In this document: positions 1 through 64,000 of the stretch, one piece after another
How positions within the stretch are numbered: position 1 is the first letter of the stretch
Layout: each line of letters starts with the position of its first letter
Origin: Streptomyces cynarae
GTDB taxonomy: Bacteria; Actinomycetota; Actinomycetes; Streptomycetales; Streptomycetaceae
Direction: 5' to 3'
Assembly (NCBI RefSeq): GCF_025642135.1
Contig: NZ_CP106793.1
Location: forward strand, 5,486,001 to 5,550,000
Length of the DNA: 64,000 nucleotides
Made by a program: the position numbers and the translations under genes
Notes under the pieces: generated by a model
What the model was told of the DNA's origin: nothing
Seen by the model: only the letters and a program-made list of their open reading frames with translations
Database searches by the model: none

Positions 1-175
1 GGGTCACAGGTGCTCCTCGTCGGTACTTGGAATACAAAGCATCGCCCTACCCAGAAGCATGTTCCTCCATGGGTGGGCGAAACCACGAGCCTAACAATTC
101 ACCGGCGAAAGGGGGAGGACATAAGCCATCAGAATTACGTCAACGCAGGTCAGCGGCTACGCGACACGAGTGATG
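1..175. other. Left edge, no gene recognised
   Basis: This 175-base edge is less G/C-rich than what follows and shows no reading frame with normal Streptomyces codon bias. A short plus-strand frame from base 10 has poor codon bias and no family resemblance. It is probably the intergenic space downstream of the minus-strand gene ending at 176. Confidence 0.5.
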
Positions 176-574
176 TCAGTCGGCGTGACAGCCCAGCAGC
201 TCCGCCGTCGTCCCCGGCGCGGTGGTGCGCAGCGTGACGACCTTGTCGATCTCTGTGGCGTGCCCGCCGAAACGGAAGTCCGCGCGGCCCACCTCGGTTC
301 CGTCCGCCGCCTGGGACCGCAGGGTGCAGTAGCCGGTGGCGTCGGCGTCCTTGCGTACCTCCAGGTGGGCCTTGACCGTGTCCTGCGAGGCCTCGAACGT
401 GATGACCTGGCCGCTGATCTCGTTCTGGCCGACATAGTGGTACGCGAACCAGCCGACGAGCGCGAGGAGCACCGCTCCCAGCGCACTGCCGACGATCTTG
501 AGCGTGCGGTCGGCGCGCTCGTCCGAGGAGCGCCCGTAGCGGTCCTCGGGCAGCCGCGTGCTCACCGTGGTCAT
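176..574 (-). CDS. DUF4307-type membrane-anchored protein
   Basis: A 132-residue protein with a short polar N-terminus, one membrane segment at about residues 24-47 and a C-terminal extracytoplasmic domain. It fits the actinobacterial DUF4307 family, commonly found divergent from mca as here. The start is the ATG at 574, 5-8 bases after a purine-rich AGAGGAC ribosome site; a longer in-frame extension upstream lacks codon bias. Function is unknown; the link to mycothiol metabolism is inferred only from position. The 159-base gap to mca must hold both promoters. Confidence 0.82.
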   Translation of the reverse strand: MTTVSTRLPEDRYGRSSDERADRTLKIVGSALGAVLLALVGWFAYHYVGQNEISGQVITFEASQDTVKAHLEVRKDADATGYCTLRSQAADGTEVGRADFRFGGHATEIDKVVTLRTTAPGTTAELLGCHAD

Positions 575-733
575 GATCGTCCTCTCGACCGGGGGCCGGG
601 ACGGATGTCCCGAAAAGGACGTCCGGGGACCGGGCCCGGAATTTTTTCGCCCCCCGGTTCGGTCACTATAGAAGCCGCCCATCGCGCCGCATCACACCGG
701 GCGCCGACTTGCCGACTGACCGAGGATCGAGTC

Positions 734-1612
734 TTGACTGACCAACTGCGACTGATGGCCGTGCACGCCCACCCCGACGACGAGTCGAGCAAGGGCGCGG
801 CCACCATGGCGAAGTACGTGTCCGAGGGGGTGGACGTGCTCGTGGTGACCTGCACGGGCGGGGAGCGCGGCTCCATCCTCAACCCGAAGCTCCAGGGCGA
901 CAAGTACATCGAGGAGCACATCCACGAGGTACGCAAGAAGGAGATGGACGAGGCCCGCGAGATCCTCGGCGTCAAGCAGGAGTGGCTGGGCTTCGTCGAC
1001 TCGGGTCTGCCCGAGGGCGATCCGCTGCCCCCGCTGCCGGAGGGCTGCTTCGCGCTGGAGGACGTCGACAAGGCGGCCGGCGAGCTGGTCCGCAAGATCC
1101 GCGACTTCCGCCCGCAGGTGATCACCACCTACGACGAGAACGGCGGCTACCCGCACCCCGACCACATCATGACCCACAAGATCTCGATGGTGGCGTTCGA
1201 GGGCGCGGCGGACACCGAGAAGTACCCGGAGGCGGAGTTCGGCCCCGCGTGGCAGCCGCTGAAGCTGTACTACAACCAGGGCTTCAACCGGCCCCGCACC
1301 GAGGCCCTGCACAAGGCGCTGCTCGAGCGTGGGCTGGAGTCCCCGTACGGGGAGTGGCTGAAGCGGTGGGACGAGTTCAACCGCGCCGAGCGCACCCTGA
1401 CCACCCACATCCCCTGCGCCGACTTCTTCGAGATCCGCGACAAGGCGCTGATCGCGCACCGCACGCAGATCGACCCCGACGGCGGCTGGTTCCGGGTCCC
1501 GCTGGAACTCCAGAAGGAGATCTGGCCGACGGAGGAGTACGAGCTTGCGAAGTCGCTCGTGGACACCTCGCTCCCGGAGGACGACCTCTTTGCAGGCGTC
1601 CGCCGGTCCTGA
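734..1612 (+). CDS. mca: Mycothiol S-conjugate amidase Mca
   Basis: A 292-residue LmbE/PIG-L-fold metal amidase. It hydrolyses mycothiol S-conjugates of electrophiles and antibiotics to a mercapturic acid plus GlcN-inositol, a cytoplasmic detoxification step. The N-terminal zinc motif HAHPDDE is at residues 11-17 and the distal HPDH at 141-144; together these give the His-Asp-His ligand set of Mca and MshB. The family's length and the conserved N-terminus favour the TTG at 734, which has GAGGA seven bases upstream. The same frame is open to base 170, but that part is the shadow of the divergent gene. Mca rather than MshB is inferred from length and neighbours. Confidence 0.93.
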   Translation: MTDQLRLMAVHAHPDDESSKGAATMAKYVSEGVDVLVVTCTGGERGSILNPKLQGDKYIEEHIHEVRKKEMDEAREILGVKQEWLGFVDSGLPEGDPLPPLPEGCFALEDVDKAAGELVRKIRDFRPQVITTYDENGGYPHPDHIMTHKISMVAFEGAADTEKYPEAEFGPAWQPLKLYYNQGFNRPRTEALHKALLERGLESPYGEWLKRWDEFNRAERTLTTHIPCADFFEIRDKALIAHRTQIDPDGGWFRVPLELQKEIWPTEEYELAKSLVDTSLPEDDLFAGVRRS

Positions 1613-1618
1613 GGGACA

Positions 1619-1888
1619 ATGCCTGACATGAGCGCAAGCGTGAGCCTGGCTGTGACGCACCTGGTGCCGCTGGCCGAGGTCGACGAGAACAAGGTCACCC
1701 CCGGTGTCCTCGGCTTCATCGTCTTCGCGGTGATGGCACTGGCCGTGTGGGGACTGATGAAGTCCATGAACAAGCACATGGGCAAGGTGTCCTTCGAGGA
1801 GGACGCCGATGCCTCGAGCGAGGAAGCCGGGAAGAAGGGCTCGGGCACGGCGGCGGCCAAGGGCACGCCCAAGGCTCAGCAGGGCTGA
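1619..1888 (+). CDS. Small single-pass membrane protein
   Basis: An 89-residue protein starting six bases after the mca stop, so almost certainly co-transcribed with it. A hydrophobic segment at about residues 28-46 is followed by a charged, Glu- and Lys-rich tail with low-complexity Ala/Gly at the end. Small proteins of this kind are regularly seen next to mca in streptomycetes. No function is known; a membrane role linked to mycothiol metabolism is only a guess from position. Confidence 0.72.
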
Positions 1889-2106
1889 CGGCTCAGCCGA
1901 GCCGGCGGCTCCCTGCTCGTCCCCGGCTGCTCTCGCCTCGGGATGAGCTTGCGCTCCGCGGTGCCGTGAACGGTTCCGGCCGATTCGGCACCGCCGGGCG
2001 ACACCGCCGTGGCCGGAAGGCGCCCGCACACGCGAAACGCGCTTGTGGGCCCGCCCGGTCAGACCGCTGTTCTCCGCGGTGCCCGTTGCCGTGGGAGAGT
2101 GGAACG

Positions 2107-4215
<2,109 letters not shown>

Positions 4216-4224
4216 AACGCCTCA

Positions 4225-4241
4225 TGGAACGATTGGTTCCA
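4225..4241. other. Short inverted repeat after the DUF255 gene
   Basis: TGGAAC and GTTCCA flank a five-base spacer, starting ten bases after the stop codon at 4215. No T-run follows, so a classical terminator is not shown. It could equally be an ECF-sigma -35-like element (GGAAC) for the downstream operon. The rest of 4216-4418 is unusually A/T-rich for this genome and probably holds the promoter of the glycan operon. Confidence 0.3.
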
Positions 4242-4377
4242 GATGGTCGGATTGAGCAGGTGTTCGGATAGATCCCCGTAAGGAACCGGCTGTTCCGAAA
4301 CAAGCTATTTATCTGAAGAGCTCCCGGGCTTCACAGTTCCCTCCTAGTCTCTCCATGGTGGCGCGACAGAAGTAACA

Positions 4378-4393
4378 CCCTGTCGCGACAGGG
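4378..4393. promoter_or_regulatory. Perfect 16-bp palindrome before the glycan operon
   Basis: CCCTGTCGCGACAGGG is a perfect dyad 25 bases upstream of the TTG start of the GT2 gene; a half-site-like GCGCGACAG lies just before it at 4361-4369. The position, within the likely 5' leader or promoter, suggests a repressor operator. The cognate regulator is not identifiable from the window. Confidence 0.45.
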
Positions 4394-4418
4394 GGTTTGG
4401 GGATCTGGGGGGATCTTT

Positions 4419-5696
4419 TTGCTGACGTCTGTCTTCATTGCCGTCGTCTCGCTGGCCTTGTTCTGGATGGCCGCTTTCACTCTGTGGTGGCAGATGCACG
4501 CGTGGCGCACGCCCGAGGTGCTCGCCTCCACCCGGTTCAGCAGTCCGGACGGCGCCGAGCACGTGTCGTTCTCGCTGCTGCTGCCCGCGAGACACGAGCA
4601 GGCCGTGCTGGACCACACGATCCAGCGGCTGCTCGAGTCCACCCACACCGACTTCGAGATCATCGTCATCGTGGGACACGACGACCCGGAGACCACCGAG
4701 GTCGCCCGCAGGGCCGCGACCCGGGACGCACGGGTCCGCGTCGTCGTCGACCACCACGAGAAGAAGAACAAGCCGAAGGCCATGAACACGGCGCTGCCGC
4801 ACTGCCGCGGCGATGTCGTCGGGGTCTTCGACGCCGAGGACCAGGTCCACCCGGAGCTGCTCGCCCATGTCGACCACGCGTTCCGCACCACGGGCGCGGA
4901 CGTGGTCCAGGGCGGGGTGCAGCTGATCAACTTCCACTCGAGCTGGTACAGCCTGCGCAACTGCCTGGAGTACTTCTTCTGGTTCCGCTCCCGGCTGCAC
5001 CTGCACGCGCAGAAGGGGTTCATCCCGCTCGGCGGCAACACCGTCTTCGTCCGGACCGACGTCCTCCGGGAGGCCGACGGCTGGGACCCCGACTGCCTCG
5101 CGGAGGACTGCGACCTGGGCGTCAGGCTCTCCAGCGTCGGCAAGAAGGTCGTCGTCGCCTATGACTCCGACATGGTGACCCGGGAGGAAACCCCCGGCTC
5201 GCTGATGTCTCTGCTCAAGCAGCGCACCCGCTGGAACCAGGGCTTCCTCCAGGTCTACCGCAAGAAGGACTGGAGGCAACTGCCCGGCTTCGGACAGCGG
5301 CTGCTCGCCCGCTACACCCTGATGACGCCGTTCCTGCAGGCGTTCTCCGGCGTCGTCATCCCACTCAACGCCGCAGTCGCCCTCTTCCTGGACGTTCCGG
5401 TCGGCGTCGCCTTCCTCACCTTCCTTCCGCTCGTGACCGCCGCGGTCACCTTCGTCTTCGAGGTCGTCGGACTGCACGACTTCGGCAAGCAGTACGGGCT
5501 GCGCGTGCGCCTGGTCCACTACGGGAAGCTCGTCGTGGGCGGCCCCTTCTACCAGGTGCTCCTCGCCGGCGCCGCGATCCGCGCCGTCTGGCGCGAGCAG
5601 CGCGGCCGCAACGACTGGGAGCTGACCAGCCACGTCGGCGCCCACCTGGCCACGACCGGCGTGATCCGCGAGTCCCGAGAGGACGTTGCTGCGTGA
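4419..5696 (+). CDS. Processive family 2 glycosyltransferase (cellulose/hyaluronan-synthase-like)
   Basis: A 425-residue membrane glycosyltransferase. After an N-terminal membrane segment comes a GT-A domain with the substrate Asp residues, DAED near residue 137, the catalytic AED near 227 and QRTRW near 266, which is the Q/RxxRW signature of processive beta-glycan synthases. Three or four C-terminal membrane segments would form the translocation channel. The TTG at 4419 follows a GGGGGGATC ribosome site. It overlaps the next gene by four bases, so the two are translationally coupled. The polymer made is unknown. Confidence 0.85.
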   Translation: MLTSVFIAVVSLALFWMAAFTLWWQMHAWRTPEVLASTRFSSPDGAEHVSFSLLLPARHEQAVLDHTIQRLLESTHTDFEIIVIVGHDDPETTEVARRAATRDARVRVVVDHHEKKNKPKAMNTALPHCRGDVVGVFDAEDQVHPELLAHVDHAFRTTGADVVQGGVQLINFHSSWYSLRNCLEYFFWFRSRLHLHAQKGFIPLGGNTVFVRTDVLREADGWDPDCLAEDCDLGVRLSSVGKKVVVAYDSDMVTREETPGSLMSLLKQRTRWNQGFLQVYRKKDWRQLPGFGQRLLARYTLMTPFLQAFSGVVIPLNAAVALFLDVPVGVAFLTFLPLVTAAVTFVFEVVGLHDFGKQYGLRVRLVHYGKLVVGGPFYQVLLAGAAIRAVWREQRGRNDWELTSHVGAHLATTGVIRESREDVAA

Positions 5697-7336
5697 CCTC
5701 CACTCTTCCCGCGGCGACCGAGACGAAGGTCCCCGCGCAGGGCACACCTGTCCCCGAAACCGTCCCCGTCCCCCGTCCGGCGTTCCGTTTCCGCGGCTCT
5801 CGTCCCGATCTGATCCTGTGCGGCGTGCTCCTCGCCGCGATCCTGACGGTGCAGGGCTGGAACATCGCCGACTACCCGACCCTCAGCGACGACGAGGGCA
5901 CCTACCTCGCCCAGGCATGGGCCGTGCAGAACGGCCACGGGCTCGCCCACTACACCTACTGGTACGACCACCCGCCGCTCGGCTGGATCCAGATCGCCCT
6001 GCTCACCTGGATCCCCGCCCACCTTGACGCCGGCCTGATGACGGTCGGCTCGATGCGGGTCGCAATGCTGCTGGTCAGCGCGGTGAGCGCGGTCCTCGTC
6101 CACGTCCTCGCCCGCCGTCTGAAGCTGCCGATGTGGGCCTCCGGACTGGCCATGGTCCTCTTCGGGCTCTCCCCGCTGTCGGTGGTGCTCCAGCGGGAGA
6201 TCTTCCTCGACAACATCGCGGTGATGTGGACGCTGCTCGCGTTCACCCTGGCCGCCTCCCCGAGCCGTCACCTCTGGCACCACTTCGGCGCGGGGCTCGC
6301 CGCCGCCGCGGGCGTCCTGACCAAGGAGACGATGCTCGTCGTCCTGCCCGCCGTCTTCCTCACCATGTGGCGCCACAGCCACCGCGACACCCGGAAGTTC
6401 GCGCTCACCGGCGCGATCACGGCGTGCGCGCTCATCGGGCTGTCGTACCCCCTCTTCGCCCTGCTCAAGGGCGAGTTGCTGCCGGGCGCGGGCCATGTCT
6501 CCCTGTGGGACGGCATCCGCTACCAGATGAGCCGGGCCGGCTCCGGATTCATCCTCGACCCCGGCTCCGGCTCCTACGGCGTCCTGCACTCCTGGCTCTA
6601 CTACGACCGTGTCCTGCCGCTCGGCGGCCTCGCCGGGGCGCTGCTGGTCCTGCTCACCTTGCGCTGGTCGGTCACCGCCCGGACGCTCGCCGGGCCCGCG
6701 CTCGCCGTCGCCGTCCTCACCCTGGTCGCGATGCGGCCGAGCGGCTACCTGCCCGCGATGTACGTCATCCAGGCGCTGCCCTTCCTCGCCCTGGTCCTGG
6801 CGGGCACCGCCGCGAGCGTCGTCCACCTGGTGACGCGCCGGTGGCGCGGCGGGACCGAGATGCCGTACGTCACCTGGGCGCGGTACGCCGTGGCGGCCCT
6901 GCTCGTGGCCGCCGCCGGGGCGTACGTCGTGCCGCGCTGGTACGACGGCGACCGCACCGCCGTCACCGCCGACGCCAACGCCCCCTACCGGGCCGCCTCG
7001 CACTGGCTCGGCAGCCAGGTGAGCGACCCGAAGGACACCCGGGTCCTCGTCGACGACGCCCTCTGGCTCGACCTGGTGCACGCCGGGTACCGGCCCGGGC
7101 TCGGCGCCGTCTGGTTCTACAAGGCCGACCTCGACCCGGCGGTGACCAGGACGATGCCGCGCGGCTGGCGCGACCTCGACTACGTGGTCGCGTCCCCGAC
7201 GGTGCGGCGCGACGCGGTCGACCTGCCCAATGTCAGGGCCGCTCTCCAGCACTCCACGCCGGTCGCCACCTTCGGCACCGGGCCGGACCGGATCGAGATC
7301 CGCCGGGTCGACCGGTCGGCGGGAGGCGGCCGATGA
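5693..7336 (+). CDS. GT39-like polyprenol-phosphate-sugar transferase
   Basis: A 547-residue integral membrane protein of the ArnT/PMT superfamily (GT-C fold). The first extracytoplasmic loop has the acidic DDEGTY motif near residue 66 and a following DHPPLGW motif, both typical of the family, then about ten more membrane segments and a soluble C-terminal domain. Such enzymes transfer a sugar from polyprenyl phosphate to a lipid, protein or glycan outside the membrane. It starts at a GTG whose TGA overlaps the previous stop, and its own end overlaps the next gene by four bases. The next gene probably makes its donor. Confidence 0.85.
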   Translation: MTSTLPAATETKVPAQGTPVPETVPVPRPAFRFRGSRPDLILCGVLLAAILTVQGWNIADYPTLSDDEGTYLAQAWAVQNGHGLAHYTYWYDHPPLGWIQIALLTWIPAHLDAGLMTVGSMRVAMLLVSAVSAVLVHVLARRLKLPMWASGLAMVLFGLSPLSVVLQREIFLDNIAVMWTLLAFTLAASPSRHLWHHFGAGLAAAAGVLTKETMLVVLPAVFLTMWRHSHRDTRKFALTGAITACALIGLSYPLFALLKGELLPGAGHVSLWDGIRYQMSRAGSGFILDPGSGSYGVLHSWLYYDRVLPLGGLAGALLVLLTLRWSVTARTLAGPALAVAVLTLVAMRPSGYLPAMYVIQALPFLALVLAGTAASVVHLVTRRWRGGTEMPYVTWARYAVAALLVAAAGAYVVPRWYDGDRTAVTADANAPYRAASHWLGSQVSDPKDTRVLVDDALWLDLVHAGYRPGLGAVWFYKADLDPAVTRTMPRGWRDLDYVVASPTVRRDAVDLPNVRAALQHSTPVATFGTGPDRIEIRRVDRSAGGGR

Positions 7337-8535
7337 GCCAGGAATCCACCGTCCCCGGCGAACTGGGCGATCCGGCCGTAAGGGCCGCCGAGCCACCCGA
7401 GCCGGGGGCCGTCACCATCGTCGTCCCGACCTTCAACGAGTCGGGGAACATCCGTGAACTGCTGCATCGGATCACCGAGTCGGTGCCGTCCCGCCTGCCC
7501 TGCGAGGTCCTCTTTGTCGACGACTCCACCGACGACACCCCGGACGTGATCGTCCGCGAGGCGCAGGACTGCCCGTTCCCGGTCACCGTCCTGCACCGGG
7601 ACGAGCCGGTCGGCGGGCTCGGCGGGGCCGTCGTCGAGGGACTGAAGGCGGCCGGCTCCGACTGGATCGTCGTCATGGACGGCGACCTCCAGCACCCGCC
7701 TTCCCTGGTCCCGGAGCTGATCGGCACCGGAGAGCGCACGAACGCCGGGCTCGTGGTCGCCTCCCGCTACATCAAGGGCGGCAGCCGGGCCGGCCTCGCG
7801 GGCGGCTACCGGATCGCCGTCTCCCGCGGCGCGACCTGGCTGACCAAGACGTTGTTCCCGCGCAGGCTGCGCGGTATCAGCGACCCGATGAGCGGCTTCT
7901 TCGCGATCCGCCGCAGCGCGGTCACCGCGGAGATCCTCCGGCCGCTCGGCTACAAGATCCTCCTGGAACTCGCCGTGCGCAGCAGGCCGCGTGAGGTGAC
8001 CGAGGTGCCGTTCGTCTTCCAGGAGCGGTTCGCGGGCCGGTCCAAGTCGACGGCGCAGGAGGGCTTCCGCTTCCTGCGCCACCTGGTGGGGCTGCGCACC
8101 GCCTCCCCGCTCGCGCGCATGGTCGCCTTCGGGCTGATCGGCGCGTCCGGTTTCGTACCGAACCTGGTCGGCCTGTGGGCGCTGACCAGGCTCGGAGTGC
8201 ACTACCTGCCGGCGGAGATCCTCGCCAACCAGCTCGGCGTCGCCTGGAACTTCCTGCTCATAGAGCAACTGCTGTTCCGCGAGCGGCGCCGGCACCGTCG
8301 CTGGTGGGACCGGGTGGGCCGGTTCGCGCTCCTCGCCAACGCGGACCTGGTGCTGCGCATCCCGCTGATCGCACTGCTGGTCGGCACGTTCGGCGTGGGC
8401 GTACTGCCCGCCACCGCGCTCGCGCTGGTCATGACCTTCGTCCTGCGCTTCGTGGGGACCGAGGCGCTGGTCTACCTCCCCCGCCGGGGCCGCGCCCCGG
8501 AGAGCGGGAGCCGCACAGCAAGGAGAGCCGTATGA
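7333..8535 (+). CDS. Polyprenol-phosphate glycosyltransferase fused to GtrA domain
   Basis: A 400-residue two-domain protein. Residues about 20-250 form a GT2 domain of the dolichol-phosphate mannose synthase type, with VPTFNESGN, a DDSTDDTPD segment and DGDLQHPP. Residues about 265-390 contain four membrane segments of the GtrA family, thought to help flip or present lipid-linked sugars. The ATG at 7333 overlaps the preceding TGA. The gene likely charges polyprenyl phosphate with mannose or glucose for the GT39-like enzyme upstream. Sugar identity cannot be read from sequence. Confidence 0.87.
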   Translation: MSQESTVPGELGDPAVRAAEPPEPGAVTIVVPTFNESGNIRELLHRITESVPSRLPCEVLFVDDSTDDTPDVIVREAQDCPFPVTVLHRDEPVGGLGGAVVEGLKAAGSDWIVVMDGDLQHPPSLVPELIGTGERTNAGLVVASRYIKGGSRAGLAGGYRIAVSRGATWLTKTLFPRRLRGISDPMSGFFAIRRSAVTAEILRPLGYKILLELAVRSRPREVTEVPFVFQERFAGRSKSTAQEGFRFLRHLVGLRTASPLARMVAFGLIGASGFVPNLVGLWALTRLGVHYLPAEILANQLGVAWNFLLIEQLLFRERRRHRRWWDRVGRFALLANADLVLRIPLIALLVGTFGVGVLPATALALVMTFVLRFVGTEALVYLPRRGRAPESGSRTARRAV

Positions 8536-10955
8536 GAACCGTCCGCAGACTCCGCATATCCCGTAGACGCAGAACCGCCCTGCTCGCCGTGACGGGCCTG
8601 ACCGCGGGCCTGCTCCTGACCTCGCCGCAGCCCGCGTCCGCCGCCAACCTCATCAAGAACCCCGGTTTCGAGACCGCCGGAACCGACGGGATGCCGTACT
8701 GCTGGGAGAAGTCCGGCTGGGGCGACAACGACTTCACCTTCACCACCACCAGCGACGCCCACACCGGCGGCAAGGCCATGAAGGTCGAGCTGACCCGCCG
8801 CGTGAGCGGCGACCGCAAGGCGCTCATCACCGAGTCCGCGAACTGCGCTCCGGTGGTCACGCCGGGCAAGCAGTACGACCTGTCGCTCTGGTACAAGTCG
8901 ACGACCCCGGACACCTCGGTCACCCTGTTCCGGCACGACAAGACGGCGGGCTGGCAGTACTGGACCGACCTCAAGACCCTCGACATGAGCTCCGCCTGGG
9001 CCCAGGCGAGCGTGCGCACCCCGGCGGTCCCGGACGGCACCGACCTGATCACCTGGGGTGTGTCGGTCTACGGCACCGGGTCCGTCACCACCGACGACTA
9101 CACGATGGAGCAGGTCGCCGACCCGCTGCCGCCCGCGCAGTGCACGGGTACCGCCGACCAGTGCGCGAACGGAAGCTGGACGGTCCTTCCCACCCAGAAC
9201 CCGGTCCGCTCCATGCACTCCGTCGTCCTCAACAACGGCAAGGTGCTGCTGATCGCCGGCTCCGGCAACAGCGAGGAGAACTTCGCGGCGGGCTCGTTCA
9301 CCAGCGCCGTCTACGACCCGTCGAACGGCTCGTACAAGGTGATCCCCACCCCGAAGGACATGTTCTGCGCCGGGCACATCCAGCTCCAGGACGGGCGCGT
9401 GCTGGTGCTCAGCGGCAACAAGGCGTACCCGGTGCCGGGCGGGCACGGCTACGAGGGGTTCAAGGACTCGTACATCTTCGACCCGAAGACGGAGACGTAC
9501 TCCAAGACGAACGACCTCAACGACGGCCACTGGTACCCGTCGGCGACCGAGCTCGGCAACGGTGACGTCATCTCCTTCGGCGGACTGCGCGAGGACTCCA
9601 CAGGCTCGGTGACCACCGAGTACTGGTCGGACAAGGACCAGCAGTGGCTGCCGCTGTGGAAGGTCAACCAGACCTGGTCGTACTGGGGCCTGTACCCGTC
9701 GATGATCCTGATGCAGGACGGCCGCCTGTTCTACTCGGGCAGCCATGTCTTCGGCAACAACATCCCGGGCACCGGCTCGGCGATCTACGACTACAACGCC
9801 AACACGATCACGCAGATCCCCGGCCTGCAGAACAAGGACGAGCGCGACCAGTCGGCGAGCGTGCTGCTGCCCCCGGCGCAGGACCAGAAGGTCCTCACCA
9901 TCGGCGGCGGCAACATCGACTCCAACCCGGACGCGGGCCGGCTGACGGACATCATCGACCTCAAGCAGGCCAACCCGTCCTACGTCGCCGGGCCGCCGCT
10001 GCCGCAGGGCACGGTCGACCTCGGAAGCGGCAAGGTCGCCGAGACCGGCAACCAGGGCAAGATGTACGTCTCCGCGGTCCTGATGCCCGACGGCAAGGTG
10101 CTGGAGACGGGTGGCGCACTGCACAACCGGGCCGACCCGGTCTACGAGTCGTCGATCTTCGACCCGAACACCTCCACGTTCGACCCGGTGGCCGCCGACC
10201 CCGAGTCCCGCGGCTACCACTCCTCCGCGTTCCTGCTGCCGGACGGCCGCGTCATGGCGACCGGCGACAACCCGGGCAACGGCACGTGGAACCACAACGT
10301 GTCGGTCTACTCCCCGCCGTACCTGTTCAAGGGCACCCGCCCGACGATCACCTCGGTGATCACGAACGAGTGGACGTACGGCACCACGCAGCGCATCACG
10401 GTCGACCGGCCCATCGCGAAGGCGGAGCTGATCCGGCCCGCGGCGGTCACCCACTCCTCCGACCCGAACCAGCGGTTCGTGGACCTGCCGCTGTCGGCGG
10501 ACGGCAACAACGTCGACCTGAACGTGACGAGCAACCCCGACCTGGCCCCGCCCGGCTGGTACATGCTCTTCGCGGCCGACGCGAACGGCGTCCCGTCCGT
10601 GGCCCAGTGGATCCACCTGCGGGGCCCGGCGGCCCTGAGCGCGGACACCGCCACCGCCCACGTCCACTCCTTCGCCGACTCCCTGGAGGGCAGGACGACG
10701 AGCGCGGGTCCCAAGCGCACCTCGCAGAAAGTCAGCCCGACCATCTCCGGCTGCGACCGGCACTACGGCTCGGTCAACGTGTGCGTGCCGACGGTCTTCC
10801 CGCCCGAGGTGGAGAAGACGACGGCCGCCCGCTGCGCCTGGCTGAAGGCGAACGACTACGGCCGCCTGAAGGTCAACGGCAAGGACGACCCGCTGGGCCT
10901 CGACCCGAACGGGGACGGGGTGGCGTGCTCCCGGGGTGACATGAAGAGGCGTTAG
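8532..10955 (+). CDS. Secreted copper radical oxidase (galactose oxidase/GlxA-like) with excalibur domain
   Basis: An 807-residue exported enzyme. A signal peptide (cleavage near ASA, about residue 37) precedes an N-terminal beta-sandwich of the carbohydrate-binding type, then a kelch propeller and a DUF1929 domain. All copper ligands of the galactose oxidase family can be matched: the cross-linking Cys at 279 (DMFCAGH), Tyr335 (HWYPS), Tyr562-His563 (GYHSS) and His641 (THSSDPNQRF). The last 80 residues are an extra excalibur-type calcium-binding domain with DPNGDGVAC. It overlaps the GtrA-fusion gene and is the last gene of the operon, so it probably oxidises the exported glycan. This resembles the CslA-GlxA pairing of streptomycetes but with a different gene set. 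Confidence 0.9.
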   Translation: MRTVRRLRISRRRRTALLAVTGLTAGLLLTSPQPASAANLIKNPGFETAGTDGMPYCWEKSGWGDNDFTFTTTSDAHTGGKAMKVELTRRVSGDRKALITESANCAPVVTPGKQYDLSLWYKSTTPDTSVTLFRHDKTAGWQYWTDLKTLDMSSAWAQASVRTPAVPDGTDLITWGVSVYGTGSVTTDDYTMEQVADPLPPAQCTGTADQCANGSWTVLPTQNPVRSMHSVVLNNGKVLLIAGSGNSEENFAAGSFTSAVYDPSNGSYKVIPTPKDMFCAGHIQLQDGRVLVLSGNKAYPVPGGHGYEGFKDSYIFDPKTETYSKTNDLNDGHWYPSATELGNGDVISFGGLREDSTGSVTTEYWSDKDQQWLPLWKVNQTWSYWGLYPSMILMQDGRLFYSGSHVFGNNIPGTGSAIYDYNANTITQIPGLQNKDERDQSASVLLPPAQDQKVLTIGGGNIDSNPDAGRLTDIIDLKQANPSYVAGPPLPQGTVDLGSGKVAETGNQGKMYVSAVLMPDGKVLETGGALHNRADPVYESSIFDPNTSTFDPVAADPESRGYHSSAFLLPDGRVMATGDNPGNGTWNHNVSVYSPPYLFKGTRPTITSVITNEWTYGTTQRITVDRPIAKAELIRPAAVTHSSDPNQRFVDLPLSADGNNVDLNVTSNPDLAPPGWYMLFAADANGVPSVAQWIHLRGPAALSADTATAHVHSFADSLEGRTTSAGPKRTSQKVSPTISGCDRHYGSVNVCVPTVFPPEVEKTTAARCAWLKANDYGRLKVNGKDDPLGLDPNGDGVACSRGDMKRR

Positions 10956-11683
10956 CCCGGGCTCGATCCCTGCGCGAGGGCGCGCTCCACGATCGCCTCC
11001 AGCTGGTCGTGGTGCGCGCCCTTCCAGTACGCGCGGCCGCAGTCGAGGCAGCGGGCGAAGACGTCGTACGTCCGTCGCGTGCCGTGTTCGAGCTGGTCGG
11101 CGACCTCGTCCTTGGTGGCGTCGCGGAGCAGGCCGTTGCAGGCCGTACAGCGCGTCCACGGCCGCAGCTCGGGCGCGAACCGGTCGAGCACGTCGCGGAG
11201 TTGCTCCTCGGGCCGGGTGCTGTAGACGAACGCGCCCGCCCACAGCTCGCGGCGGCGCAGCAGCCCCCGGTCACGGCTGAGCATCACCCGGCGCTCGGCG
11301 GCGGACCGTGCCGCGAGGGCCGCGTCCCCGATGTCCGTGGACTCGTACGCCGCGTCCACGCCGAGCAGCCGCAGCCGGCGGGCCAGGGTGCCGAGGTGGA
11401 CGTCGAGGAGGAAGCGGAGCGGAGCGCCCGGCACCCGCTGGGGCCGCTCGACGGGGCGCACCTCGATGGTCTCCCCGGCAGCCGGCACATGGGACGCGGC
11501 CACGGTGTGGCCGTCCACGACGAGCGCCCCCACCTCGGTCAGCGGCACACCGAGCGACTCGACGACATGACCGAGCGTGGACGCCCCGTCGGTGACGACC
11601 TGCGTGGGGCGCCCGCGCCGCGCATGCGGTACGAAGAGCCCCAGCTCGGGGGCGAACTCGATGTGGATCTCGGGTCCGTTCAC
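10952..11683 (-). CDS. Mut7-C RNase-domain protein with ubiquitin-like N-terminus
   Basis: A 243-residue protein. The N-terminal 80 residues resemble a ThiS/ubiquitin-like beta-grasp domain; residues about 90-240 are a Mut7-C (PIN-fold) domain with the acidic start FLLDVHLGTLARRLR and a zinc-ribbon pair CTAC and CLDC. A role in RNA metabolism is inferred from the family and has not been shown. Its stop overlaps the stop of the converging oxidase gene by four bases, leaving no room for a terminator between them. Confidence 0.83.
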   Translation of the reverse strand: MNGPEIHIEFAPELGLFVPHARRGRPTQVVTDGASTLGHVVESLGVPLTEVGALVVDGHTVAASHVPAAGETIEVRPVERPQRVPGAPLRFLLDVHLGTLARRLRLLGVDAAYESTDIGDAALAARSAAERRVMLSRDRGLLRRRELWAGAFVYSTRPEEQLRDVLDRFAPELRPWTRCTACNGLLRDATKDEVADQLEHGTRRTYDVFARCLDCGRAYWKGAHHDQLEAIVERALAQGSSPG

Positions 11684-11708
11684 CTGGTCAGGATGGCACG
11701 CGGGCCGC

Positions 11709-12356
11709 TCAGGAGCCTTCGGGTTTCCGCTCGAGTCCGTGTTCCATGACGTCCAGCGCCCGTTCCATCAGATCACGGAGCTCGCCGTCGAAGCCGTTCT
11801 CCGCCCAGTACATGGAGACCTCCATCATGCCGCCGATGAGCGCCATGGCGCAGACGCGCACTTCAAGGCTCTCCGGGTCGCGGCCGGTGCGCTCCGCGAG
11901 GGCCTGGCGGAGCAGGCGCCCGGTCTCCGACATGCTCTCGAAGTACCGGGAGCGGATGGCGGGGACCTGGACCCCGAGGTGCGCCCGCAGCCGGAGCACC
12001 TCGGGATCCTCCTGCTCGCTCAGGTCGAGGGCCTTGCCCATCACGTACCGGATGGAGTCCATCCACGGCTCGTCCTCGGGCCGTGCGCGCAACGCCTCCA
12101 GCATCAGCGGGTCGTACTCGTCCGTGAGGACGATGTCCTCCTTGGTCGGGAAGTAACGGAAGACGGTGGACGGCGACACCTCGGCCCGGTCGGCGATCTG
12201 CTCGATCGTCGTGGCGTCGTACCCCTGCTCTCTGATCAGCGCGTACGTCGCGGCACGGATCGCTTCGCGGGTCTTGATCTTCTTCCTCTCCCGCAGTCCG
12301 AGTCGGGGGCGGTCGGCGGGGGAGTAGGGGGAACGTGCGGCCGTCATGCGGGTCAT
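11709..12356 (-). CDS. TetR-family regulator
   Basis: A 215-residue repressor-type protein. The N-terminal helix-turn-helix (TTIEQIADRAEVSPSTVFRY, about residues 49-68) is followed by a diverse ligand-binding domain. It is the second gene of a two-gene transcript; its start overlaps the stop of the upstream MFS gene (ATGA). An in-frame ATG three codons later is an alternative start. It probably controls the exporter. Because it lies downstream of that promoter it would be autoregulated. Confidence 0.87.
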   Translation of the reverse strand: MTRMTAARSPYSPADRPRLGLRERKKIKTREAIRAATYALIREQGYDATTIEQIADRAEVSPSTVFRYFPTKEDIVLTDEYDPLMLEALRARPEDEPWMDSIRYVMGKALDLSEQEDPEVLRLRAHLGVQVPAIRSRYFESMSETGRLLRQALAERTGRDPESLEVRVCAMALIGGMMEVSMYWAENGFDGELRDLMERALDVMEHGLERKPEGS

Positions 12357-13918
12357 TGTCCGGCATCGGCCTGGGAGGTGACCATCTCGGAGGTCTCACG
12401 CGGCTCGTTCCGTGCGGCGGCCGCGCCCGGCAGGAACGCCGCGGCCAGCAACGCCGAGACGAGAGCGGCGAGGCCGCACACCAGCAGGACCATGCTCATG
12501 CCGTGGACGTACGCACTGTTCGCCGAGGCCGCGAGGTGGGCCGAGCCCGCCTGCTGGGCCACGATGTGCGCGGCGACGACCGAGTCCCCGGCGGTGTGCG
12601 CCGCCTGTGCGGGCAGCCCGGTCACGTCGAGGCGGTCCCGGAAGGCGCCCGCCAGCAGGCTGCCGAGGAGGGCGATGCCGATGGCGCCGCCGACCTGGCG
12701 CAAGGTCATCAGCAGTCCGGAGCCGCTGCCCGCCCGGTCCTTGGGCAGGGTGGCCAGCGCCCCGTCCATGGCCGGGACCACCGAGAAGCCGAAGCCGACG
12801 CCCACGATGGACAGCCACAGCGCGGTGAAGCCGTACCCGGAGTCCACCGTCGTACGGCTGCCGAGGAACGCCGCGAACGCGAGCACCACCAGGCCGGCGC
12901 TGACCACGGCCCGTGCGCCGAACCGGGCGACGACCGGCTGCGCCCCCCGGGCGGCGATCATCAGTCCGCCCATCATCGGCAGCAGACGCAGTCCGGTACC
13001 CAAGGCGTCGTGGCCGAGCACGGCCTGGAGGTAGGGCGGTAGCACGAACATCAGGCCGGACAGCACGAACATCACCAGGGTCGCGGCGATCGTGTTGAGC
13101 AGGAAGCCCCGCTGTGCGAGCAGCGTCATGTCGAGCATGGGCCGGATCGCCCGGCGCTCCCGCAGGACGAGGCCGGTCAGCAGCACGGTGCCGACGGCGA
13201 ACAGGGCGAGGACGAGAAGGTCGCCCCAGCCCCGCCCGGGTGCCTCGATGATGGCGTAGACGAGCGCGCCGAGGCCGCTCGCGGTGAGCGCGGTGGAGAC
13301 GGCGTCCACCCTTGGAGCAGCCGGGTCGCGGGTCTCGGGCAGCAGGAGGACGCAGGCCGCGACGCCGATACCGACCATCGGCACGTTGATCAGGAAGACC
13401 GAGCCCCACCAGAAGTGGTTCAGCAGCCAGCCGCCGATGATCGGGCCGAGCGGCATAGAGAGTGCCGATGCGGCCGAGATGACGCCGACGGCCTTGGTGC
13501 GCTCCTCGGGCGTGAACAGTGAGGGCAGCACGGACAGGGCGAGCGGCATGATCAGTGCCCCGCCGACGCCCATGACGGCACGGGCGACGATCACGCCGGT
13601 CACGCCCCCGGCCAGGGCGCCCACCAGGGAGCCCGCCAGGAAGAGGCCGAGTCCGGTGATCAGCATGCGCCGCCGCCCGAAACGGTCGCCGAGGAGGCCG
13701 GCGGGGAGCATCAGCGCCGCGAAGACCACGACGTACGCGTCCGCCATCCACTGCTGCTGCCCGGTGGAAGCGCCGAGGTCCCGAGCCATCGTGGGCAGCG
13801 CCACGTTGAGGATCGTCATGTCGAAACCGAGCACCAGCATGCTCGCGACCAGGGCCCCGAGGGCCCACCAACGGCGGCGATCGCGCCGCACCGCTTCGTC
13901 GTGCGTGACAGTCACCAT
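12353..13918 (-). CDS. MFS multidrug exporter, DHA2 family (14 TM)
   Basis: A 521-residue drug:H+ antiporter with about 14 membrane segments. The signature between segments 2 and 3, GDRFGRRRML, and the segment-5 antiporter motif region (GVGGALIMP, then GPIIGGWLL) are clear. The ATG at 13918 has no ribosome site, and the predicted promoter would start the mRNA only a few bases upstream. It is co-transcribed with the TetR gene that follows. Confidence 0.88.
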   Translation of the reverse strand: MVTVTHDEAVRRDRRRWWALGALVASMLVLGFDMTILNVALPTMARDLGASTGQQQWMADAYVVVFAALMLPAGLLGDRFGRRRMLITGLGLFLAGSLVGALAGGVTGVIVARAVMGVGGALIMPLALSVLPSLFTPEERTKAVGVISAASALSMPLGPIIGGWLLNHFWWGSVFLINVPMVGIGVAACVLLLPETRDPAAPRVDAVSTALTASGLGALVYAIIEAPGRGWGDLLVLALFAVGTVLLTGLVLRERRAIRPMLDMTLLAQRGFLLNTIAATLVMFVLSGLMFVLPPYLQAVLGHDALGTGLRLLPMMGGLMIAARGAQPVVARFGARAVVSAGLVVLAFAAFLGSRTTVDSGYGFTALWLSIVGVGFGFSVVPAMDGALATLPKDRAGSGSGLLMTLRQVGGAIGIALLGSLLAGAFRDRLDVTGLPAQAAHTAGDSVVAAHIVAQQAGSAHLAASANSAYVHGMSMVLLVCGLAALVSALLAAAFLPGAAAARNEPRETSEMVTSQADAGQ

Positions 13919-13928
13919 GAAGTGAGAG

Positions 13929-13956
13929 TAACTATCAAATTCTATTCTACAGTCAA
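13929..13956 (-). promoter_or_regulatory. Promoter of the MFS-TetR transcript
   Basis: On the minus strand a -35 TTGACT (13956-13951) and -10 TAGTTA (13934-13929) are 16 bases apart in a strikingly A/T-rich patch. The expected start point lies near 13922, four bases before the ATG, so the message would be almost leaderless. The spacer ATAGAATTTGATAG is an imperfect dyad and could be the TetR operator. Confidence 0.5.
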
Positions 13957-13984
13957 GAGAGAGCTTCTCCGAGCACACGAAAAT

Positions 13985-14009
13985 GGCCACGGCTCCAGGA
14001 GCCGTGGCC
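13985..14009 (-). terminator. Intrinsic terminator of the hemolysin III gene
   Basis: A perfect 10-bp inverted repeat (GGCCACGGCT / AGCCGTGGCC) with a five-base loop is followed on the minus strand by ATTTT. It begins 20 bases after the stop of the gene at 14029 and insulates the MFS promoter just downstream. Confidence 0.8.
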
Positions 14010-14028
14010 GGGAAGACGCTGAGAGCCG

Positions 14029-14751
14029 CTAGGTGTGCTGGTACGCCACCAGGGAGATGCACACGTAGTGCACGACGAACGCGGCGAGCGTGAAGGAGTG
14101 GAAGACCTCGTGGAAGCCGAACCACCGCGGTGACGGGTTCGGCCGCTTGATGCCGTAGATCACGCCGCCCGCGCTGTACAGAAGGCCGCCGACGACGACG
14201 AGCACCAGCACCGCGATCCCGCCCGCCCGCATGAAGTCCGGGAGGAAGAAGACCGCCGCCCATCCCATCGCGATGTAGCAGGGCGTGTAGAGCCAGCGTG
14301 GGGCGCCGACCCAGAAGACCCGGAAGGCTATGCCTGCCGCCGCGGCGGCCCAGATCCCCCACAGCAGCCACCGCCCCTTCGTGCCCGGCAGGAGCAGCAG
14401 GGTCAGTGGCGTGTAGGTGCCCGCGATGATCAGGAAGATGTTCGCGTGGTCGAGCCGGCGCAGCACGCCGTCCATGCGCGGGCTCCAGTTGCCGCGGTGG
14501 TAGAGCGCGCTCACGCCGAAGAGCAGGCAGGCGGTCAGGACGTAGATGCCGCAGGCGATTCTGCCGCGCGTGGAGTTCGCGAGGGCCGTGAGGACGAGGC
14601 CCGCGATGAGTACGGCCGGGAACATCCCCAGGTGCAGCCAGCCGCGGAGCTTGGGCTTGACCGGGTGGGGCAGGGAGAGCGCTACGGGCCCGCGGCCTGC
14701 TGCCGGCGAGTCCGTGGGCGCGTCGGGGACGGACGCAGTCATGCGCGGCAT
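14029..14751 (-). CDS. Hemolysin III / PAQR-type membrane protein
   Basis: A 240-residue protein with seven membrane segments. Conserved family residues are visible: LYHRGNW near the second segment, LDHANIFLIIAGTYTP, and HEVFHSFTLAAFVVHY near the C-terminus, whose histidines bind zinc in related receptors. Bacterial members are called hemolysin III, but haemolysis is rarely shown; a membrane hydrolase or homeostasis role is as likely. An ATG three codons inside is an alternative start. Confidence 0.85.
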   Translation of the reverse strand: MPRMTASVPDAPTDSPAAGRGPVALSLPHPVKPKLRGWLHLGMFPAVLIAGLVLTALANSTRGRIACGIYVLTACLLFGVSALYHRGNWSPRMDGVLRRLDHANIFLIIAGTYTPLTLLLLPGTKGRWLLWGIWAAAAAGIAFRVFWVGAPRWLYTPCYIAMGWAAVFFLPDFMRAGGIAVLVLVVVGGLLYSAGGVIYGIKRPNPSPRWFGFHEVFHSFTLAAFVVHYVCISLVAYQHT

Positions 14752-15050
14752 GGTACCTACGGAACCGTAAGTAGTGGATCAGAGTGCGACCGATATCACC
14801 CGGCCCGTCCGGACTGTGCGGATACGGCCGCCGCGCAAAAAAACCTTCTGTCGAACTCTACGCGCACGCAAAGAAACGCGGCGACATGTGGCGATCCCCA
14901 CTCCGCTCAGGTGTGACGTCCTCTGGACAGATGCGCAATCTCGTCGGATGATCAAATGAGTGCGGTCGGCACCGGATGAGCGGCTACGAAGCATCCGGGT
15001 CGCAGCCCCCACGGGGCAATCAACACAAAATCCCTCATCTAGGAGCGATC
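14752..15050. other. Divergent promoter region, hlyIII / pckG
   Basis: 299 bases between diverging genes. An A-rich run at about 14838-14844 and generally low G/C compared with flanks fit promoter DNA. The pckG leader ends with a good AGGAG ribosome site at 15041-15045. No operator dyad of note was seen. Confidence 0.5.
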
Positions 15051-16874
15051 GTGGCGCGCGACATCGCGGCTCCCTCAACCGTCCCCACCCAGCACAAGGA
15101 CCTGATCTCGTGGGTCAACGAGATCGCCGAACTGACGCAGCCGGACAGCGTGGTCTGGTGTGACGGATCCGAGGCCGAATACGAGCGCTTGTGCGATGAG
15201 CTCGTCCGCAAGGGCACCTTCAAGAAGCTCGACCCGATCAAGCGCCCGAACTCGTACTACGCCGCCTCCGACCCGACGGATGTGGCCCGGGTCGAGGACC
15301 GGACGTTCATCTGCTCCGAGAAGGAGGAGGACGCGGGTCCGACGAACCACTGGAAGGCGCCCGCGGAGATGCGGGAGATCTTCCAGGGCGAGAAGGGCCT
15401 GTTCCGCGGGTCCATGCGCGGCCGGACGATGTACGTCGTGCCCTTCTGCATGGGCCCGCTCGGCTCGCCGCTCTCCGCGATAGGCGTGGAGATCACGGAC
15501 TCCGCCTACGTCGCGGTCTCCATGCGCACCATGACGCGCATGGGCCAGGCGGTCCTCGACGAGCTCGGTTCCGAGGGCTTCTTCGTCAAGGCCGTCCACT
15601 CGCTGGGCGCCCCGCTCGAGCCCGGCCAGGAGGACGTGCCCTGGCCCTGCAACTCGACCAAGTACATCTCGCACTTCCCGGAGGCCCGGGAGATCTGGTC
15701 GTACGGCTCCGGCTACGGCGGCAACGCGCTGCTGGGCAAGAAGTGCTACGCGCTGCGTATCGCCTCGGTCATGGCGCGTGACGAGGGCTGGCTGGCCGAG
15801 CACATGCTGATCCTCAAGCTCACGCCCCCGCAGGGCGAGTCCAAGTACGTCGCCGCCGCCTTCCCGAGCGCCTGCGGCAAGACGAACCTCGCCATGCTGG
15901 AGCCGACGATCTCCGGCTGGACGGTCGAGACGATCGGCGACGACATCGCGTGGATGCGCTTCGGCGAGGACGGCCGCCTGTACGCGATCAACCCCGAGGC
16001 AGGCTTCTTCGGCGTCGCGCCCGGCACCGGTGAGCACACCAACGCCAACGCGATGAAGACGCTGTGGGGCAACGCGGTCTTCACCAACGTCGCCCTCACC
16101 GACGACAACGACATCTGGTGGGAGGGCATGACCGAGGAGTCGCCCGCCCACCTGACCGACTGGAAGGGCAACGACTGGACTCCGCAGTCGGAGACCCCCG
16201 CAGCCCACCCCAACGCCCGCTTCACGGTCCCGGCCTCGCAGTGCCCGATCATCGCGCCCGAGTGGGAGGACCCGAAGGGCGTGCCGATCTCGGCGATCCT
16301 GTTCGGCGGCCGCCGCGCCACGGCGGTCCCGCTGGTGACGGAGTCCTTCGACTGGAACCACGGCGTGTTCCTCGGCGCGAACGTCGCCTCCGAGAAGACC
16401 GCAGCGGCCGAGGGCAAGGTCGGCGAGCTGCGCCGCGACCCCTTCGCCATGCTCCCCTTCTGCGGCTACAACATGGGCGACTACATGGCCCACTGGATCG
16501 ACGTGGCCAAGGACAAGGACCAGTCCAAGCTGCCGAAGATCTACTACGTCAACTGGTTCCGCAAGAACGACGAGGGCAAGTTCGTCTGGCCGGGCTTCGG
16601 TGAGAACAGCCGCGTCCTGAAGTGGATCGTGGAGCGCCTGGAGGGCAAGGCCGAGGGCGTCGAGACCCCGATCGGCATCCTCCCGGCCAGGGGTGCCCTG
16701 GACACGAACGGCCTCGTACTCTCCGAGTCCGACCTCGACTTCCTGCTGACGGTCGACAAGGAGGTGTGGCGCGAGGAGGCCGCCCTGGTCCCCGAGCACC
16801 TCAACACCTTCGGCGACCACACCCCCAAGGAGCTGTGGGACGAGTACCGCGCCCTGGTGCAGCGCCTGGGCTGA
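15051..16874 (+). CDS. pckG: Phosphoenolpyruvate carboxykinase (GTP)
   Basis: A 607-residue enzyme converting oxaloacetate and GTP to PEP, GDP and CO2, the entry to gluconeogenesis. The kinase-1a P-loop [13 protein letters not shown] and the following metal-binding TIGDDIAWM are exact GTP-class features, as is [15 protein letters not shown] with the guanine-binding region. Length matches the family. The start is GTG at 15051 with AGGAG five bases upstream; the frame remains open for 75 bases further but without support. It is probably monocistronic, ending at the hairpin at 16970-17003. Confidence 0.96.
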
Positions 16875-16969
16875 CGCCCCGTTTGAACTCCGCGGCCGGT
16901 CGGACTTGCCCTGACCTGCGACGTCGACAGGACCGGCCGCGGTGGCAGCACCGTGTTCCAACGGGCCGG

Positions 16970-17003
16970 GCCCGCACCCGTACAACGGGGTACGGGTGCG
17001 GGC
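16970..17003. terminator. Hairpin between pckG and collagen-like gene
   Basis: A perfect 14-bp stem (GCCCGCACCCGTAC / GTACGGGTGCGGGC) with a six-base loop sits between two converging genes. No clear U-tract follows on either strand, but such G/C-rich stems commonly end transcription in streptomycetes. A weaker outer repeat, GCGGCCGGTC / GACCGGCCGC, lies just upstream at about 16899-16940. Confidence 0.65.
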
Positions 17004-17044
17004 GTCGGCCCATGTGGCGGCTCCATGAGGCTCTGTCCGGCGAT

Positions 17045-17863
17045 TCAGTCCCTAAGGAAACCCTTGCCCGTCTTCAGGTCCTTGATGGAGAGATCCGCGC
17101 CGTTCCGTGGCGCGCCCGACACCGACCCGCGAGGCGGCTTGTGGGAGCGGAGCGCGGCGGCCGGCGTGGGTGGGAACGGGGCACAAACGAGGTTCGGGTT
17201 CGTACCGGTGCAGGTGGTGATGTGAGCGAAACCCTCGGTGTCCACTCCCTTGATGTAGAAGGTGTTGTCGTCCGGTGAGGGAGTCGCTCCCGGGTCAACG
17301 GCTACCCCGAGGGCGCAGAGGTTCGGCGGCGCATCGGCCACGACGATGAAGCCGGCGGGCCCTGCGGGGGTGCCGGGCGGCCCTGCAGAGGCGAACACCC
17401 TCCCAGCGAAGATGACGGCGTCGTACTCCACGCCCTCCGTGATGACGGAGTCCCACTCGATACACGGCCCCGTGTTGCCGGTGGCACCGGTGGCCCCGGT
17501 GGCCCCCGTCGCCCCGGTGGCCCCGCTGGCCCCGGTTGCCCCCGTCGCCCCGGTGGCTCCCGTGCGCCCGATCGGGCCCGTCGGGCCTGTGGCGCCCGTC
17601 TTGCCTTTCTCCTTGCACCTGCCGTCCTCACCTACCGCACCTACCGCACCTACCGCACCTACCGCGAGGTGAGTGCCGTCGGCCTTCTTCCCGTCCCTGC
17701 AGTCGTCGCCGCCGATCTTGCCCGCCGGCGTACCCGCCAGTGCGGGGGTGGTGAAGCCCAGCATCACGAGGGCGAGTGTCGCCATCGTGGCGCCCGCGAG
17801 CCTTCGGCCCCGCTGCGGAAGCGGGCCGAGGCCGGTTGACGCGGTCCTGTTCTCAGGACTCAT
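17045..17863 (-). CDS. Secreted collagen-like protein 1 (Gly-X-Thr repeats)
   Basis: A 272-residue protein: a signal peptide with a hydrophobic core and cleavage near ALA at about residue 43; a polar stretch with two Cys and three Ala-Val-Gly repeats; a collagen-like block of about 16 Gly-X-Y triplets, mainly Gly-Ala-Thr (with GPTGPIG at its start); then a 130-residue C-terminal domain with several Cys. The ATG at 17863 follows AAGGAGC. Gly-X-Thr triplets are the O-glycosylated substrate in characterised bacterial collagen-like proteins (Bacillus BclA), and three membrane glycosyltransferases lie directly upstream. No LPXTG-type anchor is seen. Confidence 0.83.
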
Positions 17864-18022
17864 GAATTGCTCCTTGTGGAACGAATGGAGTGACCTCCAG
17901 AGGTGCATTCGAACCTCATCGGCATCTTTGGGCTGACTGGACGTCAAAATATGGAAGGCGCACGGAACGGTCGCCAAATTGGTCGAGAGGAGCGGTCTGA
18001 TTGGTCGAAGCTCTATACGAAT
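17864..18022 (-). promoter_or_regulatory. Leader and promoter region of collagen-like gene 1
   Basis: 159 bases with locally reduced G/C. On the minus strand it contains two direct copies of CGACCAAT and a TTGACGT that also occurs upstream of collagen-like gene 2 (23882). No convincing -10 was found for it. Confidence 0.3.
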
Positions 18023-18058
18023 GTGTGCCGTGCCCTGGACGATTCGGGCACGGCACAC
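18023..18058 (-). terminator. Strong hairpin upstream of collagen-like gene 1
   Basis: A perfect 13-bp stem, GTGTGCCGTGCCC / GGGCACGGCACAC, with a ten-base loop. It separates collagen-like gene 1 from whatever is transcribed upstream on the minus strand. Sequence 18060-18318 next to it holds no recognisable gene and may be a relic. Confidence 0.55.
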
Positions 18059-18318
18059 TTCGGTGGGATCCCGGAGAGATAAGGGCCGCTTGTAGTTCTG
18101 TGAGGGCCCCTTCTTGACGACCCAGGGGTCCACGCCCGGCGCCAGGCCGCTGGACCTGGGTCGGGGACCAGCAGGACGCTGCAGGCGTTGAACGACTCCG
18201 TATGAACTCGGCGAACAGAGGCCGGGGGCCGCACCGTACAACGGCGTACGGGGCGGGCCCCTGCCTCATGCACGAACGCTGGGCTTGCCTCCGGCCCGCC
18301 GTCGGCAGGCCGGAGTTG
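18059..18318. other. Gene-free stretch with hairpin
   Basis: No frame here shows convincing coding bias. A stem CTCCGGCC / GGCCGGAG at about 18290-18316 abuts the left end of the 200-bp element and could be the original terminator of the glycosyltransferase gene at 18515, now separated from it by the element. Confidence 0.35.
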
Positions 18319-18518
18319 CTAGTGCTGCGACCGGAAAGGTTCACCGGCTCGCGACGCCCGGCACGGCACCTCGCTGCGTTGTCGCATCACCGGAGTACAT
18401 CCAGTACGCGGGCGATGCTCCGCCTTGCGATGCTCCCCCACAGCCCGAAAGGCGTGGGGGTACCCCCAGCACCGGACGCCGTGAGCTTTCCGGCAAACCT
18501 TTCCGGTCACAGCACTAG
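18319..18518. mobile_element. 200-bp MITE-like element with long terminal inverted repeats
   Basis: The element is exactly 200 bases. Its 29-bp ends, 18319-18347 and 18490-18518, are inverted copies with three mismatches; both begin CTAGTGCTG and share GACCGGAAAGGTT. Imperfect pairing extends inward to about 46 bp (for example GACGCCCGGCAC against GTGCCGGACGCC-like sequence). The interior carries the TGGGGGTACCCCCA palindrome family also seen at 3082. It has no reading frame for a transposase, so it would be a non-autonomous element or a structured RNA. CTAG at each outer end may be the target site. Its right end supplies the TAG stop of the gene at 18515. Confidence 0.78.
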
Positions 18519-19777
18519 GGGGCACCGAGCTCGAAGATCGCAAATCCGGCGAACCAACCGGAGGCGAGCGCACAAGTGCCGAGCACAGTCACCAGCGCGG
18601 GTCGGCTGAGCCTGCTCAGGGCGATGGCGAGCGGGATGAGCAACGGAAAGGCGGGCAGCAGAAAGCGAGAGACGTTGGAGAAGATCTGCTGGTTGCAGAC
18701 GAGGATCGCCACGGTGGCCAGGGTATGGACCATCAGGACGGCGGGTGGGCGCAGTCGCACCAACAGGACGATCAGGATCGGCAGTGCCAGGATGATCAGT
18801 GCGGCCAGGAGGTCTGGGACGGGAGCGGCGAACACGTAGTCGTTGCGTCCGAGCATGATGCTCCGCATGGTGGCGAAAGTGAACTGGCCACCGTCGAAGA
18901 AGTGCAGCCAGGCGCCGCGCTGGAGCTTGAAGTAGCCGCCCCAGTCGCCCATCCGCCAGCCGACCCAGCCCACGTATCCCAGGAGCCCGAGCGGCGCCAG
19001 CGTCATAGCGATCAGAGGGCGCTCGACTCGGTCCCTGTGCCGGAAAAGCGCTACGAGTGCTGCCAGGCCCACTGCTGCGATCAGGGTCACCGCGGTCGGC
19101 CGGCTGAGCCCGGCCGTCAGGGCGAGTACCCCGGCAGTGATCCATCGCCCGGTAATCACCGCGTAACAGGACCAAGCGGCGAGCGCGACGAAGGTGGAGT
19201 CCGAGTAGACCGCCCACTCCGCGCCGGATCCCGGCATGACCGCCCAGAGGCCGGCCGCGATCACACCGGCGCGAACCCCGCCGAGCCGCTCCGCCACGGC
19301 GAAGACGCCGGCCGCGGCCAACAGCGAAGCAACCACCGCGACCAGCATCCCGGCACCGTACAGGCCGAGGCCGGTGATCTCGGAGACCAGGCGCATCAGG
19401 CCCGGGTAGAGAGGGAAGAACGCGGCCGAGTTCTCCTGGAACGTGTACCAGGGGGAATTGGTGATCGGCACCAGCTGTGGGTCGTACCCGAACTGTGCGA
19501 TTAGTTGGTACCACCAGCCGTCGAAGGAAGCGGGCACGTCCCAGGGGTGGGCGCCGCCGCCGAGGCGCGGAGACTTCGTGAGGTAGTAGCCGGAATAGTC
19601 GACCAGTCGCATGAAGACCGCGAAGCCCACCAGTTTCAATACCGCGTAGCATCCGACGGCCGGCCCATAGCGCCGTACCAGTCTGCGCGATCGCTGTTGC
19701 AGGGGCGCCGGGGCGGCTGGAGGTGTGCTGTCGCGCTGTGCGGGCTGGGCAGGGATAACGGTCGGCATCGTGCTCAT
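18515..19777 (-). CDS. PIG-V-like polytopic mannosyltransferase
   Basis: A 420-residue membrane protein with about ten segments. It resembles bacterial PIG-V/GT-C mannosyltransferases: a first luminal loop with FDGWWYQLIAQFGYD (the family's D-G-W/WY motif, near residue 85-100), then FFPLYPGLMRL and a downstream GLSRPTA motif. It would use a polyprenyl-phosphate mannose donor outside the membrane. The ATG at 19777 has only a weak ribosome site. The last codon abuts the MITE-like element, whose CTAG forms the stop, so the original C-terminus may have been altered. It lies in the same orientation as collagen-like gene 1 and two GT39-like genes. Confidence 0.82.
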   Translation of the reverse strand: MSTMPTVIPAQPAQRDSTPPAAPAPLQQRSRRLVRRYGPAVGCYAVLKLVGFAVFMRLVDYSGYYLTKSPRLGGGAHPWDVPASFDGWWYQLIAQFGYDPQLVPITNSPWYTFQENSAAFFPLYPGLMRLVSEITGLGLYGAGMLVAVVASLLAAAGVFAVAERLGGVRAGVIAAGLWAVMPGSGAEWAVYSDSTFVALAAWSCYAVITGRWITAGVLALTAGLSRPTAVTLIAAVGLAALVALFRHRDRVERPLIAMTLAPLGLLGYVGWVGWRMGDWGGYFKLQRGAWLHFFDGGQFTFATMRSIMLGRNDYVFAAPVPDLLAALIILALPILIVLLVRLRPPAVLMVHTLATVAILVCNQQIFSNVSRFLLPAFPLLIPLAIALSRLSRPALVTVLGTCALASGWFAGFAIFELGAP

Positions 19778-20233
19778 CGGTTGGACTCATTCCGCCGTTG
19801 TGGACGATCGTTCGCGAACCTATACACCGGTGCAGGTCAGGGGTGCGCAGACACGCCATACCGGTGTATTACGGGCCTTTGAACACCCACAACGGCAGCG
19901 GCACCAAGCGAGACACCGCGGCGGTGGCATGGAGCCACGATCCCCGCGCCGGCTGGCATGTGCGGCGTGTCCGGTATGGTCCGGCCGCGCCAGGGCGATG
20001 ATGCCGCTGCGGCGGGCGAGCCTGGTGAGGCAGGCTATGTCCCGGCCCAGGCCCGAGACTTCCGCCTCCTGCTGCGAGGTGCCCTCGAGGCCCCGAGGCA
20101 TCGCCTGGCGCGCCCGCGACGCGGAGTGGGCTCCTGTGGTGCCCGGGCCTGTTCGGGCACGGAATCCAACTGTCGGAATCGGCGGAGAGATTCGGTGCCA
20201 ATCCACGGGCTGGACATCAGGCGGCCCACGCAA
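19778..20233. other. 456-base gap upstream of the PIG-V-like gene
   Basis: Bases 19820-20233 can be read on the minus strand as a 137-residue frame, but it resembles no family and has mixed codon bias, so I do not call it. Close to the PIG-V gene is an inverted repeat, ATACACCGGT at 19822-19831 and ACCGGTGTAT at 19860-19869, 28 bases apart, in an A/T-richer patch; this may be the promoter/operator. The rest may be remnant DNA. Confidence 0.4.
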
Positions 20234-21733
20234 CTACGAGGTGCGCACCAGCAGAGCCACTGCCAGACCGCTGGGACGCTCGACCCCGGACAGCGTGTAG
20301 TGGGCGCGCAGAGCCGCTGACTGATACGCCGTCAGTGCGTTCAGCGGATCCGTCTCGTTCCCCCTGACCACCAGCCAGATCCGCTTCTCGTCCCGCAGGC
20401 ATCGGGCCGGCTCCGGGCACTCGGTCGCCGCCAGATCGTTGCGTTCGGTGGGCGATTGAGCGAGGAAGACGTCGCGCAGCTTCAGAGCGCGAGGAAGGTA
20501 GTAGCGGACGCCCAGCGAGATGGCCTCCTCTTCCCTCCTCGGATATGCGACCGCGTCGCCGGGCACGTAGTACTTCTGAATGGTCTGCGCGGCAGCCGCG
20601 AAGTCGGGGCCGCCCGGCCAGTAGTGCCCGAACTGTTCCCGCATTGATGCCTGTTCCTGTGCCGTGAGCACAGCGAGAGCCGCGAAGACCGACGCGAGCG
20701 CCGGCCGGGACCGTGTCGCGGCGGCGAGCCCGGCCCCGGCGAGGACGGCGAAGGCCGGCAGGGTGAACAGCATGTACCGGAAGTAGAAGTAAGAGATGTC
20801 CCCGTGGGAGACCGCCCAGATGAGGAGGACGGGCGCCACGGCGGAAACGGCGCAGAAGACGACGGCGTCGCGGCGCTGTCGGCACGCCACCATGGCGAGC
20901 AGGATCATCGTCCCCGCGCACGGGGCGGTGTAGAACACCTGCGGCCAGATGTCGATCAGGCTCCAGGCCGTCGGCTTGGCGATCCACCAGATCTGCCGGA
21001 CGGTCTGTGCCCTGCCCAGCAACACCACCGGGACCAGCGAGGCGAGACCGACCAGGACCGCGAGACAGAAGCCCCACCACGCTCGGCGCTCGCGCCGGGC
21101 CCGCAGGGCCATGAGAACCAGGTGCCCGATCAGACACGTCAGCGCGAGCAGATGGAACAGTCCCACAGCCGCCAGGCCGAGGGCGTAACCCGCCCATCGC
21201 CAGGGGCTGTCCGGGCGGTCCAGGGCCCGCAGCAGAAGCAGCGCGGCCAGGGCCACGGCCAGCATCACCAGGCCGTAGGGACGGGCCTCATGAGCGAATC
21301 GGCTCACCCCGGGAACAAGGGCGAACAACACGCCGCCGGCCACTCCGGCGCGGCGGCCGAACAGCCGCTGTCCGATCAGTGCCACACAGGCGGCGGCGCC
21401 GGCCATGGCCAATGCGGAGGGCATCCGCAGAGCCGTGGCCGAGTCCCCGAAGAGGCTGGTCCATCCGTGCAGGATCAGGTAGTACGCACCCAGCACCCCG
21501 TCCACGTGCTGGACTGTGGCCAGTACCTGGCCGGTGCTGCGACCGGACATGTCCCAGCTGGTCAACTCGTCGCGCCCGAGCAGCGGTTCGCCGATCCGGT
21601 AGGTGGCCACGACCAGGGTGACCACCGAAGGCCACAGCCACAGGCCGACGGATGTCATCCACCGGTCGTGCTCTGTCTCCGGGGCGGGAACAGCGCAAGT
21701 GTCCTGGGCGGCGGTAGGAGAGAGTAGTGCCAT
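20234..21733 (-). CDS. GT39-like membrane glycosyltransferase, paralogue A
   Basis: A 499-residue polytopic protein. The first extracytoplasmic loop has RDELTSWDMS with the Asp-Glu pair typical of PMT/ArnT enzymes (about residues 54-63). About ten membrane segments follow, then a soluble C-terminal domain of about 120 residues containing GVRYYLPRALKLRDVFLAQ. It is clearly homologous over its full length to the next gene upstream (21900-23399), with identical length. The start at ATG 21733 has a GGTGAGG ribosome site. Sugar and acceptor are unknown; the adjacent collagen-like proteins are the obvious acceptors. Confidence 0.83.
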   Translation of the reverse strand: MALLSPTAAQDTCAVPAPETEHDRWMTSVGLWLWPSVVTLVVATYRIGEPLLGRDELTSWDMSGRSTGQVLATVQHVDGVLGAYYLILHGWTSLFGDSATALRMPSALAMAGAAACVALIGQRLFGRRAGVAGGVLFALVPGVSRFAHEARPYGLVMLAVALAALLLLRALDRPDSPWRWAGYALGLAAVGLFHLLALTCLIGHLVLMALRARRERRAWWGFCLAVLVGLASLVPVVLLGRAQTVRQIWWIAKPTAWSLIDIWPQVFYTAPCAGTMILLAMVACRQRRDAVVFCAVSAVAPVLLIWAVSHGDISYFYFRYMLFTLPAFAVLAGAGLAAATRSRPALASVFAALAVLTAQEQASMREQFGHYWPGGPDFAAAAQTIQKYYVPGDAVAYPRREEEAISLGVRYYLPRALKLRDVFLAQSPTERNDLAATECPEPARCLRDEKRIWLVVRGNETDPLNALTAYQSAALRAHYTLSGVERPSGLAVALLVRTS

Positions 21734-21850
21734 GCCTCACCCGTAGTGGCACGGCGGAGCGGGCCGCAGGCACGACCCGCCCGTTACGGCCCGCTTCCCC
21801 CGTTCGGCCCCGGGCGGCGTCGCCGTCGCGGACAACAGGCATACGATCCT

Positions 21851-21899
21851 CCGGACCTGCCGTGGGGTTCCGGAGGACGGGCTGAGCACCTCAGGTGCT
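21851..21899 (-). terminator. Possible terminator between the two GT39-like genes
   Basis: Immediately after the stop at 21900 on the minus strand is a small perfect dyad, AGCACCTCAGGTGCT (21885-21899), and then a CTCCGGA / TCCGGAG stem (about 21848-21875). There is no U-tract; termination here is plausible but unproven. Confidence 0.35.
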
Positions 21900-23399
21900 T
21901 CAGCTCTTCTCCTTCCGCACGAGCAAGGTGACGGTCATACCCGTCATGGATGTGCTCATGGTCGCTTGGTACCGGGTCCGCAATGCGCTCGCCTGCTCCG
22001 TGCTGATGGCGGCGAAGGGGTCCGGGCCGGTGCCCTGGGTCAGCAGCCAGATGCGCTGCTCGCCTCTGAGGCACAGGTCCGGGACCGGGCACTGGACCGC
22101 GTACAGATCGTTGATGGCCGTGGGGGTCCTGGCCAGGAACACGTCTCGCATCTTCAGGTCGCGGGGCAGGTAGTACTGCACACCGCTGTCGAGCTTCCAG
22201 GTGTCCTGGCGGTCGTAGACGACGGCGTCGCCGGGCTGGTGGTACTTCGTGACCACGGCCGCCGCGGCGGCGTAGTCAAGGGGGACGGGGGCGTTGTGCT
22301 CGAACGGCTCCCTCATGCGCTTCTGGTCGGGCAGCGTGAGGACGGCCAGTGCCGCGAGGAGCGCTGCGGTCGCCTTCGGGGAGTGAAAGGTCGCGGCGAG
22401 GCCGGCGCCGGCGAGGAGTGCCCAGGCCGGGAGGGTGAAGAGGATGTACACATGACGGAAGTAGGAGACGTCTCCGTGGGAGGCCAGCCAGACGAGGACG
22501 CACGGTAGAACGGCCCAGACGGCGCACAGGAGCGCGGGGGCTTTGCGGGGCGGGTGGGCCAGGCATGCGAGGCCGATCAGCGCTCCGCAGCACACGGCGG
22601 ATGCGAAGACCTCGGGCCAGATGGAGGAGAGCGCCCAGAGATCGGGCTCCGGGACCCAGTACAGCTGGCGGTGGGCTTGGGAACGGCCGAGCAGGGCCAG
22701 CGGGGTGACGCAGGCGGCAACGGCCGAGAGGACCAGGGCGGACTTCCACCAGACGGAGCGGTCGTGTCGTGCGTGGGCAGCGAGCACGCAGGCGTGGGCG
22801 ACTACGACGGACAGTGCGATGAGGTGGAGAAGTCCGACCCCCGTCAGCGTGAGCGCGTAGGCCGCCCAGCGCCACGGACTGCGGGGGTTGTCCAGAACCC
22901 GGAGGACGAAGAGTGTCGCGAGGGCGACCATGAGAATCACCAGCGCATAACTGCGCGCCTCCTGACCGTAACGGCTCACCGCCGGGACGAGGGCGAAGAG
23001 GATTCCGGCGAGGATTCCGGCGCGGTGCCCGAAGAGCCGGTTTCCGATCAGGCTCGTGACGGAGGCGGCTCCGGCCACGGCACATACCGAGGGAAGTCGC
23101 AGGGAAATGACGGAATCGCCGAAGAGGCTAACCCACATGTGCATCAGCAGGTAATAGGTGCCGTGCACGGCGTCGACGTTCTTCAGAGTGGCGAGGATCT
23201 GGCCGGTGTCGCGGTTCACCACGTCCCAGGTGACCAGTTCGTCGCGGCTCAGCAGAGAGGCGGCGAGGCCATGGCTGCTCAGGGCGAGGGTGAGGGCGCA
23301 CGGCCACCACCACAGCCCCGTTCTGCGTCTTGCGGGTTGGACCGCATCGGTGCTCCGGATTTCCTCGCGTGGCTGGGGAAGCGGCGCGGCGATCACCAT
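21900..23399 (-). CDS. GT39-like membrane glycosyltransferase, paralogue B
   Basis: A 499-residue paralogue of the preceding gene, matching it throughout: RDELVTWDVV in the first loop, HEAR/QEARSYAL after segment 4, a shared SPWRWA, SHGDVSYF and the C-terminal GVQYYLPRDLKMRDVFLAR. The pair is a tandem duplication that has since diverged. The ATG at 23399 follows GGGAGA with good spacing. Upstream is a rare A/T patch (TATATATAAC) likely to be its -10. The gene is separated by 637 bases from the diverging collagen-like gene 2. Confidence 0.83.
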   Translation of the reverse strand: MVIAAPLPQPREEIRSTDAVQPARRRTGLWWWPCALTLALSSHGLAASLLSRDELVTWDVVNRDTGQILATLKNVDAVHGTYYLLMHMWVSLFGDSVISLRLPSVCAVAGAASVTSLIGNRLFGHRAGILAGILFALVPAVSRYGQEARSYALVILMVALATLFVLRVLDNPRSPWRWAAYALTLTGVGLLHLIALSVVVAHACVLAAHARHDRSVWWKSALVLSAVAACVTPLALLGRSQAHRQLYWVPEPDLWALSSIWPEVFASAVCCGALIGLACLAHPPRKAPALLCAVWAVLPCVLVWLASHGDVSYFRHVYILFTLPAWALLAGAGLAATFHSPKATAALLAALAVLTLPDQKRMREPFEHNAPVPLDYAAAAAVVTKYHQPGDAVVYDRQDTWKLDSGVQYYLPRDLKMRDVFLARTPTAINDLYAVQCPVPDLCLRGEQRIWLLTQGTGPDPFAAISTEQASALRTRYQATMSTSMTGMTVTLLVRKEKS

Positions 23400-24870
<1,471 letters not shown>

Positions 24871-24900
24871 CGGACTGCTTGCTTCACGCGGGAATGAGCG

Positions 24901-24934
24901 ACGATGCTCCGATGCCTGGGTTTCGGGGCATCGT
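24901..24934 (+). terminator. Likely terminator of collagen-like gene 2
   Basis: ACGATGCTCCGA pairs with TTCGGGGCATCGT (one mismatch) around a ten-base loop, 30 bases after the stop codon. It has no U-tract but stands alone in the right place. Confidence 0.5.
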
Positions 24935-25204
24935 CCGCGTTGTGCCCGCGCCTGCCACCAGTTGCGCGGTGGGTGTCTGCAGGCCCTGTTGGCCGGTGTG
25001 GATGCGTGCCACGACCTCGGACAGCGACGCGCCGGTTGCCTCACGGGCGGCAGTGCGGGAGGCATGGACGGGCATGGGACATGGCCGAGCCCTTCCTGCG
25101 GGAGCCAAAGACCCAGCAGGAAGGGCTCGGCCGTCTCCTCGGCCGTGGCCATACTGACCGGGATCACACAGGGCCGAGGCCCCCCAATGAACCCGGGGAC
25201 GACG
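24935..25204. other. Convergent intergenic region
   Basis: Between the collagen-like gene and the converging TPR gene. Apart from the two hairpins (24901-24934 and 25083-25132) a minus-strand frame at 24884-25108 has fairly normal codon bias for about 60 codons, but no family resemblance and no ribosome site; it may be a gene fragment. Confidence 0.35.
25083..25132. terminator. Long bidirectional hairpin
   Basis: A perfect 17-bp inverted repeat (25083-25099 and 25116-25132, arms GGCCGAGCCCTTCCTGC and its complement) around a 16-base loop. It lies 70 bases after the stop of the TPR gene on the minus strand and probably ends transcription from both sides. Confidence 0.7.
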
Positions 25205-25825
25205 TCATCCGATGCTCTCTGCGGGGCTTGGCGTCGACGAGTGGCCTACGGAATCCCGGTACGGTTCCGGAATTTGAGGGCGGAGCGAGGGATCGGCCGC
25301 GGCGGCGCGACGGTACGCTTCCTTGGCTTCCTTGTCGCGGCCCTTCGCTGCCAGCATCTGCCCGAGTTGCATTTGGAGCATGGCCGCCTTCGGTTCGGCA
25401 GCCACGGCACGCTTCAGAAGCCCCTCGGCCCGGTCGGGGTCGCTCGACTTCAGCATCATCGCCTCGCTGTAGAGCGCCGACATGAATGACGGATCGATCT
25501 TCAGCGCCTTGTCGTAGGCCGCACGGGCGCCGAATGTGTTGCCGCTCGTCTGCGCGACGACGCCCAGGCCGTACCACGCGAACTTGTTGTCAGGATCCAG
25601 GTCCAGTACGCGCCTGTACGTCAGGGTGGCACCCTGGGAGTCCCGCTGCTGCTGCTGTTTGAGGGCGGTCTGCAGGAGCCGGCTCGTTTCCTGTGCCTTC
25701 TGGGTCGCCGACATGGCCTTGGAATCCGGAGGCTCGGCCGACTCGGACTGAATCGCCCAGAAGGTCACGCCGGTGGCGATCGCCGCGGCTCCGGCCAGCC
25801 CTGCCCACAATCTCGTACGTTTCAC
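25205..25825 (-). CDS. Membrane-anchored TPR protein
   Basis: A 206-residue protein from a GTG at 25825. One N-terminal membrane segment (about residues 7-24) is followed by at least three tetratricopeptide repeats between about 50 and 180, with the W-LG-Y-A-F-A-P pattern visible in FAWYGLGVVAQTSGNTFGAR and the next repeat. TPRs are protein-docking modules, so it may scaffold the neighbouring glycosyltransferases or present the collagen-like substrate; this is inference from position. The diverging gene at 26129 also carries TPRs. Confidence 0.78.
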   Translation of the reverse strand: MKRTRLWAGLAGAAAIATGVTFWAIQSESAEPPDSKAMSATQKAQETSRLLQTALKQQQQRDSQGATLTYRRVLDLDPDNKFAWYGLGVVAQTSGNTFGARAAYDKALKIDPSFMSALYSEAMMLKSSDPDRAEGLLKRAVAAEPKAAMLQMQLGQMLAAKGRDKEAKEAYRRAAAADPSLRPQIPEPYRDSVGHSSTPSPAESIG

Positions 25826-26128
25826 TTGTCACATCTCGTTGGAATAGTGAGGGGCGGATGGGTGTGGCTGATCTCGGGTCGCCGACGCAGAACAGACCGT
25901 GACGGCGCCAGCGGTACCGGAATCCAACCACCGTCATTTCCGCCGACGTTACGAGGCCGTCCTGAAGACGCCGCCATTCGGCAGGCACTTGGGGCACCAG
26001 ACCACCCGAATGCACCCACCGGGCCTCTGGTTCGCCTATGGAAAAACGCTGCTTCGGTCCCGCCTCTTTGCGTCGCCTCGAGTGGCTGGATACCGTCACA
26101 TATCGGTCATTAGCTGCCGCTGAGTTGG
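25826..26128. other. Divergent promoter region, TPR gene / GT2-TPR gene
   Basis: 303 bases between diverging starts, noticeably richer in A/T near 25826-25860 and 26030-26120. No strong dyad or clear -35/-10 pair was found. Neither gene has a strong ribosome site. Confidence 0.4.
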
Positions 26129-27250
26129 ATGGGACACGTGAAGCCAACGATCTGTCTGAACATGATCGTCAAGGACGAAGCTCCGGTGATCCGACGCTGT
26201 CTCGAATCCGTCAGGCCCTTGATCGACACCTGGGTCATCGTGGACACGGGCTCGACCGACGGTACTCAGGACGTCATTCGAGAGGTCTACAGCGATCTGC
26301 CCGGTGAACTGTACGAACGGCCATGGAAGGGGTACGACGGAAGCCGCACCGAGGCGATCGAACTCGCCCGCAGCAGTGCCGACTACCTCCTCTTCATCGA
26401 CGCCGACGACGTGATGGAGGTGCAGCCCGGCTTTCGCATGCCGAAGTTGACCCATGACGCCTACCGGGTCGCAATCCACCACGGGCCCCTCGTCCATTGG
26501 CGCACCACCCTGGTCTCCACGCGGCTGCCGTGGCGGTACGTCGGCGTCCTGCACGAGTACCTCGAGTGCGACGCACGGTTCTCTCAAGGGACTCTCGACG
26601 GCGTCAACATGCTCATCGTGGGTGGCGGGGGCCGCCTCAGGGGTGAGGGCCTGCGTAAGAAGTACCTGCGCGACGCGGAGATCCTTCAGGAAGGTCTGCT
26701 CAAGGAGCCGGACAACGCCCGTTACGTCTTCTACCTCGCCCAGAGCTGGCGCGACGCCGGTGAGCCGGAGAAGGCCCTCGAAGCCTACGACCGCCGCGTC
26801 GCCATGGGAGGCTGGGGTGAGGAGGTCTACTGCGCCGGCCTCTATGCCGCACGGCTCGCGGAAGAACTTCAGCGGCCGCTGGTCGAGGTGATGCACCGGT
26901 ACCTTCGCGCGCACGAGAGCCGTCCCTCACGTGTGGAAGCCCTCGGCGACCTGGCGCGCCTGGCCCGGCTCAACGGACCGCGATGGGAGGTTGCGTACAA
27001 GTCTGCGCGGCGGGCGGCGGCGCTCCCGCGCCCCAACGACATCCTGTTCGTCGAGTTCGCCTGGTACGAGTGGCGCGTGCTCGACGAACTCGCGGTCTCC
27101 GCCTTCTGGGTCGGACAGTACGAGGAGTCGAAGAGGTGCTGCGAACGCCTCCTCAAAGGCGGGAAGCTCCCTGCTGAGCATCGCGAACGTGTGATGAAGA
27201 ACCTTGAGTTCGCGCAGAGCAAGCTGGGCTCGAAGGTGCTCACACCGTAG
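26129..27250 (+). CDS. GT2 glycosyltransferase with TPR tail
   Basis: A 373-residue soluble protein. Residues 1-190 are a GT2 domain beginning CLNMIVKDEAPVIRRCLESV, with DTGSTDGTQD and the metal-binding IDADD near residue 92. Residues about 190-350 are TPR-like helices (KEPDNARYVFYLAQSWRDAG and following). This GT2-TPR class acts in the cytosol, often on proteins or in the same neighbourhood as surface repeat proteins. It could add the first sugar to collagen-like repeats before export, with the membrane enzymes extending the glycan outside. Alternative start: GTG at 26138. It ends about 80 bases before the conserved gene pair at 27332. Confidence 0.82.
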   Translation: MGHVKPTICLNMIVKDEAPVIRRCLESVRPLIDTWVIVDTGSTDGTQDVIREVYSDLPGELYERPWKGYDGSRTEAIELARSSADYLLFIDADDVMEVQPGFRMPKLTHDAYRVAIHHGPLVHWRTTLVSTRLPWRYVGVLHEYLECDARFSQGTLDGVNMLIVGGGGRLRGEGLRKKYLRDAEILQEGLLKEPDNARYVFYLAQSWRDAGEPEKALEAYDRRVAMGGWGEEVYCAGLYAARLAEELQRPLVEVMHRYLRAHESRPSRVEALGDLARLARLNGPRWEVAYKSARRAAALPRPNDILFVEFAWYEWRVLDELAVSAFWVGQYEESKRCCERLLKGGKLPAEHRERVMKNLEFAQSKLGSKVLTP

Positions 27251-27331
27251 TGCTGTGGCACCCGGTCCGCGCGTCTCTGGGTGTCCACGCGGACCGGGGC
27301 CGTCGGGGGAGCCGTCGGGCGGCTCGGAGGG

Positions 27332-27754
27332 TCAGCCCGCGGTGATCGGTTCGCGCGGGTCGACCAGTGCGGCGCTGTGCGCGTCCATGCGTTCCGCCGA
27401 CAGGATCGCCGCCGCCGTGTCCGCGCGGGAGGCCGCCACCACCAGGGCGCGGCCCGCCAGCGCGTGGGCGCGGCGGTGGAGGGCTGTCACCCGCGCCCCG
27501 CGGGTCGTCGCCGTCGCCCGGGTCGGCGGTACACCGCCGCGCAACCGCGTCACCTGCCCGGCGAGCCGTTCCGCGGCCGTGTCCAGGTCTGCGGAGGGGG
27601 CCAGGGCGCGCAGTTCGTCCGTCACCGTGAGCAGCGCCGCCAGATGGCCCGCGAGCTGGATGTCCAGCTCCTCCTCGCGTGAACGGTGCGGGAAGTCGGC
27701 GTCGGTGGCGTCGGCCATCGTGTGGACCGACTTGGTGCGGATCGGTTCGTACAT
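27332..27754 (-). CDS. Hypothetical helical protein
   Basis: A 140-residue, mostly helical, Ala/Arg-rich cytoplasmic protein. The ATG at 27754 follows GGGAGG with eight bases spacing; the frame extends a further 11 codons upstream without support. It is 100 bases downstream, and reads in the same direction, as the start of no other gene; the aminotransferase gene ends upstream of it at 27855, so the two may be co-transcribed. I recognise no domain and assign no function. Confidence 0.65.
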   Translation of the reverse strand: MYEPIRTKSVHTMADATDADFPHRSREEELDIQLAGHLAALLTVTDELRALAPSADLDTAAERLAGQVTRLRGGVPPTRATATTRGARVTALHRRAHALAGRALVVAASRADTAAAILSAERMDAHSAALVDPREPITAG

Positions 27755-27854
27755 GAGATGGCCTCCCGTGCTCTGACAGGAAGCCATCTTAGCTTAGAAG
27801 TCGTCTAAAGTTGGCTGAATCGCAGAATCGGTCGGTGTTCGTGCATCACGAGCG

Positions 27855-29066
27855 TCACGGCTGGCTGTAGCCGTCCAGGAAGTTCCCGATGCGGGTGATC
27901 GCCGAAGTCAGGTCCACCACCGTCGGCAGGGTCACCACCCGGAAGTGGTCCGGCTCGGTCCAGTTGAAGCCCGTGCCCTGGACGACCATGATCTTCTCGC
28001 GGCGCAGGAGGTCCAGGACCATCTGCCGGTCGTCCTTGATCTTGAAGACCTGCGGGTCGAGGCGGGGGAAGAGGTACAGTGCGCCCTTCGGCTTCACGCA
28101 CGTCACGCCCGGGATCTGGGTCAGCAGGTCGTACGCCGCGTCTCGCTGCTCCTTCAGCCGTCCGCCCGGCAGTACCAGGTCGTTGATCGTCTGGCGGCCG
28201 CTGAGCGCCGCCACCACGCCGTGCTGGCCCGGCATGTTCGCGCACAGGCGCATGTTCGCCAGGATCGTCAGCCCCTCGATGTACGACTCCGCGTGCGCCC
28301 GGGGGCCCGAGATCGACATCCAGCCCACCCGGTAGCCGGCCACCCGGTACGCCTTCGACATGCCGTTGAAGGTGAGGGTCAGCAGGTCCGGGGCCACCGA
28401 GGCGGTGGGGATGTGCCGCGCGCCGTCGTAGAGGATCTTGTCGTAGATCTCGTCGGAGCAGACGAGCAGGTTGTGGCGGCGGGCGATGTCCGTCAGGCCC
28501 CGGATGACCGCCTCGTCGTACACCGCGCCCGTCGGGTTGTTCGGGTTGATGATGACGATCGCCTTGGTGCGGTCGGTGACCTTCCGCTCCACGTCCGCGA
28601 GGTCCGGCATCCAGTCCGACTGCTCGTCGCAGCGGTAGTGGACGGCCGTGCCGCCCGACAGGGACACCGCCGCGGTCCACAGGGGGTAGTCGGGTGCCGG
28701 TACGAGTACCTCGTCGCCGTCGTCCAGCAGGCCCTGCATGGCCATCACGATCAGCTCGGAGACGCCGTTGCCGATGAAGACGTGCTCGACGTCCGTCTCG
28801 ATGCCGAGGGTCTGGTTGTGCATGACGACCGCCCGGCGCGCGGCCAGAAGGCCCTTGGCGTCGCCGTAGCCGTGTGCCGTCGAGACGTTGCGGAGGATGT
28901 CCTCGAGGATCTCGGGCGGGCAGTCGAAGCCGAAGGCGGCCGGATTGCCGGTGTTGAGCTTGAGGATGCGGTGACCCGCCGCCTCCAGCCGCATCGCCTC
29001 CTCGAGAACCGGACCCCGGATCTCGTAGCAGACGTTGGCGAGCTTCGTGGACTGGATCACCTGCAT
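27855..29066 (-). CDS. PLP-dependent aminotransferase, AlaA/AspC class
   Basis: A 403-residue class I/II aminotransferase. The PLP lysine is in SKAYRVAGYRVGW, the substrate Asn-Pro in NPNNPTGAVYDEA and the phosphate-binding Arg in the GYRVGW segment. The N-terminus MQVIQSTKLANVCYEIRGP is typical of the E. coli AlaA (alanine transaminase) group, the best specific guess. The ATG at 29066 begins this conserved N-terminus although its ribosome site is weak. The longer upstream frame (to 29246) is not conserved. Confidence 0.9.
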   Translation of the reverse strand: MQVIQSTKLANVCYEIRGPVLEEAMRLEAAGHRILKLNTGNPAAFGFDCPPEILEDILRNVSTAHGYGDAKGLLAARRAVVMHNQTLGIETDVEHVFIGNGVSELIVMAMQGLLDDGDEVLVPAPDYPLWTAAVSLSGGTAVHYRCDEQSDWMPDLADVERKVTDRTKAIVIINPNNPTGAVYDEAVIRGLTDIARRHNLLVCSDEIYDKILYDGARHIPTASVAPDLLTLTFNGMSKAYRVAGYRVGWMSISGPRAHAESYIEGLTILANMRLCANMPGQHGVVAALSGRQTINDLVLPGGRLKEQRDAAYDLLTQIPGVTCVKPKGALYLFPRLDPQVFKIKDDRQMVLDLLRREKIMVVQGTGFNWTEPDHFRVVTLPTVVDLTSAITRIGNFLDGYSQP

Positions 29067-29177
29067 GTCCGCGAGCTTACGGCCGCGTAACAGCGCGCGC
29101 GGCGTGTTTTCCACCACGTGAGACGGGACGGATCGGCCGGTTGTCACCGCGACTGCACCACCAATCCCTCTCGCCTC

Positions 29178-29191
29178 TACAATGCGCCCAC
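29178..29191 (+). promoter_or_regulatory. -10 element implying a leaderless transcript
   Basis: TACAAT at 29178-29183 stands eight bases before the ATG at 29192. Initiation 7-9 bases after this hexamer would begin the message at or next to the AUG. There is no ribosome site. A matching -35 was not found at 16-19 bases. Confidence 0.45.
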
Positions 29192-29947
29192 ATGTCATGG
29201 CAGCATCACCCCGGTGACGGGGCGTACGGCCCGAATGACGGGGCATACGGGTCGAACGCCGCGAACGGTGCGGCAGCCGGATACCCCGCCGGTGGCTCGC
29301 ATCCGGACGGCGGCGAGGACCGGAATCAGCCGAACGTGTATCACCCGTATGCGGTAGGAGAGCCGGACTACGGGGGCTACGCCGATCCGGCGGCCGCCCA
29401 TGGCTGGCAGAACGCCTACGACGAGACCCGCGAGCTGCCTGTGACGCCTGTGATCCCCGATGGCGTCAGCGATCACGGAGTCGTCGGGGAGACCCGCGCT
29501 TCGCGGCGCCGGGCCCGGACCCCGTCGCGCTCCCCGCTGCCTCGCCGTGCGGCCCTCGCCGTGGGCGCGCTCGGTGCCGTGGGCGTCGCCGTCGCACTCG
29601 CCGGCGGCTTCGGCTCCGGTTCCTCCGGCGCACCCACGGACGCCGGGCAGTCGGCCCGGCCCAAGGCGGCACCGTCCGCGTCGCCCACCGAGGGGACCGC
29701 CGCCCCCTCCTCCGCCACCGAGCCGACCCGCACCGCCGCATCCGTGGCCGCGGGCGCCACGGCGTCCGCCACGCCCGGCGCCGCACGGGGCGCCGCCCCG
29801 GTGCCGGCCTCCGAGGCGCCCACGTCCGCCGCGCCCGCCGCCGGGGCGTCCTCCGCCTCCCCCACCGGCACCATGAGCGCCACCGCGCCGGGCAACTCCG
29901 GCAGCAAACCCGGCCGCGGACGAGGGGCCACCAAGGGGCCGAAGTAG
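29192..29947 (+). CDS. Pro/Ala/Ser-rich single-pass membrane protein
   Basis: A 251-residue protein starting at ATG 29192 (MSWQHHPGDGAYG). The N-terminal 100 residues are Gly/Tyr/Asn-rich with an imperfect GAYGPNDGAYGSN repeat; one membrane segment lies at about residues 124-145 after a basic RRRARTPSRS stretch; the C-terminal 105 residues are Ala/Ser/Pro/Thr low complexity and presumably extracytoplasmic. Proteins of this design are common in Streptomyces and of unknown function. It may be co-expressed with the protease that follows 143 bases on. Confidence 0.7.
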   Translation: MSWQHHPGDGAYGPNDGAYGSNAANGAAAGYPAGGSHPDGGEDRNQPNVYHPYAVGEPDYGGYADPAAAHGWQNAYDETRELPVTPVIPDGVSDHGVVGETRASRRRARTPSRSPLPRRAALAVGALGAVGVAVALAGGFGSGSSGAPTDAGQSARPKAAPSASPTEGTAAPSSATEPTRTAASVAAGATASATPGAARGAAPVPASEAPTSAAPAAGASSASPTGTMSATAPGNSGSKPGRGRGATKGPK

Positions 29948-30090
29948 GACAGCCGCCCGGAGCCTGCGGCCGAAAACCGCTCCTTGTCCCCGCACGCCCC
30001 TCCATTCACAATGCGCATGACAAATCATGGGCGGCCGGAAGACCTCCGGCCGTCCACGTCATCGCACCTCATCGAGAGGGGACCCCCCAC

Positions 30091-30993
30091 ATGAGAAAGC
30101 CTCTCGCCGCCGCGCTCCTCGCTCTGGCCCTGGCCGGAGCCGGCGCGGCGCCGGCGGTCGCGGCACCCGCGGTCGCCGGGACGGCGACGGTCACGGCCGC
30201 CCCAGCGGCCACCGCCGCGGCCGCCGGGACGGCGACGAAGGACAGGACGGCCACGATCCAGGCCGTCGACTTCGCCGGCACCGTCTCGCTCAGCAACTGC
30301 TCCGGCTCCGTCATCCGCTTCCCGAACTCCGCGGACAGCGACCCCGCGCTCGTCCTGAGCAACGGCCACTGCCTGGAGACCGGGTTCCCCGGGCCCGGCG
30401 AGGTCATCGTCGACCAGGCCTCCAGCCGCTCCTTCGGCCTGCTCAACTCGTCCGGCACCAGGATCGCGACGCTGCGCGCGAGCAAGGTCGCGTACTCGAC
30501 GATGACCGACACGGACATCACGATCTACCAGCTCACCCGCACCTACGCGCAGATCAAGAGCTCGTACGGCATCAGCCCGCTCACTGTCGCCGACACCCAC
30601 CCCGTCGCCGGCACCGCCATCAAGGTCGTCTCCGGCTACTGGAAGCGCATCTACAGCTGCAACATCGACGGGTTCGTGTACCGCCTGAAGGAGGGCGACT
30701 GGACCTGGAAGGACTCGGTCCGTTACACCTCCGCCTGCAACACCATCGGCGGCACCTCCGGATCGCCCGTCATCGACAACGCCACCGGCAAGGTCGTCGC
30801 CGTCAACAACACCGGCAACGAGGACGGTGAGCGCTGCACGGAGAACAACCCCTGCGAGGTCGACGCGAGCGGCAACGTCACCGTCCGCCAGGGCATCAAC
30901 TACGCAGAGGAGACCTACCAGATCCCGGCCTGCTTCGGCGTCGGCAACAAGCTGAACCTGAACGCGAGCGGCTGCGTCCTGCCCAAGCCGTAG
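30091..30993 (+). CDS. Secreted trypsin-like serine protease
   Basis: A 300-residue exported protease. A signal peptide (cleavage near AVA or AAPA, about residues 24-30) and an Ala-rich segment precede the catalytic domain. The triad is visible: His in SNGHCLETG (about 92), Asp in DTDITIYQL (about 141) and Ser in GGTSGSPVI (about 226). Paired cysteines fit a disulphide-stabilised extracellular enzyme. The ATG at 30091 is preceded by GAGAGGGGACCCCCCAC, with GAGAGGGG as ribosome site. Substrate unknown. Confidence 0.88.
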   Translation: MRKPLAAALLALALAGAGAAPAVAAPAVAGTATVTAAPAATAAAAGTATKDRTATIQAVDFAGTVSLSNCSGSVIRFPNSADSDPALVLSNGHCLETGFPGPGEVIVDQASSRSFGLLNSSGTRIATLRASKVAYSTMTDTDITIYQLTRTYAQIKSSYGISPLTVADTHPVAGTAIKVVSGYWKRIYSCNIDGFVYRLKEGDWTWKDSVRYTSACNTIGGTSGSPVIDNATGKVVAVNNTGNEDGERCTENNPCEVDASGNVTVRQGINYAEETYQIPACFGVGNKLNLNASGCVLPKP

Positions 30994-31017
30994 CACCACC
31001 CGCCGCGGGGCGGGCGG

Positions 31018-32661
31018 TCACACGGGAGTCCTGCGGACCGACCGCCCCGCCAGTACGTCCGTCCGCCGGCCGTCCTCGATCACGAAGCGGCCGTCGATCA
31101 GGACGTACGGGATGCCCGTCGGCAGCGTGCGCGGCCGCTCGAAGGTGGAGCCCGCCGCGACCGTGGCCGGGTCGAAGAGCACCAGGTCGGCGCGGTGGCC
31201 CTCGCGCACAAGGCCCCGGTCGGGCAGGCGGAGGCGGGCCGCCGGGCGGCCGGTCAGATGCGCCACGCACTCCTCCAGGGACAGCACCCCCAAGTCCCGT
31301 ACGTACCGGCCCAGATACTCGGGGAAGGTCCCGTACGCCCGCGGGTGCGGCTTGTCGCCCTGGAGGATGCCGTCCGAGCCGCCGGTGTGGACGCGGTGCC
31401 GCATGATCGCCCGCACGTTCTCCTCGTGGCCCACATGCTGGAGGATCGTCGAGCCGAGGCGGTCCCCGGTCAGCAGGCGGCGGGCGACGGTCCACGGGCT
31501 CTCGCCGCGCCGGTCCGCCGACTCCTGGACGGTTCTGCCGACGTACGACGCGAGCGCAGGGTCGGTGACGCCCGAGATCTCGATGGTGTCCCACTCGACG
31601 GGCACGCCGTGGCAGCCGTCGGCGCCGACGACCTCCAAGTGGTGGCGGATCCGCTCGGCCGTCGTGTCGTCGGTGAGCCGCTTGAGGATCTCCGCCGGGC
31701 CGCCCTCGCTCGCCCAGCTCGGCAGCAGCGCCGCCAGCGTCGTGGAGCCGGGGGTGTAGGGGTAGGTGTCCAGCGTGATGTCGGCGCCGGCCGCCAGTGC
31801 CTCGTCGAGCAGGGACAGCAGTTCGGGGGCGCGGCCCTTGTTCACGCCGAAGTTCATCGTGGCGTGGGCGAGGTGGAGCGGGCAGCCGGCCTCCCGGGCC
31901 AGGCCCACCACCTCCTCGTACGCCTCCAGGGCGCCCGCCCCGTAACTGCGGTGGTGCGGGCAGTAATAGCCGCCGTAGGACGCCACCACCCGGCACAGTT
32001 CGGTGAGTTCGGCGTCCTTCGCGTACATGCCGGGCGTGTAGGTGAGCCCGGACGACATGCCGACCGCGCCCTGTTCCATGCCCTCCGCGACCAGCCGCCG
32101 CATCCGGTCCAGCTCCTCGGGTGTCGCCTCCCGGTCCTCCCAGCCGACGGCCAGCATCCGGACCGTGCCCTGCGGGATCAGATAGGCCGCGTTGACCGCG
32201 ATGCCCTCGTCCAGGCGGTCCAGGTACTCGCCCACCGAACGCCAGGTGAAGTCGATGTCGTCGCCGTACCCGTTCCAGCCGGTGATGGCGCGGCGCACCT
32301 CTTCGAGCGTGCGGTCGTCGACCGGGGCGTACGACAACCCGTCCTGCCCGATGACCTCGAGCGTCACGCCCTGTGCGGCCTTGGCGCTGTGGTCGGGGTC
32401 GCGCAGCAGGGCGAGGTCGCTGTGCGCGTGCATGTCGATGAAGCCGGGGGAGAGGGCGAGACCCTCGGCGTCCAGCTCCCGCACCGCCCGGGGGCGCTGG
32501 CAGCCCGCCTGGGCGGCCTCCTTGACGATCGAGACGATCCTGCCGTCCTTGATCGCCACATCGGCGCGGTAGGAGGGATCGCCGGTGCCGTCGACGACGT
32601 CGGCGTCCCGTATGACGAGATCGGCGAGGTCGGTGAAATCCACGGGGTCCATACCGTCCAC
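31018..32661 (-). CDS. N-acyl-D-amino-acid deacylase (D-aminoacylase)
   Basis: A 547-residue amidohydrolase that releases D-amino acids from N-acyl forms. The metal motif HAHSD follows SPGFIDM near residue 76; other conserved parts are GMSSGLTYTPG, CPHHRSYG and the C-terminal GGSDGILQGDKPHPRAYGTF with its ligand Asp. Start choice: GGAGG lies four bases before the GTG at 32661 and 13 before an in-frame ATG at 32652; I take the GTG. The ribosome site is formed at the edge of a 26-bp tandem repeat. The gene is 86 bases downstream of the deaminase gene, and the two form an operon. Confidence 0.88.
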   Translation of the reverse strand: MDGMDPVDFTDLADLVIRDADVVDGTGDPSYRADVAIKDGRIVSIVKEAAQAGCQRPRAVRELDAEGLALSPGFIDMHAHSDLALLRDPDHSAKAAQGVTLEVIGQDGLSYAPVDDRTLEEVRRAITGWNGYGDDIDFTWRSVGEYLDRLDEGIAVNAAYLIPQGTVRMLAVGWEDREATPEELDRMRRLVAEGMEQGAVGMSSGLTYTPGMYAKDAELTELCRVVASYGGYYCPHHRSYGAGALEAYEEVVGLAREAGCPLHLAHATMNFGVNKGRAPELLSLLDEALAAGADITLDTYPYTPGSTTLAALLPSWASEGGPAEILKRLTDDTTAERIRHHLEVVGADGCHGVPVEWDTIEISGVTDPALASYVGRTVQESADRRGESPWTVARRLLTGDRLGSTILQHVGHEENVRAIMRHRVHTGGSDGILQGDKPHPRAYGTFPEYLGRYVRDLGVLSLEECVAHLTGRPAARLRLPDRGLVREGHRADLVLFDPATVAAGSTFERPRTLPTGIPYVLIDGRFVIEDGRRTDVLAGRSVRRTPV

Positions 32662-32669
32662 GGGGCCTC

Positions 32670-32774
32670 CTCGAAGAACGTGCGATGTGGTCGACCTGGA
32701 AGAACGTGCTTTGTGGTCGACCTTGAAGAACGTGCGCTGTGGTCGGCCTAGAAGAACGTGCGGATGTAGTCGAC
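32670..32774 (-). repeat. Four tandem copies of a gene's 3' end
   Basis: Units at 32748-32774 (27 bp), 32722-32747, 32696-32721 and 32670-32695 (26 bp each). The first is the last eight codons plus stop of the deaminase gene; the other three are degenerate copies with the TAG altered to AAG, CAG or GAG in the same place. On the minus strand each contains GCACGTTCTTC. Copies begin exactly at the stop codon and end at the ribosome site of the D-aminoacylase gene. Confidence 0.85.
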
Positions 32775-34013
32775 GACCGTGCCGTCCGCCTCCGCCACCG
32801 GGATCAGCTGCCACTTGTCGAACGACGTGCACGGGTGCGACAGGCCGAGGCCGATCCAGTCGCCGACCTCCACGTCCGCCTCGGGCGTGGTGCGCAACCA
32901 GGCGTGCTGGTCGGACAGGGCGGTCACCGAGACGCCGGTGGCCGGCCGCTCCTCGCCGTCCCGGCGCACCACCTGGGCGAAGGGCAGGTCCAGGTCGTAG
33001 GCAGCGTCCCGCTTGCCCGCGTTGACGAAGGCCTGCTCGGGGGAGGGCCGGGACACCACCTGCGCCCACAGCCGGAACGCCGGCTCCAGCACGCCCTCCT
33101 CCGGGATCCGGGTGAACGGGGTGATCCTGCGGTAGTGGCCGTCGTCGTGCGAGACGTACGCGCCCGAGCGCAGCAACTTCAGGACGGTCGCGGAGAGTTC
33201 GGGGATCTCCGTGAAGACGTCCGCGACCGCGTCGAACCAGGCGCTGCCGCCCGCGCTCACCACGATCTCGTCGCATCCGGCGAAGCGCCCGGCCATGTCG
33301 AGGTCGACGGCCAGCGCGACCAGCCGGCGCAGCCACGCACGCACCCGGTCGGGGTCCGGCTGCGGCACCTCGCCCTCGTATCCGGCGACCCCGACCAGCC
33401 GCAGCGTCGTGGTGGCGGCCACCGCGTCCGCGACCGCCGCGCACTCCGCCTCCGTCCGCACACCGGTGCGGGCCCCCTCGCCGGCGGCCAGCTCCACGAC
33501 CACGTCCACCGGACGGGCGGTTCCGGTCAGCGCCGCGTCCATGAGTTCTACGCCGCGTACGGAATCGACGTAACAGATGAACCGGAAGTCCGCGTCCGCC
33601 GCCAGCTGGTCGGCGACCCAGCGCAGGGCCGCCGGGTCGAGCAGTTCGTTGGCGAGGAACACCCGCTGGATCCCGAACTCCCGTGCCACGCGCACCTGGT
33701 GGGGCATCGCGAGCGTGATGCCCCACGCGCCGTGCTCGATCTGGCGGTGGAAGAGCTGCGGTGCCATCGACGTCTTGCCGTGCGGGGCGAAGGCGAGGCC
33801 ATGGCGGGCCGCGTACGTCTCCATGAGCGTCAGGTTGTGCTCAAGGCGCTCGGCGGAGAGGGCCAGCACGGGTGTCGTGAATCCGCCGGTGAACAGATTG
33901 CGGCGCTGGGCGGCCAGCTCGCCGACGGTCAGGCCCTCGGCATCCGGCGGGAGGCCCTTGAAGCGGTGGTCGACGCGTTCATCGGCCAGGTGGACGAGCG
34001 CCTCGGTGCCCAT
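32748..34013 (-). CDS. D-amino acid deaminase / D-threonine aldolase family
   Basis: A 421-residue PLP enzyme of the alanine-racemase fold (DSD1/D-threonine aldolase-like). The PLP lysine is in FAPHGKTSMAPQL near residue 62, and the C-terminal zinc site typical of the class is consistent with LGLSHPCTSFDKW (His and Cys). Members turn D-serine, D-threonine and relatives into keto acids and ammonia or cleave them. ATG 34013 follows GGAGG. Together with D-aminoacylase downstream and the RidA protein across the divergent promoter, a D-amino-acid catabolic role fits well. Confidence 0.85.
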   Translation of the reverse strand: MGTEALVHLADERVDHRFKGLPPDAEGLTVGELAAQRRNLFTGGFTTPVLALSAERLEHNLTLMETYAARHGLAFAPHGKTSMAPQLFHRQIEHGAWGITLAMPHQVRVAREFGIQRVFLANELLDPAALRWVADQLAADADFRFICYVDSVRGVELMDAALTGTARPVDVVVELAAGEGARTGVRTEAECAAVADAVAATTTLRLVGVAGYEGEVPQPDPDRVRAWLRRLVALAVDLDMAGRFAGCDEIVVSAGGSAWFDAVADVFTEIPELSATVLKLLRSGAYVSHDDGHYRRITPFTRIPEEGVLEPAFRLWAQVVSRPSPEQAFVNAGKRDAAYDLDLPFAQVVRRDGEERPATGVSVTALSDQHAWLRTTPEADVEVGDWIGLGLSHPCTSFDKWQLIPVAEADGTVVDYIRTFF

Positions 34014-34030
34014 GGAGCCTCCTGATCTGG

Positions 34031-34053
34031 GCCGTTGCACTGCTTGCAACGGC
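34031..34053. promoter_or_regulatory. Palindromic operator in divergent promoter
   Basis: GCCGTTGCA and TGCAACGGC form a perfect 9-bp dyad with a five-base centre, followed by a further TTGCA-like element at 34055-34060. It lies 18 bases upstream of the deaminase start and about 100 bases before the kinase start, in the only control region for both arms. The IclR protein encoded at 35221 is the natural candidate to bind it. Confidence 0.6.
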
Positions 34054-34150
34054 CATTGCATGTATCGCTTACGGCTGTCTAACATCTCGGCCGACGCGGG
34101 GTCAACGGACACCGACCGGACCCGCACCCCACAGAGGAGCTACGACCATC

Positions 34151-35224
34151 GTGACCACCGGCGGATCCCGCAAGGCCCCCGACGTCGTGGACGTCGTCGC
34201 GCTCGGCGAGTCCATGGTCACGTTCCTGCCCACGGTGCCGGGGCGGCTCGCCGACGTTCCGTCCTTCGAGCGCGCCATCGGCGGCGCCGAGTCCAACGTG
34301 GCCTGCGTGCTCGCGGCCGCCGGGCACTCCGCGCGCTGGGTGAGCCGGGTCGGCGCGGACGGCTTCGGCGACCACCTCGTCGCGACGATCGGGGCGTACG
34401 GCGTCGACGTGTCGTCCGTACGGCGGGACGCGGCGCGGCCCACCGGGGTCTACTTCCGCACGGCCGGGGACCGGGCCACCGACGCCCACGAGGTGGCGTA
34501 CTACCGGGCCGGCTCGGCGGCCTCCGCGATGACGGTGGACACCGTCGACCTGGACGCCGTGCGCGCCGGCCGCGTGCTGCACCTGTCCGGGATCACGGCC
34601 GCGCTGTCCGGGCCCTGCCTGGACCTGCTGCGCGAGCTGACCGCGCCCAGCCTCGGCCGCCCGCTGGTCTCCTTCGACGTCAACCTCCGTCCCGGACTCT
34701 GGCGCGACGCGGCGGGAGCCCGGGTGCTGCTGGAACTGGCGCGGGGCGCGGACATCGTGTTCGTGGGGGACGACGAGGCACGCGAGGCGTGGGGACTGCA
34801 CGGCGCCCGGGCCGTCCGGGAGGCGCTGCCCGAACCGGAGATCGTCGTCGTCAAGCAGGGCCGGGGCGGGGCGACGGCGCTCGGCAAGGACACCGACGGC
34901 GCGGGCGAGGACGCCACGGGCGCCGCCACCTTCGTGCCCGCGCTGGACGTCGACGTCGTGGCCGCCGTCGGAGCCGGGGACGCCTTCGCCGCCGGTTTTC
35001 TCTCCGCGACCCTGCGCGGACTGCCCGTCCGGGACCGGCTGCGCCACGGCCACCTGATGGCCGCCGCCGCGCTCACCGTCCCCGGCGACCTCGCCACGCC
35101 CCCCGCCCGCGACCACGCCGACCGCCTGGCCGCCCTCGACGACACCGCGTGGGGGACACTTCGACTCGGCCCCGGCTGGACCGAAGCCGCACCGCGGGCC
35201 GAGGAGGAGGTAGTCACGCCATGA
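34151..35224 (+). CDS. PfkB-family sugar kinase (2-keto-3-deoxygluconate kinase-like)
   Basis: A 357-residue ribokinase-fold enzyme. The N-terminal VVALGESMVTF and IGGAESNVACVLA and the C-terminal VAAVGAGDAFAAGFLS (anion hole and catalytic Asp) are PfkB signatures. The N-terminus is closest to KDG kinases, which phosphorylate 2-keto-3-deoxygluconate; a different keto-sugar substrate is possible. GTG 34151 follows GAGGAGC with rather long spacing. It overlaps the IclR gene by four bases. Confidence 0.83.
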   Translation: MTTGGSRKAPDVVDVVALGESMVTFLPTVPGRLADVPSFERAIGGAESNVACVLAAAGHSARWVSRVGADGFGDHLVATIGAYGVDVSSVRRDAARPTGVYFRTAGDRATDAHEVAYYRAGSAASAMTVDTVDLDAVRAGRVLHLSGITAALSGPCLDLLRELTAPSLGRPLVSFDVNLRPGLWRDAAGARVLLELARGADIVFVGDDEAREAWGLHGARAVREALPEPEIVVVKQGRGGATALGKDTDGAGEDATGAATFVPALDVDVVAAVGAGDAFAAGFLSATLRGLPVRDRLRHGHLMAAAALTVPGDLATPPARDHADRLAALDDTAWGTLRLGPGWTEAAPRAEEEVVTP

Positions 35225-35982
35225 GCCAGACCGTCGACCGGGCGCTGAGCATCCTGCCGCTGCTCGCGGAGGGACCCGCCGATCTCGGGCAGGTCGCCGA
35301 CCGGCTCGGCGTGCACAAGTCCACCGCGCTACGCCTGCTGCGGACCCTCGACGAGCACGGCCTGGTCTACCGCCAGTCCGACCAGCGCTACCGCCTCGGC
35401 GCCCGTCTCTTCGCCCTCGCCCAGGAGGCGATGGAGAACCTCGACATCCGCGAGATCGCCCACCCCCACCTCGTCCGCCTCAACGAGGAGTGCGGCCACA
35501 CCGTGCACCTCGCCGTCTACGAGGAGAACGAGGTGCTGTACATCGACAAGGTGGACAGCCGCTACCCGGTCCGCATGTACTCCCGGATCGGCAAGCCCGT
35601 CGCCATCACCGTCGCGGCCGTGGCCAAGCTGCTCCTCGCCGACCTGCCCGACGCCGAGCGCCGCGCCCTCGCGGAGAAGCTCGACTACCCCCACTACACG
35701 GCCCGTTCCACCCCCAACGCTGCAGCGTTCCTGCGCGAGTTGGAGCAGGTGCGCGAACAGGGCTGGGCCACCGACCTCGGCGGCCACGAGGAGTCCATCA
35801 ACTGCGTCGCCGCCCCCATCTGCGGCGCCGACGGACGGGTGGTCGCCGCCATGTCGGTCTCCGCACCGAACGTCGTCGTCACCGCCGAGGAACTCCTCAC
35901 CCTGCTCCCGCAGGTGCGCCGTACCGCGGACGCGATCAGCGGCGAGTACTCCGGCAGAACACCAGTAAGGGACCCCGAATGA
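35221..35982 (+). CDS. IclR-family transcriptional regulator
   Basis: A 253-residue regulator. Winged helix-turn-helix at about residues 5-65 (GQVADRLGVHKSTALRLLRT), effector domain from about 80 with the typical GHTVHLAVYEENEVLYIDKV and SINCVAAPI segments. Its ATG overlaps the kinase stop, and its own stop overlaps the RidA start, so it is translated as part of the operon it probably controls. KDG-like or keto-acid ligands are common in this family. Confidence 0.9.
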   Translation: MSQTVDRALSILPLLAEGPADLGQVADRLGVHKSTALRLLRTLDEHGLVYRQSDQRYRLGARLFALAQEAMENLDIREIAHPHLVRLNEECGHTVHLAVYEENEVLYIDKVDSRYPVRMYSRIGKPVAITVAAVAKLLLADLPDAERRALAEKLDYPHYTARSTPNAAAFLRELEQVREQGWATDLGGHEESINCVAAPICGADGRVVAAMSVSAPNVVVTAEELLTLLPQVRRTADAISGEYSGRTPVRDPE

Positions 35983-36389
35983 CGGACAAGATCGCCCTCA
36001 CCCCGAAGACCCACACCACCCCGCCCGCGAAGTTCTCGCACGGCGTGAAGAAGGGGAACATCCTCCAGGTCGCCGGCCAGGTCGGTTTCCTGCCCACCGA
36101 GGAGGGCAAGCCGCCCACGCCCGCGGGGCCCACCCTGCGCGAGCAGACCCTCCAGACCCTCGCCAACGTCAAGGCGATCCTTGATGAGGGCGGCGCGACC
36201 TGGGACGACGTGATGATGATCCGCGTCTATCTGACGGACGTCGACCACTTCGCGGAGATGAACGAGATCTACAACGCCTACTTCGAGGAGCAGGGCCTCA
36301 CCCAGCCGCCCGCCGCCCGGACGACCGTCTACGTGGGCCTCCCGGCCGGCCTGCTGATCGAGATCGACGCGCTGGCCGTCCTCGGCTGA
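35979..36389 (+). CDS. RidA-family enamine/imine deaminase
   Basis: A 136-residue YjgF/YER057c/UK114 protein. The active-site Arg is in QPPAARTTVYVGLP (about 113) and the family start FSHGVKKGNILQVAGQVG is present. It hydrolyses reactive enamines made by PLP-dependent dehydratases to keto acids, which fits well with the D-amino acid deaminase transcribed divergently. Start codon overlaps the IclR stop. Confidence 0.9.
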   Translation: MTDKIALTPKTHTTPPAKFSHGVKKGNILQVAGQVGFLPTEEGKPPTPAGPTLREQTLQTLANVKAILDEGGATWDDVMMIRVYLTDVDHFAEMNEIYNAYFEEQGLTQPPAARTTVYVGLPAGLLIEIDALAVLG

Positions 36390-36525
36390 CGCCCCGTCGG
36401 CTCCCGCTCACTCCCGCACTCCGTACGCCGTCACGGCGCGGTGCCCACCACCCCTGGGACACCGTGCCGCGATCACCCCTGCCCCGAACCCCATGGAATT
36501 ACGAGAAGCAAGAGGACCCCCTGTC

Positions 36526-38013
36526 ATGCCCATGCCCTTCTCCTCGCTCGCGGCGTCCCCCACGCCACCACCCCCACCCCACACCGGCGGCCTGCTCGCC
36601 CTCGTCCACGGCACCGCCGGCCTGCTCACCGTCGCCGCGCTCGGTATCGTGCTGCTGCTCGTCCTGATCATCAAGGTGAGACTCCAGCCCTTCGTGGCGC
36701 TGCTCGCGGTCTCCATAGCCGTCGGCCTCGGCGCGGGCCTGTCGGTCACCGAACTCTTCGGCACGGTCCAGCGCTCCGACGCCGTCTCCCTCATCGAGTC
36801 CGGCATGGGCGGCACCCTCGGCCATGTCGCCATCATCATCGGACTCGGCACGATGCTCGGTGCGGTCCTCGAGGTCTCCGGCGGCGCCGAAGTGCTGGCG
36901 TCCAGACTGCTGGGCCTGTTCGGCGAGCGGCGCGCACCCCTCGCCATGGGCCTGACCGGCCTGATCTTCGGCATCCCGGTCTTCTTCGACGTCGGCATCT
37001 TCGTCCTCGCGCCGATCGTGTACGCGGCGGCGAAGCGGGGCGGCAAGTCGATCCTGCTCTACTGCCTGCCGCTGCTCGCGGGCCTGTCCATGACCCACGC
37101 GTTCCTGCCGCCGCACCCGGGCCCGGTCGCCGCCGCCGGTCTGCTCAAGGTCGACCTCGGCATGGTCATCCTGATGGGTGTCCTCTGCGGCATCCCGGCC
37201 GTGCTGGCCGCGTGGGCGTGGTCCGCGTGGATCGGCCGGCGGATCTTCGTCCCGGTGCCGCAGGACATGGTCGAGGCGGCCGAGGAGGCGAAGGCGGCGC
37301 TCGAGCGGGAGCAGCGGGCGGCCGGTGTGACACCGCCGGAGAAGCCCGTACCGCTCTCGATCGTCTTCACGATCATCGGTACACCCCTGGTCCTGATCCT
37401 CCTGGCCACCTTCTCCTCGATCGCCTTCGACCCTTCGACACCCCGCTCGGTCATCGAGTTCTTCGGCCACCCCTTCGTGGCGCTGACGATCGCGCTGCTG
37501 CTGGCGTACTACCTGCTGGGCATCCGTCGCGGCTGGTCCCGCAAGTCGCTGGAGACGGTGTCCACCGCCTCGCTCAAGCCGGTCGGCAACATCCTGCTGG
37601 TGGTCGGCGCGGGCGGGGTCTTCGGCGCGGTCCTCAAGGGCAGCGGGGTCGCGCAGGCGCTCTCCGACACCTTCCACGACGTGGGTCTGCCGGTGATCGT
37701 GCTGGCGTACCTGATCTCCCTGGTCCTGCGTGTGGCCCAGGGCTCGGCGACGGTCGCGATCGTCACGACGGCGGGCATCGTCGCGCCGCTGCTGACGGAG
37801 GACCACCACTCGCAGGCGTTCACGGCCTTGGTCATCATGGCCATCTCGGCCGGCTCGATCTTCGCCTCGCACGTCAACGACGGCGGCTTCTGGATGGTCG
37901 CCAAGTACTTCGGGATCAGCGAACGGGACACGCTGCGGACGTGGACCGTGCTGGAGAGCGTGCTGTCGGTGGCCGGGTTCGCGGTGGCGGCGGTGGTGAG
38001 CCTCTTCGTCTAG
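36526..38013 (+). CDS. GntP-family gluconate/keto-acid permease
   Basis: A 495-residue carrier with about 12-14 membrane segments, of the gluconate:H+ symporter family. Recognisable stretches are FGIPVFFDVGIFVLAPIVY, LPPHPGPVAAAG and SHVNDGGFWMVAKYF. The ATG at 36526 follows AGAGGA; a start eleven codons earlier is possible. It would import gluconate, 2-keto-3-deoxy sugars or D-serine-like substrates (some members carry D-serine), either of which agrees with the adjoining enzymes. Confidence 0.9.
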   Translation: MPMPFSSLAASPTPPPPPHTGGLLALVHGTAGLLTVAALGIVLLLVLIIKVRLQPFVALLAVSIAVGLGAGLSVTELFGTVQRSDAVSLIESGMGGTLGHVAIIIGLGTMLGAVLEVSGGAEVLASRLLGLFGERRAPLAMGLTGLIFGIPVFFDVGIFVLAPIVYAAAKRGGKSILLYCLPLLAGLSMTHAFLPPHPGPVAAAGLLKVDLGMVILMGVLCGIPAVLAAWAWSAWIGRRIFVPVPQDMVEAAEEAKAALEREQRAAGVTPPEKPVPLSIVFTIIGTPLVLILLATFSSIAFDPSTPRSVIEFFGHPFVALTIALLLAYYLLGIRRGWSRKSLETVSTASLKPVGNILLVVGAGGVFGAVLKGSGVAQALSDTFHDVGLPVIVLAYLISLVLRVAQGSATVAIVTTAGIVAPLLTEDHHSQAFTALVIMAISAGSIFASHVNDGGFWMVAKYFGISERDTLRTWTVLESVLSVAGFAVAAVVSLFV

Positions 38014-38088
38014 CCGTCCGGTGATACGACATGAGGGCCGGACGCAAGACACCCGGGACGTAGGACATCGGGCTGGATTCGTATAACG

Positions 38089-38718
38089 ATGCAGGGGCTG
38101 GCTGTGTCCGGCACAGGATCTTGGACCATACTGCCCGCTGTGGAGCAGCGCATTGGTTCGAGCAGCCAGCCCCTGGACGGCGCCGGGATCGACCCGGCCT
38201 TCATCCCCGGGCTCACCTCACCCGTGTCCGTGGACCAGAAGGACTCCGTCGAACCGGACGACTCCGTGGAGCCGGAGGACTCCGTAGAGCCGGAAAATGT
38301 GGTTCCGGAGAAGGAGGCCGCCGTCGGGGCACCGGAGCAGGAGGCCGCCGCCGAGGAAGTCCCCGGCGAGGAGTCCCCCGGCGGGGAGCAAGAGGCCCCT
38401 GACGGCCCGGTGTTCGAGGCCGCGGACCGCCGCGCCCGGATCGTCGCCGACCGCAGCGGTGTACGACTCCGCCTGGACGACCAGGAGTGCGAGTTCCGCT
38501 GGGACGAGATCGGCGCAGTGGAGACGGAGACCGCGCGCTTCGGGAAGCGGTTCACGGTGACCGTGCACACCCCGGAACGCCGCTGGTACCCCATCGAGAT
38601 CGAGGCCGACTCCCGCGCACGCTTCGAGGAGTGGGAGACCCGGCTCGACGAGGTGCTGGACGCGTACTTCGAGGACGGCGAGGAGGAACCCGCCGCCGTC
38701 GAGAAGGACGACGACTGA
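38089..38718 (+). CDS. Acidic protein with PH-like domain 1
   Basis: A 209-residue protein. Residues about 45-105 are highly acidic low complexity containing three 6-residue repeats (SVEPDD, SVEPED, SVEPEN). Residues about 107-195 form a compact alpha/beta domain (FEAADRRARIVADRSGVRLR ... WETRLDEVLDAYF). That domain matches the C-terminal domain of the next gene in spacing and hydrophobic pattern. Start uncertain: ATG 38089, or GTG 38104, because a TATAAC motif just before the ATG could be a -10. No function known. Confidence 0.7.
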   Translation: MQGLAVSGTGSWTILPAVEQRIGSSSQPLDGAGIDPAFIPGLTSPVSVDQKDSVEPDDSVEPEDSVEPENVVPEKEAAVGAPEQEAAAEEVPGEESPGGEQEAPDGPVFEAADRRARIVADRSGVRLRLDDQECEFRWDEIGAVETETARFGKRFTVTVHTPERRWYPIEIEADSRARFEEWETRLDEVLDAYFEDGEEEPAAVEKDDD

Positions 38719-38720
38719 CC

Positions 38721-39215
38721 ATGGGATTCGGTCCCCCTGGATACGGGCCTGCTGGACACAATCCCCCTGTATCCGGTCCCCCTGTATCCGGTCCCCCTGT
38801 ATCCGGTCCCCCCGTATCCGGTCCCCCTGGATACGGCCACCCCTCGCCACCGGCCGGACCGCCGGGCTTCGGACCGCCGCCACCGGCCTACACCCCTTAC
38901 CCGTCGTACGCTCCCTCGGCACCCCAGGTGCCATCTGGACCCGACTTCCTGGCCGCCGACCGTCACAACTCGGTCGTGGTGGACGCCGCGGGCGTCGCCT
39001 TCGAGATGCGCGGTCTGACGGCGGACTTCCCGTGGCCGGTGATCCGTAGCGTCCACTACCGCCCCGGTGCCGACGAGAAGGTGCTGATGGTGGCGGTCGT
39101 GCACGTCGACGGCCGCGTGTTCGAGTGCGTGGTGAACGCCAAACGCCGCGAGGAGTCGCAGCAGTGGTTCGCCCAACTGGCGGCAGTGCTAGGGCACTAC
39201 CGCCCGATGGGCTGA
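38721..39215 (+). CDS. Proline-rich protein with PH-like domain 2
   Basis: A 164-residue protein two bases after the previous stop, so translated from the same message. The N-terminal 75 residues are Pro/Gly/Tyr rich, including four copies of a 15-bp repeat encoding Pro-Val-Ser-Gly-Pro. The C-terminal domain (FLAADRHNSVVVDAAGVAFE ... QWFAQLAAVLGHY) is paralogous to the one in the gene before. The pair may be a membrane- or phospho-linked scaffold, but nothing specific can be said. Confidence 0.72.
   Translation: MGFGPPGYGPAGHNPPVSGPPVSGPPVSGPPVSGPPGYGHPSPPAGPPGFGPPPPAYTPYPSYAPSAPQVPSGPDFLAADRHNSVVVDAAGVAFEMRGLTADFPWPVIRSVHYRPGADEKVLMVAVVHVDGRVFECVVNAKRREESQQWFAQLAAVLGHYRPMG
38762..38824 (+). 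repeat. 15-bp tandem repeat in proline-rich N-terminus
   Basis: Four near-perfect copies of GGTCCCCCTGTATCC (the fourth with one base changed) encode Gly-Pro-Pro-Val-Ser; flanking GGTCCCCCTGGATAC copies are related. High DNA identity suggests a length-variable stretch. Confidence 0.8.
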
Positions 39216-39549
39216 CTCACAGGCAGCCGGTCCGCCCGCTCCGTCCGCTCCGTGTCCGTGGGCACGCCGACCGCTGTCCACGCCCGGAGCACCGCGTCGC
39301 GCTCCTTCGTGCCAAGGCGTGGAGTCCCCGTCCGATCAACTCGGCTGAGCCGAATTCAGGCCCACCCGCCATATCCTCCTTCAGCATGTCGTCATGGTCC
39401 TCAGTTGGCGTGTCCGGAACGGCATCCCAGCCGCGCCGGTTAATCTTCGGGCCCGAGGGATTGCCCGAAAAGAAATTGACCACGTCGGCCGGCGAAAAAG
39501 GTTTGCCTCATTTAAAACTGGCGTGGTGCGCTCGAGAGGATGCGGACCA
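39216..39549. other. Gap with possible gene remnant
   Basis: 334 bases. On the minus strand an ATG at 39483 opens a plausible 50-codon frame (MVNFFSGNPSGPKINRRGW...), and a second frame to 39197 continues with normal codon bias and ends in a stop. A frame change near 39330 would join them, so this may be a decayed gene of about 95 codons. No family is recognised. Bases 39470-39530 are A/T-rich and may hold the promoter of the flavin oxidase. Confidence 0.35.
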
Positions 39550-41067
39550 TTGCACGACTTTTCTCGTCGCGGCCTGCTCAAGGCGACCGCGGCCGCCGGT
39601 GCAGGCGCGGTCGCTGTGCCGGGCGTTATGGCCGCGGAGGCCCCGAGCGCGAGCGCCGCCACCAAGAGGCCCGGAGGCGCGAAATGCAAACCGGCGGAGC
39701 TGACCGGCCGCATCGTCCGCCCCAACGACTCCGGGTACACAGATGCGCGCCTCGGCTGGGACCAACTCTTCTCTCACTACCCGCTGGTCATCGTCTTCGC
39801 CCAGAACACCCAGGACGTGGTCAACGCCCTGACGTGGGCGCGGCAGAATGACGTCGCGCTGCGGGTGCGGAGCGGCCGCCACAGCCTTGAGGGCTGGTCG
39901 AACGTGGACAACGGCCTCGTGATCGACATCAGCGAGCTGAAGTCGGTCCACATCGACGCCGGCTCTCACATCGCGACAGTCGGCGCCGGGCTCAACCAGT
40001 TGGAAGCGGTGACCACGCTCGCGAAACAGAACCTCGCGGTGACCACCGGAACGGAGGGCAGCGTAGGCCTGTCCGGTGCGACGCTCGGCGGCGGATTCGG
40101 CTTCCTCACCCGCTGGCTCGGCATGGCCTGCGACAGCCTCGTGGGAGCCGAGATCGTCGTCCCGTCGGGTGACGAGTGCGCCGAGGTGATCAAAGCGGAT
40201 CTGCATCACGACTCGGACCTGCTCTGGGCGCTCCGCGGGGCGGGGAACGGCAACTTCGGAATCGTCACGTCGCTCACCTACAAAGTGGCGCCGCTGAAGA
40301 GCGTCACTTATCTGACGGCGACATGGAAGGGCATCGGGGACCTCCATGCCATCTTCGACGCATACCAGCGTACGGCGCCGACCACCGACGACCGCCTCGG
40401 AACCCAACTCGAGATCCACAGAAACCAGATCTTCCTGTTCGGGGTTCTCCCCGAAGGAACGCCGGACGAGGCGAAGCAGTTGCTGGCTCCGATCCTGTCG
40501 ATCGACAGCCCCGACGTCACTACGCAGGTCGGTAACTGGGGTGACGTATATGCAGGGTTCCAGATTCCGACCGAGCTCGAACCCGCGAACTGGAAGTTCT
40601 TCTCGCAGTTCACCAGAAAGCCGTTCCCGAGCGAAGCGATCGACATCGTCACCTCGTTCGTGAAGGACGCCCCGACGGATGACACCAACTTCTTCGTCCA
40701 GGCCTTCGGCGGGAACGTCAGGAAGAGTCCCCGCGGCGGCACCGCGTTCCCGCACCGCGACGCGCTCTTCTACTCCGAGCCCGGCGTCGGCTGGGGAAAG
40801 CGTGGAACCCAGCCAGGCGTCTGCGACCCGCTCACCTCGCGGTGCCAGGCCTGGATCGCCGAGTTCAGCCAGGCGCTACGCCCCTACGTGAACGGCGCCT
40901 ACGTCAACGTGCCGAACATCGGGCAGCAGGACTGGGAAACCGCCTACTGGGACTCCAACTTCGACCGGCTGCGCGAAATCAAGGCGAAGTACGACCCGCA
41001 CAACGTCTTCCAGTACGAACAGAGCATCCCGCCCGCATCGTCCCGGTCAGAGCACGAGCACCGGTGA
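39550..41067 (+). CDS. Tat-exported FAD-linked oxidase (berberine bridge enzyme-like)
   Basis: A 505-residue flavoprotein. A model twin-arginine signal (FSRRGLLKATAAAGAGAVAV) is at residues about 4-23, so the folded holoenzyme is exported. The FAD-binding PCMH domain has RSGRHSLEGWSN, whose His is the expected 8-alpha-histidyl FAD link; the second, Cys, link of bicovalent members is replaced by Glu (TGTEGSVGLSG). A BBE C-terminal segment (YVNVPNIG ... YWDSNFDRLREIKAKYDPHNVF) closes it. TTG 39550 with GAGAGGA nine bases upstream gives a short Tat n-region; GTG 39523/39526 and ATG 39394 are alternatives. Likely a sugar or secondary-metabolite oxidase. Confidence 0.85.
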   Translation: MHDFSRRGLLKATAAAGAGAVAVPGVMAAEAPSASAATKRPGGAKCKPAELTGRIVRPNDSGYTDARLGWDQLFSHYPLVIVFAQNTQDVVNALTWARQNDVALRVRSGRHSLEGWSNVDNGLVIDISELKSVHIDAGSHIATVGAGLNQLEAVTTLAKQNLAVTTGTEGSVGLSGATLGGGFGFLTRWLGMACDSLVGAEIVVPSGDECAEVIKADLHHDSDLLWALRGAGNGNFGIVTSLTYKVAPLKSVTYLTATWKGIGDLHAIFDAYQRTAPTTDDRLGTQLEIHRNQIFLFGVLPEGTPDEAKQLLAPILSIDSPDVTTQVGNWGDVYAGFQIPTELEPANWKFFSQFTRKPFPSEAIDIVTSFVKDAPTDDTNFFVQAFGGNVRKSPRGGTAFPHRDALFYSEPGVGWGKRGTQPGVCDPLTSRCQAWIAEFSQALRPYVNGAYVNVPNIGQQDWETAYWDSNFDRLREIKAKYDPHNVFQYEQSIPPASSRSEHEHR

Positions 41068-41118
41068 CCTGCATCAGCCCGGTGCGACTGACCGTTGCCC
41101 GCGCGACCCCCATCTCCA

Positions 41119-42003
41119 TCACCCGATGCACGGGTCATGCGCGGTCAGTACGTCCAGGAACGCCAGCGTCGCCGGGCTCGGATTGAAGTCACTCCAGACC
41201 AGGTGTTCGACCCTCACCGGCCCGTCGGCGACCGGAACCGTGACCACGTCCCGCACATGGTGGGTGAACGCCGCCGGCAGGAGGGCGACCGCGAGGCCCT
41301 GCCGGACGATACGCGTCATCAGGTCCGCGGCCGTGACCTCGAACGCGACTTCACGGCCGAGGCCGGCGGCGGTGAAGGCCTGGTCGCTCTGAGCGCGGCC
41401 AGGCGTGCCGGCTGGAAAGTCGACGAATGTCTCCTCGGCCAACCGCGCCAGGTCGACCTCGGCGGCGGCGGCGAGCGGGTGTGCGGTGCCGACGACGGCC
41501 ACGAGCCGGTCGCGGGCCAGCTCCCGTGCCCGCACGCCGAGCGGGCGGTCGGTCTCGGGCAACCCCAGGAAGGCGACGTCGAGTCCGCCCTCGCGCACCC
41601 CGGCCGCCAGTTCGTCGCTCGAGCCGACGCGCAGCGCGATCCGTACCCGCGGATGCTCGTCGCGGAACCGGTGCAGCGCGGCCGGGACATCGACCGCGGC
41701 GACGGTCGGGATCACTCCGACGGCCAGACGGCCGCGTACCTCTCCCACCGCTGCCGCGGCGTCCACGCTCGCCCGCTCGGCCGCCTCCAGGCACTGCCGG
41801 GCGGCGGGCAGAAAGGCCTCCCCCGCCGCGGTGAGCTGCACCCGGCGGCTGGTGCGCGCGAACAGCTTGAGGCCCAGTTCGCGCTCCAGGTTCGCGATCC
41901 GGTGGCTGAGCGCCGACTGGACGACGAAGCACCGCTCGGCGGCCCGCGTGAAGCTGCCGGTCTCGGCCACCGCGAGGACGTACCGCATCTGCTGGAGATC
42001 CAC
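41119..42003 (-). CDS. LysR-family regulator
   Basis: A 294-residue regulator. HTH at the N-terminus (MRYVLAVAETGSFTRAAERC) and a periplasmic-binding-type effector domain from about residue 90. Start taken as GTG 42003 (MDLQQMRYVL), preceded by GGAAGA; the frame extends 13 codons upstream. It diverges from the EamA transporter gene at about 42097, the usual arrangement for a LysR target. Confidence 0.88.
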   Translation of the reverse strand: MDLQQMRYVLAVAETGSFTRAAERCFVVQSALSHRIANLERELGLKLFARTSRRVQLTAAGEAFLPAARQCLEAAERASVDAAAAVGEVRGRLAVGVIPTVAAVDVPAALHRFRDEHPRVRIALRVGSSDELAAGVREGGLDVAFLGLPETDRPLGVRARELARDRLVAVVGTAHPLAAAAEVDLARLAEETFVDFPAGTPGRAQSDQAFTAAGLGREVAFEVTAADLMTRIVRQGLAVALLPAAFTHHVRDVVTVPVADGPVRVEHLVWSDFNPSPATLAFLDVLTAHDPCIG

Positions 42004-42096
42004 ACATCGATCTTCCGCAGAGATGGATGCCATGACAAGCATGTGTTGGATTCATCGACGGGGAGGTCCGACAGTGAGCAAGTGACTACGACAAGC

Positions 42097-43071
42097 ATGA
42101 ACGGGGCCGCGACGGCCGCCCCCGCCGCCCCCGCCGCCCCCGCCGCCCCCGCCGTCCCGGCCGGCCGGGCCGCTGCGACGCTCGCCACGGCGATAGCGCC
42201 CGCGGTGTGGGGGACGACGTACAGCGTCACGGCGGAGTTGCTGCCCGAGGGGCATCCGCTGTTCGCCGGGCTCATGCGGGCACTGCCCGCCGGGCTGCTC
42301 GTCCTGGCCCTGACCCGCACCCTGCCCCGCGGTGCGTGGTGGGTGAGAGCGGGCGTGCTCGGTGCGCTCAACATCGGCGTGTTCTTCCCGCTGCTGTTCC
42401 TCGCCGCCGAGCGGCTCCCCGGTGGTGTCGCCGCCACCCTCGGCGCGGCCCAGCCGATCGTCGTCGCCCTCCTCGCCGTGCCCGTTCTACGGGAACGTCC
42501 TTCCGTGTGGCGTCTGGCCTGGGGCGTCATCGGCGTGGTCGGCGTCGGACTCGTCGTCATCGGGCCCACCGCCGCCCTCGACCCGCTCGGCATCGCCGCC
42601 GGGCTGGCCGGCGCCGGGGCCATGGCGCTCGGTGTCACCCTCACCAAACGCTGGGGGCGCCCCGCGGGCGTGGGGGCCATGACGCTCGCGGGCTGGCAGC
42701 TCACCGCGGGCGGGATCGTGCTGCTCCCCGCCGCGCTGCTCACCGAGGGCGTCCCGGACGGGATCGGCGCTCCGGCGGTGGCCGGTTACCTGTGGCTCGG
42801 GCTCGTCGGCGGTCTGCTCGCTTACACCCTGTGGTTCCGCGGCATAGGCACCCTGCCGGTCACCGCGACGGCCCTGCTGGGGCTGCTGTCCCCGCTCGTC
42901 GCCGCCGCCCTCGGCGTACTCCTGCTCCGCGAGTCCTTCACCGGCCTCCAGCTGACCGGATTCGTCCTCGCGCTGGCCGCGCTGCTCGCCGGACAGATCA
43001 CTCCGTCCAGGGCGCGAGGCGCCCGGGTGGCCGTCTCTGCGACACGGGAGGAGAGCCGTCGCGACCCCGGG

Positions 43072-43080
<9 letters not shown>
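42097..43080 (+). CDS. EamA-family DMT transporter
   Basis: A 327-residue drug/metabolite transporter with ten membrane segments in two EamA halves. The N-terminal extension is a low-complexity run of Ala-Ala-Pro. Typical motifs are AIAPAVWGTTY and, in the second half, GLVGGLLAYTLWFRGIGTLP. The start is uncertain: ATG 42097 has no ribosome site and GTG 42082 in frame has GGAGG 15 bases upstream. Probably an exporter controlled by the divergent LysR protein. Its stop codon lies inside the argG promoter. Confidence 0.84.
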
Positions 43081-44565
<1,485 letters not shown>

Positions 44566-44580
44566 GACCCGGACGTCCTG

Positions 44581-44630
44581 GCACACCGACGGCCCGCCGT
44601 CCCCATCGGGGCGGCGGGCCGTCGGTGTGC
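44581..44630. terminator. Bidirectional terminator argG / chitinase
   Basis: A perfect 19-bp inverted repeat (arms 44581-44599 and 44612-44630) with a C/G-paired loop, set midway between the converging argG and chitinase stops. It is one of the strongest hairpins in the window. Confidence 0.85.
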
Positions 44631-44657
44631 GTCAGGCCGTACGTGATCCCGTGGCCG

Positions 44658-46358
44658 CTACGGCAGCGCGTGCACGTGCGGGCCCACCGAGTTCGACCAC
44701 GCGTTCCCGGACGCCGCGTCCCAGTTCGTCGACCACGTCATCGCGCCCCGGAGGTCCGGGTACGTCTTCGACGGCTTGAACGTGCCGCAGTTCGTTCCCT
44801 TCGCCAGGCAGTCCAGGGCGTTGTTCACCACGGAAGGCGACACGTAGCCGCTGCCCGCCGCGCTCGTCGAGGCGGGGACGCCGAGGCCGACCTGCGACGG
44901 GGACAGGCCGCCCTGGAGCTGGATGCAGGCCAGGGCCGTCAGGAAGTCCACCGAACCCTGTGAGTACACCTTGCCGTCGCAGCCCAGCATGGAACCGCTG
45001 TTGTAGTACTGGGTGTTGACGACCGTCAGGATGTCCTTGACGTTCAGCGCAGTCTGGAAGTACGCGTTCGACGTCGACTGCATGTCGATCGTCTGCGGGG
45101 CCATCGTGATCACAAGCGATGATCCCGCCTTCGAAGACAGTTGCCTGAGCGCCTGCGACATGTACGTCGCGTTCAGTCCGTTCTCCAGGTCGATGTCCAC
45201 CCCGTCGAAGCCGTACGTCTGCATCAGCGCGTACACCGAGTTCGCGAAGTTCGTCGCCGACGTCGCGTCGTTGACCGACACCGTGCCGTTCTGGCCGCCG
45301 ACCGAGACGACCACCTTCTTGCCCGCGGCCTTCTTCGCGGCGACGTCCGCCTTGAACTGGTCCACCGTGTAGCCGCCCAGGCCGGCCGAGTCGAGGGTGA
45401 AGCCCACCGCGCCCGGCGTGCTCGTCGCGTCCGCGAACGCCACCGCGATGATGTCGTACTGCGACGGCACGTCCGAGATCCGCTGCACCGTGGCGCCGTT
45501 GTTGAAGTTCTGCCAGTAGCCCGTCACCGCGTGCTTCGGGAGCCCGGTGCCGCCCCCGCCGCCGGACGACGCAGTAGTGGCCGTCACCACCGCCGACTTG
45601 GCCGACTCGCCCGCCGCGTTCGTCGCCGTCACCTGGAAGGAGTACGAGGTCGAGGGGGACAGGCCCGTCACCGTCGCGGACGTACCGGTCGCCGACGCCA
45701 CCTTCGTGCCGCTGCGGTACACGTTGTAGCCCGTGGCGCCCGTCACCGCGTTCCAGGACAGGGACACGGAGGAGGACGTCGTCCCGGAGACCGCCAGGCC
45801 CGTGGGGGATGAGGGGACCGTGGGGGAGGGGTCGCCGCCCCCGCCGCCGTCCGGGCCGTACACCGACACGTCGTCCGCGTAGTACGCCGCCTGGCCGTAC
45901 CAGCCGTGCAGGTACACCGTCACCGACGTCGTCGAGGCGCCCGTCGTGAACGTCGTGGACAGTTGCTTCCAACTCGTCGAGTCGGGCGTCCACGTCGACA
46001 CGTCCGTCGTGCCCGTCCCTGTCGCGCCCAGGTAGGTGTACCCGCCCTGCACCCATGCGCTCAGCGTGTACGTCGAGTTCGGCTTCACCGGGACCGTCTG
46101 GGAGCACTGCGCGTAGTCCTGGCCCGCGGGCGTGGCCTTCAGCGCGGCCGCGCCGCCGTGCACCGGGGAGGGCACCGTCGTGCCGCTGCCCGCCGAGCAG
46201 GTCCAGTCGGCGAGGCCCGACTCGAAGCCGGCGTTCTTAGCGTTGTTCACGTCCGCCGCGGCTGCGTGGCCGACGCCCAGCAGGGAGAGGGCGAGCGCGG
46301 TTACGGCGGCCCCGGCGAGGGTCCGTCTGCGGCGGGGCAGGGCTGGTACGCGGTCCAC
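44658..46358 (-). CDS. Secreted GH18 chitinase with CBM and fibronectin III
   Basis: A 566-residue exported chitinase. Signal peptide after RRRR, cleavage near GHAAAA (about residue 35); N-terminal carbohydrate-binding beta-sandwich (about 40-170); Gly/Pro linker; one fibronectin type III domain (about 185-265); GH18 catalytic domain with DGVDIDLEN near residue 385, whose final Glu is the acid catalyst. This order is typical of Streptomyces family 18 chitinases. GTG 46358 has GGAGG at five bases. A DasR-type site overlaps its promoter. Confidence 0.93.
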   Translation of the reverse strand: MDRVPALPRRRRTLAGAAVTALALSLLGVGHAAAADVNNAKNAGFESGLADWTCSAGSGTTVPSPVHGGAAALKATPAGQDYAQCSQTVPVKPNSTYTLSAWVQGGYTYLGATGTGTTDVSTWTPDSTSWKQLSTTFTTGASTTSVTVYLHGWYGQAAYYADDVSVYGPDGGGGGDPSPTVPSSPTGLAVSGTTSSSVSLSWNAVTGATGYNVYRSGTKVASATGTSATVTGLSPSTSYSFQVTATNAAGESAKSAVVTATTASSGGGGGTGLPKHAVTGYWQNFNNGATVQRISDVPSQYDIIAVAFADATSTPGAVGFTLDSAGLGGYTVDQFKADVAAKKAAGKKVVVSVGGQNGTVSVNDATSATNFANSVYALMQTYGFDGVDIDLENGLNATYMSQALRQLSSKAGSSLVITMAPQTIDMQSTSNAYFQTALNVKDILTVVNTQYYNSGSMLGCDGKVYSQGSVDFLTALACIQLQGGLSPSQVGLGVPASTSAAGSGYVSPSVVNNALDCLAKGTNCGTFKPSKTYPDLRGAMTWSTNWDAASGNAWSNSVGPHVHALP

Positions 46359-46440
46359 TTCGGCCTCCGATGTGGGGAAGGAAAGGGAGGAAGGCGCAGG
46401 AGGGCATTGCGGAACGGTGGCCACCGCCTGATGCTCCAAG

Positions 46441-46469
46441 AATTTGGTCCAGACCAATCCCGGTGTCAA
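46441..46469 (-). promoter_or_regulatory. Chitinase promoter with DasR operator (dre)
   Basis: On the minus strand TTGACA (46469-46464) and CAAATT (46446-46441) are 17 apart. In the spacer, reaching into the -10, sits the palindrome TTGGTCCAGACCAA (46444-46457), one base off the DasR consensus core TGGTCTAGACCA. DasR, a GntR-type GlcNAc-sensing regulator, binds such sites at chitinolytic genes, so binding here would occlude polymerase. Confidence 0.85.
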
Positions 46470-46697
46470 GGGTTCGTGCATCTTCAACGGTCCGGCGGGC
46501 GTCCGGAGTTGGGGCATATGCCCCTACTCTGTGTGGATCACGTCCCCACCTTCGGTGAGATGATCTTCCCGATTCTGTGTTGAGCGGGGCATGCCGTGGA
46601 TATGGTGCTGTTGCAGGACGACGCAACAGAACGTCACAGGGGCCATCTGAGGCGGTGGTTGACCACCCCGCCGCAGTGAACGGGGTGGTGAGCAGCC
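46470..46697. other. Divergent intergenic region, chitinase / Tad locus
   Basis: About 230 bases ahead of the Tad locus. Two small dyads are visible: CTGTTGC / GCAACAG (46608-46629) and GGTGGTTGACCACC (about 46653-46666). The latter contains a TTGACC that could act as a -35. No gene is seen. Confidence 0.4.
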
Positions 46698-47564
46698 GTG
46701 CCGACCGCGATAGCCGTCACCAGTCCCGACCTGGTGCTCCCACCGCTCGACCGGCAGACACCGCCCGCCGCCGTCCAGCCCCAGCCCACGCTGGAGGCGT
46801 CCCTGACCGGCATGCACGCGCTGATCGAGCAGCACGGCTACGTCATCGCCCTGCACCCCGCCTCCGGCGACGATCCGGCCGTGCAGCGGCTGCGCACCGT
46901 CCGCTCCGTCCTGGAGAGCGACCGCGTCGCGCTGATCGGCATCGACCTGCCCCCGCTCGGACTCGCGCTGCTCGCCCAGCAGTTACGCCAGCTGTCGGTC
47001 TGCGACTTCAGCCCCGGTGTCCTGGCGTCCTCCGCGCGCCTGCTGGCCCACTACATCTACGCCGGCGCCCTCCTCGGCTCGGTCGCCAAGCTCGACCGCG
47101 TCCCCGTCCCGCTCGCCTCCCACGCCAAGTCGTGGGTGCCGGGCGCACAGTTCGCCGTGCTCGCGGGCCCCCGCCCCCGGCTGGTCCGCGTCGGTCAGGA
47201 GGAGTTACCCGGCCCCGAGTTCGGCACCCGGATGCTCGTCGCCTCCGGGCAGCCGCCCTCCGACTGGGTCACCGCCTCCCTCGCCCCCGCCTGGCGGGTC
47301 CAGGGCGTCGGGACCGTGCCGCTGCCCCAGGACTCCGCCCGCTGGTGGGGCACGAACCGGCTCGTCGAGTTCGCGGCCGGGCTGCACGACGTGTCCGTGC
47401 TCTACCAGCTCGTGTCGTCCGTACGGCGCGAGACCTGCCACTGGTGCGGACTGGAACTCATCGGCGACCGCTGCGGGTTCTGCGCCGCACCCCTCCCGCC
47501 ACCCCCCGAACAGCCACCGGCGGCCACGACCGTCCGCGCCGCGCTGCCGCGCGGCGGCACGTAG
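46698..47564 (+). CDS. Tad-locus-associated protein with zinc ribbon
   Basis: A 288-residue protein starting at GTG 46698. The body shows alternating hydrophobic segments but no clear membrane span; the C-terminus has a CHWCGLELIGDRCGFC zinc-ribbon motif (about residues 252-267) followed by Pro-rich sequence. It is the first gene before cpaB in the same direction with a 127-base gap holding octamer repeats. I know no function; its position suggests a part in pilus regulation or assembly. Confidence 0.7.
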   Translation: MPTAIAVTSPDLVLPPLDRQTPPAAVQPQPTLEASLTGMHALIEQHGYVIALHPASGDDPAVQRLRTVRSVLESDRVALIGIDLPPLGLALLAQQLRQLSVCDFSPGVLASSARLLAHYIYAGALLGSVAKLDRVPVPLASHAKSWVPGAQFAVLAGPRPRLVRVGQEELPGPEFGTRMLVASGQPPSDWVTASLAPAWRVQGVGTVPLPQDSARWWGTNRLVEFAAGLHDVSVLYQLVSSVRRETCHWCGLELIGDRCGFCAAPLPPPPEQPPAATTVRAALPRGGT

Positions 47565-47603
47565 CCCCGTAAGCGTCGGTCCGCAGTACGTCTCGCACAA
47601 CGT

Positions 47604-47659
47604 TCGACCGCTCGACCGCTTGACCGCTCGACCGCTCGACAGTCCGACCGCCCGACCCG
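47604..47659 (+). repeat. Octamer tandem repeat before cpaB
   Basis: Seven consecutive 8-bp units of TCGACCGC and one- or two-base variants lie in the gap between the zinc-ribbon gene and cpaB, ending 32 bases before the cpaB ATG. Slippage here would change the leader length. Confidence 0.7.
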
Positions 47660-47691
47660 CCGTTCCCGCCCCGATCGAGGTTGTCCGCGTC

Positions 47692-48405
47692 ATGAACTCA
47701 CGCCAGCGCCGCGGCGTCATCCTGCTGGTCCTCTCGGCCCTCGCCGCCGTCGGCGCCTTCGCCGGGGTGCTGTCGGTGATCCGCGACGTGAACTCCAAGG
47801 TCGGACCCGAGGTCACGGCGTACCGCCTCAAGAACGGCATCGATCCCTACAAGGCACTCACGCCCGACCAGTTCCAGAAGATCTCCATGCCGAAGCGGTG
47901 GCTGCCCGTCACTGCCGTCACCGATCTGGCCCGGATCCGCGGGAAGATCGCCGTGACCCGGCTGGAGAAGGGCTCCCTGCTCCAGAGCGACATGATCGTG
48001 GACCGGCCCGAACTCCAGCCGGGGCAGCAGGAGATCGCCATCATGATCGACGCCTCCACCGGCGTCGCGGGCAAGATCGACCCCGGTTCGCGGGTCAACA
48101 TCTACGCCACCTTCAAAGCCGACAACGACAAGGGCAAGGACGAGTCCAAGGTCATCGTGACCAACGCCCGCGTCCTCGACGTCGGCAAGCTCACCGCCCT
48201 CGACCCCGGCCAGTCCAGCGACGACCGGCGGCGCACCGCCACCGAGGCGGTCCCCATCACCTTCGCGCTCGACACGGCGGACGCCCAACGGGTCGCGTAC
48301 GCCGAGTCGTTCGCCACACACGTCCGGCTCGCCCTGGTCGCGGGCGGCTCCCAGACCACCATCGCGCCGGGCGACCGTACGTACACCCTCGACCAGGACA
48401 AGTAG
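47692..48405 (+). CDS. cpaB: Flp pilus assembly protein CpaB/RcpC
   Basis: A 237-residue protein with one N-terminal membrane segment (about residues 7-27) and an extracytoplasmic SAF domain; the stretch ITRGKIAVTRLEKGSLL-like sequence near 95 and the following domain match RcpC/CpaB. In Gram-negative Tad systems it links to the outer-membrane secretin; in actinobacteria, which lack one, it presumably acts in the periplasm-like space. ATG 47692 has no strong ribosome site. A tiny reading frame follows within ten bases. Confidence 0.82.
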   Translation: MNSRQRRGVILLVLSALAAVGAFAGVLSVIRDVNSKVGPEVTAYRLKNGIDPYKALTPDQFQKISMPKRWLPVTAVTDLARIRGKIAVTRLEKGSLLQSDMIVDRPELQPGQQEIAIMIDASTGVAGKIDPGSRVNIYATFKADNDKGKDESKVIVTNARVLDVGKLTALDPGQSSDDRRRTATEAVPITFALDTADAQRVAYAESFATHVRLALVAGGSQTTIAPGDRTYTLDQDK

Positions 48406-48415
48406 GAGGCCGCGC

Positions 48416-48484
48416 ATGAGGTCCGTACCGGCCCCCAGCGGGCCTGTCCCCACGCTGTCCGACGGTGCGGGGTGTCGCCGATGA
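48416..48484 (+). CDS. 22-codon leader peptide coupled to cpaE
   Basis: AGGAGG lies six bases upstream of an ATG that opens a 22-codon frame (MRSVPAPSGPVPTLSDGAGC and two Arg). Its TGA overlaps the ATG of the cpaE-tadE gene (ATGA). The cpaE ATG itself has only a poor ribosome site, so it may be translated by coupling to this peptide. Alternatively it is simply a remnant of a longer cpaE N-terminus. Confidence 0.5.
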   Translation: MRSVPAPSGPVPTLSDGAGCRR

Positions 48485-50091
48485 CCGTCCGCGTCCTCCC
48501 CGCCGCCGGCGACCTCGACGCCGCCCGCTCGCTCACCACCCTGCTCGGCCAGCTCCCCGACGCCGAGCCCGCCCCGCCCGTCCACGACTCCACGGCCCTG
48601 CTGGACACCCTGGCGCGCCTGGCCGGGGACTCTCTCGACGAGCTGCCCGAGGTCGTCCTCGTGCACGAGCGGATCGGGCCGGTGCCCGCGCTCGACCTGA
48701 TCCGCGACCTGGTGATGCGGTTCCCCGCGGTCGGGGTCGTCCTCGTCACCGCCGACACCAGCACCGGCGTGCTCACCGCCGCGATGGACTCCGGCGCCCG
48801 CGGCATCGTCACCCTGCCCCTCGGCTACGACGCCCTCGCCGAGCGCGTCCAGGCCGCGGCCGCCTGGTCCGCCGGCATGCGGCGCCACCTGAGCAGCGGC
48901 GCCCCCGAGCCGTACGCCGGACCCGGAGGGACCGTGGTCGCGGTCACCGGCGCGAAGGGCGGCGTCGGCGCCACGGTCGCGGCCGTGCACCTCGCGCTCG
49001 CCGCCCGGGCGTCGGGCCGTACGGTCGCGCTGGTCGACCTCGATCTCCAGTCCGGGGACATCGCCTCGTACCTGGACGTGCAGTTCCGGCGCTCGGTCGC
49101 CGACCTCGCCGGGATCGCGGACATCAACCCGCGCGTCCTCCAGGACGCCCTCTACACCCACGACAGCGGCATCGGACTGCTCCTCGCGCCCGCCGAGGGG
49201 GAACGCGGGGAGGAGGTCACCGACCGGGTGACCCGCCAGATCCTCGGCGCGCTGCGCTCCCGTCACGACGTGGTGATCGTCGACTGCGGCTCGCAGATGA
49301 CCGCCGCCACCGCCGCGGCCGTCGAGACCGCCGACCACGCGGTGCTGCTGGTCACCCCGGACGTGGTCGCGGTCCGCGCGGCCAAACGGATGGTCCGCCT
49401 GTGGGACCGGCTCCAGATCCGCAAGGCCGAGGAGACGCTGACGGTCGTCAACCGTCACTCGCGCGGTACGGAGATCCAGCCCGCCCTCGTCGAACGCGTC
49501 ACCGGCACCAAGGTGGCCCGCGCCGCGGTCCCGGCCGCCTTCAAGGAACTCCAGTCGGTCGTGGACGCCGGACGCCTCCAGGACCTCGACGCCCGCTCCA
49601 CCGTGAAGCAGGCGCTGTGGGCGCTGGCGGGGGAGCTGGAGCTGGTGAAGGCGCAGGAGGGCGGCGGGCGGCGGCGCAGGGCGCCGTCGGACCGGGGCGC
49701 GCTGAGCCTGTGGCGCAAGGGTGGCGACCGGGGGTCGGTGACCCTGGAGTTCGCCGGGATGTTCCCGCTCGTGCTGGTCGTGCTGGCGCTGCTGTGGGAG
49801 TGCGTGCTGTACGGCTACACGTACTCGCTGGCGGGCAACGCGGCGGACGAGGCGGCTCGGGCGGCCACGGCGGCGTTCGCCGTGGGGGGAGATGTGGCGG
49901 GCGCGTGCCAGGCGGCGGGTGCCCGGCATCTGCCGGACGCCTGGCAGGGGGCGGACATCACCTGCACCCCGGCGGGGCCGGTGATGAAGGCGACGGTCCA
50001 TGCCGACGTCCCGTTGTTCTTCCCGGGCGTCAACCCGGGCTGGCAGGTCGACGGCTCGGCAGGCGCGGCACTGGAGGGGAACGGCCGATGA
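48481..50091 (+). CDS. CpaE-like MinD ATPase fused to TadE pseudopilin
   Basis: A 536-residue fusion. Residues about 1-140 are a receiver-like domain, 145-400 a ParA/MinD ATPase with deviant Walker A GAKGGVGATVAAVHL and VALVDLDLQSGDIASYL; these make up CpaE, which places the pilus machine. After a basic linker comes DRG-SVTLEFAG near residue 418, a prepilin-peptidase motif with Glu at +5, then a TadE membrane segment and domain. The split is inside one uninterrupted frame. Cleavage at that Gly would separate the two halves. Start ATG 48481; GTG 48472 is also in frame. Confidence 0.87.
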   Translation: MTVRVLPAAGDLDAARSLTTLLGQLPDAEPAPPVHDSTALLDTLARLAGDSLDELPEVVLVHERIGPVPALDLIRDLVMRFPAVGVVLVTADTSTGVLTAAMDSGARGIVTLPLGYDALAERVQAAAAWSAGMRRHLSSGAPEPYAGPGGTVVAVTGAKGGVGATVAAVHLALAARASGRTVALVDLDLQSGDIASYLDVQFRRSVADLAGIADINPRVLQDALYTHDSGIGLLLAPAEGERGEEVTDRVTRQILGALRSRHDVVIVDCGSQMTAATAAAVETADHAVLLVTPDVVAVRAAKRMVRLWDRLQIRKAEETLTVVNRHSRGTEIQPALVERVTGTKVARAAVPAAFKELQSVVDAGRLQDLDARSTVKQALWALAGELELVKAQEGGGRRRRAPSDRGALSLWRKGGDRGSVTLEFAGMFPLVLVVLALLWECVLYGYTYSLAGNAADEAARAATAAFAVGGDVAGACQAAGARHLPDAWQGADITCTPAGPVMKATVHADVPLFFPGVNPGWQVDGSAGAALEGNGR

Positions 50092-50501
50092 GGCCCCGCC
50101 TCCGCCGCCGAGGGGCGCCCCGGACGGGACGGCCGACCCGCCGCTGGGACGACCGAGGCGTCTCCATGCTCGAGTTCGCCGGCTTCCTGCCCGTCCTCCT
50201 CGTCATCGGCATGGCCACCATCCAGCTCGGCCTCATCGGCTACGGCATCAACCAGGCCGGGTCGGGCGCGCGGGCCGCCGCACGGGCCGCCTCACAGAAC
50301 AGGGACGGGGCAGCCGCGGGCATGGCGTCCGTCAGCGGCTGGCTCAGCCCCGAGGTCAACGCTCCCAAGGGCGCCGACACCGCCACCGCCACCGTCACCG
50401 TCCGCGTTCCGGCAGTCATCCCCCTCTTCAGCGGCTGGACCGTCACCCGCCGCGCCACCATGCCCAACGACCCGGAACCCATCATCCCGGGAAGGAGCTG
50501 A
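50088..50501 (+). CDS. TadE-family pseudopilin
   Basis: A 137-residue minor pilin. A basic cytoplasmic N-terminus ends in a prepilin motif (DRG-VSMLEFAG, Glu at +5), then a hydrophobic helix of about 20 residues and an extracytoplasmic domain. It overlaps the previous gene by four bases and is the second TadE module in a row. Processing would need a prepilin peptidase, which is not encoded in the window. Confidence 0.85.
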   Translation: MRPRLRRRGAPRTGRPTRRWDDRGVSMLEFAGFLPVLLVIGMATIQLGLIGYGINQAGSGARAAARAASQNRDGAAAGMASVSGWLSPEVNAPKGADTATATVTVRVPAVIPLFSGWTVTRRATMPNDPEPIIPGRS

Positions 50502-50509
50502 CGACCGGC

Positions 50510-51850
50510 ATGAGCCTCCGCTCCCGTATCGCCGCCCCCGACGACGGGGGAGCCGCCCGTGAGGACGGACACCTCGTCGCGGTCTACCGTGCCAAGCTCC
50601 TGGAGGAGATCGACCTCGCCGAGATGTCGAGCCTCGCCACCGCCGAACGCCGGGTCCGGCTCGAACGCGTCCTCGGGCACATCATCAGCCGCGAGGGCCC
50701 GGTCCTGTCCTCCGCCGAGCGCTCCCAGCTGATTCGCCGGGTCGTCGACGAGGCCCTCGGCCTCGGCGTCCTCGAACCGCTCCTCGCCGACGCCTCCATC
50801 ACCGAGATCATGGTCAACGGCCCCGACTCGATCTTCGTGGAGCGGGCGGGCCGCGTCGAACAGCTCCCGCTCCGCTTCGCCTCCTCCGAGCAGCTGATGC
50901 AGACGATCGAACGCATCGTCTCCACCGTCAACCGCCGCGTCGACGAGTCGAACCCGATGGTCGACGCCCGCCTGCCCACCGGCGAACGCGTCAACGTCAT
51001 CATCCCGCCGCTCGCTCTGACAGGGCCCACCCTCACCATCCGCCGCTTCCCGCGCGCCTACACGCTCCCCGAACTCATCGGCCTGGGCTCGCTGGACGAG
51101 CAGATGCTGATGCTGCTCGCCGCGTTCGTCCGCGCCCGCTTCAACCTGATCGTCAGCGGCGGCACCGGCTCCGGGAAGACGACCCTGCTCAACGCGCTGT
51201 CCGGGCTCATCCCCTCCCAGGAACGCATCATCACCATCGAGGACTCCGCCGAACTCCAGCTCCAGCAGGAGCACGTGATCCGACTGGAGACCCGCCCCCC
51301 GAACGTCGAGGGCAAGGGCCAGATCACCATCCGCGACCTGGTCCGCAACAGCCTGCGGATGCGGCCCGACCGGATCATCGTCGGTGAGGTCCGCGGCGGC
51401 GAGACGCTCGACATGCTCCAGGCGATGTCGACGGGTCACGACGGCTCCCTCGCCACCGTCCACGCCAACTCGGCGGAGGACGCGCTGATGCGGTTGCAGA
51501 CCCTCGGCTCGATGTCGGAGGTCCTGATCCCCTTCGAGGCGCTGAAGGACCAGATCAACTCGGCCGTCGACGTGGTCGTGCAGCTCGCCCGGTACCCCGA
51601 CGGCTCCCGCAAGGTCGTGGAGATCGCACTCGTCGTGTCCCACGGCCGCGAACAGTTCCGCGTCGCCACCGTGTCCCGTTTCGTGCCCCAGCCCCTCGGC
51701 CCCGACCGGATCGTCCGCGGCCGTTTCGAACACCTTCCGCTGCCGCGGTCGATCGCGGAGAAGCTGTACGGCGCGGGCGAACCGCTTCCGCCGGCCTTCG
51801 GGGTCGCGGACGCCCTCGACGTACTGAACACGAGGCAGGCCATCGGATGA
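50510..51850 (+). CDS. cpaF: Pilus assembly/secretion ATPase CpaF/TadA
   Basis: A 446-residue GspE-superfamily hexameric ATPase driving Flp pilus extension. Walker [16 protein letters not shown] is at about residues 216-230, followed by [12 protein letters not shown] (Asp box), the His box and a C-terminal [18 protein letters not shown]. It starts eight bases after the tadE stop. TadA-like enzymes may also power retraction. Confidence 0.94.
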
Positions 51851-51875
51851 TCCCCGCCCACCTCAGGAGCCGGTC

Positions 51876-52823
51876 ATGAACGACCCCGCCCTCCTCGCCC
51901 TCGGCGCCACCGTCCTCACCGGCACCCTCGCCGTCGCGGGCGTGCACGCATACGCCTCCGGCCGCGCCCAGCGCCGGGAGCTCGTCGACCGGCTCTCCGG
52001 AGCCGCGGGCGGCCCGATCCGCACGGCGGACGGCCGCGTACGGCGCTTTGCGGCCGTGGACCGCAGGCTGCGCCGCACCCGCCTGGGACGCGCCATCCAC
52101 ATGCGCCTCTCGGCGACGGGCCTCGATCTGACGGCGGGGGAGTTCTTCACCTACGTCACCGCCGTCGTCGTGGCACTGTGGCTGATCGCCGCGTCCACCC
52201 TGGCGCCCTTCTTCGGCCCGATCGCCGGCCTGGTCGGCATCTGGAGCGCCGCCGTCTTCCTCAACTGGCAGCGGCAGAAGCGCATCGAGGCGTTCATCAA
52301 CCAGCTGCCCGACGTGGCCCGTCTGCTGGCCAACGCCACGGCCGCCGGACTCGCCCTGCGCACCGCGCTCGCCATGGCGGCGGAGGAGCTGGAGGCTCCG
52401 GCGGGCGAGGAACTGGCCCGGGTCGCCGACCAGCTGTCGCTGGGCCGCTCGGTCGACGACGCCCTGGACGAACTGGCCGAACGCCTCCCGTCGCGCGAGC
52501 TGATCGTCCTCGTCACCACCCTCGTCCTGGCGAACAAGGCGGGCGGCTCGGTGGTCAACTCGCTGCGCAACCTCACCCAGACCCTGGAGGACCGCAAGGA
52601 GACCCGGCGCGAGGTCCGCACGATGCTCTCCGAGGTCAACGCGACGGCCTTCACGGTCCCGATGCTCGGCCTGGGTTCGCTGATCCTGGTCAACTCCTCG
52701 AACGAGGGCGCCCTGGCCCGTGTCACCGGCTCCCCGCTCGGCCAGGGCCTGGTCCTGCTCTCCCTCGGCCTCTACACGATCGGCTTCTTCGTCATCCGCC
52801 GTCTCGGCAAGATCGAAGTGTGA
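51876..52823 (+). CDS. tadB: Inner-membrane pilus platform protein TadB
   Basis: A 315-residue protein with a GspF/T2SSF domain and about four membrane segments; FINQLPDVARLLANATAAG and the C-terminal VLANKAGGSVVNSLRNLTQT are typical. With TadC it forms the membrane platform that couples CpaF to pilin assembly. GGAGCCGGTC upstream of ATG 51876 is its ribosome site. Confidence 0.9.
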   Translation: MNDPALLALGATVLTGTLAVAGVHAYASGRAQRRELVDRLSGAAGGPIRTADGRVRRFAAVDRRLRRTRLGRAIHMRLSATGLDLTAGEFFTYVTAVVVALWLIAASTLAPFFGPIAGLVGIWSAAVFLNWQRQKRIEAFINQLPDVARLLANATAAGLALRTALAMAAEELEAPAGEELARVADQLSLGRSVDDALDELAERLPSRELIVLVTTLVLANKAGGSVVNSLRNLTQTLEDRKETRREVRTMLSEVNATAFTVPMLGLGSLILVNSSNEGALARVTGSPLGQGLVLLSLGLYTIGFFVIRRLGKIEV

Positions 52824-52836
52824 GGGGGAGAACGCG

Positions 52837-53727
52837 ATGCTTCCGCTGCTCCTCGCCCTGCTGATGGCGGTGTCCGTCGCGGGCGTCCTCCTCGGCATCC
52901 GGATGATCCGCGCGGACGTGAGACTTCCGAGCGATCTCGCACTCGCCCTGGAGGTCGGCGCGACCCGGGTCTCCAAGGCGGGCTCGGCGGTCGACCGCCT
53001 CGGCATCCGCTTCGCCCCACTCGTGCTGCGCCTCATGGGTCCGCGCCGAGTCGAGGCCAAACGCCGCCGCATCGACATGGCGGGCAACCCCGGCGGCCTG
53101 ACCCTGAACCGCTACGCCGCACGCCGGGCGGTCTACGGCATCTTCGGCCTGGTCCTCGGCCTGATGTTCCTCACGAACGGCCAACTGCTCTTTGCCGCCG
53201 CGACGTTCGCCTTCGGGCTGTTCGCCGCCGACGCCCTGATCTGGCAGGCCATCCGCGAACGCAAGGACGTCATCGACCGCACCCTGCCGGACTTCCTGGA
53301 CGTCCTCGCGGTCGTCGTCTCGGCCGGCCTCGGCTTCCGGCAGGCCCTCGACCGGGTCGCGGAGAAGTACGAGGGCCCCTGGGCGGACGAGCTGCGCATC
53401 ACCCTGCGTCAGATGGACATGGGCGTCAGCCGCCGCCAGGCCTTCGACGAACTGCGCAGGCGCAACTCCTCCGAACAGGTCGCACAGTTCGTCTCCGCGC
53501 TGCAACAGGGCGAGGAACTGGGCTCGCCCATCGCCGAAACCCTCATCCAGCTGGCCACTGACATGCGCCGCACGGACGCCCAGAACGCCCGCCGCCGCGC
53601 CGCCAAGACGATCCCCAAGGCCACGCTGGTCACCCTGGTGTTCATGCTCCCGGCGACGATGATCCTGATCGCGACGGGGATGTTCCTGGGGTCGGGGACG
53701 GACTTCGGATCGATTCTGGGCCGATGA
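52837..53727 (+). CDS. tadC: Inner-membrane pilus platform protein TadC
   Basis: A 296-residue T2SSF-domain protein, the partner of TadB; conserved DRTLPDFLDVLAVVVSAGLG and ELGSPIAETLIQLATDMR. Starts 13 bases after tadB with GAGGGGGAG as ribosome site. Its stop overlaps the start of the sensor kinase gene, which is unusual for Tad loci and points to co-regulation of assembly and signalling. Confidence 0.9.
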   Translation: MLPLLLALLMAVSVAGVLLGIRMIRADVRLPSDLALALEVGATRVSKAGSAVDRLGIRFAPLVLRLMGPRRVEAKRRRIDMAGNPGGLTLNRYAARRAVYGIFGLVLGLMFLTNGQLLFAAATFAFGLFAADALIWQAIRERKDVIDRTLPDFLDVLAVVVSAGLGFRQALDRVAEKYEGPWADELRITLRQMDMGVSRRQAFDELRRRNSSEQVAQFVSALQQGEELGSPIAETLIQLATDMRRTDAQNARRRAAKTIPKATLVTLVFMLPATMILIATGMFLGSGTDFGSILGR

Positions 53728-55028
53728 CGATGAGCCGCACGAGTCACCCCGCCCCCGGGTACTTGGAGGACGACGCCCCCGCTCCCGCCAGCGTCCGCCT
53801 CCAGCTCGGCGCGCTCCAGGCGCTGTGCCGCCAGACCGTGGCCGTACGCCTCGCCCTGATCCTGATCGGCACACCCTTCGCCCTGGCCAACACGCCCGAA
53901 GACGGCCCCCGCCACGCCGTCGTCGCGGCAGCCGTCCTCGGCGTCACGGCCTCGTACGCCGTGCTCCGTGACTGGGACCGCGTGGGCCCGCGCCTCCTCG
54001 CGCACCCCACGCTGATGGCGCTGGACCTGCTCTTCGTCGCCACACTGCTCCTGACCGCCTCCCCGGCCTCCCCCCTCGCGTACGCCACGGCCTGCACGCC
54101 CTTGCTGTCCGGCCTGCTGTACGGCTGGCGCGGCGCCGGGGTCCTCACGGGTCTGCAACTCGCGGTGGTGTTCTCGGTCTTCCGGGCTTGGGAACACCAC
54201 CCCGGCGCGGCCACCAGCACGCTCCTCATCGCCGGTTTCTGCGTCGCCGCCGGCATCATCGGCGTGACCTTGCGCAACCTGATGTTCCGTTTCGGCGCGG
54301 CCGGCGAGGCGCTGTCCCAAGCCAATGCCCGCCTGGCCGCTGCGGAGGCGGTGGAGTCCGAACGGGCCCGCCTGGCCAGGGAGATGCACGACTCGGTGGC
54401 GAAGACGCTGCACGGCCTGGCCCTGGCGGCACAGGCACTGGCAGCCTCGGCGGAACACGGCGACCCGGACACGCTCAAGCGCCAGGCCACGCTGGTCGCC
54501 GGGGCCGCACGCAGAGCGGCGGCGGAGTCCCGCGACCTGCTCTCCGACCTGCGCCGCCGTACGGGCGTCACACCGGATCACCTGGACCTGGCGGCCGAAC
54601 TCGCCCTCCTGAGGGAGGATTTCGAGAACCGCACCGACACGCCAGTGGCCCTGAGAGGACCGGACGCCCTCCCGCTCCTGCCGTACACGACCGCCCAGCA
54701 CGTCCTGGCGATCGTCTCGGAGGCGCTGGAGAACACCCACCGCCACGCCCGAGCGAGCCGGGTACGGATCGAACTCGAGGCGCCCGGCAACGCGGCGCTG
54801 GACCTGCGGGTGGAGGACAACGGTGTCGGTCTGCCCCCGTCGACCACGGCCGAGAGCCTGGCGAAAACCGGCCACTTCGGGCTGCTCGGCATGACGGAAC
54901 GCGCCGCGTCACTGGGCGGCCACCTCAGCCTGGGCCGCTCACCGCTGGGCGGCGCCGAGATCCACCTGCACGTCCCCCTCCCCGCGACCGCTTCCCCCAC
55001 CCCGCAAGAGGAGGCCGCACATGCCTGA
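53724..55028 (+). CDS. Sensor histidine kinase, NarL-type
   Basis: A 434-residue membrane kinase: four to six N-terminal membrane segments (about 40-185) with little extracellular loop, HisKA_3 dimerisation region with AREMHDSVAKTLHGL (phospho-His near 223) and an HATPase with NTHRHARAS, VEDNGVGLP and GHFGLLGMTERA. It is translationally coupled to tadC upstream and to the regulator downstream, so it is part of the Tad operon and likely controls pilus expression. The signal sensed is unknown. Confidence 0.9.
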   Translation: MTMSRTSHPAPGYLEDDAPAPASVRLQLGALQALCRQTVAVRLALILIGTPFALANTPEDGPRHAVVAAAVLGVTASYAVLRDWDRVGPRLLAHPTLMALDLLFVATLLLTASPASPLAYATACTPLLSGLLYGWRGAGVLTGLQLAVVFSVFRAWEHHPGAATSTLLIAGFCVAAGIIGVTLRNLMFRFGAAGEALSQANARLAAAEAVESERARLAREMHDSVAKTLHGLALAAQALAASAEHGDPDTLKRQATLVAGAARRAAAESRDLLSDLRRRTGVTPDHLDLAAELALLREDFENRTDTPVALRGPDALPLLPYTTAQHVLAIVSEALENTHRHARASRVRIELEAPGNAALDLRVEDNGVGLPPSTTAESLAKTGHFGLLGMTERAASLGGHLSLGRSPLGGAEIHLHVPLPATASPTPQEEAAHA

Positions 55029-55776
55029 CCTGCCTGACCAGGCACATCCCGGCCCGCGTCTGCGCGTCCTCGTGGCCGACGACAATCCCGTCGTCCGGGC
55101 GGGCCTGACCGCCCTGCTGGCCGTCCACCACGACATCGAGGTGGTAGCGGAGGCGGCGGACGGCACGCAGGCCCTCATGTACGCCGCCCGGCACCGTCCC
55201 GACGTCGTCCTCCTGGACCACCGCATGCCGGGCACGGACGGCCTGACGGCACTGCCGCGACTGGCCGCCCAGGCCCCCGTGATGATGCTGACGTACAGCA
55301 GAGAACCCGAGGTGGTGGCGGAGGCACTGCGCCGCGGGGCCTCGGGCTACCTGGTCCACGGGGAGTTCACCGCGGCGGAACTGATCGCGGCCGTACGGGG
55401 TCTCAGGGAGGGCCGACGGACGGTGTCCCCGTGCGCTGTCCGGTCTTCGCTCGGCGTTTCCTACGAAGAGAAGGAAGTCTCTTCGCACCTGCAACCAGTT
55501 GTGGCACAGTCGTCGGGGGTTCCGCCCGCCCGGGCGGGGGGACTGCGGCGCCGTGCCGCGGGGTGGCCGGCCTTCGGGCTGAGTTCGAGGGAGGTGGAGG
55601 TCATGGACCTCATCGCGGCCGGTATGAACAACCGGCAGATCGCCGCCGCCTGCTTCATCAGCGAGAAGACGGTCAAGAACCACATCAACCGCATCTTCGC
55701 GAAGCTGCACAGTTCATCGCGGAGCGAAGCGATCGCTCACTGGCTCGGGACGGCTCGCGAGGGGTGGAGCCGATGA
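55021..55776 (+). CDS. LuxR/NarL-type response regulator
   Basis: A 251-residue regulator. Receiver domain with acidic pair Asp20-Asp21 and phospho-acceptor Asp66 (VVLLDHRMP); C-terminal HTH (SSREVEVMDLIAAGMNNRQI, then SEKTVKNHINRIF). The inter-domain segment, about residues 135-175, is longer than usual and less codon-biased. It overlaps the kinase gene by eight bases. The kinase-regulator pair presumably regulates this Tad locus. Confidence 0.9.
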   Translation: MPDLPDQAHPGPRLRVLVADDNPVVRAGLTALLAVHHDIEVVAEAADGTQALMYAARHRPDVVLLDHRMPGTDGLTALPRLAAQAPVMMLTYSREPEVVAEALRRGASGYLVHGEFTAAELIAAVRGLREGRRTVSPCAVRSSLGVSYEEKEVSSHLQPVVAQSSGVPPARAGGLRRRAAGWPAFGLSSREVEVMDLIAAGMNNRQIAAACFISEKTVKNHINRIFAKLHSSSRSEAIAHWLGTAREGWSR

Positions 55777-55884
55777 GCGCGCCGACGCCCGGAAGTTGGG
55801 CCCCTGGGCCCACGAAGAGTGAGGGAGCTCTCACCTACGGTGTTTCGGTTGGTGGTTGCCGCATCGGGTGGGAGGGCCGGGGCC

Positions 55885-56100
55885 ATGATGAGCAGGATCA
55901 GGCGCGGGGTGGGCACGTGGGGGCGGACCGTGGTGGCCCGGATGCGGGGGGCCGGGCGGGATGCGGGGGCGGGGTTCGTGGAGTATGCGGGGCTGATGAT
56001 CATCGTCGCCGCCATCTTCACCATGGTCCACGGCTTGGGTCTCGACAACATCATCTCGCAGGCGATTTTGCGCGCCGTGAACAACGTCACCGGCGGCTGA
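55885..56100 (+). CDS. flp: Flp-type major pilin
   Basis: A 71-residue prepilin. A basic leader of about 26 residues ends at Gly, with AGFVEYAGLMIIVAAIF after it; Glu is at +5 and Tyr at +6, the Flp signature, so the mature pilin is about 45 residues. ATG 55885 follows GGGAGGG; the frame also opens at GTG 55819, giving a longer leader. It is the structural subunit for the machinery encoded upstream, and sits after the two-component genes. Its TGA overlaps the putative start of the next gene. Confidence 0.85.
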   Translation: MMSRIRRGVGTWGRTVVARMRGAGRDAGAGFVEYAGLMIIVAAIFTMVHGLGLDNIISQAILRAVNNVTGG

Positions 56101-56708
56101 CCCTCACCCAGCGGCTGAACGACCGTGGACAGACCCTCCCTATCTACATCTGGCTGACCGGGATCCTGCTGTTCGCCGCGTTCGCCTTCTTCGCCTTCGC
56201 ACAAGCAGCGTCTGCCCGCAACGGAGCTCAGTCCGCGGCGGACGCCGCCGCTTTGGCGGCGGCACAGGATGCCCGCGACCAACTGATGGACCGTCTCGAG
56301 GCCGTCATCGGGCAGGATGACGACTGGCTGACCTGGTTGGGCGGCAGACTGCCCGCTGACGACGGGACCCCCACCGCCGCCGCGCAGCGATTGGCCGCTG
56401 AGAACGACTCGACCGTCGAGGGCGGAATCCAGCCGGTAACCAGGGGTGGCTATCCCGGATTCCAGGTGGCTGTGCGGACGAACTACACGGTGGGTGACTC
56501 GGTCATTCCCGGCACGGAGGGCATCCATGCGAGGGCCCATGCCATTGCAGTCATCCAACCACGATGCGACTTCGACTCGAACGCTGATCCCAAGAAGCCC
56601 GTGCAACTGAACTGCGACGGCCAGATCGTGGACATCGACCCTAAGGATTTCAAACCAGTCGACCTTCCTGACGCGTCCGTGCTGTTCTCCGTATATCTGG
56701 CCGAGTGA
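56097..56708 (+). CDS. TadG-like pilus protein with non-canonical CTG start
   Basis: About 203 residues. A cytoplasmic N-terminus (LTQRLNDRGQTLPIYIW), one membrane helix and SARNGAQSAADAAALAAAQ, the hallmark of streptomycete TadG-like proteins, then an extracytoplasmic domain with two Cys. No ATG, GTG or TTG is available in this frame after the pilin gene begins; the only start-like codon at the expected place is CTG 56097, overlapping the pilin TGA. In frame, ATG 55773 would give a 311-residue form whose first part is the pilin gene out of frame; this is unlikely. Confidence 0.7.
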   Translation: MTLTQRLNDRGQTLPIYIWLTGILLFAAFAFFAFAQAASARNGAQSAADAAALAAAQDARDQLMDRLEAVIGQDDDWLTWLGGRLPADDGTPTAAAQRLAAENDSTVEGGIQPVTRGGYPGFQVAVRTNYTVGDSVIPGTEGIHARAHAIAVIQPRCDFDSNADPKKPVQLNCDGQIVDIDPKDFKPVDLPDASVLFSVYLAE

Positions 56709-56723
56709 AAGGAAGCCGTACCG

Positions 56724-57317
56724 ATGGACTTTCGGCACACCCTGAAGGGCCGCAGGGCGCTGAGTGCGGTCGCGGTGGCGACTGGGCTGCTCCTCACGGT
56801 GGCCGGTTGTGGTGGAGGAGGTGACGACACGTCGGACAAGGGAACGACGACTGCGTCCGCTCCTGCCCGGAGCAGCAGCAACGGACATCAGGAGCAATCG
56901 CAGGCACCTCAGTCGGAGGCGGCGCTCGCTGAGGTGAAAGGGGAGAATGGCCTGACCTTGACAGTTACCTCCGCCAAGCGCGACAACGGGGGTTTCGTAA
57001 CAGTTGAGGGAACCGTCACGAACAACACTGGCAGCCCGTGGGTCGGGGGCACGTGGCGCGGAGACGAGCAGGAACTGGCCAAGAATGGCGGGTCAATCGC
57101 CGGTGCCAGCCTGATCGATCAGAAGGGCAAGAAGAGGTACCTCATCTTGCGTGACACTTCCGGCCGCTGTCTCTGCACGCAATTCAGTGGTGGAGTCAAG
57201 AACGGTGAGACCGTGCAGTGGTTCGCTCAGTTCCCCGCACCGCCCCAAGGCACCGACAAGGTCGACTTCCAGGTCGGCTCCATGCCCCCTGCTTCCATCG
57301 ACATCTCCGAGGGGTGA
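56724..57317 (+). CDS. Secreted lipoprotein
   Basis: A 197-residue lipoprotein: signal with lipobox LTVAGC, lipidated Cys at about 30, a Ser/Thr/Gln-rich linker (about 33-68) and a C-terminal immunoglobulin-like beta domain with TVTNNTGSPWVGG and GRCLC. ATG 56724 is 16 bases after tadG with GAAAGGAAG as ribosome site. It probably belongs to the Tad operon and could anchor or dock the pilus at the membrane. Confidence 0.83.
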   Translation: MDFRHTLKGRRALSAVAVATGLLLTVAGCGGGGDDTSDKGTTTASAPARSSSNGHQEQSQAPQSEAALAEVKGENGLTLTVTSAKRDNGGFVTVEGTVTNNTGSPWVGGTWRGDEQELAKNGGSIAGASLIDQKGKKRYLILRDTSGRCLCTQFSGGVKNGETVQWFAQFPAPPQGTDKVDFQVGSMPPASIDISEG

Positions 57318-57324
57318 CCGACCC

Positions 57325-57987
57325 ATGCGCCGCCCCCACCGACCGGCCACTGTGCTGACGTGTCTGACGGCCCTCATGTTGGCAGGTGGTCCCACAGCCG
57401 TCGCCGACGACAACCCCAGCGCACCCCCCGGCGCCGTGACCACCTCCCCACCCCCCTCCATCGACCCCGCCAGCCCGGGTCTGAAGCTCGCTGATGGGGC
57501 CGCTCTCGCGCCCGCCAAGGTGTTGGACATCAAGTCCGTCGTGGAGGACCTCGGTGGTGAGGAGCGCCGCGAGGACACCAACGAGAACGTCACCTTCGCG
57601 CTCCAGGCGGAAGTGCTGTTCCCCAAGGACAGCTCCAAGCTGAACCCGGAGGCGCGTTCCCGTATCGACGCGATCGCGGACGAGATCAAGAAGCAGAACG
57701 GGACCACCGTCCGCGTCTTCGGCTTCACCGACAACCTCGGCTCGTACGCCCACGGCCTGACCCTGTCCAAACAGCGCGCGGAGGCGGTCCACGACCAACT
57801 GGCCGCCCGCCTCGGCGGCAACGTCACCTTCGAGGTGCGCGGCTACAGCGAGGACTACCCGATCGCGGACAACTCCACGGAAGAGGGCCGCCGCAAGAAC
57901 CGCCGGGTGGAGGTGTCGTTCCCGAGGGGAGGCTCGGCGGGTGCCGGTACGTCGGGCGACGGCGGCGCGGCGATTTCCGGTGGCTGA
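57325..57987 (+). CDS. OmpA-family peptidoglycan-binding protein
   Basis: A 220-residue exported protein. A signal peptide, a Pro-rich linker to about residue 60, then an OmpA C-terminal domain with FPKDSSKLNPEARSRIDAIA and GFTDNLGSYAHGLTLSKQRA and the terminal RKNRRVEVSF that bind diaminopimelic peptidoglycan. In a bacterium without an outer membrane it would tie the pilus machine to the cell wall. It starts seven bases after the lipoprotein gene and ends the Tad operon. Confidence 0.87.
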   Translation: MRRPHRPATVLTCLTALMLAGGPTAVADDNPSAPPGAVTTSPPPSIDPASPGLKLADGAALAPAKVLDIKSVVEDLGGEERREDTNENVTFALQAEVLFPKDSSKLNPEARSRIDAIADEIKKQNGTTVRVFGFTDNLGSYAHGLTLSKQRAEAVHDQLAARLGGNVTFEVRGYSEDYPIADNSTEEGRRKNRRVEVSFPRGGSAGAGTSGDGGAAISGG

Positions 57988-58069
57988 CACTCCGGGAGGA
58001 ACCGATCAGGAGACGCCTGCGCTGAGTACCGTGGGCGCCGGTGCCGGTCGAACGTCGATGAGGTGGACC

Positions 58070-58645
58070 ATGAGGAAGATCGTCCTGATGATGTCGGTGT
58101 CCCTCGACGGCTATATGGAGGGTCCGAACCGCGAGATCGACTGGCATCTCGTCGACGAGGAACTCCACCAGCACTTCAACGACGTCCTGAAGGAGATGGG
58201 CGCCTTCCTCGATGGGCGGGTCACCTACGAGCTCATGGCCGGCTACTGGCCCGACGCCGACCGGGACCCCGACGCCTCCGCCTCCGTCGTCGAGTTCGCA
58301 CGCATCTGGCGGAACATGCCGAAGGTCGTGTTCTCCCGCACCCTCCAGCACGCCGACCGGCACACCACCATCGTCCGGGACGTGGTCGTCGACGACATCC
58401 TCGCGCTCAAGGCACAGGAGGGCGGCGACCTCGCGCTCGGCGGTGCCGAACTGGCCGCGGAGTTCCTGCGGCACGACCTCGTCGACGAGTTCCGCGTGTA
58501 CGTCCACCCGGTCCTCCTCGGCCGCGGCAAACGACTGTTCCCGGAGGGCGACGCACTCACCGCCCTCCGGCTGATCGACTCCCGCCGGTTCGGCAACGGT
58601 GTCGTGCTCCTGCACTACGAGCGCCCCGAGACGGGCCGCCCGTAA
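58070..58645 (+). CDS. RibD C-terminal / dihydrofolate-reductase-like protein
   Basis: A 191-residue protein of the RibD-C family. It begins RKIVLMMSVSLDGYMEGPNR and has the family's GGAELAAEFLRHDLVDEFRV and HPVLLGRGKRLF. Members reduce an unknown substrate with NADPH. Start ATG 58070 with GAGGTGG close by; an ATG at 58058 is in frame. Possibly co-transcribed with the flavin oxidoreductase 40 bases downstream. Confidence 0.88.
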   Translation: MRKIVLMMSVSLDGYMEGPNREIDWHLVDEELHQHFNDVLKEMGAFLDGRVTYELMAGYWPDADRDPDASASVVEFARIWRNMPKVVFSRTLQHADRHTTIVRDVVVDDILALKAQEGGDLALGGAELAAEFLRHDLVDEFRVYVHPVLLGRGKRLFPEGDALTALRLIDSRRFGNGVVLLHYERPETGRP

Positions 58646-58685
58646 AGGTGTTGCCCGGCCGACATCCGCTGGGTAGGAAGGCCGC

Positions 58686-59548
58686 ATGACTGGACTCGGT
58701 GCTGTGTTCCGCCCCCAACTGCCCCCGGAGCGACTGCGGACGATCGCGCGGCTCGCGGAGGAGGCGGGCCTGGAGGAGCTGTGGCTGTGGGAGGACTGCT
58801 TCCTGGAAGGGGGAATCTCCACGGCGTCCGCCGCGCTCGCCTGGACCGAAAGGCTGCGCGTGGGCGTCGGACTGCTGCCCGTCCCGCTCAGGAACGTCGC
58901 GCTCACCGCGATGGAGGCCGCCACGCTGGAGCGCATGTTCCCCGGGCGGGCCGTCCTCTGCGTCGGGCATGGTGTCCAGAGCTGGATGGGGCAGGTCGGT
59001 GCCCGCGCCGAGTCGCCCATGACGCTGCTGAGGGAGTACCTGGACGCGCTGCGGGCCCTGCTGCGCGGCGAGCGGGTCACCACGGACGGGCGGTACGTGA
59101 AGCTGGACGACGTCGCCCTGGACTGGCCGCCGGCGCAGGCCGTCCGCGTCCTCGCCGGGGTCACCGGTCCGCGGTCGCTGCGGCTGTCCGGTGAGGCGGC
59201 GGACGGCACGCTCCTCACCGCCGCCACGTCACCGGAGGGCGTGCGGGCGGCCCGTGGGATCGTCGACGAGGGACGCGCGGCGGCGGCCGCAACGACCCCC
59301 ACCCCGTCGTCGTCTACCTGCGTGCCGCCACCGGCCCGGACGCCGCCGCCCGGGTGCGCGCCGAGATCGAGCAGGAGGGCGGGGCGACACATGGCGTGGC
59401 CGGGGACGCGGGCACGGTCGCCAAGGCCGTGCAGCAACTCGCGGAGGCGGGTGCCGACACGGTGGTCCTGCAGCCGACCGGCGACGAACCGGACCCGGAG
59501 GGGTTCGTGCGGTTCGTGGCCGAGGAGGTACGGCCGCTCGTGCCGTAG
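58686..59548 (+). pseudogene. LLM-class flavin oxidoreductase, frameshifted
   Basis: Residues 1-200 read as a luciferase-like F420- or FMN-dependent oxidoreductase (LPVPLRNVALTAMEAATLER, GVTGPRSLRLSGEAADGTLL). Near base 59285 the frame loses its codon bias, while the frame one base away continues with the correct family C-terminus (VRAEIEQEGG, then VVLQPTGDEPDPEGFVRFV) and stops at 59548. Restoring one G in the G/C-rich run at 59278-59290 rejoins them into about 287 residues. It is either a true single-base deletion or a sequencing error. Confidence 0.8.
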
Positions 59549-59653
59549 GCCGGCCGGCCCGCTGGGCCGGTTCCGGCGCTGGGCCGGTCACCCATGATCC
59601 GGTCACCCGTAAATCGGTCGCGTCCGGTTCCGTGGCGCTGGGAAGATCACGGC

Positions 59654-60424
59654 ATGTCCTCCCACCGTTCGTTCGAAGAGCTCGTCCGCGAGGCCGTCGA
59701 GGCCCCCGTCGAGGGCTGGGACTTCTCCTGGTTCGAGGGGCGGGCCACCGAGGAGCGGCCGCCGTGGGGGTACGCCCGGTCGATGGCGCGGCGGCTCGCC
59801 CGCGCGTCCGCCGCGCTCGACGTCCAGACCGGGGGAGGGGAGGTCCTGGCTTTCGCGCCGACGCTGCCGCCGGTCATCGTCGCCACCGAAGGGTGGCCGC
59901 CGAACGTCGCCAAGGCCACCGCTCTGCTGCATCCGCGCGGTGCGGTGGTCGTCGCCTCGGCGGAGGACGCGCCGCTTCCGTTCGCTGACGCCGCGTTCGA
60001 CCTGGTCACCAGTCGGCACCCGGTGCGCACCTACTGGGACGAGATCGCACGTGTGCTGCGCCCCGGCGGCACGTACTTCTCGCAGCAGGTCGGCCCGGCG
60101 AGCGCCTTCGAGGTCGTCGAGTACTTCCTTGGACCGCAGCCGGAGGAGGTGCGCGGCGGACGCGATCCGCGGCGGGCGTGCGCGGAGGCCGAAGCGGCCG
60201 GACTGTACGTCGCGGATCTGCGGGAGGCCCGGTTGCGCATGGAGTTCCACGACATCGGGGCCGTGGTGCACTTCCTGCGCAAGGTGATCTGGATGGTGCC
60301 GGACTTCACCGTGGAGCGGTACGAAGACCGGTTGCGGTCCCTGCACGAGCGGATCGTGTCGGAGGGGCCGTTTGTCGCGCACAGCACGCGGTTCCTGATC
60401 GAGACGCGCAAGCCGGGGACGTAG
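59654..60424 (+). CDS. SAM-dependent methyltransferase
   Basis: A 256-residue class I methyltransferase. Motif I is degenerate (VQTGGGEVLAFAP near residue 60), motif II region VASAEDAPLPFADAAFDLV and motif IV HPVRTYWDEIARVLRPGG are clear. ATG 59654 was chosen for the conserved start (SFEELVREA); the frame is open 60 bases further up. It is not obviously part of an operon; it ends at two hairpins. Confidence 0.84.
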   Translation: MSSHRSFEELVREAVEAPVEGWDFSWFEGRATEERPPWGYARSMARRLARASAALDVQTGGGEVLAFAPTLPPVIVATEGWPPNVAKATALLHPRGAVVVASAEDAPLPFADAAFDLVTSRHPVRTYWDEIARVLRPGGTYFSQQVGPASAFEVVEYFLGPQPEEVRGGRDPRRACAEAEAAGLYVADLREARLRMEFHDIGAVVHFLRKVIWMVPDFTVERYEDRLRSLHERIVSEGPFVAHSTRFLIETRKPGT

Positions 60425-60444
60425 ATTTTCTGCATCGTTATGGG

Positions 60445-60532
60445 GGCCGACTCCCGTCGGCCGCGGTGGCTCGTATAAGTTCAGACCAAGGTAAATTCGC
60501 GTAAGTGAAGCTGCGCGGGCGGAACCGCGCAG
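60445..60532. terminator. Two hairpins between converging genes
   Basis: GGCCGAC-TCCC-GTCGGCC (60445-60462) and CTGCGCGG / CCGCGCAG around six bases (60511-60532) follow the methyltransferase stop and precede the DUF192 stop on the other strand. Each is a perfect small stem; together they would stop transcription from both sides. Confidence 0.6.
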
Positions 60533-60574
60533 TGGAGGGGGCTGCGCGGTGCCGCCCTCCGCGCCGGTACCGCG

Positions 60575-60904
60575 TCACGGATCCCGTACGGCGACTCGTA
60601 CGCCGCGTCTGATCCCCCAGCGCTCCATCGCCCCGGCCTCCGCCTCCAGGACGTGGCGCGCACGCGGGCGGGGCAGGCCGATGCGGCCCGGCGGCATCGT
60701 CCGTACCGCCAGGACCCGCAAGGTCCGGTCCAGATACGCCACATCGATCGGGAAGCGCATCCCCAGGGTGTGCACCGCGCTCGCCGGACTCAGCAGCAGC
60801 GCGCCGTCGATCCCGTCGCGCCCGAGCAGCCCGCGCCGGCGGGCCCGCGCGGACCGTGCGACTTCCAGTGGCACCGGGTGCGGCGTCTCCGCGGTGGTGA
60901 GCAT
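60575..60904 (-). CDS. DUF192 family protein
   Basis: A 109-residue protein with the DUF192 pattern: ARARRRGLLGRDGIDGALLL at the start, HTLGMRFPIDVAYLDRTLRV in the middle and ARHVLEAEAGAMERWGIRRG near the end. The fold is a small beta barrel; function unknown. Start ATG 60904; a GTG two codons earlier is possible. No good ribosome site. Confidence 0.82.
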   Translation of the reverse strand: MLTTAETPHPVPLEVARSARARRRGLLGRDGIDGALLLSPASAVHTLGMRFPIDVAYLDRTLRVLAVRTMPPGRIGLPRPRARHVLEAEAGAMERWGIRRGVRVAVRDP

Positions 60905-61655
60905 GGGCACGACTGCGACGTTAGCGACGGCGTCAAGTGGCGCTCCTGGCGCGAGTCACTCGGGCGGAGTATGGCCGAGCGTGTCGTCATGCGCCCCACA
61001 AAGAGGCGCGCACCCCTTGGATCCCTTGGGTTTCGGCCGGATTACCCGGGAATCCGCCGGATTTCGGCCATGATCAGGCGCTGAATGAGGGGTTCCGGGG
61101 CCATCGGGGCGTTGCCGGATGATTTCGGAGAGTAGTTGTTGTACGCCGATGCGCGCGGGATCCCTTACGAAGGGTTATGGTGGAAACCCCCCCTCGGGCC
61201 GGTCCGTCTCCCCCCCACGGACCGGCCCGTTTTCCTTTTCGCCCGCGGGCGGCCCCTGCGCCGCGCATCACCGAAGGTCTCGCCCCCGCCGCCCCTGCCC
61301 GTTCCGCCCGGAGTCCGCCCCCAGAGCCCTGCCCGGGCCGGAGAACGCGGCCTCACGTCCCCCCCGCTGCCGACCCGACCACGTCCTCCCCGGTTCCCAA
61401 GTCACCCGAGCAGGGGAAACCCCATCCGGACGAGCTGAACAGACCCGGTTCCGTATCCCCGCACGCGGGTGGGCAATCAGCTCAAATCCCCCCACGCCCG
61501 CTCCCATTGACACCCACGAACCCAAACCAACCCGCTGACACCCGTTGGCCGCCCCCGCCCGCTCCGGCGGTAGGCTTCGGCTTCGGGGACCGCCATTTGA
61601 CGGGGATCGCGCACGACCGCGCCTGTCTGATCCGCACGGAGGGGCTGACAATCAC
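60905..61655. other. 751-base gap before the prenyl transferase gene
   Basis: No supported gene. A factor-independent terminator at 61196-61239 on the plus strand shows that something upstream is transcribed in that direction. Just before it, 61131-61195, is a frame beginning TTGTTGTACGCCGATGCG (LLYADARGIPYEGLWWKP) that reads through the hairpin, so it is unlikely to be a normal gene. From 61230 on the sequence is C-rich and repetitive in composition without a frame of normal bias. Confidence 0.45.
61196..61239 (+). terminator. Intrinsic terminator with U-tract, orphan
   Basis: GGGCCGGTCCGT and ACGGACCGGCCC form a perfect 12-bp stem around nine bases, followed by GTTTTCCTTTT. It is the most canonical intrinsic terminator in the window but follows no gene, so it may end a small RNA or act as an attenuator for the prenyl transferase gene 420 bases on. 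Confidence 0.8.
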
Positions 61656-62429
61656 GTGAACCTGCGCGACAAGCTGCGCGGCCTGCTCGTCAGGCTGTAC
61701 GCACGCCGGGTGGAAGGCCACCTGGACCACGCTCAGGTGCCCAAGCACATCGGCGTCATCATGGACGGCAACCGACGCTGGGCGAAGGCCGCGGGATCGA
61801 CCACCGCGCAGGGGCACCAGGCCGGAGCCGACAAGATCGAGGAGTTCCTCGGCTGGTGCGCCGAGACGGACGTCGAGGTCGTCACCCTCTGGCTGCTGTC
61901 CACGGACAACTTCGACCGGCCGAAGGAGGAGCTGGTCCCGCTCCTCGGGATCATCGAGGACGTCGTCCGCTCCCTCGCCGCCGACGGCCGCTGGCGTGTG
62001 CACCACGTCGGCGCGCTCGACCTGCTGCCCGCGCAGATGCAGACCGTCCTCAAGGAGGCCGAGGAGGCCACCGCGCACGTCGACGGCATACTCGTCAACG
62101 TCGCCATCGGCTACGGCGGCCGTCAGGAGATCGCCGACGCCGTACGCTCCATGCTCCTCGACGCCCAGGAGAAGGGCACCTCGATGGAGGACCTCGCCGA
62201 GTCCGTCGACATCGACATGATCGGCCGGCACCTCTATACGAGTGACCAGCCCGACCCCGATCTGGTGATTCGTACGAGCGGCGAGCAGCGTCTGTCGGGA
62301 TTCATGCTGTGGCAGACGGCCCATTCCGAGTACTACTTCTGCGAAGTCTTCTGGCCGGCCTTCCGGAAGGTCGACTTCCTGCGCGCACTGCGTGACTACG
62401 CGGCGCGGCACCGCCGCTACGGCGGCTAG
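61656..62429 (+). CDS. uppS: Isoprenyl (undecaprenyl-type) diphosphate synthase
   Basis: A 257-residue cis-prenyl transferase. The catalytic Asp is in HIGVIMDGNRRWAK (about residues 29-42); others are GADKIEEFLGWC, LWLLSTDNFDRP and PDLVIRTSGEQRLSGFMLWQ, with FCEVFWPAF at the C-terminus. It builds the polyprenyl diphosphate carrier for wall and glycan synthesis, presumably also used by the GT39-like enzymes. GTG 61656 follows GGAGGGG at eleven bases. In actinobacteria two such enzymes often coexist; chain length is not predictable here. Confidence 0.93.
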   Translation: MNLRDKLRGLLVRLYARRVEGHLDHAQVPKHIGVIMDGNRRWAKAAGSTTAQGHQAGADKIEEFLGWCAETDVEVVTLWLLSTDNFDRPKEELVPLLGIIEDVVRSLAADGRWRVHHVGALDLLPAQMQTVLKEAEEATAHVDGILVNVAIGYGGRQEIADAVRSMLLDAQEKGTSMEDLAESVDIDMIGRHLYTSDQPDPDLVIRTSGEQRLSGFMLWQTAHSEYYFCEVFWPAFRKVDFLRALRDYAARHRRYGG

Positions 62430-62517
62430 GACACCCCGCGCGCAGGCCATCGGGACCCGCGTGCCGCCCCTGGCGTCACCCGCCCGGGGGACGGGATGTA
62501 ACGAGGAGTTCACCGGG

Positions 62518-62552
62518 GCGCCGTCATATGCCGTGGCATGGCGGCGCATTTT
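62518..62552 (+). terminator. Terminator of the prenyl transferase gene
   Basis: GCGCCGTCAT pairs with ATGGCGGCGC (G-U tolerated) and is followed by ATTTTCG, about 90 bases after the stop codon. Confidence 0.65.
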
Positions 62553-62776
62553 CGAGGGCATAAGCCAGACAGGTCGACACCCGAACCACGGGTGTCGTAT
62601 CTCAGCGGACGGCACGGGGCCGTCCGCCCGGGAGGCCCTTTGCACCAGCCCGACCGTGCGGTCACAGCACGGACGCAGACGCGGAGGGCCGGTCCTCGGC
62701 CCGTGCATCGCGGCCGACGACCGGTCCAGCTCCGCCTCGTCGCTCCCCGACCTCATCCGAGGGGGTACGTCCTTCC
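62553..62776 (+). other. Structured leader region before phoH
   Basis: Two perfect hairpins, GACACCCG / CGGGTGTC (62576-62596) and GCGGACGGC / GCCGTCCGC (62605-62627), follow the terminator and precede the phoH-like start by 150 bases. Further pairing between CGGTCCTCGGCC-like segments around 62690-62740 is possible. No known riboswitch consensus is recognised. It may be a 5' untranslated structure. Confidence 0.4.
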
Positions 62777-64000
62777 GTGGTGACCAGCACAAAGCGCCCC
62801 AAGCCAGACCGGCGCACCTACGTTCTCGACACCAGCGTCCTGCTGGCCGACCCCAAAGCCATGACCCGCTTCGAGGAGCACGAGGTCGTGCTTCCGATCG
62901 TCGTGGTCACGGAGCTGGAGGCCAAGCGGCACCATCCCGAACTCGGCTACTTCGCCCGGCAGGCCCTGCGCCACCTGGACGACTACCGCGTACGGCACGG
63001 CCGGCTCGACGCCCCCATCCCGATCGGGGACCTCGGCGGAACCGTCCGGGTGGAGCTCAACCACTCGGACCCCAGCGTTCTGCCCACCGGATACCGCCTC
63101 GGGGACAACGACTCCCGCATCCTCGCCGTCGCCCGCAACCTGCAGGCGGAGGGGTTCGACGTCACTGTCGTGTCGAAGGACCTGCCGCTTCGGATCAAGG
63201 CGTCCTCCGTCGGCCTCCTCGCCGAGGAGTACCGCGCGGAACTGGCCATCACGGACTCCTCCGGCTGGACCGGGATGTCCGAACTGACCCTGTCCGCCGA
63301 ACAGGTGGACATCCTCTTCGAGGACGGCCACGTGCGCGTCCCCGAGGTGGCCGACCTGCCCGTGCACACCGGTCTGACCATCCAGTCGGAGCGGGGCAAG
63401 GCGCTCGGCCGGGTCACGGCGGAGGGTGACGTCCGCCTGGTGCGCGGGGACCGGGAGGCGTTCGGCATCAAGGGGCGCAGCGCCGAGCAGCGAATCGCGC
63501 TCGACCTGCTGCTCGACCCGGACGTCGGGATCGTGTCGATGGGCGGCCGGGCCGGCACCGGCAAGTCGGCGCTCGCGCTGTGCGCCGGACTGGAGGCCGT
63601 GCTGGAGCGGCGGCAGCACCAGAAGGTGATGGTCTTCCGCCCGCTGTACGCGGTGGGCGGGCAGGAACTCGGCTATCTGCCGGGCACCGAGGCCGAGAAG
63701 ATGAGCCCCTGGGCGCAGGCGGTCTTCGACACCCTCTCCGCGGTCACCACCCGCGAGGTCATCGAGGAGATCACCGCGCGCGGGATGCTGGAGGTCCTCC
63801 CACTCACCCACATCCGCGGCCGCTCGCTGCACGACGCGTTCGTGATCGTGGACGAGGCGCAGTCACTCGAACGGAACGTACTGCTGACCGTTCTGTCCCG
63901 AATCGGCGCCAATTCGCGGGTCGTTCTGACCCATGATGTGGCGCAAAGGGACAATCTGCGTGTCGGGCGATATGACGGAGTCGTCGCCGTGGTGGAGAAA
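62777..64000 (+). CDS. PhoH-family ATPase with N-terminal PIN domain (partial)
   Basis: The first 408 codons, in frame to the last base of the window, of a PhoH2-like protein. The N-terminal PIN domain begins [20 protein letters not shown], with later acidic residues in [12 protein letters not shown]; the PhoH ATPase domain has Walker [15 protein letters not shown] near residue 258 and Walker [14 protein letters not shown]. Such PIN-PhoH proteins act as RNA helicase/RNases in toxin-antitoxin-like roles or RNA decay. Start GTG 62777 or 62780, after GAGGGGG. The C-terminus, probably about 30-40 residues, is outside the window. Confidence 0.9.

Follow-up and report, generated by a model that had tools for sequence, protein, structure and literature searches.

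Two genes for secreted collagen-like proteins (CLPs) with Gly-X-Thr repeats lie among glycosyltransferase genes in a 64,000-nucleotide stretch of Streptomyces cynarae DNA, hereafter called the window. This arrangement raises the question of whether the genes form a dedicated pathway for glycosylating collagen, as an earlier note on this DNA had proposed, or a chance assembly.

Genes of the locus and their known counterparts

Open reading frame calls and Pfam searches of region 17045..27250 identified two CLPs, three membrane glycosyltransferases, one TPR protein and one GT2-TPR protein. The gene set described in the earlier note (CLP1, CLP2, the GT-C enzymes, the TPR protein and GT2-TPR) was thereby borne out, each gene with its open reading frame in place and its Pfam domains. 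The features are as follows.

17045..17863, minus strand: CLP1, secreted collagen-like protein of 272 aa, with a signal-peptide-like leader (judged by eye), a Gly-X-Thr tract and a C-terminal domain
17462..17605, minus strand: Gly-X-Thr tract of CLP1, putative glycosylation acceptor, 16 triplets with Thr at Y in 13
18515..19777, minus strand: "PIG-V-like" PMT_2 membrane glycosyltransferase, inside the region and elsewhere unlinked to the module
20234..21733, minus strand: GTa, GT-C membrane glycosyltransferase (PMT_2), in the CLP/GT2-TPR-linked clade
21900..23399, minus strand: GTb, GT-C membrane glycosyltransferase (PMT_2), in the CLP/GT2-TPR-linked clade
24037..24870, plus strand: CLP2, second secreted collagen-like protein, with a leader and C-terminal domain that differ from those of CLP1
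24223..24612, plus strand: the three Gly-X-Thr tracts of CLP2, with 16, 8 and 18 triplets and Thr in 31/42 Y residues
25205..25825, minus strand: TPR protein (Pfam TPR) with an N-terminal membrane anchor (judged by eye)
26129..27250, plus strand: GT2-TPR, GT-A glycosyltransferase with TPR (Pfam), without a leader, 373 aa, putative collagen Thr O-glycosyltransferase

One flanking gene belongs to the NCBIfam SCO4983 family, and we take the other flanking genes to encode PEPCK and an aminotransferase. CLP1 begins with MSPENR behind an AAGGAG, and CLP2 starts at a GTG preceded by AGGAAGG. The Pfam Collagen model scored 43.4 bits in CLP2, above its cut-off, and 25.4 bits in CLP1, slightly below the cut-off of 27.2; the CLP1 tract is flanked by cysteines. 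The 3' end of CLP2 and GT2-TPR are separated by 1.3 kb, in which the TPR gene lies, and a homologue of this TPR protein adjoins GT2-TPR in some other loci.

The GT2 domain of GT2-TPR was recognized by Pfam at 51.4 bits. Single TPR models matched weakly (E 9e-5, under their cut-offs), and the TPR part was stronger when a family profile was compared with solved TPR proteins. Residues D91 and D93 were invariant across 43 sequences. The closest solved structures were GmaR and SunS, and the alignment with them spans about 180-210 residues, covering the GT2 domain and the DxD region. NCBIfam names SunS as a peptide glycosyltransferase. The acceptors differ: SunS modifies a glycocin Cys, and GmaR acts on flagellin and is also a regulator. 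Near full-length homologues of GT2-TPR were found beside collagen genes on two Bacillota plasmids, from Peribacillus and Priestia (hhalign probability 98.4 and 99.6).

Glycosylated bacterial collagens offer a precedent. Collagen-like as CLP1 and CLP2 are, Bacillus BclA combines a Gly-X-Thr region with an exosporium-targeting leader, a C1q-like C-terminal domain and capping sugars. The portion of a review considered here describes BclA of the Bacillus anthracis/cereus exosporium as collagen-like and glycosylated. In the portion of PMC7157674 considered here, SgtA of Clostridioides difficile is a 358-aa GT-A enzyme with C-terminal TPRs whose gene adjoins bclA3, and it starts glycosylation of the Gly-Pro-Thr collagen repeat of BclA3 by attaching beta-O-GlcNAc to Thr. 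The window likewise pairs a GT2 enzyme with C-terminal TPRs (373 aa) with a neighboring collagen-like gene carrying Gly-X-Thr repeats. SgtA is likened to GT2-TPR by its published description, whereas sequence homology was established to the collagen-adjacent Peribacillus and Priestia enzymes. BclA3 is a spore-surface protein, and the same portion of the C. difficile report describes no GT-C partner for SgtA, whereas the window has GTa and GTb. An extending enzyme had been sought in C. difficile and, according to that text, was not found. No streptomycete system of this make-up was found in the literature searched, in agreement with the earlier note, although the core of the system is known from C. 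difficile.

Linkage of GT2-TPR to collagen genes across bacteria

GT2-TPR was present in 41/199 Streptomyces genomes, and a collagen-like ORF lay within 3 kb of it in 32 of the 41 loci examined, a set that leaves out the window and the weak G120 match. Among 44 loci of other bacteria, a Thr-rich Gly-X-Thr tract occurred within 3 kb of GT2-TPR in 27 and farther out in 2, in about equal amounts of DNA (221 versus 219 kb; Fisher 9e-9). Genome by genome, a hand tally of the 199 Streptomyces listings gave 31 with both GT2-TPR and a C-terminal domain shared among the collagens, 13 with the domain only, 10 with GT2-TPR only and 145 with neither (Fisher 1e-17). Both Fisher values overstate independence, as Thr and linkage are clustered on the tree, with 8 changes for Thr and 7 for linkage over 60 rows. 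The co-occurrence check, set beforehand, thus found CLP and GT2-TPR together across genomes beyond chance, and the claim of the earlier note was not refuted.

The linkage has exceptions. No qualifying collagen lay within 3 kb in 9 of the 41 Streptomyces loci. No repeat partner was seen among the ORFs listed at GT2-TPR loci L083, L089, L097, L112 and L115; in L081, L082 and L087 a CLP2 homologue rich in Gln lies at a distance of 71 bases to 4.2 kb, and L103 has a (GGTPT)n protein instead. In the phylum sample, which gave 7/296 genomes and just three non-Streptomyces actinobacteria, a tract lay near GT2-TPR in 1/3 of the latter. Viral contigs, covered by the best 80 among 400 relatives, did not have the tract at a clearly higher density near GT2-TPR (17 in 425 kb) than far from it (7 in 220 kb), so the GT2-TPR family extends beyond collagen.

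Unrelated surface genes might also have gathered by chance between PEPCK and SCO4983, where gene content varies. This interval indeed holds differing gene sets in relatives (L035, L082, L085, L087, L117, L119 and L120), and the "PIG-V-like" gene is apparently there by accident. Against this, the triad of CLP, GT2-TPR and GT-C recurs at other genome places with no PEPCK within 20 kb (L031-L034 and L036), and the CLP/GT2-TPR pairing extends to other phyla. Further, a Thr-rich collagen tract was found in 0/14 control loci of 20 kb each around other GT-C relatives, which suggests that the grouping in the window is more than chance. Given the linkage across bacteria, together with the Thr covariation and GT-C clade described below, chance assembly is highly improbable.

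Threonine content of the collagen tracts

Collagens with the shared C-terminal domain were compared at 62 places. A Thr-rich tract was present in 29/34 copies beside GT2-TPR but in only 3/28 unlinked copies; the domain profile used, A2, was built from linked copies and favors finding linked lineages. Unlinked Thr-rich copies numbered 2/14 in genomes with GT2-TPR and 1/14 in genomes without it, and 10/14 of the unlinked copies in the latter genomes lacked any tract.

CLP1 itself did not come out as a full member of this family. Its C-terminal domain fitted a family profile built without the window weakly (about 5 bits), and A2 had no match in the window's own genome; its leader is nonetheless shared, with matches in 30/163 loci and a top identity of 71% (L085). 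The C-terminal domain of CLP2 served as a second test of Thr covariation and gave that reading no support: among the homologues read elsewhere none was Thr-rich, with or without GT2-TPR, the window's copy alone being so. Gln was commonest at Y in all of them except L239 (Arg), with L241 judged by eye.

These observations bear on an alternative that accepts the pairing but has Thr at Y serve the hydration or stability of the triple helix, while GT2-TPR makes a wall or capsule polymer or modifies another protein. In the portion of PMC8968730 considered here, Thr is the most frequent Y residue of Gram-positive collagens, as this alternative would have it, and some GT2-TPR loci lack collagen and viral contigs lack clear enrichment. 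However, nearly all copies of the same domain family unlinked to GT2-TPR either carry K, R, Q, P, A or D in place of Thr or have lost the tract. Collagens elsewhere in Streptomyces also differ. A Pfam Collagen scan, covering 177/199 genomes, was too noisy to count, with high-GC repeats matching in several frames, and the first 20 distinct genomes listed were sampled in its place. In the top-ranked frame the commonest Y residue was Pro in 19 and Ser in 1, although the profile may favor Pro; the Ser case (L347) had Thr in 8/14 in a lower-ranked frame. We regard this alternative as improbable.

Membrane glycosyltransferases and the proposed pathway

The PMT_2 model was matched by GTa and GTb at 50.4 and 38.7 bits (cut-off 26.1), with no more specific model above its own cut-off; the label "GT39-like" given to them earlier holds to the extent of PMT_2. 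Their top NCBIfam model was the Mycobacterium tuberculosis mannosyltransferase MT1671. At 120.7 and 114.2 bits, far under the equivalog cut-off of 900, assignment to MT1671/Rv1635c was rejected. D53, E54 and D59 of GTb were invariant in 12 sequences.

Outside the window's own genome, the six sequences closest to GTb (51-76% identity) all had both a CLP and GT2-TPR, the gene lying between the two in 5/6 loci and adjoining GT2-TPR in the sixth. In a tree, 16 linked GT-C rows formed one clade (100/99) apart from 23 unlinked rows; beyond the six GTb relatives, linkage was read from loci fetched by GT2-TPR, a sample in which GT-C apart from GT2-TPR could not appear. In L123 and L126, both from this sample, a clade-like GT-C sequence occurs with no collagen in view. 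A GT-C enzyme was present at the module in only 6/41 Streptomyces GT2-TPR loci; S. avidinii JCM 4726 (L125) carries the triad.

The third enzyme fared differently. Its "PIG-V-like" label was dropped, as at E<=0.01 the protein matched PMT_2 alone (26.6 bits at a cut-off of 26.1) and Pfam gave no PIG-V match. Its family occurs in 173/199 Streptomyces genomes. Among at least 43 places with at least 51% identity outside its own genome, 11 genomes also had GT2-TPR, and in 11/11 of these listed genomes the gene was on another contig or more than 1 Mb from GT2-TPR. It had no match in 121 module loci (L031-L036 and L081-L195) and was rejected as a module member. Thus the dedicated pathway of the earlier note gained support from the conserved GT2-TPR/collagen pairing and the GTa/GTb clade tied to it, but not for this enzyme.

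Four features read from sequence (domain content, conserved gene linkage, a GT-C clade tied to it, and Thr that covaries with GT2-TPR linkage) make it appear probable that the region is an SgtA/BclA3-like collagen O-glycosylation module with a cytosolic GT2-TPR and optional GT-C steps outside. Enzyme activity, the order of steps, the sugars, the role of GT-C and the final location are what we infer. In the cytosol, GT2-TPR would bind CLP1 and CLP2 while their Gly-X-Thr chains are unfolded and transfer a sugar, probably a HexNAc as for SgtA, to Thr at Y; this putative priming matches the C. difficile precedent by analogy. The glycosylated chains would be exported via their signal peptides and form triple helices outside. 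In this strain and some relatives, GTa and GTb would then act on the same CLPs outside the membrane, either building on the first sugar, for which the earlier note proposed polyprenyl-linked sugars, or attaching another one.

Alternatively, two O-glycosylations may be independent, with GT2-TPR working in the cytosol and GTa/GTb, like Pmt, mannosylating Thr of the exported collagen directly, with no extension. O-mannosylation by Streptomyces Pmt (GT39) similarly employs GT-C membrane enzymes on exported proteins, all three membrane enzymes of the window match PMT_2, and the pair of GT2-TPR and collagen exists without GT-C, which is optional. GTa and GTb differ from Pmt in grouping in a clade of their own and in matching PMT_2 without any narrower protein-O-mannosyltransferase model. 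Moreover, among the six nearest GTb relatives, an unbiased sample, all had GT2-TPR with a collagen gene and none had collagen alone. We consider independent glycosylations somewhat unlikely.

An enzyme of the SgtA kind is already known from C. difficile; what stands out here is how widely the pairing occurs, that Thr covaries with it and that GT-C enzymes join it. As the pairing recurs in many unrelated bacteria, what had been established for a single gut bacterium may hold generally. More tentatively, the GT2-TPR family could include dedicated, cross-phylum collagen O-glycosyltransferases to which Gly-X-Thr in bacterial collagens is largely owed, with streptomycetes using two stages, cytosolic priming and a dedicated GT-C clade outside. 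Bacterial collagens attract study both as adhesins and as biomaterials, and to our knowledge their Thr glycosylation is documented in few species. A conserved and readily detected GT2-TPR traveling with Gly-X-Thr collagens would help explain the dominance of Thr at Y in many of them and is a possible genomic marker of glycosylated collagens; the locus would also provide a harmless Streptomyces host and an enzyme set for producing glycosylated collagen. The GT-C partners make elaboration of the first sugar a testable question and, if the proposal is true, their clade would be the kind of second enzyme that, by the portion of the C. difficile report considered here, was sought there but not found.

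The collagen-like gene cluster of the window

Seven genes lie between a flank gene presumed to be PEPCK and a gene of the SCO4983 family:

14976-16874, plus strand, presumed PEPCK (flank)
17045-17863, minus strand, collagen-like protein CLP1
18515-19777, minus strand, PMT_2 membrane enzyme ('PIG-V-like')
20234-21733, minus strand, GT-C membrane glycosyltransferase GTa
21900-23399, minus strand, related GT-C enzyme GTb
24037-24870, plus strand, collagen-like protein CLP2
25205-25825, minus strand, TPR protein with N-terminal anchor
26129-27250, plus strand, GT2-TPR, a predicted cytosolic glycosyltransferase
27332-27787, minus strand, SCO4983-family gene (NCBIfam; flank)

CLP1 and CLP2 both contain Gly-X-Thr tracts and, as judged by eye, hydrophobic N-terminal leaders. 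Since both strands are used and the intergenic gaps measure 166-651 bases, the genes form a cluster and not one operon. The PIG-V-like enzyme was rejected as a member of the module, no match to it being found in 121 module loci elsewhere. Anchored TPR homologues were found beside GT2-TPR at L082, L085, L087, L119, L128 (the same strain as L082), L132, L138, L148 and L149, and every one of these loci shows at least one flank gene (PEPCK, SCO4983 or aminotransferase). The content of the PEPCK-SCO4983 interval (window 16875-27331; L035, L082, L085, L087, L117, L119 and L120) varies, different combinations of genes for GT2-TPR, TPR, collagen and GT-C proteins being present; on this gene content, it is a recurrent site for predicted surface-glycosylation genes. 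An apparent second GT2-like protein (FSVFTPSHRPRFLDECLATLQ..., by eye) adjoins GT2-TPR at L081:10104-11615, L082:6823-8220 and L087:7423-8907.

Association of GT2-TPR with collagen-like genes

GT2-TPR was found in 41 of 199 Streptomyces genomes, with identities falling into two groups, one of about 67% and above, the other of about 40-47%. At 32 of 41 loci inspected (L031-L036 and L081-L115; the window and a weak match in G120 excluded), a collagen-like ORF, called by a Thr-rich tract or the shared C-terminal domain, lies within 3 kb, frequently divergent from GT2-TPR and 0-300 bases away. A GT-C clade gene is present at 6 of the 41. No qualifying collagen was found within 3 kb at the other nine. 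At L081, L082 and L087, a CLP2 homologue rich in Gln lies between 71 bases and 4.2 kb from GT2-TPR, and no Thr-rich tract was found in the other CLP2 homologues inspected. At L103:10913-11959, a secreted protein in which GGTPT is repeated 22 times adjoins GT2-TPR in the collagen's place and is, by its sequence, a putative further Gly/Thr repeat partner. No repeat partner was seen among the listed ORFs of L083, L089, L097, L112 and L115.

In a second set, the best 79 loci listed for named genomes (35 Streptomyces, 44 other bacteria; some strains overlap the 199 genomes), a tract lies within 3 kb of GT2-TPR in 18/35 Streptomyces loci and farther out in 2/35; a GT-C clade gene adjoins GT2-TPR in 11 of the 35, two being fragments. 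The other 44 loci were taken by best score without selection for collagen, and a tract was present near GT2-TPR in 27, versus 2 farther out (221 versus 219 kb). Many contigs were cut; with the full 3 kb on both sides, the count was 15/23. Hosts included Solimonas, Marmoricola, Nocardioides, Polyangiaceae, Burkholderiales, Verrucomicrobia, Planctomycetota and Coxiellaceae. Elsewhere in the phylum GT2-TPR is rare (7/296 genomes at E<=1e-50, three outside Streptomyces). A Gly-X-Thr tract lies beside it in the non-Streptomyces genome G288; none was found near it in G212 or in G442, where an anchored TPR protein adjoins instead.

Of 50 plasmid records matching GT2-TPR, six were examined. Gly-X-Thr collagens lie near GT2-TPR in Peribacillus, Priestia, Cupriavidus and Methylobacterium plasmids, and in a Mesorhizobium plasmid a tract is found 2.3 kb upstream of a GT2-TPR reading that itself falls within a gene annotated GT25. 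GT2-TPR within a much longer ORF, with Gly-X-Thr tracts nearby, was seen at L201:2682-5483 (this Mesorhizobium plasmid) and L334:2476-5166. On a Citrobacter plasmid (L198:1918-6194), a relative of 31% identity adjoins an autotransporter whose single GATGPTGP stretch, before the barrel, is perhaps a minimal acceptor; the same relative was also matched in Enterobacter and E. coli plasmids. Viral contigs gave no clear enrichment among the best 80 of 400 relatives (17/80 near, 425 kb; 7/80 far, 220 kb). Viral or proviral contigs with GT2-TPR and a Gly-X-Thr ORF within 3 kb included L246, L250, L255, L258, L272 and L280.

Threonine content and linkage to GT2-TPR

A C-terminal domain common to many Streptomyces collagen-like proteins (profile A2, 20 rows), to which that of CLP1 is only weakly related, was searched for alone, blind to the tract; the CLP1 leader is shared with other loci. 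All 62 places found, in 44 genomes of the genus, were inspected. Within 3 kb of GT2-TPR, 29/34 copies had a Thr-rich tract, Thr accounting for 736/1111 Y residues (third triplet positions). Elsewhere in GT2-TPR-bearing genomes, 2/14 were Thr-rich (69/347 Y residues), one of them lying just 3.6 kb from the enzyme gene. Where the genome lacks GT2-TPR, the count was 1/14 (10/50 Y residues), and 10 of the 14 had no tract. Fisher's test gave 3e-9, but on a tree that includes 60 of the 62 copies, linkage need change no more than 7 times and Thr no more than 8 times, and well-supported branches force 4 and 6 of these changes; thus, few independent contrasts lie behind this value. Five linked copies were not Thr-rich: those of L101, L096, L093 and L090, and one of the pair at L111. 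Non-Thr tracts had mainly Lys, Arg, Gln, Pro, Ala or Asp at Y. G046 has GT2-TPR as two partial stretches only, one with a stop (possibly an assembly error), and a collagen copy without a tract; in its supported sister G038 (100/99), GT2-TPR is uninterrupted and the tract Thr-rich.

Among 20 Pfam Collagen matches elsewhere in Streptomyces (the first 20 listed, one per genome; 14 without GT2-TPR, 6 with), the commonest Y in the top-ranked frame was Pro in 19 and Ser in one, with frames chosen by codon GC only and a profile that may favour Pro. In the Ser case, L347, a lower-ranked frame has Thr at 8/14. Streptomyces collagens outside the module thus appear to have no preference for Thr. Long Gly-Asn-Pro or Gly-Glu-Pro tracts occur in many of the ORFs matched here (L336-L355); these are perhaps collagen-like chaplin relatives, the L349 leader resembling chaplin leaders. 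The shared C-terminal domain also occurs on Thr-rich non-collagen stalks at L204 and L211, in genomes without GT2-TPR.

A linked GT-C clade and the proposed pathway

Outside the window's genome, the six nearest relatives of GTb in the 199 genomes (G040, G159, G039, G054, G174 and G041; 51-76% identity) all have both GT2-TPR and a Gly-X-Thr collagen ORF as neighbours. Around more distant relatives, no Thr-rich tract was found in 14 stretches of 20 kb (279 kb), two of them around other GT-C copies of the window's own genome. In a tree of 40 GT-C sequences, a branch with support 100/99 separates 16 linked sequences from 23 unlinked ones, 11 of the latter inspected over 20 kb and 12 over 1.5 kb each side only. 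Because linkage tracks identity, the association has one origin rather than many. For a further clade member, at L126, GT2-TPR is about 3.8 kb away and no collagen was seen at the locus. Within the clade GTa and GTb sit on different branches; D53, E54 and D59 are invariant across 12 aligned sequences. By gene content, the module core is predicted to be a collagen-like protein plus GT2-TPR, with the GT-C clade optional and the anchored TPR protein a possible member.

Clostridioides difficile SgtA is described as a 358-aa GT-A plus TPR enzyme whose gene adjoins bclA3 and which in vitro transfers beta-O-GlcNAc from UDP-GlcNAc onto Thr, or Ser substituted for it, of collagen-repeat peptides; its authors looked for an extending enzyme and found none (PMC7157674). 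GT2-TPR shares this build and this kind of neighbour, and is placed with SgtA on architecture and context. Its DxD motif is invariant among aligned relatives, and it aligns with GmaR and SunS. From these features we infer that GT2-TPR would prime the unfolded collagen chain in the cytosol, that the signal peptide would then export it, and that GTa and GTb may glycosylate it further outside; the sugar, linkage, order of steps and GT-C role are proposed by analogy.

No description of the module was found, by title or abstract start, in the open-licence literature on Streptomyces or actinobacterial collagen-like protein glycosylation, Streptomyces protein O-glycosylation, GT-TPR with collagen, BclA with glycosyltransferases, Thr in bacterial collagen, or SgtA; the main text of a 2022 review never contains Streptomyces or Actinobacter (PMC8968730). 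We rate the SgtA/BclA3 principle as already known, and its spread over phyla and the putatively dedicated GT-C enzymes in streptomycetes as apparently new.
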